A DNA stretch of 64,000 nucleotides from contig NC_134509.1 of assembly GCF_027942865.1 (NCBI RefSeq), positions 6,920,254-6,984,253 on the forward strand, read 5' to 3'. This DNA comes from Odontesthes bonariensis (Eukaryota; Chordata; Actinopteri; Atheriniformes; Atherinopsidae). Below, piece by piece: positions 1 through 64,000 of this stretch. Within the stretch, counting starts at the first letter, position 1. Each line of letters starts with the position of its first letter. The translations under genes were made by a program, and so were the position numbers. Under the pieces are notes generated by a model, which saw only the letters and a list, made by a program, of their open reading frames with translations, searched no databases and was not told the DNA's origin.

Positions 1-451
1 CTTCATGGTCAAGCGCCAAAGTACATCTCTGACATGTTAGAGCCATATGAACCAACACGGGCTCTGAGAACCTCAGGGAGGGGTCTCCTGCTGGTGCCCA
101 GAGTCAGGACTAAACAAGGTGAGGCTGCGTTTCAGTTTTATGCCCCTAACATCTGGAACAGCCTTCCAGAAGATGTGAGACAGGCCTCAACTCTGACAAT
201 GTTTAAATCCAGGCTGAAAACAGTTCTATTTATCTGTGCATATGACACCTGAAAGTATTTTATCTGCACTCTTCACTTTTAAATGAATGAATTAATGATT
301 ATTTTTTTATATTTTTCTTTTCCCCCTCTTCTTTGATTGCTTTTAACTGTGTTTTAATTTTTATCTTTTAAATGCCTTGTCTTTATGTAAAGCACATTGA
401 GCTGCCTGTGGTATGAAATGCGCTATATAAATAAAGATGCCTTGCCTTGCC
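1..451 (+). mobile_element. LINE 3' end (reverse transcriptase C-terminus plus 3' tail)
   Basis: A reading frame is open from base 1 to the stop at 250-252. It encodes the C-terminal tail typical of teleost L2/Rex1-type LINE polyproteins, with the recognisable stretches PTRALRTSG, RVRTKQGEAAFQFYAP, IWNSLPEDVR and FKSRLKT. An AT-rich 3' UTR follows, with the LINE-type phrase AAGCACATTGAGCTGCC and an end of short GCCTT repeats at about 437-451. The 5' part lies outside the window. Family assignment is from memory of the protein tail; the clade (L2 or Rex1) is not resolved. Confidence 0.8.
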
Positions 452-3400
452 TTAAATATCCAAACGTAACCAAGTAATTTTAATACATTGTACATGAACT
501 TAACTGTGTTGTTTTCATTACTTAACCATAACAAAGTAGTTTGTAATGTGTAGAACAGCCATGGCACAGCAACTGAATACGAAAACAACATTTCAAAGTA
601 AAGTTACTTGAAAGCACTAGTGGTCAGGATGGGACTCAATATTGACATTGCCCCTTGGCAGTCAGGTGTGTAATCCTATCCTCAGACCTCTGAGACCTCT
701 GGACCTTTTCACCTATTACATGTTATAAAACAAGCCAAATCTTCACTAAATGCTGTGTCGAAAAAACTGAAAATTGCATCTGTGAATTGATATCTTAAAT
801 TTGCATGACTATTTTACGTTTTGCTGTGAGACTCGGTTTGGAGCACAGTAGAGAAATAATTCACGGATGTGAACACTTCCCCTAATTCTACTCAAAAATA
901 GAAGCAGCATTCATGATCTCCTGTGAAATCCTCCTCCTATAGGGTAAAGTCAAATAAGACTTGAACTTGTGCAAGCATGAGAAATTAAAAGCATAAATGA
1001 TCATTTTCATCTTGGCTGAGCAGCTGGAAAAGAGAAACCTGAGTCATGAGAAAATCTTTTGGAGAGCTTGATTGTACATGAACTGCCTAAAGACACCAGC
1101 TTTCATAACAAATTTCCCTTGAGAACACAGCTGTCTGATTTGTACAGTGTTTACCAGCAGTTGAATCTGCAGCAGTAGTTTACATGCTGCTAATCAGATG
1201 CCAATCCCCTGTACAAACTATGTCATTCTCTCTGGCACGAACAAGCCCTGTTATAATCGCCCCAGGAAATGGATCTAGAACAGAGAAAGATCTTTTTAAT
1301 CATAAAGTATAGGCAGTGAAATTACATATGATCAGCTGTGTTCTTGAACCACCCAGAACAGTTTACATCTTCCCACCACAAATTCAGGTTAATCATAATG
1401 AAAGTACAAACTTTCCCAGAACCATAATATAATCAGTGAGGTGTTATCATTTGGACAGCACATATAAGACCTGATCACTCATGAGGATTTGACATATAAA
1501 GACAGTCTGAATAATTACGACCCATTAGGCTCAGAGCTGGTAAAAACACAGCTCCATTTAGGGTATTCAGAATCAGTAAGGACATATTTCATCCGTCTCT
1601 TGTGGTAAAAAGCACATCTCCACCTCTCCCCTGTTGTATGCTGCGAGACTTTCAGCGCTTGTAAAGAACATCTGGAGCCAGTCACTCCACCACTGGCTTG
1701 TGAGTGCAGCTCCTAATGGAACATGTGAATGTGTTTTAAGATCCTGCTTGAACAGCTGCTGTTAGCTCAATTACATATTTGGCTGGAGAGCAGCAACGTG
1801 CTGACGCTTCACGCGTTCTGGTTTAAATGGGGTAAAATGATGTTAATGCGGCTCTTAAGAGCCAAACTAGAGGGTCGTAGAGGAAAAAAAACACAAAATT
1901 AACATGGAGATGAAGGGTCAGATGAGGGGTGTAGCATGTGTAAGCTTGACCTATGGAAGGAATGATGGAAATGTATGAAATGAAAGAATGAAAGAATGAA
2001 AACAAGCTCTCAGAAGTCACCATTAAGTGAGTATAAGGTTAAGGCTGAGCGATACTACACACACCCTAACAGAAAAACATGCTAACATATGCGATTGCAC
2101 ATGCCCATTAGTTGGCCAAAGATATCAATAAACCACCTCCCCTCCTTGGTCTCCTGTAGTAGGCTACTCTGTAAGGTCACTCATGGCAAAGTGTATATTT
2201 TCAAGAGGCCTTGTAAAAAAAAAATCACATCTGCATTCAGGGAGTGCTTGCACCTGTACAAAGACAAACTAGTCCCAACTGAACAAATGAATAACCCGCC
2301 TGGAGATATAATCTGCTTTGTTAATCACCAAATCCTTCTTTCATGTCCTGTTGGCTTTCCGTGCACAGCCAGAGAAACGGTGGCTGGTACATTCATTTTA
2401 TGGATCAATACCAGTAAAAGATCATCAGTGAAAGCTTGAACATGTTTCCAGAAATTGGCATGAAATGATCTGTTGTCATGAATGATGAGGCCTTTACCTA
2501 ATAGCTTAAAGCAAGTTTCATCACCATCTACACTGTTCATCTTTATCCAAGTCCCCTCCCACCACCCCCCTTCACCCCACTCAAAGCTACTGTAACACAG
2601 TGATCACATAGATTGTGTTATGTCTTATGCGTCATCGTAAGGCCTCAGTTCCTGAACACATTTTCAAAATGTATTTAGAGCAGAGGAGGTGGGCATTCTC
2701 AAGAAAAACTAGTATGTCTGATGTGGCAGCAGGCCATGACTAAATGCAAGAGTGCGGTGAAAAGCTTGTCTGTTCCTGCAGGGAGGAGAGGTGAAATGAT
2801 CAAACCCAGTTTAAACCCAGAGGAAAATGTAGCCATTTCGTGTTGCTAAAAAACACAAATATGCATGATCTTAACATTTCTCAATGTGTTTTGTTTCCTA
2901 AGAATATACCTCAAAGTTTCTCTGCAAACTTTCTCACAGTGTGCACAAACAAGCCTTAGCATGGGTGAGTGCAGGCAAATTCTTAAAGTGGAAAAAGTCA
3001 CTGGACCCACTGCTTTTGAGACCTTGCTTCATCACCAGCCTTATCGATGATGTTTTTGCTATACATACGGCATTTCCATTTTCCTGTGAGTCCTGTGTGA
3101 TTTCGTTTGCTTGTCCATTAGATAGCTTTAAGAAAAAAATATATAATTTGGATGAGGAAAGACAATTAGGATGGTAGATAATGCATCTTTTGAAAATCAA
3201 GGGCATTCCCTGCAAAGCGTCCCCTATTTGCGGGGAAACATACTTTTTTTTTTGTGTAATTTATAAAAAAAATGAAATTACATAATTTCACTCAGTCAGC
3301 TGGGCTGAGGAAAGTTATGCATTTTCAGACAGTCTGAACTGTCTGAAAAACGCATTTTCCCACAAAAATGATGGAAGTACACCGGAAAAGGAATCAGACC

Positions 3401-6400
3401 CTTCATGCTTTCTCAGCACGGCTGGCCAACCAAATGCTTATCATTTTTTAACCTTCCAAAAATTTCCAAGCCCAACAATTACAGTGTGAGAGAAGCGTTG
3501 AGGGAGTTGGTTTCAGACACTCTTCAGCTCTTTGTGCGAAGTGTGAGTGCTGACCAATGAGCTTAACGAAGGCTCCCACAAAGAATTTACACCACAGTAG
3601 AATAGTCAACTGTGCAGTGAAAAAAAAAAAAACTCGAACTCTTGACAGGGGACTTGCCCTCTTGCAATATCCAGCTGAGTTCACATACGCATACGCCATC
3701 TAAGTATCCCCATCCATTCCCATCCCCCTCCTTCAAACCTAGCTGTCATGATGCCAAACACGACGAAAGCCTCAGACTTTTCGTCTTTTATAGGGCAATT
3801 AAGCCCACACTGTTAAAAGATTCACCACTGTTGATGCGGAATGTTGGCTTCCCTGACCAATCATCTCGGTGCTGAATGGGATTTTTGTTGACTTAACACA
3901 AGCTGAAGATGTGAGAGACCAGATTTTTCACTTCACCGAGTCTGATATAGGGAGTGAAAACTAAAAGAGAAGACAGGCACGGAGAAAAGACAGTTTAAAA
4001 ATACGCAAAAAGACGAATTATGGACAATCCTTTGTTCTCCAGACTAAACACGCTTGAAAGAAGAGTGCCATTTCTCAGCCATTCCCCCCGCTTATGTTTA
4101 AATCAGCATGAGTCCTCTTCAGAAGCATTTTCCTTTTTTTTTTCCTTGTCCAGGTTTTTTTTTCATCTCTACTTGTCTCTGAATATGCTTTCCCTTTCCC
4201 ATTCAGCTCCTCTGTCCCTCTAAAATGCTCTTGACATCCTCCGTCTGGGGTCGGGCAAAGGTCCCAGATGACAAATCCCAGAGGGAATGTCAAAGGCCCA
4301 AAAGGAAACTTGTGAAATCCATCTCCACTGGCTCTTTTTGCAGTTTCTCCACCACATGTTAAAATACCTCTGCCTCTATCAATCCCTTTCAGTGCTAGCA
4401 TTAAGCTTCGGAAGACCTCGCAAACACAGGCTTGGCAGAAAGTCTACAGTGTTTGCCAGCTGGGAAAAAAAGGTTTACAGCAGCCAACAGGGATTTTAGC
4501 CACCCTTCACTAAGCCTCAGCCGTTAAAGAGTGGCCATTAAGGTGCCCACAGGGACTCATTTGGGACCAGCATGTTGCCGAGTTGCTTGTATAATTGAGC
4601 TTCCGTAAACAAGTCCCTTCAGTCATTGGGAAAACTAAAATACCCTACCTCCTGAAAATCTCCCAAACAAAACACCAAAATAAGACATGGGGCTGAAACT
4701 CACAGTGACCCTCTGAACTGGGGGGTCCCATGAGGCTGATTGGTACTGACACACAACTATTCGCACACATAACACAAAGTATGGGAAGCCAGTTGTGTTG
4801 TTCCAAACATTTCTCTTGACGTTCACTTAAAGTATTGAGGGGGTTTTCAACAGTGAAGTATTGTCACACAAGCATACTGTAACTTGTAAGCACATGCTCG
4901 GAAATGTCCCTGAAGTTACATTACAATAATAGTAATTCCTACAGAAAATCTGCATTCTTGTCTATACAATTCCCTGTAATTCAGCCTCTCTTATTTTACA
5001 TCTGTGGACACTTTGGCCTTCTGACTACAATTGACAAGTTCTGTGGGTTCTGTGTGTGAATAACTCTTCTTATGGACCTGCCAAAGAGCCTGCAGGACTG
5101 ATTAGTAATCTCTTCAGTGCCAGGATATTTAGTGAAGGCAAGTGAATACCAGGACTAGTGCTTGAATTGAAACCCCTCTGCTGATGTGACCTGACAGCTT
5201 TGATTGCAACTACACACTGCTTACACGCCAACAACTTTAAGACTTGGTTTTATCTGGACATAGTCCACACAGTAATTTTATTCCTATAAGTGGTTGCGGG
5301 TTACAATTAAATGAAAACTGCTTAATCGGGAGAAAAGGCTCGATGGCACTTGTTTAAAAACTCAGCTAAATGAACTGGTTTTCAACAAAGGGATATCTGA
5401 ATGGAAACTTTGTGACTGGAGATTTCTACTGTCCCCTGTCAATGTTAAGTTTATCTAACTAAACCATATGGACAGAAGAAGAAAAAGAAAAGAGCAGTCA
5501 AACATGGCTTTGGAATAATTTACTCCAGTTGCTCTTGGGTATTGTATGTATGCACATGCCTTTACACGTACTTTAAGTGTGTAGGCCAGTGTATTACTTC
5601 TGCTGCTGCAATCGCTCTGGGTGCTAAAGGAAATTGCAGTTCACACTGAGGATATTTTTCAAATCATGAAAATTCCCTTTGCCCCCCCAAATTATCACTC
5701 TGGAGGAAATTATCTGCTGCTCTGTATCTGCGTAGGCTCTGCCGACGTGCTCACGATCCATTCACCTAAACCTGTGCTGAACTTGGACTGCAGCACAATG
5801 AAACAGGAACCAGCTGCTCCTGCTGCGCTTGTGACCCTGACATCTAATTGCTTGCAATGGAAGAAGCAGCTTGGGTATGTGGTTTGTGAGTGGTGGGTGT
5901 GGGGGGTAAAGAAATGAACACATAGACGTGGAATCTCAGAAACCGAGGAATACATTAAGTTTCTGCACTGAAATTCCTCAAAACCGCTCATAATTGTTTG
6001 CAGGGATTGAATGACATCAGCGCCCTGACTTTCACTAATGGGCTGACTGAAGGAGAAACTGGACAATCGAAGATCTGACATGAAGCTTTAACCTCGACAA
6101 GCTGCAAGCTAATGAATCTCTTGCAGCTTGTGTTAACTGTTACTTTTTAAGCAACAACACTGAAATATGTGCGTCTCCGATAATTCAACTTCCCTGTAAA
6201 ACTTGACAAAACAGTTCAAATGGAAAAGAATCCAAAATAATATATGCACATACATGCCAATTAGATGGCCGAATGCCAAATGTATTAGCAAGAGCAGATG
6301 TAAGACACATGTTTAACTCACATTCTGATTCTTTGATTCTGGCTGCTGTTGTGTTTCAGAAATGCTTTGAATTAACTTGGGCGTGCGTATTTTAAAGATT

Positions 6401-6787
6401 TGTACTTTATGAGTTTTGTTAAACAGAAACAGGATTCTGTTAACAGGCCTGAGCAGAGAATCAATCCAAATCCAGCATCTTTTTACTTTAGGACACTAAA
6501 ATGTATATATTTTCTAGTTATTTATCCATAAGACGCCAAAGAAACTATTCTTTTATAATAAAATTTTGGCACTTTGAGCTATTTACTGTCTTGCCAAGAG
6601 TTACATGAGAAGATTACTGGCTTTTGTCATAATGTTCACATTTTTATTTTGGAAAATGTTGCAAGATCATCACATCAGTATGCTGGGTGCAGTACAGTAA
6701 TGGCCACTATTTGCAACAGACACTTAAACAACATATTTTGATATGAAGCTAATACGCCACTAAACCCACAATTTTCTAAACCAGTGC
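452..6787. other. Gene-free intergenic DNA
   Basis: No reading frame here resembles a known protein and none shows flanking splice sites with a conserved exon. The frames of 60-140 codons are scattered on both strands and look random. The sequence is AT-rich with short homopolymer runs (for example T-runs near 3243 and 4132, an A-run near 3620) and small GAAT-type repeats near 1975-2000. Distal regulatory elements may be present but cannot be recognised without a cross-species alignment. Confidence 0.6.
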
Positions 6788-6792
6788 GAAAG

Positions 6793-7391
6793 TGTCACGC
6801 CCATGGGATTTCTCCCCATGTTTTTAGTTTGGTGATGTCTTAGTTTTTTAAGTCCATGTTTAGTTTAGTCTTGCCATTGTTTTTCCCCTCACTTCCCATG
6901 CTTGTTCATTAGCTTCACTCACTTCACCTGTGTGTTCCCCATCAGCTGCACTCATTCATAATCACTCCCAGCCCTCTATTTACTTTCCAGTCTCCCCACT
7001 CAGTTTGCCGGATCTTTGCCTTGCCTACCTTACCCGCCTGTCTACTTACCCACCTGTCTACTTACCCACCTGTCTACTTACCCACCTGTCTACTTGCCCG
7101 CCTGTCTACTTACCCGCCTGTCTACTTACCCACCTGTCTACTTACCCGCCTGTCTACTTACCCACCTTGTTACCGGAGTTTCCCATGTTATTCGTCACCT
7201 TTAAACTAAGTATTTATTCTATTTATTCTATGCCACGCCAAGTCTTTTTGTTTGTCTTTCACAGTTACAATTTTGAATCCGGCTCAGCCGCGCCTTTTGT
7301 TTGTACTTTGTTTTTTGATTCTTGTGGAAATAAACCCAGTTTTCTTTTATAAGTCCACATCCGTGTCCTACATCACCACCCCACCCTGACA
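6793..7391 (+). mobile_element. Solo LTR of an LTR retrotransposon
   Basis: The 599-bp unit starts TGTCACGCCC and ends CCCTGACA, so its termini are the inverted TGTCA/TGACA expected of an LTR. It is flanked by a perfect 5-bp direct repeat, GAAAG, at 6788-6792 and 7392-7396. A poly(A) signal AATAAA lies at 7329-7334, about 60 bp before the end, which sets the orientation as plus. There is no primer-binding site, gag or pol beside it, so it is a solo LTR left by recombination. The family (Gypsy, BEL or other) is not determined. Confidence 0.85.
7033..7167 (+). repeat. 16-bp minisatellite inside the solo LTR
   Basis: Eight full copies and one partial copy of a 16-bp unit, consensus CCCACCTGTCTACTTA, run head to tail. 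Most variation is A/G at the fourth base (CCCA or CCCG) plus one TTA/TTG change. Because 16 is not a multiple of 3, all three frames read through as Leu/Thr/Tyr/Pro-rich peptides, which explains overlapping open frames here that are not genes. Confidence 0.95.
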
Positions 7392-7396
7392 GAAAG

Positions 7397-8280
7397 ACAT
7401 TCTAGATGTCACACTATAAAGGTTTTTAATGGTTAAAGTTAAATGGTTACTGGCACATGATTAACTTAAAACAACACATCCTTGTCACAACTTGTTACAT
7501 ACTGACTATTCGTGGGTAACCTTTTGGCATCATTGTCAAGGTGCAGGGTTGCTTTTTAAATTATTATCTTTCTGGTTAAGTGTACATGAAATGTAAAACA
7601 AGTGGTGGTGATGGAAAAGAAAACAGGGCTGACACAATTAGGTTTGCATCTCCCCATTAAAAAAAAAAAGTGCAATCTGATCACATGACAGATTGTGAAA
7701 TAGCTACCTTAGGTCCCAAAGTACACAACGTTGCAGTTTTACACAAAGGCTCAGAAATTGGATACTTTTTTTTGTCACCACGTCAGCATCTTCATAATGT
7801 GTTTCAATGCTATGGCACCACTTTCGACACGTCGCTCGTATTTACTTTGCCCCAGATAGTTGAGAGGGTGGAGGAGGGCATTGCAGAGGAGGCTTAACCA
7901 TGAACTTTGGAGAACCAACAGACCCTTTGTGCAAGAGATTACTGGTTTGACATTTGCCCAATACGATGTTTTCAAGTGACATTCTACTTTTCTTCCACTC
8001 CTAATCTTACAGTTTCTTATTTTTCTACTGCAGTAGTAGTACAAATATCAGTTAGTGACAGTTAAGAATAGGCATGGTCACAAGTTTTATATGGTTATAT
8101 AAAATTATTTTTATTCATAGCTCGCGATTCCTGTCATGTTATGTAAACCCTGACCTATAGAAAACAAAGGCATAACATTGCTATCTCACAATTTACAGTG
8201 GAGTGTGAAAGTACTACTTTTTGGACATGCAGATATGTGTATCTATTTGACGTTTTCTGGTGAGACTGGGCTGGAATATT
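7397..8280. other. Gene-free intergenic DNA
   Basis: Nothing recognised. Short unrelated reading frames only, with a small A-run near 7660. Confidence 0.5.
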
Positions 8281-10165
8281 CAATTCAATTTTATTTATAT
8301 AGCACCAAATTACAACAAATGTCATCTCAAGGCACTTCAAAGATACAATCCAATTAGAGCCAATCATAATCCAGTCAAATCCAATTAATTAAATTCCAAA
8401 TTGCTCCAGTTCATACATACAGAGTCCATTCAAAGAAAGTAGTCTAGCTACAAAAAACAACAGATTGCACTGAAACTTCAATCCAATATCCCATCTGGAG
8501 CATGCACGAGGTGACTGTGGAAAGAAAAAAACTCTCTTTTAACAGGAAGAAACCTCTGGCAGAATCAGATTTAGGAGGGTGGCCATCTGCCTCGACCAGC
8601 TGGGGTTTCAGTGGACAGGAAAGAGGGGACAACAAACACCACAACACCAGACCAGGGACAACTGCTGAGAAAGAGAAACACAAGTTAATGACAACAATAA
8701 TGTCATATGTACATAAAGAAAAAAGAGAGCAGAGTGATGAGAGATGCATCATGGGAGGTCCCTGTGCAGTCTAGGCCTATAGCAGCATAAATATGGGATG
8801 TTTCAGGGTCACCTGAGCTTTGTCAAAAAGGAAACTTTTAAGCCTTATCCTAAAGGTAGAGAGGGTGTCTGCTTCCCGGAGAGAGAGGGGCCTGAAAACT
8901 GAAGGCCCATTCTACTTTTAGAAACTCGGAACCACAAGTAAACCTGCAGTCTGAGAGCAAAGGGCTCTGTTGGGAAAATATTTCACTGTGAGATATGAGC
9001 TTGGACATTAAGAGTTTTTTAGAACTTTAAATAATATTCTGAATTTAACAGGAAGCCAATGAAGACAATTCCAATTATAAAGAATTACAGTAGTCCAGTC
9101 TTTAAGTAACGCACGTTTCATAACTCTGAGACAGGATGTTCCTAATTTTGGTGCTATTACGAAGGTGAAAGAAGGCAGTCCTAGAAACCTATACATTTAT
9201 ATGCGCGAAAGGACAGATCCGGGTCAAAAATTACTCAGAGGCTCTTCCCTGTAGTACTAGAAGCCAAGGAAATGCCATCTAGAGTAACTATATAACTAGA
9301 CAGTTTCTCTTTGAAGCACTCAGGCCCAAAGGCAACAACTTCAGTTTTGTCTGAATTTAGGAGCGGGAATTTCAGAGTCATCCAGGTCTTTAGGACTATA
9401 AAATGTGCTTGTAGTGTGACCAACTGATTGGTTTCATCTGGTTTCATAGATAAGTACAGCTGACTATCATCAGCATTGCAATGGATATTTATGCCATGCT
9501 GTCTCATAATGTTACCTAATGGAAGCATGTATAAAGTGAAAAGAATTGGTCCAAGCACAGAACCTTGTGAAACTCCATAACTTACTCTGGTGTGCGACGA
9601 AGATCGTTCGTTTACAAGAACAAACTGGAATCTATCAGATAGATATAACTTAAACCAGCCTATTGCAGTTACTTTAATCCCAATAACATGTTCAAGTCTC
9701 TGTGACAGAATGCTGTGATTGATCGTATCAAATGCAGTACTGAGATCCAACAGGACAAGCACAGACACAATTCCGCAATCAGAGGCTAAGAGGAGATCAT
9801 TTGTACTTTCACCAATGCTGTTTCTGTACTATGATGAGCTCTGAATCCAGTCTGAAACTCTTCTAACAGATTATTTCTGTGTAAATGATCACAAAGTTGA
9901 GCTACAGCAATTTTCTCAAGAACTTTAGACATAAATGGTAGATTGGATATAGGTTGATAATTAGCTAACACTCCTGGATCAGAAGAGGTAAAGTAAAGAT
10001 TTAATTACAGCAACCTTAAAACTCTGCGGTACATAGCCTGTCAACAAAGACAAATTGATCAAATCCAATATGGAAGTGTTGATTATGGGGAAAATCTCCT
10101 TGAACAGCCTGGTTGGGATTGTATTTAAAATACAAGTTGATGGTTTAGAAGAGACTGTTGTTGTT
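8281..10165 (-). mobile_element. 5'-truncated L2/Rex1-type LINE with degenerate reverse transcriptase
   Basis: Read on the minus strand, 9971-9786 and then 9768-9235 encode reverse-transcriptase blocks. These include FQTGFRAHHSTETAL, LVLLDLSTAFDTINHSIL (motif A) and GVSQGSVLGPILF (motif B). A damaged catalytic box follows, reading NADDSQLYL where the family has YADD. The two blocks are in different frames, so the copy is frameshifted as well as mutated. The rest, down to 8281, is the non-coding 3' part, ending in the AATTCAATTTTATTTATATAG-type terminus common in teleost LINE tails. A second 3'-only copy of this family lies at about 47470-47858 on the plus strand. Inactive. Confidence 0.8.
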
Positions 10166-10799
10166 ATTAGCTCAGAGAGTTCGACTGGGCAAAAATATTA
10201 TTTGTTTAACTTCAGACAATAAAATTTCTTTGTTTAGGAAAATGTCATGTTTGGGATTAAAATACACTCAAACTAAAGTTATTTTGACTACTTTCTTCTT
10301 CAAAAACTTCAAATTCATTTTCTTAGTTACTATGATGAGTCCTGCAATCATGATAATAAGAACATGGAACCATGTGAGCGAAGAACACAACCATTTGGGT
10401 CATTTTTTCATACCCTCAATGGCGTCCTGTAAAGTACTTCTCCTACAAGTGGCAAAAGGGCAACACGACTCAGATGAACATTTACACATCGGCACAGACG
10501 TCATCTTCAAGTCTTTTCTTTAACGATCCACAGAGTCCTAAAAAAGATGGAGGGCAGGTTGGATGGTGTCGGCAGCGCTTTCAGTCATTCGTCCATTCCT
10601 GACACATGTTCAAGACCAACATGTGGCAAGTGTTATTTCACTTTGAGTTATGATCAGTCAATACCACAACAGCACTTTACTCTTACACATCATCACTGTC
10701 ATTTCTAAGTTGTGTTTAGGAAATAATACTACTTAATTAGACATAGGAATCAAAACTATTCGGTTAGAGCTAAAAAAAAAAAAAAACAATCAAGGTTTA
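10166..10799. other. Gene-free intergenic DNA
   Basis: Nothing recognised. One random frame of 121 codons at 10158-10523 overlaps the LINE edge and has no family resemblance. Confidence 0.5.
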
Positions 10800-10814
10800 G
10801 GACTAAATTACATT

Positions 10815-10985
10815 CTGGTCTTTATTTGACAGTAGATAGACCGGAAAGGGGGTAGAGAGAGTGGGGAACACATGCAGCAAAGGGTCCCAGTCTGGGGTTC
10901 TAACCTGGGCCAGCTGCATCGAGGAACTAAGGCCTCTGTACACGGAACACCTGCTCAGCCAGTTGAGTTAATGGCTCCCCTACGT
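10815..10985 (-). mobile_element. tRNA-derived SINE relic (minus strand)
   Basis: The segment around 10870-10980 (CATGCAGCAAAGGG, then TCTAACCTGGGCCAGCTGCA, then GAGGAACTAAGGCCTCTG) is the reverse complement of the tRNA-like head and body of the SINE at 24490-24693. The B-box lies near 10898-10910 in inverted form. It is more diverged than the other copy, and I could not define a clean target duplication. Confidence 0.6.
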
Positions 10986-10989
10986 ACTT

Positions 10990-13904
10990 TTTACAGCACA
11001 ACTGTTACCTTCATGGATGACATTATTCTATATTGTACATTAAGCTCGATGTTCTGCTGCTAAACAATTTAACACTCAGTGATTGTCTAAGGTTGTATAT
11101 TAAAGTGTGAGTCCAAGGCTCCTGACCAAATATCTGTAGGGTAGAAATTAGGTTGGCCTAACATAACAGAAGCTAACTTGAGAAATGCTTTCGCCCAGCT
11201 GTATCTAAAACTGAAGAAACAATTTCAGTTCCTTCAGCTTTTCTGTTGTTTCCACATAGAAGTATTTGAAAAAAATAAGCACGCTAAGAAACATCAAGAA
11301 GTTATTTACAATGACTTTTCCTCAGAGACCAATGGCTGGGCACAGTAACAAGCCTGTTTTAATTATGAAACTTACGCTAATCTAATCACTTCTTGGTTCT
11401 AGCTCCATTAGAGTGACATCAACCTTCTCATCTTACTCTGAAAATGAAATCAACACACTTCCCAAAATGTCAAACTATTCCTTTAAAGGAATGTCATCTG
11501 TTTGAACTGGAACCAGCAAACCTGGTTCAGATTCACTCCAACCAAATTGGGTAATGTGCTAATAGGAAAAAAGTCTTTGAACCATGAATGCTGACAATGT
11601 GCTTTTGGTTCAGTTTTAAAAGATGGGGCAAATAAGGTTCGGCTAATTTTTAAGTAGAATGCCAACTGAAAATAAATATTACACGTAGTAGAGAAAAGAA
11701 GTCAGACCCCTGAAATAACTTTCAGTCACGCTAACCTTATGTGTGGCTGACGAAGTTGGCTCTGTTCTCACATTGCCTAAGCTTTTTTGCTTTTTTTCTT
11801 GAGCACCTTTTGAATTAAATAATAGAAGAAAGTGATGTGAAACTGATGGTAAAGAGACCAAAAACTAAAAGAAACGAAGAAGAATAGAGTAGTTAAAGTA
11901 GATAAAAAGATTTCAGGTATAAACTTCTTATGGCCTTCTCTTTGCTCTCACCTTATCTTTGTCTCGCCAGCGCCTTTTTTACAAATTATTCTGGGAAGCT
12001 GAGAGAGGCCAAAACTCAGATCTGGCATTAATTTACATTCTTACCACTTTATGCCTCCCCTGCTCTCTCCCTCTGGCTTTTTTTTCTTCTTTTCTAAGAG
12101 GAGAGAGTTAGATAGAATTTCAGTGGGGCAAAAAGAAACAAAACAGAAATCGTTCAAACAACAAAATCCCGGAGTGAGCTTCTCACAGGGATTTGTACAG
12201 CTGCCATGGGCTTGTCCTTGTTTTTGTCCGCCCATCTTGTCTGATTACCATCACGTCTCTGGCAAGTCCATGAGGGCTAAATTTATGTGAATCCATGTGT
12301 GTTTGAAAAGATGTGTATTGATGTTTTTGTTTAAATTTTGCCAGGGTAAAGAAATGCAGTGCACTACGGTAGTTCTCCTTGGGGCTGCTGTTCCTGTATC
12401 CAAGCATAACAATAACCACACCCCTGACCGCATCCTGATCCAAAGTACTGGTAGGTGTTAGGTCTGCTCCACCATATGCCAGAGCCAGAAATCGCACCAG
12501 TGTTGATCATTTAAAGTTGCCTTTTCCTAATTATGATATGAAGAACTTGCAAATGGTCGTGTATTTGCATTGCACTGTGATGCAAAACAACATTAATAAC
12601 ATCAATTATGAGTAATTCTTTTCATCATGTGTTGACTGTACACTTATCCAATCTGAATTTATCTATTCTGAACTATTCTGGAGATGTCCCTTGAAGGAAT
12701 CTACCCTTTTAAATGAGTATCACAAATAGGCATGCCAAAATGAATACGAGCATAAAGTCTGGGCTTGATCTGAAGGTGAATCATTCTTTGATTAAGTTAG
12801 CTATTTAATTTAGGGGTGCAGCAGTTACATCAGATTCGTTTATTATCTTTTCATGTAGAGAGAAGCGTGTGTATACTCGTGTGAACGTATATTCAAATTC
12901 AAACTGACAAAAGCTGAGATGCATGCACAGAGGCCCTCAGGGAGCAGACCTCGATTGGTGTTGAGAGTTAGTTCTGGCATTGCAGGAATGAACACATCAT
13001 CTTGTTGGTTGAGTGATTTGGTTACAGCCCCTCGGAGCCAAGAGGGGTGTCGTTATCACACTTTGAACCCAGAATGTTCTTAAACCTGGATCTCATTAGG
13101 CCTGTGGTCTGCCATTGCTGGACTGAACACATCCAGTCGGCACCCACACACACCTAAAAAACCATCAGCCCTGAGACAAGCCAAGAGAAAAATATCGGAT
13201 CACCAACTGAGTGCTCAGTGACCTGAAACACCCCTACAGTTGAAAATGGAAAGCATGATGAAAACTGCAGATGGGTTCAAATGTCTGCTGTCTGGAAAGA
13301 AAAAAAAATACACTAAAAACAGATGAAAATGCAGTATATGCACAAGAATACTTGCATGAACGTATGAGGGTGTTTTTTTTTATATTATCAATGTAACTGG
13401 AGGAATAGGTGGTTACTTCCTGAGCTTTACTGTGATGACACATTGCTCTTCACTGCATCACCGATTATAGTTCATCCGTTGTCAGAGGAAGACCAGATCA
13501 TTTGTACCCATTTCCCTCAATCCGCTCCACTTTGACTTCGACTCTGAACTAATTCTTAAGCTTTTCCCTCCTTCTGAGGCCACTTGAACACTTCAAAGGA
13601 ACACAGATCATCATAAATACCCTTACGTTGCTCTAAATCTCACGCAAGTTGGCTGAAAAGTTCAAATAAACAATGATTCAGTAGCTCACAGAACCACCTA
13701 GCAGCTTATTTACTAGCTTATTTACAATGTGGCATCAGTTCACTGATATTTGCAGACATTTGTTTATGCAAAGTGGAACTATGACAGGGACATTGCAACA
13801 CCTTCATTCTTCTCTTTTTCGGCCATTCGGTTTTGACCCTTAACTGTGGTCACAAGATTTGGATAGTGATCAAAAGAATAAGGTTGCGGATACTAGCAGA
13901 TTAA
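10990..13904. other. Gene-free intergenic DNA
   Basis: No protein-coding signal or well-bounded repeat seen. Reading frames up to about 100 codons overlap on both strands around 12050-12500 without family resemblance. Confidence 0.5.
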
Positions 13905-14254
13905 ATGAGTTTCCTTCAGAAGGTGGCTTGGCTCGGCCTTAGAGATAAGGTGAGGAGCTCGGGTGGAGCTTGGAGTAGAGCTGCTGCTTCTTTGCATTTG
14001 CTGAGGTGGTTCAGGCATCTGATTAGGATGCCTTCTGTTTGCCTACCTTTGGAAACTTTTGAGCATGTCCAACAGGGAGGAGACCCCAGGGCAGATCCAG
14101 AACTCGCTGGAGGGATTATAAGTCTCTTTTGGCCTGGGAATGTCTTGGGATCTCCCAGGAGATGGTTGAGAGAGAGATATCTGGGTTTCCTTTTAGGACT
14201 TGTTATCTCTGCAACCCAACTTCGGATAACTGGAAGACAGTGGATGGATTGGTA
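13905..14254 (+). mobile_element. LINE 3' terminal relic
   Basis: The translation contains LRWFRHLIRMPSVCLPLE and the DNA ends with GACAGTGGATGGATTGG. This matches the usual ending of a widespread fish LINE (family form RLRWFGHLIRMP, then a GGATGGATGG tail). The frame is preserved over about 110 codons but the element is 5'-truncated and isolated. Clade is uncertain (an RTE/Rex3-type tail is my best guess). Confidence 0.55.
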
Positions 14255-14265
14255 TGTATTGTAAA

Positions 14266-14990
14266 ATTGTGGGTGTTCGTGGGATCATTGTCCTGTTGCA
14301 TGAACCGCTTTCTTCCAAGCTTAAACTGTCAGACAGATGGTCTCACATTTGACTCTAGAATGTTTTAGTATACAGATGAGTTCATGGCCGACTCAATGAC
14401 TGCAAGGTTTACCAGGGCCTGTGGCTGCAAAACAAGTGGAAATGACCCCTCCACCACCATACTTGACAGTTGGTAGGATGTGTTGGTGCTGATATGCAGT
14501 GTTTGGCTTTCTCCCTACTTGGTGCTGTGCATAATGACCAAACAACTCCGCTTTGGTCTTGTCCAGCCCAAGGACTATGTCCCAGAAGTCTTGAGGTTTG
14601 TTTGTATGGTCCGACCTTGGCAGGAATTTGCTGTGAAGTTCACTCCTTGGAAGAATCCTGTAGAATAATGAACTGCAAATCATTTTTAAATGACTTCATT
14701 ACACTTTTCTGATTGATGGGCAACAACAACTGCTTGCTGATGTCTTTTCTCCAGTCTCTCTTCTTGTTAACACATACCTGAATGCTGCAGACCAGCAAAC
14801 AGCCCAAACTTCTGCTTTAAAAGAAGTGCTCACACTTAGTGAAGATCATTTGATCAAGTGCATTTGATTATCAACACCTGTCTGTTACTTATGTATTTAT
14901 CTATTTACAAGACTTGACAAAGACTTTCACACTGAAATAGGGTGTAGTCACAAAATCTGAAAAGTATTAATTAACCCATAAGAACCCGGA
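14266..14990 (-). mobile_element. Tc1/mariner transposase relic
   Basis: The minus strand at 14683-14393 encodes a degraded Tc1 DDE domain with NKPQDFW, AELFGHYAQH, RKPNTAYQH, PTVKYGGGGV and CFAATGPG. Downstream (14330-14266) the remnant of the second catalytic aspartate block reads CNRTMIP where Tc1 proteins have MQQDNDP. The first catalytic block reads DKTK in place of DETK. Frameshifts and stops make it inactive. The 5' end near 14960-14990 carries remnants of a terminal repeat. Confidence 0.75.
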
Positions 14991-17900
14991 CCCATTTCTA
15001 CTTAAATGAAAATTAAGGGGGTTATAACACAGACTAAATAGACCACATAGAACAAATTTCAGAATTTTTTTCCAAAATACCAGAGATCTGTAATGTGACA
15101 TATATGTCACATTGGGAGTTAAGAACCTGGATAATTTCTCCATCAAGGAAAATTATGGGGGACGTAAGGGCGTGTGACACTTGTGTTTAGTTCTACATGA
15201 ATGATAGTGTTAGCATGCCTGGTCCTGCACACTTTTCCTTTGCAAATCTCAATGAACGTGAATGAGGCAGTGGCACAGCCTTGGCTCTTCCCACTAATGG
15301 CTATGCAAAGTACAAGAACGCACCACTCCTGTCACCTATTGCCCAGTCGACAATGGCAAAGAAAAAGAGGGAGTGATCCAAGTGCTGACCGTAGAGGTAG
15401 GGCCCAGAAGAATACTTTCATTTGGTTGTTTATTCTCTGGATAATTAACAAACAGAAAATGATGAAGTATAATGAGTGTCATCTTTGCTATTTTACACTG
15501 AAGTGAATGCAAAGAAGACGGTGATTGTGCAGTGTGTGGCTCACACAGGTGGAGGCGCAGGTAAGCCAGAGCTGCCTTGTTTTCAGCCTTGTTCTACACG
15601 ATAACACCATGCAATGATAATTTGTGTCACAATTTATGAAGCATGAACTAGGGATCCCAGTGCTAGGGAGACACCACCGCGTGCCTATAAAAAACCCATA
15701 CTCTTAGTTTGTTTAGTTAATGTCACACATTTTGCACTAATCAGCATGCCATGTAATTCACCATTCCTGTTGGCTGGTCGGTAAACAAAGACTAAAGTTT
15801 GATCATGAGACCTGTTACTTGTCATCTGTCTCAATGTCTCTCACACAGGTGAGAGGTTTCGAGCAACAACCACAGATATATCCACAGTTTTTTCGTGGTG
15901 GTCACATTATTTTTTTTTAACAGTCCTGGATCACGATGTATACTTGCCTTCAGAGGTGAAGGAGAGTCTGCTGGTGCTCTGTATAAAAACACCAGTCTAG
16001 AGAAAGAGATATACTGGAAAGCAGTGAGGAATGCTTTCTTATCATCACAGATGTGGTCTGGTTGGTCTGATTTGGGGGCCTTATCAGTGGAGTAGGATTG
16101 AGAACTGTCTGGTGATAGATTGCAGGGGGGGAGTCGGTAGTGAGATCAGCCCAGCCTGAAGTGTGGAGAACTTGGCAGACAAAGTCCATTTAGATGGTGT
16201 TCCAAAGCTCTGTGTTCATATCTTTGCCTCCTAGGAGATCAAAACCGTAATGAATGTCTGACAAGCGAAAGCTGAAGCTGTAAAATAACATGTGGGATAT
16301 TTTGAACTTTGATTCTACTGAGAGGAAGTATGGGTCAGGTTCATGCATAGGCCAAAATTTATCTTCAAAGAGTTAAATTAATACAATGATGTCATAGCCT
16401 AAGCTGTGTTTTCAGCATCAAGGATGTTGAGATATTAAAGCTACAGGAACACAGCCGGTGCTATTTCCTTCGTGGAATCTCATCAGCATGGTGGCTGTGG
16501 ACACTCAAAAATAAACCTTTGTGCACGGCAAACACATATAGTGTGTGACACATCGTTCAAAAAGGTCAACATTATATCTATACCCTAGAGGAGCTGGCTC
16601 AGCTGAAAGAAGCTTGTATTACAGGAGTGTGTGTGGCCAAAAACATTCCTGAAGAATACCAGGCGGGAAGACCCTTGAGTGTTGCACAAAAATAGGACCA
16701 TATGAAAGTAAGAAAGCTGAAGAAAACTGGTGACCTGGGAGGAGAGAAAGAAAAAAGAGGCACAGACAGAAACAATCACAAGGAAATAGACACAGACAAC
16801 ACTGAGGTACCCTTCAATGATCAAAAAGAAGAGATGAAAGAGGACAGCCTTTCCTTCCTGTCCATGGTAGTAAGTCCTGTTCGTCTGTTAGACTACTCAT
16901 CCTCAGTGTCAGATCCCTGTTTCTCTGCTACAGACTTTGATGTGAGGCCTCAGCACTCACCCTGACAGGATATTACTCTTTAATGATCTCCTGATAGGAA
17001 TCCCCTCCTACACACAATGTTGCACACAGCAGGGAGTGTGGGTGGAACATGTAGTTACATTTACTCAAGAGCTCAAAAAACACTTAAGTGCAAATAAGAG
17101 CAGTACAGAAAGTTCCAAATTTAAGTCCTAAACTAGCCTCGCCAACACATGTGTAGATATTAAAAGCCTGTTGTGCCTGCTCAAGTGAGTGCAGGAACAA
17201 TATTAGCCGAATACGAAGAATAAAGGGCACAGTAACCTTGCTGTAGTCTGCAGGCTGTTGATGCTGAGAACACCGGCTTTTTTAGGAGGCCGCTTTCGGA
17301 TGACAGTTTATTCACTGGTGTGTGTCAGTATGTCAGCGGTTGCATTTAAGTGACATTATCAGAAGCCTGGAAAGCAGACACTTGACCCTGTCAAAATCCA
17401 AACATGAATGTGGATGAAGAGCATGTGAGTCTGAGTCAAAAACAAAGGAGTTGTGATGACGAGGAAAGACAGAAAGTAATGCTTGTGTCTAGCCACCAAT
17501 TCAGTCTCCGGTGTACAAAAAGGAGCCAGAGGGTCATACTGCTAAAAAAGCTAATCCCACACCAAACAGGTTTACGAGAAGGAAGCTTGTAGTATAGCAC
17601 TGTTTGAATAGTGCAATACTATACTGTAGGGTGTCAGAGAAGCATCTGGATCAGGAGCAGGATTCCCAACGGTGAAAACACTCTAAGTGTAAGTTGTTAG
17701 CGTCACAGCTGTTTCACATGCATTCGTGAATACAGTATCATGTTGAATGATAAGGGCAGCATATGCATCATTACCAATGCCTGAAACATGTAACAAACCA
17801 ATAAAAGTTTTATTTGACTTCTACAGCATCCTTCTCACCTCTCCCATGCTTTGTTTGGCCCTGATAAACCGTGTTCAGAGCCTGTGGGGGAAGTTTCACA

Positions 17901-20173
17901 GGTGAACCAATGAGGCGTGTCAAAGCATGCTGCAATCTCACCGAGAAAACGCTGTAAATTTGGAAGTCGTCATGCTAATGTGACTGTGGAGCTGTGAATT
18001 CTAAGGAAACACAAAACCTCATTGTCCACATTTTACCTTGTGTGGAACGTTTGTGAAAATTGTTACTGAGCCAATTCTGTTGAGAACTAGTTCTTCAAGC
18101 AAAATGGTTGTAAAGGTTTACAAACTAGTGATTTATGAAAAGTTTTAAGGCAGCGTTACAAAGAACTCTTGAAAATGAACAGCATTTGCTGCAGCAACAG
18201 CTTGCATGCAGCTAATTTATAAACAGAGACTTTGCTGTCTTTTTTTCTTTTGCTCTGATTACAGTATGATATCTGCAGCTCAGGAGTGGAGGTCTTCATG
18301 AGGATATCAAAAAGTTTCAGATTCATTATCACACATTCTTGTTTGCCTGCTGATCAGTGATACGATGTGAACTTTGTAAATGTAAAATAAGTCTCACACC
18401 TTCAAGATTTGCGCAATGAGAACAACTAATTTGCAGCGACATCCAGCTGTTCAGAAGCAGCTATCTTCCGTGTGTGACAGTTTCGAGCGTGTGAGAGAGG
18501 AAGCTTGAGGGAATGTGAGGGGGAGAGGGAGCTCTGGTTTAGACCAACCCCCTGAGCTGTTGCATGTTTCAACTACGCTCCTCACTCTCCCTGACTTGTC
18601 AGTTTGACGGTGACTTACTCACTCTCGGTTGGATTCCTCTGACTGAAAAGCAGATTACGTGCAGGATAAAGACAATTTCATCAATTTTCACGGTAATTTC
18701 TTCACGATTCTTGGGTCTGATGCAATATATGATAGATCATGTTACTGGCACTCTTTGCTTTAGATACAGTTGTAATTTTATCATATTTACTCAGCACATA
18801 ATGGAGGGACAAAATCATGAGCATCTTAAGGGTTTAGTCATTTTATTTGCGTTTTAAAAAGTCTCTAATCTTTTAAGAGCAACAGCAACAACTGTTTTAA
18901 TGTATTTTTATTTATTTTTTACCAGGGATATTCAAGTCTGCAGAAACTTCTAAACAAAATTTTAGGCATAGAGGTATTGCACTATGGGTAATTAAAGGTG
19001 AAAAATATGAATATGTACTTTCAAACTGAAGTCAGTCATTTAAAGGAAAAATGGTTGTGCATTCAACAACATTCAACCTTTGAAAATCTCTGTCACCCAA
19101 CTTTATGGATAATTTGACCTTTAGGCATTCATACTTTGATCGATAATTCAGATCCAGTAAGCATTATGAACGGACTTGTCACTCAGCCGTCCGTGGCAAT
19201 GTGGACAAGTACATTTTCCTGATTGTTTGCAACAGATGGGATTGATTAAAGTAGCCAGACCACTTGTTTGTATTAATATATGGCTCAAGAAGAGAGGAAA
19301 ACATTCCATAGAGACTCCAAGGATTGCAACCGTAATCACCACTGATTGTTAACTTCTTTAAACCGTGCAAACCAATCATTTCTTTGATGTTTATAGTTGG
19401 CAAATTCCATAGAATTTGAGACATTCTGTCTCTGTCTCAAACGTTTAAAGGTTTCAAGTATATTTTCTTTGGGAGGTGGGGAGGGGAGTCTCAAACACGC
19501 TTCATATGCACTGTGAGAATCGGCCTCATGTGCGCTAAAGCTAATTAAATGCACATGTTGTGGTTTTTGTCTGACAACTTTTCACTGACCGAGATACACC
19601 TTAAACAAAAGTGGAAAAACTAAATGTTGCTTTGGCATTAAAACTATCCTTCTGCCTTTTAGTATCACATCCACAAATGCAAACAGCAAAGTATACATTA
19701 AACTCAACAGCAATATCCTTTACTGTACTGTCAATGCAAACTTTCAGCGTTTTCAGTTTCATTAATCATATGGTAAACCTATACTTCACAGAGGAGCTGC
19801 TATTCAAAAATTTTGACTCATGGCCTATTCGCTGAATATAACAGTGATCCATCTTAGTCCTAAACTCTCTCAGAGAACAAATGTTTGTAATTTAAGGGTT
19901 GACTTTTTCAAGTGGCAGCCCTTCTCTCCATCATTCTCATGCTTTTCTCCTCTCTTTCCTCAGTGTCTGGGACCTATAACCAGGCTCAAGAGCACCGTCT
20001 TCTGGCGAGAAAAAAAACATCTCTTGGGATTCTGGTGGATAACACTGTACCATCTTCATGTAGTCCCTCCATTTGTTAAAGGACCTCAAGCTTTTTTTTA
20101 ATGCATTTTTTTCATAAATTCTTCAAAATGACTGTATAGCCACTGGTAGAGTAGCGGACAAACAACATACAAC
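14991..20173. other. Intergenic DNA upstream of s1pr5
   Basis: No coding gene recognised. The start contains two imperfect direct copies of an AAGAACC(C/T)GGA-type unit (about 14981-15030 and 15120-15165) flanking a perfect 22-bp palindrome at 15092-15113. A pyrimidine tract ending in CTCTTTCCTCAG at about 19950-19962 could be the splice acceptor of the s1pr5 coding exon, implying a non-coding first exon further left. The position of that exon is not visible. Confidence 0.45.
15092..15113. repeat. Perfect 22-bp palindrome
   Basis: AATGTGACA, then TATA, then TGTCACATT: a fully symmetric dyad. It lies between two imperfect direct repeats and probably belongs to an old mobile element. Confidence 0.85.
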
Positions 20174-21403
20174 ATGGAGGCATTAAATTCTGCTTTTGCA
20201 GGGACTCCACCTTCTGCACCAGTGTTCTCCACTTCCCATACTCCTCCGTTGCCTGGCTACTTGCAGTTCTTTTGGGAGTACCAGGACAAATCTGTCATTA
20301 AAGAGCATTACAACTACACCGATAAGCTGCAGAAAGATCGCTACAGTGGAGATCTGAAACCAGTGAGTATTGCATTACTGGTGGTGTGCCTACTCATCGT
20401 CCTGGAGAACGCTGTGGTTCTCATCGCCATATGGAGGAACAAGAAGTTCCACCTACCGATGTATTACTTGCTGGGAAACCTGACTCTGTCAGACTTGCTG
20501 GCTGGGATTGCCTACATGGCCAACATCATCATGTCAGGACATAATACTTTGAAACTGACCCCGTTGCTATGGTTCCTCAGGGAGGGAGGGGTTTTCATCA
20601 CTCTGGCTGCTTCTGTCATTAGTCTGCTAGCCATTGCAATTGAACGCCACATCACTATGGTGACTATGCGCCCATATCATGGGGCAAAGCGGGGACGGAT
20701 GATGGCACTAATTGGTGGAAGTTGGGCACTGGCAGGGTTTTTGGGCATCCTCCCAATTTTGGGATGGAACTGCATGCATAAACTGGAGCAGTGTTCAACG
20801 GTGCTTCCACTTTATGCCAAAAACTACATTCTCTGTTGTGTGTCTGTGTTCAGTGCTGTGCTTCTGGCCATTGTGGTCCTCTATGCCCGGGTTTTCCGCA
20901 TCGTTCGTGTCAACACGCAGCGCCAGCGGGTGGGCATGTCAGGCAGCTTGAGGAAGGGCTTAGCGAGAAAGTCACAGAAGTACGTCGCCCTCCTTAAAAC
21001 AGTAACCATTGTGCTTGGGGTCTTCATTGCTTGTTGGCTGCCCCTCTTCGTCCTCCTCCTGCTGGATTTTTTCTGCCCTGCCCGAAGCTGCTCACTGCTC
21101 TTAAAGGCTGACTACTTCCTAGGAGTGGCGATGGTAAACTCACTACTCAACCCGATCATCTACACTCTGACTAGTAAGGACATGAGGAGAGCCATTCTGA
21201 GGCTGTTGTGTCGGCCGTGTCTGATGACCAAAGATGGACAGGTGAAAAAGATCGGGAGGTCATTCCTGGAGTGCAGCTTCAGTAAATCTGAGGTGGACTC
21301 CCAAAAGTTAGAGGCTGGAGTGGAGACCACCATCTCTTCAGGAAACATTGTCACCACTTCATCTCCAATTAAAGCTCTTTACCCCAAACTCTTCAAGTCA
21401 TAA
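20174..21403 (+). CDS. s1pr5: Sphingosine-1-phosphate receptor 5
   Basis: A single-exon frame of 409 codons encodes a class A GPCR of the EDG/S1P family. It is a plasma-membrane receptor for sphingosine-1-phosphate that couples mainly to Gi and G12/13. Seven hydrophobic segments are visible: TM1 about 64-87, TM2 98-119, TM3 138-157, TM4 176-197, TM5 217-239, TM6 271-294 and TM7 312-331. Landmarks are N-glycosylation site N47 in HYNYT, the ligand headgroup pair R136/E137, ERH at 157-159 in place of DRY, CWLP at 287-290, NPIIY at 326-330 and palmitoylatable cysteines near 346-349. The HYNYTDKL, LTLSDLLAG and VNSLLNPIIYTLT stretches fit S1PR5 better than S1PR1-3. The start is the only in-frame ATG before TM1 (context AACATGG), and the N-terminus is about 27 residues longer than in human. 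Its position upstream of keap1 on the same strand matches human synteny. Whether it is s1pr5a or s1pr5b is not decided. Confidence 0.92.
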   Translation: MEALNSAFAGTPPSAPVFSTSHTPPLPGYLQFFWEYQDKSVIKEHYNYTDKLQKDRYSGDLKPVSIALLVVCLLIVLENAVVLIAIWRNKKFHLPMYYLLGNLTLSDLLAGIAYMANIIMSGHNTLKLTPLLWFLREGGVFITLAASVISLLAIAIERHITMVTMRPYHGAKRGRMMALIGGSWALAGFLGILPILGWNCMHKLEQCSTVLPLYAKNYILCCVSVFSAVLLAIVVLYARVFRIVRVNTQRQRVGMSGSLRKGLARKSQKYVALLKTVTIVLGVFIACWLPLFVLLLLDFFCPARSCSLLLKADYFLGVAMVNSLLNPIIYTLTSKDMRRAILRLLCRPCLMTKDGQVKKIGRSFLECSFSKSEVDSQKLEAGVETTISSGNIVTTSSPIKALYPKLFKS

Positions 21404-24400
21404 GGACTTTATACTGTATAGACTCCAGAAGAGTGTGAAAGGGTTCCCCACTGAACACAAGACATAGAGAGAAAGCAGCTGTGATATTCTTGTGTCTGAA
21501 ACAAGCCCAGAGACATGCATTGAACCTATGAAATACAACAGAAGCACAAGAAAAACGTCTTTAGATTAATGTCTAACCTCTGATAAATCAAAAGTATTGG
21601 ATCAAGAAATTATATTATAACATAATTAGAAAACTAAAGGCCATAGGGGTACCACTCAAATGTGCATGTAAACAAACTTGTTTTATGATGCTCGTGATAA
21701 GTCTCCAAAACTAACTTGCACTGAAAAAAGACTTCTGTAAATTCACCATGATGATAGCAAACAGGACAATCTCTTCCAGACTTACTTGATAAAGACCAAA
21801 AAGTATAGCTTCAAATGAACTTTTTGTGCAGTTTTTTTCTTTTTGAAGAGCATTTAGGACAGAACTTGCAATCTGTGCATCTGCAGACACCTGGATTTCG
21901 CTGGTTCGAAGGCCCATGGTGCGCTAGATTTGTTCAGATAAAATCGTCTAGACAACCCCTACACACGTCTGTGTACGTGATGCAGGGGGAATCAAAGGGA
22001 GACAGATAACAGGGGAGAAAAACCCAGCTCAGTGAAGAATGTTGTGGTATTACGGTGGGAGGGATGCTGCAAAATGAATGCTGTTTCGAAAAGACAGATG
22101 GCTGATCTGTCTCACGTGGAAGTGGAAAGTTGTTCACAATTTTTGAAATGTCAGTCTGGCATCTGCAGCAAAACCACAACGGCAAGAAATGCACGAAAAT
22201 GTCAACGTATCCATGATGTGACCAATCAGCAGACAATTGTTACAAACAATATTTTCCTTTGGTTTTTACATGCTGACTGTTTAACTGTGACTGAAAGCAA
22301 ACCCGCTGCCCGATAAATGAATACATCAAGCATTTCCATTTCAACTTGTGAATAAAGTTGCAGATGTCAATGTGCCACATCTGAGATTTAAGGGACATTA
22401 TTTGACTTGCAAGTTAAATGACATTAACAGTCCAATTCTTCCTTTCACAGTGCATCATAAACATTTCTGATTCAAGCGTAAAGTACTTATTTTTAGTGTG
22501 AAATTCAGCTGACAGATACAGATTTTTTTGCTTCAGTCTTTCTGCACCTGAACTGTTGAATGAGGCTGTGTACTTCTTTTTTTTATACTGAAATCCACTT
22601 AGTGATCTTTCTGTATGTCTCAAGTTGTCTTTATATCATCTGTATTGTAAATTATATCTTTTTTTAAATAAGCAAAGGCAAGTATTATCTTTCTTTTCAT
22701 AAAAGAAATAAAAATATTTTCTTAAGTGATTCCAGAGAGTTTGGGATTTATTATTTTTCTGCATAGCATTAAGCCTTGATAATAAGTCACTCTGTGGGAG
22801 CGTTAACTCATGTGGGTGAGGTTGTGTGAAGAAGTGCCATAGGAAGTCAGCCCCCTTGTCTAACATCTGGTAATGGCATTGGCCTACATACAGCAAGCTC
22901 TGCTTGTCTCAGACTGGCTCAAGCACCACACACTACATCTTTTATCGAACACTGTGCACTTTTTTGCTGTTCTTATTCTCTTGACCTGTAGTTAAGCTCG
23001 ACTGTCACCTCACATTGATCTGCTATCCACATTTGTCATGGCCAAAACTGGGACAAATCATAGGCAGCTGGTCTTGATCTTGTTCCCTGGGAGATAAACT
23101 ATCTGTGGACAGACAGTACTCTGCAGGCTGTTAATTCAACGTTAGAGCAAAAAAAGTCAAAGTAAGGGAAACCTTTAAACGTGTGTGGGTTCAGGTCCAA
23201 GTTTGTGTTCAACTGAGAATGTCCGTGCTTTCATGTAAGTTACAATCATAAGAGTACACTATTTATTGAATTTCAAATGCTTGCAAATGCATTGTGCCTT
23301 CACTGAATGTGTGATTTATAGTGCGTGCTGGAAAATATGGAACAAAACAACAAACTGGAACCGTGAGACAGAAGCCGAACCCGGGCAAGATTCTAAGTTT
23401 GGGTTAAAACTACCTTAGCTTTTAGAAGAACTGAATCGAACGTTTCGAGTTTGTTGACGTGAAGCATGCCCTGTAAAAGAACAGATCTCAGAACACTTCC
23501 TGTCATTTTTTTTCCCTTGTGTGGTTGAGGTTGAGTAAAGGAACCAGTAACTATTATTAAAGTCTACCAAACCACAGTTTGAATGGATGCTGACAGGCTT
23601 AACGCAAGAGTAAATCCAGTGGATACAGCTCACTTAATATATAGTTGTTACCTTTTCAACCCTCAGTGACCCAAAGACATGCCCGTCTGATAGAACTTAT
23701 ACAGTTTAATTGGAAAACTTTTGATTTGATATGATTTGTAGGGGCGCAGATGATACTCCACATGTCTACTGCATCAAACAGCAATGTGCCTGCAGACAGA
23801 GGTCAACCAGTCAGGGCTTCCTTCCTGCTGTTGAACTCATACAACAAGGGGGCAGGTATTAGTCATAAGTCATCTGTGAACACCCGGGACAGATGTGCAG
23901 ATACACACTGTACAGTTCCCTCCGTCAGTTGGGCTTACTGAGAGCTGTAAAATGACACAAGTGATGGGAGCGCAACAGATGGGGGCGGCTTTAACCCCAG
24001 GTGAAGGAGAAACGTTCAACCTGGCCTGCAGTCCCATAGTTGGCTTTTGGTTCCACCTTGTGACGAAAAACAAGAACACGGCCTGCTGTGTAGACTACCC
24101 TATTGACCTGGATTCCATATTTTGCAAGCGGGGAAAAACTGGAGTGTCAGCACCTGGCTGGGACAGGGAGACCACTCTCAAACTACTGCTCGCTGCTGGA
24201 GCCATTCACAAATATGTTTTTCGAGAGGAAGGAATAATTGACAGTTGAAAAAACAGAGCTTCCCCTACATGGGAAGCAATGCGGGTTATGAGGTAATAAT
24301 GGAGTATTACCTTAACACTGTTTTGTTTTCATCTACCCACAGCATAATCATCTTCGTTATGTAATAGCATTTTCAGCAATTTCCTGTCGGGATTTCAACA

Positions 24401-24475
24401 TTTATTCACAGTGCTTGGTTCGGATCGTTTCTTTTCTTGTTCTGAGATTTATCACTTTTTGTCATTTTCTTTTAA
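21404..24475. other. s1pr5 3' UTR and intergenic DNA
   Basis: The first 1-1.3 kb is probably 3' UTR. Beyond about 22720 no gene is recognised. The 117-codon frame at 23895-24248 has no family resemblance and no splice context. Confidence 0.5.
22351..22356 (+). terminator. Candidate poly(A) signal for s1pr5
   Basis: AATAAA about 950 bp after the s1pr5 stop. A second AATAAA lies at 22707-22712. Either could end the transcript; neither is proven. Confidence 0.4.
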
Positions 24476-24489
24476 AAATTAGATGTTCT

Positions 24490-24693
24490 GGGGCGGTCGG
24501 TGGCATAGTGTGTTAAGCAGCTGCCCCATGTACAGAGGCTACAGTCCTCGCTGCAGCTGGCCCTAGTTCGAGTCCCGCACCAAGCGGCCTTTTGCTGCAT
24601 GTCTGCCCCCTCTCTCTGCCCCTTGCTTCCTGTCTCTCGCCAACTGTCCTGTCATTAAAGGCATAAAAAGCCCCCCCCCCAAAAAAAATAAAT
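24490..24693 (+). mobile_element. tRNA-derived SINE with 14-bp target duplication
   Basis: The head carries an A-box-like GGTGGCATAGTG and a B-box AGTTCGAGTCCC, the internal RNA polymerase III promoter of tRNA-derived SINEs. The body is CT-rich and ends in a C-run and A-rich tail (AAAAAAAATAAAT). It is flanked by direct repeats at 24476-24489 (AAATTAGATGTTCT) and 24694-24707 (AAATTAAATGTTCT), 13 of 14 identical. This points to LINE-mediated insertion. A diverged inverse copy lies at 10815-10985. Confidence 0.8.
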
Positions 24694-24817
24694 AAATTAA
24701 ATGTTCTTTTCAAGTTGTCACAGAGTTATAGACGCACACTTAACATCTGTGCGTGATTTGTAATATTGTTTATAAGAAAACTGTCTGACTGTCAGTCGCA
24801 ATTTTGGCACTGGTGAT

Positions 24818-25314
24818 GTATGGAGGTTTTTCTATGCCATCAGAGTTTGAATATGAATTTCTAATATTGAATTTTTACAGCATCAAAATCAGACTTTGAA
24901 TTTAAAAAAACAACAGTGGAAAAAATTAATCCAGAGTAAAAAAATTCAACTTCAAAAAATCCAGTGGAAAAAAATTCAACTTACAAAAAAAAGAACCAGA
25001 CTCAACATCTTCCACTGAATTTTTTGAAGTTTAATTTTTTTCCACTGAAATTTTTTTAAAGGTGAATTTTTTTACACTGATTTTTTTTTTTAGATGTTGA
25101 TTTTTTTTACACAATTTTTTTTTTTTTTTTTGAATTTTTTTTTTTTTTTTTACACTGTTGATTTTTTTTAATTCAAAGTCTGATTTCGATGCTGTAAAAA
25201 TTCAATATTAGAAATTCATATTGAAACTGATGGCACAGAAAAACTTCCATACAACGTAAAAATTCAATATTAGAAATTCATATTGAAACTGATGGCACAG
25301 AAAAACTTCCATAC
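24818..25314. repeat. Foldback repeat with duplicated right arm
   Basis: The left arm (about 24818-24905: GTATGGAGGTTTTTC, then CTAATATTGAATTTTTACAG) is complementary to the right arm (about 25167-25252, ending GAAAAACTTCCATAC). The outer 60 bp of the right arm is repeated in tandem at 25256-25314. The centre is extremely A/T rich, with runs of A on the left and T on the right, so the whole block can fold into one long hairpin. No protein is encoded. It ends roughly 60 bp before the probable keap1 promoter. Confidence 0.85.
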
Positions 25315-25374
25315 TTTTGGACTTGCTTTTAGTTGAGTCTGAGAATTCCTTCTCAATAAAAGCGTGTGCCCTCC

Positions 25375-25479
25375 TGACGTAATTGGCCGCCGTTACACGT
25401 CAACGGAGGCGGGTTTAGAGACTTGGAGGCAGACTCTTACTGTGAAGGCGAGGGGAGGCCTGTACAATGCTTAGTCACG
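25375..25479 (+). promoter_or_regulatory. Probable keap1 promoter and non-coding first exon
   Basis: A GC-rich block interrupts AT-rich DNA. It has TGACGTAA (CRE/ATF-like) at 25375-25382, a GC box GGAGGCGGG at 25405-25413 and a consensus donor, ACG then GTGAGT, with the exon ending at 25479. CpGs continue to about 26050. No other gene starts here, and keap1 genes commonly have a non-coding first exon. The likely acceptor for the coding exon is CGCCTTCAG at about 29922-29930, although CTTCTCAG at about 29466 is an alternative. Inference from sequence only. Confidence 0.5.
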
Positions 25480-28400
25480 GTGAGTTACCGCTTTCCCCCC
25501 CTCCTCCTTCATATGTGGCTCACAGCTCGGCAGACCGTGATGGAAGGGCTGGTGAGTTTTTTTTATGATACATTTACGCAAGGAGCGACGACTAATACCA
25601 CTTGTGCGGACAGATTAGTGAGCTAGGGGGGTGGCTAGCAGTGGGAAAATGTTTTAAAGACGGATTTGTTAGCATGTTGGTGCTGGTATCGGCTCGCAGC
25701 CGTTACTCTGCTGTCTATTATTAGGAGCCTGTTTTGCTGTCAGCTCTGTTTCCGAAGCGTTTAACTTGTTATTTGTGGCGTCCGTCCTTTACGGTGGGAC
25801 CTCTTTGAGTTTACTGTCGTCGGAGACCCGCGTCTGTTTATAGCCTTTTTCACGCCAGCTCCCTGTAATATTTTTTTGGACGGAAACTAGCTCAGAAAAA
25901 TGATGACCTTACAGTCCCGGAGCGAAAGGGAAACAGCGCTTTGTGTGAAAGCTGTTTATGTCAGGTAGGTAGATGGCGCGGAAATCTAATTCCATCGCGG
26001 CTTATGTAAGAAGTAGCTCCGCTTCTGGGTCGTGTTTTGGTACATCCAGTTCCACTGTTTGCAGGGTAAGGAGTTCACTATGAGTCACCGAGGAGGGAAG
26101 CTCTTTGCCTAAAAAAAAAATGCCAATGTACGTAAAGCAGTGTTTATGCGTTCGTTACACCCTTTGCCCATCCGCGTTGTGCTGCTCTGTAGCATCAAAG
26201 TCGGTGCCAACATTGAGTTGGTCACCTAGTTAACTTCAGTTGTCTCCAGTTGTGCAGCCCCTGCTGAGTGGCAGCCAAGTGTTGCAGGCCCTGAAGGGCG
26301 GCTCCAAAACTGAGGTGCAGGGTCTGCTAGGGGTCTTCGGAGGCGACATGGGAAAAGTTTATTCTCAGGATTAGATCACATTGAGTATAAATCAGGGTGT
26401 ACTTCAGATGCTTTGCAGATATTTTTAATTTTTTTTTACATTTATTACTTTATTCTATTATTATTATTATTATTATTACATTTTTTGTTTTGTTCTTATG
26501 GCACCAAACAGACCAGGCCAAATTCCTTGTGATGTACAAATTACTTGACAATAAAACCTTTTCTGATTCTGATGCTGACACTATGATGTGCACCAGTAAT
26601 CTAAATCTGTGTCAAATAGGAAACCCCCGAGGTGCAACCGCTGGACTGATAGGTTTGCAGATTGCAAATTGCCACATTGCCCAATATTCAAGCCATCCTT
26701 TAAGCAAAACCACCCAAAATCTTTTGAGTGTTTTATCCCTTTAGAAAGCCTACTTTTGAATGTTAAGGGGGGGGAGGGGTGTGTGACAAAATAGGCAAAT
26801 GAAAGATATCCTGTTCATTGATTAACCCACTATTTGCTTTTCTCTCATTGAGTTTTTTTTTTGTTCTGGAGCAAAAGTATCTCACCCCAGGCCAGTTTTG
26901 ACCAAACTGTACTACCGTAGGTTATGATTGTTTACATTTGTCATACCCAAAACCTGGCATGATGTGCATGATTATTTCTGGAATATCAGAGGTCTGGAGC
27001 AGATACACACTGATACTTGAGTAGCCTGTTTGTCTGCCTTAGACTTTGGGCGAGTTGAGCAATATGTTCAGCGTGAAACTATGTTACCCAGAAACCGAGA
27101 GGGAGAACAGCTCTGCAATAAATCTGAAACATAATGTGTTTCATATTACAGCGAGTTTAACGCGCTGACGAGCTTATGACAAGCCTCTTGATGGCATTTC
27201 ACTCATGACTGTCTGCTGATTACAGTTTATCTTTTCTTTATCATTGTTTTTGTTTTTTTTTCTCTTCATTGATACTAATTTAACAGAACAGTTGTTAAGT
27301 AACAGAGCCGTATCGGACAGCCTGTCCGCTGCGTCCTCTCTTATCACCACCTCAGCCCTGTGTGTGCATGTAGGTGCACAACTTTTAGGCGCTGTGTTAT
27401 ACAAGTGAACACTCACAGCGACATTGTTGCTGAGTAACTATGACTCTTCCTATTCAGAGATCAGCAGACAGTCAGTTGCGATCTGTTCTTTGTACTTTGT
27501 GGCCGTCGCAGGCAGTTCACGTTCTGAAAAGCAGAAGTTCGAATGGCAGAAAAGTGAGATGTTCGTTTTGCTGCATCCCTCTTGGTCCGCTTTTATGGTC
27601 CTCTGCGGATCTGTGCCGACATGGTCCCTGTATAGAAAAAATGAACTTCCAAACCAGCCTGCAGAGCCGTCTCCTGCTTGCTTTTGTATCCCCTGCACAA
27701 CTGCCATAATTGTTTTATACTTGCTTGATCTAAATCATTCGAGCTGGACTGCTTTATTCCTCATCATCATTGCTTTCATTTCCCCTAAACCTTTATGAGA
27801 GCACCAGAGAGCTCTCACGAAAAGGTCGCACTCTAATAATTAGGCCTGTAACAACAATTGATAGAGTATCGGCATTTATTTGAGATGGTCTCTGATAATT
27901 ATCTTTATTGATTCCTTGTCGCATCCCTGTCTTCTGCTGCATTTTTTTTTTTATTTTTTATTTTTGTTCAGCAGCCCTTAGACCAAATTCACAATTTTCA
28001 GTATAGTTCGCATCACACTGTGTGTTTCTCTTGTGGTGGGAAGTTTTGAAATCCAGGGGATCTTGCTCACACTGACATTTTTCGCCCAAACTTAACCCCC
28101 AACTGGTCTGAGCGATTACCATCAAGCATGACAGCTGGCACTGTCATACGGACGAATATCTCTCTCGTCACAGACGTCATATTATCATACAAGCAGCTCC
28201 TGGTGTTACGTGTCTGATTTGCTCAACTGGTTGTTGGAGAAAACTGTCAGTTTCTCTGCGGCTTGAGCAAGTCTGTCGTGACGTTGCACACTCTCAATGA
28301 TGTTTAACCCATTTTCTGCTTTTTCAGATTTTAATGCGTCCGTGTTCCTTTGCTCGACATCTCTTGCGCTCTCGTCTGCTGTAGCTCCTTGAGGGTTTAA

Positions 28401-30430
28401 TCATCGCTCCTCCTCCCGTGTCGTCTCCTTGAAGATGTCAAAATCCCTAAATATCCCGTTAGAGAATGAGTGGTCTCTGCAAGTTTCACTCATCACATCA
28501 CCGGAGCCTTGACACATAGCGTTTGTTGACCGCCCTATTTGAGACCAGAAATCCCCATCGAGTCTTTTTTTTTCGAAGTTTGAGGTTTTGCTGCTACTCT
28601 GTCAGTCTTATTGTGGCCCCATTTTTGGCTGTTGGGACGTAAATCCTATAAACAGCTGCAGCACTGCACTGTGCACACCTTGATTCTCAGGTAGATTATT
28701 AAGCAGCAGTTGGTTGAGAGACAAAAAGCTGGCGTTCCAAGGGTTGTAATATTTAAAAAAAATAAAATAAAAAAATCCCTCTTGATAAGCTGTGCGTTTA
28801 GTATAAATTTTTTTTTTAATTTAACTTGACAAAATAAAAGATTCCTGTGGATCTAAAAAAAAAGTAACCCTTGATTCTCATGAATAGATCATATTTGTTG
28901 AGGTTGTTACATGTTTGCTAGACGTCAGTGTGTGTGTGTTGGATTCTGCGGGTTGTTGCGTAAACTGTTCCCTCTGTTCCGGTCCCAGCTGGATTGGTCA
29001 CAGAGTCAAAAACACACTGTGTTATGCCGGACAACTAAATTCGAGCCTTGTTAAAGTCACTTCAGAGTCCTTCAGAATTAAATATCACCTCCTCACTGCT
29101 CCTTACATGCTAATCTGTACAGAGGTTTGCATTTTGTTTTAAGGTTTAGAGGCTGTGAAGCTTCTTTTGTCGTGGAATGGAACGGTGGATCAAATAGTCT
29201 TTGTTTTTGTTTTTTATCAAGCTAGCATGTTTATAGGTCAGTGGACATAGGGCATGATGCCAGTTTGTGTCTTTGCATCAATAAACTTTATCTGATTAAG
29301 TCTGTAAGGACCTATTTGTGCTGAGTCATTTGTTGCGTAAAACAGCGTGCTCGTCAGCGTTAATGTGGGTTAGTTTTTTGTTTTTTTTCAACAGAACAAA
29401 TCAGAGTTATATCTTTTTCAATGCATATGATATACATACAAACTTTCTCTTCCCTTCTCTTCTCAGCTGTCAGCTAAAGCAACTGCTTGGTAGTAAACAC
29501 GGTGGTGCAAAGGAATTCCAAGGAAGCCGTCTCAGAAGAAGACCATTCATCAGCTCTCCTTCCCTCTCTATTCCAAAGTGCTCCAAGTGACGCTTGTGAT
29601 GCTTTTGGCACTTGATTCTCTTCTTGCCCTTTAGGGTCAACAAGCTCTGAACTGCCATATTTTCCGTGTCTGACTCAGCTGATTCCATCCAAACTGTCAT
29701 CTTAAGTAGGTTTGAATGACTTTTGACTTTTTATACTGAAGCAGCAAGCACTTAAGTAAATCAGTTCCGAGACTGGAAATGCGCTCATGATTAGAGTTTT
29801 ACTTTTAGATTATCTGAACCATTGCTTTGTTGAGGGCATTTGAGCAATAAATTTGGAAAGAAAAACTTTTTCCGTAATCAAGAGGCACGGTGCCACCATT
29901 TATTTATTTTTTTTCTTCGTTCGCCTTCAGGAATGATTATCAGAGTTTCTGTCGACGTCGCTGAGGAGGGGAAAGAAAAGCTGTTCCGTAGCCAAGACAA
30001 ACAGTTGACTGAAAGATCCCTTTGAGTCATAGTTGTCATTTTTAAGAAACGTCATTAGTCTATTCTGCGAAGCTTAACCAGAAGAATTCTCAACTTCAAA
30101 CATTTCCATCATGTTGGAACTGCAGCGGGCAACAGTGCACCGAGCCACGAGAGGCAGCTCCCACACCAGTTTCTTGTGATGTCGTAATGAGCAGCGCAGC
30201 TGGACTCAAGTACTGAACAGAACAAGGAAGTTTTCATAAATAAGACTTTCAATCAGACCAGGCACACCCAAGAGAGCTGGGAGCTGTCTGTGTACCCACC
30301 TGCCGATTACCTCAGTTTGAACTCCATTCTTTAAAATTTTACCCATGCCTGCATGTGGCGCGAGGATGCCCCATAACACTACCAGCTGTTCTTGAGAAAG
30401 AGTCGGAAGGGGAGAAAGGGTACATAGGAA
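25480..30430 (+). other. Probable keap1 first intron and 5' UTR
   Basis: No separate gene is seen. It contains an ATT trinucleotide run at about 26457-26479 and poly-T/poly-A tracts around 27945 and 28750. Frames of up to 124 codons (27424-27798) have no family resemblance. Bases from about 29931 to 30430 are probably 5' UTR of the coding exon. Confidence 0.4.
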
Positions 30431-39289
<8,859 letters not shown>

Positions 39290-42200
39290 AAGTTCAGCGC
39301 CAGATGCTGTCAGCCTCACTCCAAAACTCACCTCTGTCCCAAATCAAGATGAGGACAGAGGTGAGCTGGAACGACACAGCCTGCCTCACTGACTCTCGAA
39401 GAAAAAATTTTCAATATCAGTAGTATTCTATTCTCAGTGCACCGCTGATATTCCTCCATGGGGTGACGAGAACTTTCTGCATTCAACCATCCAAATTAAG
39501 TATGACCCCCCCCTCCCCAGACGATCCAGGTCCCGTGACTAACCTCCGACTCATTTGTTGGTGGTGCGATGTTGCAGAGCGTGTAAGTGTTCACATGTGG
39601 CGTTTCAAGCCCTCAGACCATCTTTTATCAGAGAAGGGCTGCAAACTAAGGAAGTCATTCTATTGGCTCAAAGAGTCATCAGGGTCTCATGTTTCATTCG
39701 AATCTGATAGGAGAGGAAATTACGAGATAATGGCAACAAAAGTAGCATTTGTCTGTATAAGCGGTAGAGTTCGAAGTGCCATTATAGTGCCCGTGGGCAT
39801 TATTGTTATCAGTATATTATCTTGGAGTCTTTGTTACAGATTCAGTCCACGTGTAGAAATCAATGGTCACAAGATGAAGCTCCTGCTTGACAATGGGCTT
39901 CATGAAAGAATTTTTTTTTTAATTTAGTTTTATGTAAAAACTTCTTTTTTTCTTTTGCAAAGTCTTGTTCCAGTTCACAGTGTGATTTGCGAAATCTGCC
40001 GCAAAACGAGTGCAAAACCATCTCAAACGCTGGAACTTCAGGTCTATCAAAGTGACGGTGGGGTTGTTTTACAAAAGAAGCTCGCTGCCTTTCCGTACAT
40101 GACCATAATACGAGTTGGCAGTCACAGGAATCTGCCACCCAGCCGTTGGTTCACTAAATGCACCTTGCTAAAATCAACAGTCCCACAATACATTCCAGTT
40201 TCATGACGGCTAAAATGTTTTGTTTTTGTTGCCTTTTAATCTTGACCCACAGACACGGGTGTTTCTGATTTGTTTAAGACTTTTATAAATGAGAGAAATT
40301 AGTGGAAAAAATATTGGGGAAAACATGTTTTTATAATCGAGTATCAATAACACACTGACCATCCTAAATGGTGGTCGAGTTCACTTAACACCTCCCCAAA
40401 ACATCGCAGCTCTCATGCAGGGAGGACTTTCTGTTGCGTTAAAGCGCCTTTGTGTGATGTGTCTGATGATAAATTGGCAGCAGGTCGTGTTGTGGACAAT
40501 ATTCGTGACCAGAAGTGGCAATAATACGACTCCATTGAGGCATAACTGCATCCAAATGCCAACCTGTGTATACGAGTGGTTCTTGCATGAAGCCCATTGT
40601 CTCAAATTCAAGTTTCGGTACAAGAGATGCCGGAAGTCGGGTTGACAGCAAATGCATCTTTTCGTCTCTGTACATGAAATGTGAAATTTTTAGAAAAAGA
40701 CTCCGTTTGTCTCCTCAGGCTCCCACAGAAATCTGTTGGTGGTTGTGCAAAGCACGACTGAAATGAAGAAAGGAGTTTAGACTGTTCAGAGGAAGCATAC
40801 TGTAGCATTTGGAAACCTGGATTCAAACTTCTCATTGAATGTGTTTTTATATGTGTGTGTGTATGTGTGTGTGTGTGTGTGTATATATATACACACACAT
40901 ATAAAAAGAAAAAACACTAACCACTGACAGAATACGAAACGCTCCCCCACCTGCTGTTGTCTTTTTTTTTTTTTTTTGGTTGTTTTGGTTTTCGTATCCA
41001 AGAGACCTCAGAAACGGAAGTGACCATATTTGTGCAGTAGTGTTCAAATACTGTATACTAATGACAAAAACTCGCTTAAATAAGTGTATTTGTAACAGCA
41101 ATTTAAGCTACAAAAGTTTTTAAGAGATGTTTTGTACATTGATAATCTAAGAAGTCTTGTACAGAATTCCAGAGTTCACTTTTTTTATTTATTTGTTCAA
41201 ATCATTTTTTTTTTCTCTTCTGGTTTTCTCGTTGCTTTAAACTGACATCGGCTTTGTTCTCGACCTGACTCTTGGTGTAGTGTTTTTTTTTTGAATAACC
41301 AGCATGCAATGGAACTCAGCGAGAATGCCTGTTGATAATTTTGGATGTTTGTTAAAGAAAAAGAAAAAAAAAAATGCTTCACCTTTTAAAAAAGGGACTT
41401 TTTTTTTCTCTTCTCCAGTCGGTCGTTGGAATGGAAATTAGAATATTTAGTCTGCTTTGTACATTTTCTTTTCCCAGCAAAAAAAAAACGGGAAAAAAAA
41501 CATAAATCTGTTTCTTGTACTGCTCCAGTCTTCTAATAATTACATTTTTTTTTTCCCAACTGTCTGCCTGCATCTGTCCGTCTGTCTGTCTGTCTTACCA
41601 AAAAAAAAACGTGCGCTCATCTTGAGGGTATCACATCCAAACAGGTTTTAATGGTTCAGAAATTACAACCAGTGTTCAGAATATTTTTGAAGTGATCAGC
41701 CATTGCTGTAAAGGAACATTTTTCTTCAAAGCCAGAGCAGCTCTGGAGTAGCTTTTTCTTGATCTGAAGGAAACGGCGCCTGTAAGACAAACACGTGGGC
41801 GTGCATGGCTTCCAACTTAACTTGGTCACCAGTGTTCACTGATGTGACAGCAGCAAGTTTTTTTTTTTTGTTGTTGTTGTTTTTAGTGAAGCTGAATGTT
41901 CTGTGACACCTGAGTCCATCGCAGGTTCTCAAGCTGAGTGAGCTGCTTTGCTGGAGACGAAACTAAAGGAAGAAAGATCCTCCAAAAGAAAACAACTGAA
42001 GGCAGCAGCGTTTAAAGGCTTTACGAAGTCTCACCGAGAAGGAAACTCATTTTTCGGGATGTTCGTGGGCTCAAGACTTCGGGCAGTCACTGACTGCAAG
42101 GGATTCTCGAGCAAATATCTGATTTCCTTCTTTCTTTTTTTAAATAGTTGTCAATTTTTTTTAAGTGCTCTTACATATTAAGGAGCTATAATTCCTAAAT

Positions 42201-43379
42201 TCTTCCTCCCACTTAAAAAAAAAACCAAACTTCATATTAAAGCTGGAGCTATGCTTAAAGCAATAATCCACCATACGAATGGGAATTGAATAAGTTTTAT
42301 TTGACATCTTTAAAACCAAAACCGTGTTCAGGTCCAAATATTTTCTGACCTACTTCTGGGTCACCTTTACATTTGTGCGGGTTTTCAAAGCAGCAGTGAC
42401 CACTGGAGGGAGCTAAAGCTCCTTTATGTGGAACGAAGCTCTTATTACCACATTAAATTTAAAACAGCTCAATGCTACCACATTCATTTTAACCATAGAT
42501 ATTCATGGCAAATGGCCGCTTTTTTTTTTTTTTCTTTTTTTTTTAAATGATCTTTCTTTGATGTACGTGCTCGTCGGTCTGCACTTGAGTAGGTATCCCA
42601 TTTAACGACCACCCATGATTTCTATCTATCAACACATCTAATTTCCTGTCTAAGCCTGGCAGGTGGATGTGGATGTGAGCCGTTATTAAATCGTCCAAAG
42701 GGAAAACATCCCGGCTTACGAGTATTAAGAGAGAATCTCAGCAAAGAAAGAGGCAGACCTTTAGAAAAAAGAAGAAAAAAAACCCTTTTATACTGTTACA
42801 TCAATGCCATAATCCTAAGAAAGACTTTTACTGCACATTAACTTTTGCTGTTAGACTCTTCAGTAATTATTAGCAGTGTCATAGCTCACACTGTTTATGC
42901 TGCAATGAATTTAACCTTCTACACTGTGAGAAAAAGAAGAGCTGAAGCTTAAAGTAATCCCAACCCCTCTCACTGTTTCAACGCCTTATAGAGAAAGGGG
43001 GATATGTTGGGGTATATCTTACTTTGTAAAGGCACTTCAGGAAATAGTGGTTTTCTACAATCTCCTACATATATAGTGTATTTAAATACTTTGGTCCTGA
43101 TCAGCCAAGCTTAATATGAAATGACAGGTAGGTGCAGTACTTATCAGTCAGAGCCTTACAAAAGAAATCCCTTTGTGGCTTTTCAGCCTAGTCAATAAAT
43201 GCCAATGAAAACACTGGTGACAGTAAAAACATGGATCAATAAAGGATTATTGATAGAGGCTCCTCGGGCTTTATGAGGGTTAATTAATGTTTTAAAGGGA
43301 CTCACTGAGAGTGGGTTTATTTTGAAATTGCTCTCCGGAAGTGTCGTGTCACGTTTCGCTGCCTTCACACTGCGCTCCT
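39290..43379 (+). other. Probable keap1 3' UTR and intergenic DNA
   Basis: T-rich, gene-free sequence with several poly-T/poly-A runs (40962-40977, 41202-41215, 42520-42545). No unambiguous poly(A) site: ATTAAA at 42236-42241 and AATAAA near 43194 are candidates. The 154-codon frame 39463-39927 lacks any recognisable motif. Confidence 0.4.
40850..40899. repeat. TG/TA microsatellite with a 26-bp palindrome
   Basis: A TG-repeat array runs into TA and then CA repeats, so bases 40874-40899 form a perfect palindrome centred on GTATATATATAC. Confidence 0.9.
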
Positions 43380-43453
43380 CTGAGGTGATGTAGAAAAAGA
43401 AAAAAAGAGACAAACTTCCCCCCCGGACCCCAGTGGATCCTATCCGGACTCAG
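43380..43453 (+). promoter_or_regulatory. Probable lrrc8e promoter-proximal non-coding exon
   Basis: GC content rises around 43420-43560, and a consensus donor (CTCAG then GTAAGC) ends a putative exon at 43453. The matching acceptor CTTCTCCCCAG is at 44064-44074, 50 bp before the lrrc8e ATG. The transcription start itself is not defined. Confidence 0.5.
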
Positions 43454-44124
43454 GTAAGCCTCGCCCGGCGGACGCCGCTTGTGTCGGCTCCGGAACTACT
43501 TTTCGGGAATTTAAAGTTGAGTTTCAAGGGCGGCAGGTGTTCTTTGGAGCGCGCGCCCGTGTGTTTGCGTGACTTAATACGAATTAAGTTTGGAACAGTT
43601 TGAGGAAAAAGCATTTGGGAAGTCGCCTGTGTTCAAAAAGAAGCGGTGCTGTGAAGATGCCTCTGATAACTCGGGGGTGTTAGAATCCTCCAACCAGCCT
43701 GCTGCGGTTGTTTCTGTATTTATCCGCGTTGAAAGGTCACAGAAATATATGAGGCTCATTACTCTTTTTTTTTTTTTTTTTTTAGATGCGTGTCAGTGAT
43801 AATAGCTCTTAAACGATATATTACGCTACATGACGAAGGGAATTTTCCTTTCACGGTTTCCTCACTTCTTTCCTCAGAGGTGGTGTAGGAGGTTTGTTTT
43901 TTTTTTGTTGTCCGAGTAGTTTTTCCGCTTTGGATCTACATTCAGTCCTGAATCAGACTCCATTCATTCGTCGATTCGTATCTCGCTGTGTGTACTTGTG
44001 TGTCTTATATTTCAAACCTCTGAAACAATGTTCTCTGGAGACTGCAGTGAGCTGAATGCCCGTCTTCTCCCCAGAGTTCAGATCCACTCCTCTCTGTCCT
44101 CTGTGTGGTGCGGCTGAAGCCACG

Positions 44125-44265
44125 ATGATCGCGCTGGGGGAATTCAGAAACCTCGGCACGGAGCAGAACTCCAAGTTTCGGGTGCTCAAACCATGGTGGG
44201 ATGTTTTCTCAGAATACCTGTGCGTTGCTATGCTCATGATCGGAGTCTTTGGGTGCACCTTGCAG
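44125..44265 (+). CDS. lrrc8e: lrrc8e coding exon 1
   Basis: Encodes residues 1-47, the short cytoplasmic N-terminus that lines the pore plus TM1, ending TLQ. Donor GTGAGT at 44266. The exon break after TLQ is the position I recall for LRRC8 genes. Confidence 0.92.
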
Positions 44266-47200
44266 GTGAGTCATCTGTATTTGGAAACAGATTATTACTG
44301 ATAATTACTCACTACAATATAGCCTAATGTGCCCCCCCCAGGAACAAGTCCTGCCCCCCTGAGAATAAATGCAAGTGGTGATTTTAAAAAAGCATATATC
44401 TGCAAAGTTTATAGCTTTATTATTTTATTTTTTTTATCGTGTTTACCCGCCTCCGTAAACCTTAACCCCTTGCTGCTGAAAAAAAAGGCGATTTTCACAT
44501 TTTCTGATGTTTTTGTTGTATATAATGATCTGAAATGTAGACTTAATGAAGGTAATAAATAGCTGGAGTTGGCTGGATGTCTTGCCCCAAGTATCTACTT
44601 GAATTTAAACCCTCTGGAGAATGTGGAAGATGTTAATTAAAGTTAAAATTGACGGTCATGATTTATGCTAGTGTGACCATATTTTCATTACCGAATTTAA
44701 TTATTACTATTATTATTATTATTATGCTTGAAGTTGTTGTAGTGGTTTTCCATCGATTTTTTTTTTTTTCAGGTATTGTTTTCTGCCCCCCCAGATGAGC
44801 TAACTGCCCACCCACACATGCCATTCTGGTCACACCTCTGGGGACAAATGATTTGCTCCTTTTTTTAAAATAAATCAATAAATCCAGTGTAGCGCCCTTG
44901 AATAACCTGTGAACCTGCTTACAGTATCTCCCACACTCCTCTCTCTCTGTCTCTTGGCAAAGCACAACTCCTGCAGTGTTTGACTGGGGGGGGGATGGGA
45001 TGGGACAATTAAGAAGAGGACACAGTTGCGCGGAAACTGAATATTTTAATGAGTGGAGTTTTTAAAGTGAAACTGAAAACTGGACATACAAGGACAGAGG
45101 GTGGTGGGTGCTGTTCAATTCAAAGAAACAGTCGCAAACAAAAGATGTCTGTCTTGGATCTGTTCTTGGGTGGTAAAAGCAGGAGGCCCTTTGCTGCCCG
45201 TCCTCTCTTTAGCAGAAGAGATAAGCATACTATAAACTTGGTGTTTATGACGCACAGCAACACGCGGTAGGTTACAGGATAACTAGCAGCAAAGCAATCC
45301 AACTGCTGCAAAGTACAAACCAAGTAAAGCTATAAAGCTTACAGTTAGGGATGGCTCAGGTGATCCTGAAACATCCCATAGTTAAAGGGGAACTCCGGGG
45401 CATTTGAAGCGCATTTCCATTGCTAGAGGTTGTCAAATACTGATAGTAGGACACAGAGAGGTGCAAATCTGCGCTCCCTGTGTGGAGATCGCGCTGTTCG
45501 CACACCCTGTCATGCGAGGCTAATACGTGGTGGCTAAGGGGCAACTGCTAACCCTTCCACGTAAAACAACAACTTGCACACAGCAGAAATGTCACACCAC
45601 TTTATAAACCATCCGACAATAAAGTCACAAGCCTTACCATCAAAACCATATGCATGGTTCTCACATTACTGGCATGGGGACGTTACAAAACAACTTTATA
45701 AACAGCATGTAACTCACGGTTAGTTGTACGCTCGCGCATGTGAAAGCCCAAAAGAGTCGATGGACGATACTCCCATATACAAAACAATTATCTTCTCTAG
45801 AAAAACTGCGTTCAAGTATTTAAAACATTACAACAATATTACTGGGCATGTATTGTTGTAATGTTTTAAATACTTGAACGCAGTTTTTCTAGAGAATATA
45901 ATTGTTTTGTATATGGGATTATCGTCCATCGACTCTTTTGGGCTTTCACATGCGCGAGCCTACAACCAGCCGGTGAGTTACATGCTGTTTATAAAGTTGT
46001 TTTGTAACGTCCCCATGCCAGTAATGTGAGAACCATGCATATGGTTTTGATGGTAAGGCTTGTGACTTTATTGTCGGATGGTTTATAAAGTGGTGTGACG
46101 TTTCTGCAGTGTGCAAGTTGTTGTTTTACGTGGAAGGGTTAGCAGTTGCCCCTTAGCCACCACGTATTAGCCTCGCATGACACGCTGTGCGAACAGCGCG
46201 ATCTCCACACAGGGAGCGCAGATTTGCACCAGTCTGTGTCCTACTATCAGTATTTGACAACCTCTAGCAATGGAAACGCGCTTCAAATGCCCCGGAGTTC
46301 CCCTTTAAAGGGACACTATGTAATAAATTAAGTCATTTATTAGCTCAAATCAACATATTCATTCATAAGTTAGTCCTCATTGGTGTAAAATGATCTCTGT
46401 CAAAAATCTCACTTATCCTCCTGAGTGAAGAATAACTTGTCTGTATCTACATAGAGCAGGTAAGCTCTATGGAGGCTGCCATGTCCTTCTGGTCTATGAA
46501 AAACGACGAAGTGCCGAGAGGGACATAAAGCACTTCGAATCGCGATTTCCCCACCAGGCCTACAAGCGGAAATGACGTCATTGTGACGTCATTTCCGCCA
46601 AATGGCTTATTACAGCCGCTAATGCTAAATAGATTTTATTCCTTGGCACCTATGTCTTTGTGTTCATTGGCTTTCTTTTTGTAAGTGCATCATCTTCTTC
46701 TTTTTATTATTATTCCTATGCTCCCCCTGGCTATCTTCTTTTTGGCGTTATGCTCACATTTGTAAACTGTTATTTTGTTGATTTACTAATAAAGTTTAAA
46801 AAAAAAAAATGCTAAATAGATTTTATCTCGTAAATTATCCCACTAATAATGCATTGATTGTTACCAAACTTCTGCCGTAGTATACATAGGCTCTTAACTC
46901 ACAAAACGAGGCATTAGAAAGTTTGTAAGTTTACCGGGAGTTTATTTACCGCTGCTAATGCTAACGCTGCGTCGACGTCACTTCCGGTAACTCCCGGAAA
47001 ATGACTAATTGCATTGCTTGCACACCAAAGGAGATGTTATGTTATCTGACATGTTATCTGTCATCTGTGTTTATAGTGTTGTTGTATGTGTGTTATGTAA
47101 TCCTTTGTACTGTGTGTCTTGATTTCTTTTTGTTTGTATGGACCTTGAGTCTGAAGCTATAGCTTCTTGAATCTTGACACATTCCGCTTGCCGTAGTTCA

Positions 47201-50200
47201 AGAAGTTGCAGCGCACATTTGAAAACGTGAGGCGCTAGAGAGCAAATTCATTCAACTTTGCAAAATAAAATTGCACCACTAGATGGGGGAAGAAATTACA
47301 TAATGTCCCTTTAAGCTGCAATAGGCCCAGACTGCTGGGGGGCCTCATCTGTCACACCTTTCCTCACTTTACTCTCTTTTTCCCCCCGTTTAATTTCTGA
47401 AATGATATTATGTAGATGTGACATGACTGTGGTCATTAACTCGTGTTTCCCTGTTCCAACAGGTGTCCTTTGAATGGTGTTACAGTGTTTTTTTTTCCCC
47501 CCTTTTCTGTCCTCTCAAACCCCAGCTGGTCAAGGCCACCCTTCCTGGTTCTGGTTCTGCCAGAGGTTTCTTCCTGTTAAAAGGGAGTCGTTTCTCTCCA
47601 CAGTCGCCTCAGGCACGCTCAGGACGGGAGATTGGACTGAAGACAAGTTTCGTTGCAATATCTTGGTTTCCTTAGCTCGGAAATTGTTTTTGAATTGGCT
47701 TTATATGAATTAATTGCATTATTTTGAAAAAAATTATGATTACAATGAATTGAATTCCAATTGGCTTGAATTGGACTTTATTATTTAAGTGCCTTGAGAT
47801 GACATTTGTTGTATTTGGCGTTAAATAAATAAATAAAAATGAATTGAATTGAAGTACCAGGCTATAAGTAACTTAAAGAATTTCTCGACTGCTGCTCTGC
47901 TCTAATAAAATCTTGATTTTTATACCCGTAGTATAATCTGACAAGACCCCAATTCAAGTAACTTAAAGGCAGCATCCGTGCAGTGAATTCGGCTGTACAT
48001 GTATGTATGATCGCCCGCAGACAAAGTTAGAGGCAGCAGACTGTCCTGAAACGTTTTTTTTTTTTTTTTTTTTCTTTCAGTCCACTGTCTTGCAGTGTCA
48101 GACATTCTTGGGTTAATAATTTAATTTTGCTCCCACATATGTATACATTATCAGTCTAATTGAATGGCCAAATTGAGCTATAAGCGTTGCCAAACTCAGC
48201 TTTGCATGTACTCCTGCTAACTGATAGGCTGAGCAGGAACCTAATAAAAAGAAGAAGAAGAAAACTTGCTCGTGCGACAGAATCAGATACGGTTAGCTTA
48301 GTTGGAAGAAAAAGGAGTGCAGCGGCCCAGAGTTGTAACACTTTAATAGGGCAGTTTAATTCAGTAGCACTTTATTGCTAAGCAACTAAATGCATCGTCA
48401 CACATTCATATTATTTCTATCCTTCCCAGCTCATTTGAATGCTTTCATCCATTTTCCACAGCTGACGCAAGATAAGATTGCGTGCCTGCCCAGCCGCTTC
48501 ACCAGCCCAACACCTGAGGCAATCAACTGCAGCCACATCCGCAACTACAGGGATAACGAGACGTCACAGAGCACGCTGGCCAAGCCCGTGAGCCCCATCA
48601 TTCGGGAGGTGTTTGGCAACAAGAACAATCTAGACATTCACCAATATATATTTGTCAACCACTACTGTTACGAGACGTCTGTGCACTGGTATGCAAAGTA
48701 CTTCCCGTACCTTGTTGTGATCCACACTATGATCTTCATGATCGCGAGCAGCTTCTGGTTCAAATTCCCTGGCACCTCTTCTAAAATTGACCTATTTGTC
48801 ATCATTCTGGGGAAGTGCTTCGATTCGCCTTGGACCACGAGGGCCTTGAGTGAAGTCTCTGAGGAAAGGGGAGAAGAAAAGCTGGTCAGCTTGAGGAGGA
48901 ATAACATGTCAAAGGATTCTGCCGAACGAGGAGAAGATGAGGAGGAGACGGTAGGGCTTCTTCGCTCCTCCTCTGTCAAGTCTAATCCGGAAAAGAAAAT
49001 GCCAGAACCCCAGTCTGCCCCCTCCGTGTTGGACAAGAAGGAAGGAGAGCAGGCCAAAGCTCTTTTCGAAAAGGTGAAGAAGTTTCGGACCCACGTGGAG
49101 GAGGCGGACATCTTGTATCATATGTATGTGCTACAGACGTCGCTGAAAGTCTTCAAGTTCGTCGTTATCATCATCTACACTGCAGTGCTGGCACCAAACA
49201 TTGAAATAGTTGTGCGCTGTTGTGTTCCTCCGGACTTGACTGGCTTCGATATTTATTGCTGTAACCACAACAAAGCCCATCTTTTTTCCAAGCTTGCCTA
49301 CTGCTACATCTGCTTCGTGGGAGTGTATGGACTCATGTGCATCTACACCCTCTACTGGCTGTTCCATCGGTCTCTGAAGGAGTACTCCTTTGAGCAGGTC
49401 AGATTTGAGATGGGTATTAACGACATACCGGATGTGAAGAACGACTTTGCTTTCCTTCTGCACCTCGTGGACCAGTACGATGCTCTGTACTCTAGAAGGT
49501 TTGCCGTCTTTCTGTCTGAAGTCAGCGAGAGCCGCCTCTATCAACTCAATCTCAACTACGAGTGGACGGACAAAAAGCTGCGCGCCCGTCTCACCAAGAA
49601 CTCCAGCGACAGGCTGGAGCTCCACCTCCTAATGTTGCCAGGGCTTCCGGACACAGTCTTTGAGATTGCTGAGGTGGAATCCCTCAAACTGGAGCAAGTT
49701 AACAATGTCACCATCCCAGCTGGCGTGGCAAAGCTGGACTCTCTGCAAGAGTTATCATTGATCTACAGCCCAGCAAAACTACAGCTGCCTGCGCTGAACC
49801 ACCTCAAGGAGCGTTTAAAGGTTCTGCGTCTGGCTTTCGAGAGTTTAGAGGAGGTCCCTGTGTGGATGTATTCCCTTCACGGCCTGGAGGAGTTGCATCT
49901 GAATGGTCCTTTAACCAATGAGGTGTACAGAAGTAGCACTCTGGAATCCCTCCGAGAGCTCAGAGCTTTAAGACTCCTCACCCTCCGCTCCAACCTGAGT
50001 AAGATCCCACCCTGTGTGGGGGATATCGCATCACAGTTGCAGCGGTTGTGCATCAACAACGAAGGGGTCAAGCTCCAAGCTTTTAGCAGCTTGAAGAAGC
50101 TTACTAGCCTAGCTTCGTTAGAGTTGGTGGGCTGTGAACTGGAACGCATCCCAAGTGCCGTCTTCAGCCTGAACAACCTGCAGGAGTTGGACCTGAGGGA

Positions 50201-50750
50201 AAATAAACTCACCACCGTGGAAGAAATCCTGAGCTTACAGCACTGCCGGCGTTTGGTGACGCTCCAACTGTGGCACAACAAAATCACTTACATCCCCGAA
50301 CATATCAGCAAGCTGCGCACCCTGGAGACGCTGGATCTGAGCTGGAACAAACTGCAAAAGCTTCCCTCTCGGCTCTTTTACTGCACCAAAATCCGCCACC
50401 TCGACATCTCCCACAACCAGGTCACCTCTCTCCCTCCCGAAGTGAGCATCCTTCAGGGCCTTCAGTTCTTTTCTGCTGCCTTCAACGCCTTAGAGACACT
50501 CCCAGAGGAGCTGTTCACCTGTAAAAAACTAAAGACTTTGATTCTTGGTAACAACTGCCTGTCGAATCTTAGCTCCAGAGTGGCCAACCTGGCCCAGTTA
50601 GTGCGACTAGAACTGAAGGGAAACCGTCTGGAGTCTCTACCTCAAGAGATCGGTGACTGTCCCCTGCTGAGACAAAGTGGGTTGATAGTAGAGGACAATC
50701 TGTTTGATCTGCTGCCATCAGATGTACGAAACAAGCTGACTCAGGGCTGA
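44125..50750 (+). CDS. lrrc8e: Volume-regulated anion channel subunit LRRC8E, full gene, two coding exons
   Basis: Exons 44125-44265 (47 codons) and 48462-50750 join in phase 0 to 809 residues plus stop. LRRC8 proteins form hexameric plasma-membrane channels (VRAC/VSOR) that release chloride and organic osmolytes on swelling; LRRC8E is an accessory subunit acting with LRRC8A. TM1 is about 24-46, the first extracellular loop has C55 and N-glycosylation sites N69 and N79, TM2 is about 125-146, TM3 273-293 and TM4 321-347. A C-terminal array of about 15 leucine-rich repeats runs from about 410. The stretches [43 protein letters not shown] and [14 protein letters not shown] match LRRC8E rather than A, C or D. 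The family-standard start MI(A/P) sets the ATG; an upstream in-frame ATG (44056) falls before the acceptor. Intron 1 holds several mobile elements. Confidence 0.94.
45386..46304. mobile_element. 919-bp palindromic TTAA foldback element, copy 1 (lrrc8e intron 1)
   Basis: The left arm 45386-45837 (452 bp) and right arm 45852-46304 (453 bp) are near-perfect reverse complements around the 14-nt loop ATTACTGGGCATGT. Ends: AGGGGAACTCCGGGGCATTT and its complement. TTAA flanks both sides (45382-45385 and 46305-46308). No transposase; short mirrored frames arise in both arms. TTAA duplication suggests a piggyBac- or Kolobok-mobilised non-autonomous element; the AGGG start fits piggyBac (usually CCC) less well. 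The superfamily is inferred. Confidence 0.93.
46566..46598. promoter_or_regulatory. Double CRE palindrome
   Basis: GCGGAAATGACGTCA, TTG, then its exact reverse complement TGACGTCATTTCCGC. It holds two full consensus CREB/ATF sites TGACGTCA (46573-46580 and 46584-46591) and two GGAA/TTCC ETS cores. Binding is not shown; the sequence symmetry is certain. Confidence 0.6.
46640..46807 (+). mobile_element. Poly(A)-tailed retro-insertion within the TTAA element
   Basis: A 168-bp insert with AATAAA near its end and an A-run. It is flanked by direct repeats AATGCTAAATAGATTTTAT at 46621-46639 and 46808-46826 (at least 17 bp unambiguous outside the A-run). These are the features of LINE-driven target-primed integration. 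The source transcript is not recognised. Confidence 0.8.
47470..47858 (+). mobile_element. LINE 3' end, same family as 10165-8281
   Basis: Shares with the reverse complement of 8281-8650 the segments CCTCTCAAACCCCAGCTGG, TCTGCCAGAGGTTTCTTCCTG and TGCCTTGAGATGACATTTGT, and ends in AATAAATAAATAAAAATGAA-type repeats. Only the 3' UTR part is present, typical of 5'-truncated insertion. Confidence 0.8.
48462..50750 (+). CDS. lrrc8e: lrrc8e coding exon 2
   Basis: Acceptor TTTTCCACAG at 48452-48461. It encodes residues 48-809 ([10 protein letters not shown] onward): extracellular loop 1, TM2-4, the acidic intracellular loop and all leucine-rich repeats, closing with [12 protein letters not shown] and TGA. 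The open frame upstream of 48462 is intronic. Confidence 0.94.
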
Positions 50751-50985
50751 GATTGTAGGGCGAAGGATCGTCACAGATTCCTCTTTTATCAGGTTAGCAT
50801 AGTAGCTACGACTGTTCAATGAGAAAGCAGCTCATGAAACAATTAGGAAAAGCATCCGTAACCAAAACCATAATTGACCAAGCACAGAAGGACTCATTAG
50901 TGATCAGGTATTGTGAAATGTGTTCTCAAGTCTGTGTCCCATTTTTTAAAAAAAATAAAAACAAAAAAAAACAAAGGGTCATGTA

Positions 50986-50991
50986 AATAAA
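50986..50991 (+). terminator. Candidate lrrc8e poly(A) signal
   Basis: AATAAA 236 bp after the stop codon, following an A-rich stretch. Confidence 0.5.
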
Positions 50992-51987
50992 AATTTGTAC
51001 ATTAATTTTCACCTAAATTGTTTTGTTTTCTTTGCTGGTTTTGTTAGTGTAAATCATACATTGCTGGAAAGTGTAAAAAAGAAATGTTCAAGAGTCGGGA
51101 GAGAAAATTCATACGCAGGCCTTAAAGCATTGTAGGCCAGTATTTTCACCCAGACTCGTGATGTTTTCACTAAATATTTTTTAGGGCTGTATCCTTTTGA
51201 ACAAGTTTATACAGCACGAAGAGGAGTTGGCTCATGTTGCTCCCTCTCAGGTTTGGGGCGGGGGGGGGGGGGCTTCAGTAGACAGATAAAAGCTGTTCAT
51301 CTCTTTGTTTGCAAATGAAATCGGAGCATGGGATATGAAACACTTAGTGATTTACAGTGATTTTCTATGAAGGCTTCCCTGAAGCCTTATTTTTCTTTTG
51401 CAAAATGTCGTACATCCTGTGAAATATTGACTAAACTATCGTCAGGGTCATTGTGTTCAACGAATTCCACGGCAGTTGTCATGGCAATCGTGATATCAGT
51501 TGAATTCACCTGTTTTTTTTGTTTGTTTTTTTTATTTGTTTGTTTTTTGTCTACCATTTTTGCCAATAATGTTACACTCGGTGCAGAAGGTAAACAAGTA
51601 TAAACAAAACTGCCCTAAAAACCCCAAAACCCCGTAATATCACATTTCTATTATTGATGAGATAGGAATATGGAAGGTTATTGTAGTTCTGGAAGAAAAC
51701 TCTCATTTTAGATGTAAAAAGAAAGAAAAGAGGAAATGAGAAGCGCGGTTTCTGTATTCTTTGCCATAATCTTCTCTCAATGCATCTCTGTCTCAAACAG
51801 CCTAACAGCACGCGGTCATGTCCTGGCCTGCGTGGCTCCAACAGTTCACAGGCATACCTCTGTGATCAAGGCACACTCTGACGTGCCCCTCCGCCTCGTG
51901 TTTTCCTTCCTTTCAGGTTTCATCGTTTGAAAAAGCTGTGGGAGAATTTAGCAATTGTCTCAGAAACTTATATTTATTTTAAACTTA

Positions 51988-52060
51988 GTTATTTTTCCTA
52001 AACAGCCTATTTAATATTCTACTTCCAGAATCCCATAATAGGCTGTTTAGGAAAAATAAC
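51988..52060. repeat. Perfect 24-bp inverted repeat with 25-nt loop
   Basis: Arms 51988-52011 and 52037-52060 are exact reverse complements (core TTTTTCCTAAACAGCC). The right arm runs into a moderately GC-rich repeat-like segment ending about 52350 (GACTGCAGCTTTAAGG). Confidence 0.85.
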
Positions 52061-52425
52061 GAAATCTGTAGCTCCCTCTGAAGCCTGTAATCATGCTTGC
52101 AAAAATCGAGCGCTCCCGGCTGTTTTTAACCAATCAAGTTAGGGTGGAGGAATCCTACCTGTCAATCACAGCTTGTGCACACGCTGCTGAGCGTGAGTCT
52201 GCCCCAGCTTGTGTGCGTTCACAGAGGGGGAGGGGTTTGGGGGGCGATTCGGAGCTTGTTAGAGGTTGGGGAAGGGACCTGAAAGTTGTATCAGTTCAAA
52301 TTCTCCGACTTTAGACTCGGAATTTTGAAAACTTGCCGACTGCAGCTTTAAGGTGAAAAGGATGAATCTTTTTTTTCAAGATAACGCACATGAGAGTGTG
52401 GTGCCACCAGAACTGCAGCATTTAA

Positions 52426-53036
52426 AGGGATAGTTCGCCTCTTTTGACATGAAGCTGAATGACATCCCATATTAGCAATATCATTTATGAACATGTTCTT
52501 ACCCCCCGCTGCGTCCTGTGAGCCGAGTTCCAGCCTCGTTTTGGCGTTGACGAAGGTAGTCCGGCTAGTTGGCTGGGGTTTAAAAAATAAAGCGTCTTGC
52601 TTCTCAAAACAATATGCGTTCAAAAGAGTAATACATTTGCATCACAAAATCGTTCATCCAGAAAAAGTCAGAGCTCACATCGCTTGGCGCTATTTTTGCC
52701 TCCCTTGATATCAATGCGTCCAGCGACCTAGCGATAGCTGCACCTGTTACTGTGTTTACTGCTCAGAAGCAGCGGACTGCTCGGTCTGCACAGCACGCAG
52801 TGATACGAAGGTAGAGAGAAAATAGCACCAAGCGATTGTGAGGTCTGATTTTTTTTTTTTCTGGATGAACGATTTTGTGATACAAATGTATTACTCTTTT
52901 GAACGCATATTGTTTTGAGAAGCAAAACGTTTTATTTTGCGACCCCAGCCAACTAGCTGGACTACCTTCGTCAACACCAAAACTCAGCTGGAACTCGGCT
53001 CACAGGACGCAGCAGGGGGTAAGAACATGTTCATAA
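52426..53036. mobile_element. TTAA foldback element, right end truncated
   Basis: Starts AGGGATAGTTCGCC after TTAA (52422-52425). The left arm from about 52480 (GAACATGTTCTTACCCCC onward) is complementary to the right arm ending at about 53036 (GGGGGTAAGAACATGTTCAT). Inner segments around 52600-52690 and 52805-52920 also pair. The outermost 55-60 bp of the right arm, including its terminal repeat and TTAA, is missing. Confidence 0.8.
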
Positions 53037-53739
53037 GTCGAAGCACGGGTGTGTTTCTGTGTCGAAATGAATCATTAATTCGCTGTTTGACAGAACCTCG
53101 TCATGTGTTACAATGTACACTCCTGTGCTGATATAGTCTGAGATCATTTGTTCCCTTCGTGGGAAGAGATGTTGCAAACGTAGATAAAGCTTTTCTGAGT
53201 AAGTACCCTTCTGCTGCGATAAAATATTTCTCTGCTGATGAAGGCCACCAGCACGATGGCCTTCGCATTCACCAGATCTGTGTCTCCAACAACAATTTGT
53301 CAAAACTCCAAACCGATGGAATATCTTCTGGAAGATTCCACAGACTGCTCCAATCTATCCGAGGGAGCACTACTGCCGCTCCAGTGGCAAATGGTGGTAG
53401 CCACACATTTGATAACAAAGATACTACAGTAATATGTCTCTTTTTTAGTCATTTTGTTTCAGCCTCGAGGTAAAGCCTCAGCGTAACGGAAGAGTCTGAG
53501 CGAAGATTTTAGACTTGATGATGCTGAAGAAAAATAAACACATTTCTGGTGGGGGTGGGGGGGGGGTGCCCGTTTCCAACATAGGAACATTTGCACGGAC
53601 AGCGCATCTTGACACCTTCCTGAGTCACACCTCATTTTTTCATACATCAGCAGAAAAACAGGAAATCATTGCAGCAGTTCATTGAAGTATGTGCAAACTT
53701 AAATGGAAATACAGTATGAGGCACAAAAAAGAGGGTTTG

Positions 53740-54729
53740 TATCATTCTCGCAGGCTTTAAAGTCATATTGGGTCTGATCACTTTTATTCATCGACACAGC
53801 CTGAACCCTCTTTCTTTAAGTAATCTTCAACATTGATTCACTATGTTGATGTCTGGCCTCTGGGAAGGATTCATCCCTCCATAAGACCTGTTGCCACAGA
53901 TTTTCAGTCCAGATCTTGTTCCTATCCATTTCTCCCAGTTTCCCTTCGTTAAGAGAATGGCTTCTTCAAAACCACCTTTGATGAGGCTTCTGCGAACGGC
54001 AGATGGATCTCCTGAATGGACAGATGTGTCTCTCGGTTGCTGTCAGCTCTTTGCTGGACTTTCCTTACTTTTTCAGGACATCCCTCTCAGACACTGTTCA
54101 CCTGCTGCACCTTTTGTCCTCCACTTGTCCAGTTTCCTCTAATTTTTCAAAGACCATGAAGAAACGAGCCACGTTTTCAACTAATTGGTTCTTTGCTGGG
54201 TTGCCTGTTAGGGGTAGACACAACACTGGTTCATCCCTTAACTTAGGTGCATGTCTCATACTTAAAGGATTCATAAGTCAGTGTTAGAGTAAGACTAGAG
54301 ATTTGGCTTTTTGGGGGGGAGTTTTTTTTGGCTCTCTGGCTCCCGTCCAGTCGTGGGATGTAGCACCACTGTCATTAAAACAAACCTCTGTGTCAGGCGC
54401 ATGTCGAAGAGGCCATAAAAAGCTCACAAAAGTGTCACAGCAAGCGGCCATCGAGCAAAAACACTGTGGTGCGGGACTGGAAATCAAACTGTGGTATCTC
54501 AGCTCACTGGGGCAGTTGAATCAAAAAAAGTCAGTGAACTTTAAAATGAGTCTGAAGCATGTGCGAAAGAGCCGTAAATGTCTGTAGAAAACCTTCGAAG
54601 ACCTTCAGAAAGAGTGGAGAAATATCGCTCGAGAACAAGTCAAAAAAGATTACAAGGAAATTTGGCTTCTTCGAAGTGAATTATGAAAGGAATGAGGAAT
54701 GACTCAGCACTTTTGCACAGCACTGTTTC
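53740..54729. mobile_element. Degenerate DNA-transposon-like sequence
   Basis: The segment around 53830-53930 (GGATTCATCCCTCCATAAGAC, CCACAGATTTTCAGTCCAG), a remnant translating TFEDLQKEWRNIAREQ on the plus strand at 54590-54640, and the closing ACTTTTGCACAGCACTGT resemble fish Tc1-like elements I remember. Boundaries and family are not secure. Confidence 0.35.
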
Positions 54730-56301
54730 ATCTCACCGTGGAAGTTTGGTGTCTTAATCATTTAGCTGTTTGCTCTTGAACCCCAAAATGTTTGGCAAAT
54801 TTGCCTGAAAAAGCTTCTTTTTTTTTCTTTTAAAAAAAAGAAAAAAGTATTAATTGCTGACAAGCATTTATTCAGGCGGGTGCATAAAACGGTTCATTCC
54901 TTCGTCACATTCTCTTTGGGTAAAAACAACTTTTCCTCTTAAATTCTTGACTAATGCCCTGTGTTCCCTTCATCATATATCCGCACGCCTCCGTGCTCTC
55001 GCTCATGTGACTGAAGGAGAAACCTGACTGGATTTTTTGGTTGTTGTTTTTTTTTTTTTTCCCCTCTTTACTCCCATTGTTTCTCGGCTGCGGGCGGGCT
55101 CGTCACTGTTGACGTCTACCTCCCAACCTGCTGGACAAACCAACCCCAGCAGTATTTACTCAGGAAGTATTTGCACACACCCACATTGTTCACGGCGAAG
55201 TCACTGAGCTCTACCCAGTGGCTGGGTGTGTGTGTGTCTGAGTCCGGGTTTGTCCCCATGATCATTTTATAGCAAATGAATACCTCCAGCTATTTTTCAT
55301 AGCTGGGTGCTTTTGTGACACAAGACAAGGGAGTGGCAGCACTGACAAAAGGGAGAGAGAGACGCCCATCTCCCAGCAGAGGGTTGATGTTTCAATGACT
55401 CTTTGGGAAAGTCTGAATAAAGAATATAAATGACTTCACTAAGGAGTAGAACTTTAATGTAAGGAAATTTAATGTCAAGCGTTTTAAACTCTTGCATGTG
55501 GGGTTTTTTTTTTACATTTGTCAAATAAATTTGAAAACTTGAATGATCACTAAATGAGAAATAAACAGGAATGACACATGAGCATGCATATATGATAACC
55601 CCCCCCCCGAGCTCTTTCTCAGTGGACCTGCAGCACAGTAGCTGGACTGTATCGTCTTTCTCGGCTGGTGAAGTCGGTCAGTGGCGAACAAAAATGCCCA
55701 TTGTGCCACGAGCGCCTCGAGGACAAACGTCAGCAAACAGTGCCACAGTTACCTACAAGCTCCAACAGCACAGGGCCCTCATTCATTTTCAGTTTCAGAG
55801 CGGTTATCTTTGTGACCTCTGAGAGGGCTTTCCTTGTGTTGTGCATTCCTGTGGGGTTACTGGCAGTGGCCTTGATGAATCACCTTGAGAAAGTGCTGAG
55901 CACTCAAAGTTCCACTTCGTAAATAACAGAACCTTGGGAGTTGGTGTAGGTTTTGAAATATGAAAAACAAAGTTGGGGATCCAATCAGGGGCCTTGTTAT
56001 TTGTTAAATGTCAAAAATATGCGTAAAAATGCCTGCAATATGGTAATTATTTGTTGGTGTATATACATTTTGACACACTAGAAGTGGTGAAATTTTCTTT
56101 ATAATTATCTCCGAGTTGCCAGCTGATCCTTTAGCAGATACCAAACCCCAGATCAATTCAGCTTCAAAAACCTCAAAATGACCAGAAAAAGAAAAGCCTG
56201 AAATTTAGCCTATTGTAGCAAAAGTTAGCGTATAGAGACTAAATACAGTGTACAATTTAAATGGGGAAAAAACACGGACGTCATAACACCAAGTTCAACT
56301 C

Positions 56302-56307
56302 TTTATT
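56302..56307 (-). terminator. Candidate cdkn2d poly(A) signal
   Basis: AATAAA on the minus strand (TTTATT on plus), about 650 bp beyond the cdkn2d stop. Confidence 0.5.
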
Positions 56308-56647
56308 TTGTGCTTTCTTCTTCAAATATCAAAGTGAGGAGTCTCACTTTTGTCTTAAAAGTATTTGTATAAATAACATTTCAACAAAATCACAATAAAT
56401 GTTGCCATTTACAAAGTCACAGGAATATTCAGTCCTATTCCAACAATAAATAAGAGTAAAGTCAACCTCTAAGTACATCTAATTAAGAGAAACACAACTA
56501 TGCAAAGCAATCAGGGTGCACCATGTCAAGTTTTGTTAATTAAAAAGAAACATACACGCGTATGAACAATGAAAATAATGCAATAATTAGAAAACACTGG
56601 GGGGGAAACTATCTACAAATGTGCACTCCCAATCAATAGGGAAAAAA

Positions 56648-56650
<3 letters not shown>

Positions 56651-56682
<32 letters not shown>

Positions 56683-56716
56683 CATATATCTATATATATA
56701 TATATGTGTGTGTATA
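56651..56716. repeat. AT dinucleotide microsatellite in cdkn2d 3' UTR
   Basis: Runs of TA, interrupted by CATACATATATC and ending in TGTGTG, within the probable 3' UTR. Confidence 0.9.
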
Positions 56717-56958
56717 TAAGGTGCCTAAATTGCACTGTGCAAAAGAGGTGTCTACAGTATATAGCCACCCATCCACTGAAAGTAAGCTGCCAAGACAATA
56801 TGTCCTGTGTCACATATTAATGCTGAGCCACCATTAATGAAAAAACAAACAAACTAAATCCTTTACACAGCCATGAATTCAAGTCACCAGGTCTGAAGCA
56901 ACAAAACAACAACAAAACAGGAAGTGTGAGGTTTGAGGCAGGCAGAAGGCTCTTCTGA

Positions 56959-57312
56959 CTAACTATGAATGTGAGCAAAAAGCGAGTCCATCATATCCGG
57001 CACACATGAAGCCCGGGCCACGTCTATCGCCGTCTGGCCGCTGATGTTGGCGTGCTTGAGGTCCGATTGTGGGGCTAAAAACTGCACGACGTCCCGGTGG
57101 CCTTCCCGGATGGCGATGTGGATGGGAAGGGCGCCGTTCTGGTCCGGGATGTTGACCGAAGCGCCGTGCTCCACCAGAACCTGCAGGGTGTCGACAAAGC
57201 CCGTCCGTGCAGCATCGTGGACGGGCGCTATCCCGTGTTTATCGCGGACGTTGGCTTCTGCTCCTTTCTCCAACAACAGGCTCGCGATTTTTGAGTTCCC
57301 CATCATCATCAC
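56959..57312 (-). CDS. cdkn2d: cdkn2d exon 2
   Basis: Acceptor CAACAG, first codon GTG (Val48), 117 codons to TAG. Holds ankyrin repeats 2-4 and a short C-terminal tail ending HIHS. Confidence 0.93.
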
Positions 57313-58525
57313 CTGTTGGAGACATCAGAGGAGAGCTCAGCGCTTTATCACGTGTGTGCGAATTGGCAAGTTGTGACTTTTTCTGTCAGTTCCATGTCAA
57401 GTCTCTCTGCCAACCCATACTGAGAATATATGGAAAGTCTTCACATAGGACTATATTCTGACAGCTGTATTTCCTGTGGATGCAACTATTTTAAATGAAT
57501 GATTAAGTCAACCCACATGAATTGATGAAGAAACATATATGATAACCACTAATTTAAATATTATATAGAACAGTAATTACAGCTTATAAATTGTAATTAT
57601 TCTCATTATTAGCATCTCAATCTAAAAAAAGCTTTGGGAAACACATTGTGTCTGGAGAGATTGAGATATTACAACGAGGACAAAATGAACATGTTTGGGA
57701 CAATGTGTGATTCTGTACTAAAATCCCTTCAATGAAGGGATCGTAGTTGGCCAAAAGATTAATGCCTGGTATTGTATGAGCCCTTGCTCCCTGGTGTATT
57801 CTTGGAATGGTGTGTTTCATAATGTGGTGTATTTATCTTATGTTGCTTTGACTGTGTAACCTTTGTTATTTGATGTGCTGTTCTGTTATGTATGGTTGGG
57901 GAGGGGTGTTGATGGTAAAATGCCAATAAATAAAAAATAAAAAATAAAAAAAGCTTTGGGATTCCTAACCTCGTGGTTTAATTATTTTCGTTTAAGTTCT
58001 CAGAAACTTGTGAGGGGGCGTTTCCCAGATTCAATAGACTGAACGATTAAAACATGGCCGTTTATTACATCTACCCAGTCGCAGCATTTACATATTATTA
58101 TGTAATAACTCACATTTGAATAAACATCCTCTTTTTTGTTTATTCCCGTCACTCCAAACCTAAAAATAATTCAGATATTTTTCTATAGTCAACAACTGGC
58201 ACTGTGAGACTAAAACCCTTTTCTAATACTAACAACATGGTGCGAAAACGTACAGTACAGTTTGGGTCGCTAAATTTAAAGAAAGGCGGTTCTGTAACCG
58301 GAGGACCAACGACAAGCATATCCGTGTGGGTTAAATCTTCTGTAAATATCAATCATATACGACTTTGGTGGCAGCATTCCTCACCTGTAGCGCAGTCCTG
58401 CCGAACTCATTCCGAGTATCAGGATGCACCCTGCATTCCTCCAGGATCCTCTGCACCTCGCTGGTATTCCCTTTGGCCGCCGCCGCCGTCAAAGCTTTAC
58501 CGGCGTCCATCTGACTCAGGACCAT
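56959..58525 (-). CDS. cdkn2d: Cyclin-dependent kinase inhibitor 2D (p19-INK4d), full gene, two exons
   Basis: Exon 58525-58385 (47 codons) and exon 57312-56959 join in phase 0 to 164 residues plus stop (human 166). It is an INK4 protein made of ankyrin repeats that binds CDK4/6, blocks cyclin D activation and holds cells in G1. Exon 1 encodes [13 protein letters not shown], the first ankyrin helices and FGRTALQ. Exon 2 starts VMMMGNSK and carries [26 protein letters not shown] and [13 protein letters not shown], diagnostic of CDKN2D rather than 2C (which has VIHDAARAGF). The exon break after TALQ is typical of INK4 genes. It lies beside ap1m2 on the same strand, as I recall for human. An L1-like fragment sits in the intron. 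Confidence 0.94.
57640..57945 (+). mobile_element. 3'-end fragment of an L1-like LINE in the cdkn2d intron
   Basis: The insert is 306 bp and ends in AATAAATAAAAAATAAAA-type tail repeats. It is flanked by direct repeats AAAAAAAGCTTTGGGA at 57624-57639 and 57946-57961. Its first bases translate as [15 protein letters not shown] then stop, resembling the C-terminus of fish L1 ORF2. 5'-truncated and oriented opposite to cdkn2d. Confidence 0.75.
58385..58525 (-). CDS. cdkn2d: cdkn2d exon 1
   Basis: From ATG to CAG, then donor GTGAGG. A second in-frame ATG five codons on (Met6) is an alternative start. Encodes the first ankyrin repeat with [12 protein letters not shown]. Confidence 0.9.
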
Positions 58526-59686
58526 TATAGTCTCCGTTACTGCCTGCGCAGTAACACACGTTCCTCAGTAACTCAGTAAGCCACGGACTGGCTTCCAAAG
58601 AAAACAATAACAATATGACAAACGATGAAGAGCCAGGAAGATTATTGTCGGCTACACCTAGCTAACGTTACTACAGCATCCGGCTAACGTAAGTTGTAGT
58701 TCCCCGCTGACGCCATGTTATGTTACTGTTGCACCATGTCGGTTTTTTTTTTCTTTTTGCGGATTAACAACACAGCTAAACACAAATATCTATTGTGGCG
58801 ACAGAGACACAAGTCACGTCGAGTGAATGTTAGTAATAATTAGCATAAAGGCTTATTGCTAACGTTGAATCAACTATAGAGCTTTTACAAGTACCTTGTT
58901 TCAGTTCGTTGAGATCCAAAGCGTCGCCAAGATTTTCCAGCCCGCTTGTTTCTTCAGCCCAGCTATTTTCAAATACTATTCAAACAAGAAGAGTTTGTCA
59001 ACATTAACGAATACATTTGCGCGCTGAGATCCAAACAGTGGTGTCTCTGGACTACAATTTACAAACATTGGAGAGAACACACGCTGACCAATCAGGGCTC
59101 GCCTAGTAGGCGTTGTTCTTTCATATATGGCAAAAGAGGCGGAGTCAAAACCCTGTTACTACGCTATCTCTGTGGTAACAGCAGCAATTGACCAATTAGA
59201 GCACAAGGCGAAGAAAGCGGGCGATTCGTATACGTTGGTGTCACAGCCAGTTCATTCAGATTTTCATCCTTTGGTTGTATTTCTCCAGAGCTGAGTGTGG
59301 AAAAAAAGGCGGGTGCAAGTTTTTAATTTTAGGCGGAATTTAGTGACTGTGATTGCACAATGCCTAACTACAGTATGATGGCAAAACCTCCCCTTATATG
59401 ATATTGAAACACATGAGAAAACCAGGTGAACAAGGAAACACAAAGGACTGATGACAAATTGTTTCAAGGGAATAATTTGATTTAAATAATTTCGATATAA
59501 TATCACATAAGACGGTTAAACAACACACATTAAAATCAAGTTGCAACCAAATTTCATAAAACACGATAATTAACATTACAGCTGGTGACATTTTTAAGAC
59601 ATTCTGTCAGTGCAGTTAAAATGATCATTATGCTCCTCTGGAAGTCCTGCAAGTGAGGAATACACAACCAAGCATCTCTCCAAGCT
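58526..59686 (-). other. cdkn2d upstream region and ap1m2 3' UTR
   Basis: The part nearest cdkn2d (58526-59230) is its likely promoter. CCAAT boxes occur at about 59089 and 59190, with no TATA box at a sensible distance. The remainder should include the ap1m2 3' UTR; no clear poly(A) signal was located. No additional gene is seen. Confidence 0.4.
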
Positions 59687-59712
59687 TTACACATTGGTCC
59701 TCAGTTGGTAAT
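59687..59712 (-). CDS. ap1m2: ap1m2 terminal micro-exon
   Basis: After the acceptor CTATTTAG, 26 bases complete a split Asp codon and encode DYQLRTNV then TAA. This is the family-standard ending (YQLRT). Without it the previous exon would read through to a stop as SGGT. Confidence 0.85.
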
Positions 59713-61256
59713 CTAAATAGGAAGAGAAAAAATGTAAGGGATATAAATTGTTATACCAGTTTTAACATCAATAAGTATGTGACCACTTGTTTAAATACTA
59801 CAAACAAGGAGATTATTCCTCAAGTACCTCCACTCTGTGTGATATAGCGGACCCACGGTAAAGCCTGGTAACCGCTTTTTTCTATGATCTTCATATATCG
59901 AACCTGGTGAAAAAGAGTCAAAGATAACTTGTTGAGGCAAGATTGTGTATCATCAAATTAAACTCAGTTTACCCGCAGCACACACATCGGCTCTTATAAG
60001 GAGCTGGCTTGACTATACAAAAGCAAAGTGATTGGCCTAGAAGCAGAATAAAGAGGTTTGAGGCTAACATAGCTGTATAATTTAAATAATCATATACACA
60101 AAACCTGTCACACCCTAATAGACTTCAAATCCAGAGCACTCTACTCTTAATACCTCAGGCAATATTCTTGAATCAGCTCACCAGAAATGCACTCAACTGT
60201 AAGACATACCTGAATTCCTGAGACTGTGAAGTAGGGGATTTCAAATTTGACAGTTATGGGAGGTTTGCCCTCCATCTCATCATTCTCAACACTGGGCAAA
60301 CCAAAGTGAGCTCTCATGAGAAACTCTTTCCCTCCCTGTACGGATGGATGCATAAAGAGAAAAATCCATCAGTCAGAGAATCACATTTCAATTCCATTCA
60401 GTTTTCATTAAAAAAAAGAAAAAAAGAAAAGGACTCTGCTGTGAATTTCTTACAGGGAAAGACTTGATGGTCCACACCACCATGTTCTTCTCAGGCACAT
60501 ATTTGGCACTGCCTGTGCTGGTTTTGAACTTGGGTGAATCAGCATCACTGGGGACCGGGACCCTCACCTCCACATTATTGGCCACAGACTGTTTTTTAAA
60601 CTGTCCCTTTGCCTAAAGCCACAGCACAACATAGAAGGACACCTTGTGAGTTGATGTTTGAGCACAACAGCGCCTGGGCAAAAAAACGGCTTCAACTGTT
60701 ACAACAAAAGGCAGAGTGCATGTGTCACTGCTTCTCATGAAGTGAGCAAACACAGATATGTCACCAAGAATTTCATTTAATTACATGAAAACAACAAAGG
60801 TATTTGAATGCTTTAATGGTTGCTAAAGCAAACATCTTAAGTGGCACTGACATTTCAGAAAATGGGTATGGTATTTCAGTGTAGTGATGTAGATAAAAAA
60901 TAAATAAAAAACTCAGCAAAGTACCTTAACCATGATTTCCACTCTACTGTGTGAGAATTTTTCAATTACTGATTCAATCCATATCAGAGGTTTCACCTGT
61001 ATGACAAAAAAGAGACGATGTTAGATCATGCCGGTAAACTTCAACTGTTTTTAGATGCATAGCACAAGTGACATATGGTAACAAGAAGTTCAAGATAATA
61101 AAGCGGATCACACATGTGTATTGATCCGGTAGGACATCAGTTCAGATTCCCCATCTGGTGGAATGAAGGAAATCGTACGATCGCTCTCAAAACGTGAGAG
61201 ACGGACACACTGATGAAACTTCACATCCTCCATCACCACTGTCTTCCCCTTGTCAC
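59687..61256 (-). CDS. ap1m2: AP-1 complex subunit mu-2 (C-terminal part, gene continues beyond window)
   Basis: Six exons on the minus strand (61256-61114, 60996-60925, 60612-60454, 60335-60210, 59903-59828, 59712-59687) join in frame to 199 complete codons plus stop, preceded by two bases of a split codon. They form most of the C-terminal mu-homology domain, which recognises YxxPhi and related sorting signals in cargo at the trans-Golgi network and recycling endosomes. Recognisable blocks are [102 protein letters not shown] and [32 protein letters not shown] and GSAKYVPE favour mu-2 (AP1M2, mu1B type) over AP1M1. All junctions are GT-AG. The N-terminal longin-like half lies to the right of base 64000. 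Confidence 0.93.
59828..59903 (-). CDS. ap1m2: ap1m2 exon VRYMKIIEK
   Basis: Acceptor TCACCAG, 76 bp, donor GTACTT after one base of an Asp codon. Encodes the last beta strands of the mu-homology domain. Confidence 0.9.
60210..60335 (-). CDS. ap1m2: ap1m2 exon [13 protein letters not shown]
   Basis: Acceptor GTACAG, 126 bp, donor GTATGT, 42 codons in phase 0, ending YFTVSGIQ. Confidence 0.92.
60454..60612 (-). CDS. ap1m2: ap1m2 exon AKGQFKK
   Basis: Acceptor CTTTAG, 159 bp, donor GTAAGA, 53 codons in phase 0, from AKGQF to IKSFP. Confidence 0.92.
60925..60996 (-). CDS. ap1m2: ap1m2 exon VKPLIWIES
   Basis: Acceptor ATACAG, 72 bp, donor GTACTT, 24 codons in phase 0, from VKPLIW to EIMVK. Confidence 0.92.
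61114..61256 (-). CDS. ap1m2: ap1m2 exon [14 protein letters not shown]
   Basis: Acceptor GTTTAG, 143 bp starting with two bases of a split codon, donor GTGTGA. Encodes [13 protein letters not shown] onward to SYRINTH. The preceding exon was not found before base 64000. Confidence 0.9.
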
Positions 61257-61353
61257 CTAAACACAATACAAGAAATCAACGTTCAACTCCTGGCCAAAAA
61301 AAAAATGGAATCACCCACATTTGGAAGAAGTTCACTCAACTACTTTTATTCAA

Positions 61354-61913
61354 AGGGGAACTGTGGTATTTCCAACATTAAGCCTCTTTTCTGAGTCGTC
61401 TGCAATGTTTTAGAACCCCCCTCACCGCTTTTTTGATGTTTACTGCTGTCTCCGGTATTTGCCTAATTTTGATTCTTCTCAACCTGCTTCAGAACGGCAA
61501 GTCATGCGCATGTCCTAAAAGGTCCGTAAAAGCACCATAAACGTCCGTTTTCAAAATAATCAACTCACCGGAGTGGTTACTGGTGTGCACTGGTAATCCA
61601 TATCAAATTTCGTGCCGAAAAGTTGCTTCTGTCGTGTTTTATTTGACATTTTGTACTGGATGTTCGTTGATATTACTCCGCCACCGCGAAGAAAATAGTG
61701 CGAGCATGAACGAGCTGCCAAATAAAACACGACAGAAGCAACTTTTCGCAACGAAATTTGATATGGATTACCAGTGCACACCAGTAACCACTCCGGTGAG
61801 TTGATTAGTTTGAAAACGGACGTTTAAACATCAAAAAAGCGGTGAGGGGGGTTCTAAAACATTGCAGACGACTCAGAAAAGAGGCTTAATGTTGAAAATA
61901 CCACAGTTCACCT
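61354..61913. mobile_element. TTAA foldback element with AGGGGAACTGTGG ends
   Basis: Outer arms of about 88 bp (left AGGGGAACTGTGGTATTTCC; right its complement with about two changes) and inner arms of about 105 bp pair around a central loop near 61650-61715. The left arm carries about 100 extra bases (61444-61545) missing on the right. Flanks are TCAA (61350-61353) and TTAA (61914-61917), a duplication with one substitution. The palindrome gives the same short peptide frame from both strands. Confidence 0.85.
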
Positions 61914-62613
61914 TTAACAGAGAAAAGAGATAATCACAGAGGTGACATAGAATTAATTTATTTAGCAGCTGAACACTCTGACTTTGTAAAAAATATACCT
62001 AAAATGATTTTTAATAAAATTGTCGGAATGACATTTTGATGAAAAAATGAAAAAATATGGAATTGTGAAACACACCATTGTTAGTACTTTGTTGCAGCTC
62101 CTCTTGCCTTTAGGACAACTTGAATTCTGAGCGGCGTGGGCTTCGCTAATCAAAAATAATGCTCATCATTTAAGTTCCAACTTGCTCGAACAGCAGATGA
62201 CAGATTAGCTTTGAAGGATTTAGGCAATTTTCAGATGAAGTAGAGGGAAAGAAACGTAATCACCCTGTAACTTGCATTTCTAAAACAAATATCCGCACAT
62301 GCAAATGAGTCTGCAGTCAACAGAGAGCGCTCGCAGAGCCTAAAGACCTGCTGCACCCGACTGAGTGGCAGGAAACGGCCCAAACAAGAGAGCTGTCCGC
62401 TGAAATAATGGAAAGAATTTTAAAACTCCTTCAACAAGGTCATTCGACACAGAGTAAAGTAAGGCAAAAGACGTTGGTTGTTCCCAGTCAGCTGTGTCCA
62501 AAATGTGGGGCAAGTACAAACAAAATGGGAAGGTTGTAAAAAGGGAAACATAAAGATCGACAAAGAAAGATGTCAATATGTCAGCACAGAAAACTCAAAG
62601 CAACATGCCTTAA

Positions 62614-63532
62614 AGGGGAACTCCGGGGCATTTGAAGCGCGTTTCCATTGCTAGAGGTTGTCAAATAATGATAGTAGGACACAGAGAGGTGCAAATCTGC
62701 GCTCCCTGTGTGGAGATCGCGCTGTTCGCACAGCGTGTCATGCGAGGCTAATACGTGGTGGCTAAGGGGCAACTGCTAACCCTTCCACGTAAAACAACAA
62801 CTTGCACACTGCAGAAACGTCACACCACTTTATAAAGCATCCGACAATAAAGTCACAAGCCTTACCATCAAAACCATATGCATGGTTCTCACATTACTGG
62901 CATGGGGACGTTACAAAACAACTTTATAAACAGCATGTCACTTACCTCTTGTTGGTACGCTCGCGCATGTGAAAGCCCAAAAGAGTCAATGGACGATACT
63001 CCCATATACAAAACAATTATATTCTCTAGAAAAACTGCGTTCAAGTATTTAAAACATTACAACAATACATGCCCAGTAATATTGTTGTAATGTTTTAAAT
63101 ACTTGAACACAGTTTTTCTAGAGAATATAATTGTTTTGTATATGGGATTATCGTCCATCGACTCTTTTGGGCTTTCACATGCGCGAGCCTACAACCAGCC
63201 GGTGAGTTACATGCTGTTTATAAAGTTGTTTTGTAACGTCCCCATGCCAGTAATGTGAGAACCATGCATATGGTTTTGATGGTAAGGCTTGTGACTTTAT
63301 TGTCGGATGGTTTATAAAGTGGTGTGACGTTCTGCAGTGTGCAAGTTGTTGTTTTACGTGGAAGGTTTAGCACTTGCCCCTTAGCCACCACGTATTTGGT
63401 TAGCATGACAGGCTGCGCAAACAGCGCTATCTCCACACAGGGAGCGCAGATTTGCACCAGTCTGTGTCCTACTGTCAGTATTTGACAACCTCTAGCAATG
63501 GGATTGCGCTTCAAATGCCCCGGAGTTCCCCT
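62614..63532. mobile_element. 919-bp palindromic TTAA foldback element, copy 2 (ap1m2 intron)
   Basis: Same family and the same total length as 45386-46304. Left arm 62614-63066, loop ACATGCCCAGTAAT (63067-63080), right arm 63081-63532. TTAA flanks at 62610-62613 and 63533-63536. It interrupts the Tc1 transposase remnant. The loop is the reverse complement of that in copy 1, while arm-specific bases keep the same left-right order. Confidence 0.93.
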
Positions 63533-63756
63533 TTAAGATAGAAGATGTGAAACAAAACAGATGAAAAGAAAAGGGCAGAAACTGGAGCCAGTGTTTGTGA
63601 CCAAACTGTTAGAAGCATGCTGAGGGAATTGGGATTTACATCCAGAAAAGTCTAACGTTAACTATTGCTAACACCTAAACAGAGGGAAACAAGGTTAAAA
63701 GTGGGCCAAAACTAAGCAGCCGTGGACTGTACACGATTGGATTAAAGTGATAGTAT

Positions 63757-64000
63757 TGCATTATTAATACGTTTTGGGGTTTTTTGGCAGATTTCCACAA
63801 TCATTAGCCTTTTCACAAATGAGAATAAGTTACATTAATGGCTTCATTAATCTGTTAAAGCGATGGCATTATGTGACTCACTTTCCGGTTAATGTTCCAC
63901 ACCCTTCATTCAGACAGGCCTGTGAAAGTGACGGAAAAAGCCACAGTGAACGTGAAATATCTAAAATCTGCACGAGGCTGGATGATACATGAAGTGCAGG
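63757..64000. other. Right edge, ap1m2 intron or unclassified
   Basis: No exon of ap1m2 or further Tc1 sequence is recognised here. Confidence 0.4.

Follow-up and report, generated by a model that had tools for sequence, protein, structure and literature searches.

The window, by which we mean the whole stretch of 64,000 nt that was analyzed, has a G+C content of 41.5%, carries CpG at 0.52 of expectation, and codes for a rhodopsin-type receptor, a BTB-BACK-Kelch protein, an LRRC8-type protein (Pannexin_like plus LRR), and a reverse transcriptase. Gene content and base composition suggest a vertebrate source, probably a fish. It also holds two palindromes of 919 bp each, element A (45386-46304) and element B (62614-63532), whose parts are listed in Table 1. 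Both elements start with AGGGGAACTCCGGGG and end with its reverse complement, and their arms pair over about 453 bp. Between the left and right arms, 13 of 453 alignment columns differ in A and 30 of 453 in B. When A was compared with the window by blastn, the matches were A and B only, each in both orientations and with 95.5 to 96.2% identity; the 64-kb window contains two full copies, and blastn shows no additional fragment. The 200-base flanks beyond the TTAA sites had only weak local similarity (best local scores of 8 to 12.5 in 4 comparisons, run without a shuffled control), and we therefore read A and B as separate insertions. A previous sequence-only reading of this DNA had described both palindromes, and its coordinates, its length of 919 bp, the palindromic architecture, and the reverse-complement loops were all found again in the sequence.

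Table 1. Parts of elements A and B, with their target-site copies and the largest stretches open to inversion
Feature	Start	End	Strand
TTAA, left target-site copy of element A	45382	45385	.
Left arm of element A, 452 bp, starts AGGGGAACTCCGGGG	45386	45837	.
Largest stretch of A open to flip: loop plus 67 bp per side	45771	45918	.
14-nt loop of element A, ATTACTGGGCATGT; unpaired core 45839-45850	45838	45851	.
Right arm of element A, 453 bp	45852	46304	.
TTAA, right target-site copy of A, also left TTAA of the adjoining element 46305-47314	46305	46308	.
TTAA, left target-site copy of element B	62610	62613	.
Left arm of element B, 453 bp	62614	63066	.
Largest stretch of B open to flip, counterpart of 45771-45918	63000	63147	.
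14-nt loop of element B, ACATGCCCAGTAAT; unpaired core 63068-63079	63067	63080	.
Right arm of element B, 452 bp	63081	63532	.
TTAA, right target-site copy of element B	63533	63536	.

The defining marks of T2-MITEs, a TTAA target together with AGGRR at the terminus, are Kolobok features (PMC6004289), and Kolobok ends read 5'-RR and YY-3', in contrast to those of piggyBac (PMC9587614). TTAA directly adjoins both sides of A and of B, as at Kolobok-type target sites, and AGGGG stands at all four ends, in agreement with AGGRR as well as with the 5'-RR/YY-3' pattern. The nine terminal letters of both copies, AGGGGAACT, are those of Xenopus XKol A5, AGGGGAACTATCATGA (Table 5 of PMC6004289), and the ends diverge beyond these 9 nt. 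No stop-to-stop frame of at least 130 aa overlaps A or B in any of the six frames (standard stops), and both elements combine the inverted ends, the short length, and the lack of coding capacity, at that frame length, that characterize MITEs. The resemblance to T2-MITE/Kolobok elements extends to the TTAA target, the AGGRR terminus, the 5'-RR and YY-3' ends, and the lack of a long open reading frame (PMC6004289, PMC9587614), and A and B differ from these elements in that nearly the entire element is one palindrome. We rejected an assignment to piggyBac, which shares the TTAA target, because the ends of A and B (AG...CT) are of the Kolobok type (PMC9587614). By these sequence features, A and B look like non-autonomous MITEs with T2/Kolobok-type ends; the family assignment is inferred, and a transposase encoded elsewhere would mobilize them. 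Searches with exact patterns of the inner stem, the loop being left free, and of the outermost 27 nt each gave 0 matches in viral contigs and 0 in prokaryotic genome contigs, which is uninformative for the host lineage. Work by Izsvak et al. in 1999 reportedly dealt with short palindromic TTAA-type inverted-repeat elements of teleost fish and discussed them as hairpin-forming; those elements are said to be shorter than A and B.

The 14-nt loop of B is the exact reverse complement of that of A. Since the A and T at the two ends of the loop can pair, the unpaired and truly inverted core measures 12 nt. By our own arithmetic, an exact 12-nt reverse-complement match is expected by chance at 4 to the power -12 per comparison, so the likeness of the two loops is beyond chance. 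Folded as DNA, the inner 148 nt of A and of B each form a single hairpin of -69.5 and -67.2 kcal/mol, respectively (z of -22.2 and -25.2 relative to shuffles, with 0 of 200 shuffles equally stable), in which pairing beside the loop is unbroken over 45 bp of stem in A and over 28 bp in B. A loop replaced by its reverse complement with its length conserved, and perfect arms beside it, are two of the marks of a template-switch spacer inversion, and both are present here. The idea that the center of the palindrome is quieter than the rest was rejected, as 2 variable columns among the inner 67 did not differ significantly from 34 among the 386 outside (Fisher p 0.14). As a separate observation, the loop sequence ATTACTGGGCATG (45838-45850) resembles an arm motif, ATTACTGGCATG (45665-45676), apart from one extra G in the loop, and when the letters of the arm were simply shuffled, 14 of 5,000 shuffles scored as high; this likeness would fit an origin of the loop as a copy of the arm motif, or a protein site shared by the two.

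The sequence-only reading had further held that only the center is flipped and that the arms are unswapped. We aligned the four arms of A and B over 453 columns, numbered from 0 at the outer end toward the loop. The alignment has 36 variable columns, 7 of which are phase-informative. Five of these (columns 72, 73, 335, 344, and 385) are same-side, grouping left with left and right with right, and two (columns 27 and 121) are swapped, grouping left with right across the copies. Going inward from the ends toward the loop, the columns are in turn swapped (27), same (72 and 73), swapped (121), and same (335, 344, and 385), and then the loop is flipped. The arm markers that had been quoted are correct in both copies, but the arms are unswapped at only five of the seven informative columns. 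Since the nearest same-side marker shared by the copies is column 385, the inverted piece measures between 12 and 148 nt. Of the columns private to one arm, 14 belong to the right arm of B, 9 to its left arm, 6 to the left arm of A, and none to the right arm of A. Over their full length, A and B match at 880 of 922 columns in direct and at 881 of 920 in inverted alignment, which favors neither orientation.

We compared quartet likelihoods of the four arms under a Jukes-Cantor model. The same-side tree (lnL -841.07) was ahead of the swapped tree (-852.95) by 11.9 lnL units, while the within-copy tree was no better than the star (both -856.71). When columns were bootstrapped, 8,325 of 10,000 replicates had a same-side majority (846 swapped, 829 ties), and when blocks were bootstrapped, 8,012 of 10,000 did (1,158 swapped, 830 ties), so that swapped and tied replicates together make up 17 to 20%. 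Differences specific to B form three clusters (columns 27-30, 104-135, and 325-340); the contrary columns 27 and 121 fall within or border on them, as does column 335, which is on the same-side count. Around columns 27 and 121 it is the right arm of B that is unusually divergent, and column 27 is a CpG/CpA site. Two of the clusters, columns 325-340 in the left arm of B (62938-62954) and columns 104-135 in its right arm (63397-63428), have the look of multinucleotide mutations or of tracts derived from another subfamily. When the three clusters, picked after the data had been viewed, were left out, 4 same-side columns and 0 swapped ones remained. In 20,000 runs of a star-tree simulation, whose rates were set by us and which ignores clustering and CpG effects, at least 4 same-side columns never arose, and at least 2 swapped columns arose in 1.3%. 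Together, the sequence data moderately support that the source element was asymmetric and that its polarity persists in the arms of A and B but not in the loop.

In none of the 36 variable columns do both arms of one element agree with each other and differ from those of the other element, the pattern that within-copy homogenization of arms would leave. This count disfavors frequent arm-to-arm conversion since insertion, and we rejected frequent gene conversion between the arms after insertion on these grounds. Template switching between arms often homogenizes them, and the absence of homogenized columns also counts against such switching here.

We consider it probable that A and B are two insertions of one palindromic MITE family in which the center has been inverted once between the arms. 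The source element would have been asymmetric, which would make its left and right arms distinguishable at five of the seven informative columns, and the inversion would have taken place in the lineage of one copy or in the source element; the flip may thus lie in A or in B and may have preceded or followed insertion. A replication fork meeting the near-perfect palindrome could let the nascent strand switch within the stem to the other strand, copy the loop in the opposite sense, and switch back in the second arm. Recombination or crossing-over between the two arms would be an alternative route to the same product, indistinguishable here from strand switching. Because the stem is perfect on both sides of the loop, neither event would be visible anywhere but in the loop itself. 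The two arm columns that disagree would reflect a few further exchanges, recurrent mutation, or variation within the family, and the 1.3% chance rate of at least two swapped columns in the simulation counts against the explanation. An inversion of the center alone between the arms, as the sequence-only reading had it, is the natural cause of the conflict between the center and most arm markers and is supported by the favored same-side tree; that reading goes too far in treating the arms as wholly unswapped. It had also offered hairpin processing during transposition as a possible cause, for which we found no evidence for or against and which remains a guess, and its term "flip-flop" implies a recurrence beyond what two copies show, namely, at least one event. 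No function is implied by the orientation of the loop.

Other histories could have left the same discordance. The center of one copy might have been overwritten by conversion or crossing-over with an oppositely oriented copy of the family, or with a sister chromatid in flipped register, given that the orientation of the partner is no obstacle to pairing when a palindrome is perfect. The divergent patches of B (columns 27-30, 104-135, and 325-340) do resemble imported tracts, but they are distant from the loop, no donor tract is recognizable among the inner 67 columns with their 2 of the 36 variable positions, and a second partner is required; we regard overwriting as unlikely. It is also quite unlikely, in our judgment, that the hairpin tip inverts often during replication or mobilization, to the point where the loop is oriented independently of the arms and transposition propagates either state. 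The true polarity might instead be that of the loop, B having inserted opposite to A and the markers at columns 72/73, 335, 344, and 385 having switched sides by arm exchange or varying within the family. Columns 27 and 121 are concordant with the loop under such an insertion, the inverted alignment is as good as the direct one, and the arm phase alternates several times from end to center. More changes are needed, however, with five informative columns to be explained rather than two and a likelihood 11.9 lnL units lower, and both contrary columns sit in divergent patches of B, which makes an opposite insertion distinctly improbable.

An error in the orientation of one loop, arising in assembly or cloning, has to be weighed as well. 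A graph assembler may traverse a hairpin loop either way, bacterial hosts rearrange long palindromes, and k-mers shorter than the perfect stem beside the loop (45 bp in A, 28 bp in B) cannot fix the sense of the loop. Copy-specific mismatches nevertheless occur at the 46th pair from the loop in A and at the 29th in B (columns 407 and 424), and spanning reads of about 60 nt or more for A, or 43 nt or more for B, fix the orientation of the loop, so that we hold such an artifact to be very unlikely.

A single inversion between near-identical arms has described counterparts. In yeast coding genes, ten spacer inversions were reported, and in nine the repeats were perfect beforehand (Abraham and Hazkani-Covo 2021, PMC8604942), and spacer flips at SPO75 and YBZ1 are reversible (PMC8604942). 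For rRNA, 69 clusters fit loop inversion alone, and one case is known at MIR633 (PMC8794818); the four-point model supplies the wider framework of template switching (PMC7954356). As in A and B, the yeast spacer is the exact reverse complement between perfect arms, which are otherwise unaltered in 9 of the 10 cases, and the flips there can recur and revert (PMC8604942). The yeast cases differ in that they concern orthologous loci, with arms of about 10 to 16 bp in some table rows and spacers of a few bp (PMC8604942), whereas A and B are two different transposon insertions in which arms of about 450 bp enclose a core of 12 nt. The rRNA and microRNA inversions likewise keep the length of the loop and leave the stem intact, and they are ascribed to strand switching; unlike here, ancestral states were reconstructed, and the loops described are mostly of 4 nt, with lengths up to 7 to 8 nt (PMC8794818). 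The 12-nt spacer of A and B exceeds the inverted spacers given in these accounts for yeast (2 to 5 substitutions) and rRNA (7 to 8 nt), which counts against an inversion of this kind here (PMC8604942, PMC8794818). The flip is most likely one instance of this already described class of mutation, and in the open-licence PMC literature we found no report of loop or spacer inversion in long palindromic MITEs. The discordance between A and B is real, small, and well defined, and it offers a useful lead toward counting flips across the family. Should the family prove numerous, every copy would record independently whether its hairpin tip has flipped, and together the copies would allow the frequency of strand switching inside long near-perfect palindromes to be measured in an animal genome; such switching is difficult to count by other means, since an inversion between perfect arms has no further sign. 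Were frequent flipping true, the family would naturally register, across the whole genome, how often hairpins mediate strand switching in the animal germ line.

Further inverted repeats lie in the window. A second TTAA-type element (46305-47314) abuts A and has the ends AGGGACACTATGTAAT and AGGGACATTATGTAAT, 16 of whose first 20 letters match; as the TTAA at their junction is common to both, one of the two was inserted into the TTAA of the other. The palindromic element at 61352-61915 has the left terminus AGGGGAACT, the same nine letters as in A and B, and the right terminus AGGTGAACT, with TCAA and TTAA as flanks. At 52422-53036, an imperfect palindrome whose left side starts with TTAA AGGGATAGTTCGCC, and for which no matching right end was seen, is perhaps one more TTAA/AGGRR element. 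Finally, the segment 24844-25228 contains an A+T-rich inverted repeat with 67-nt arms that are 96% complementary and lie 251 nt apart.
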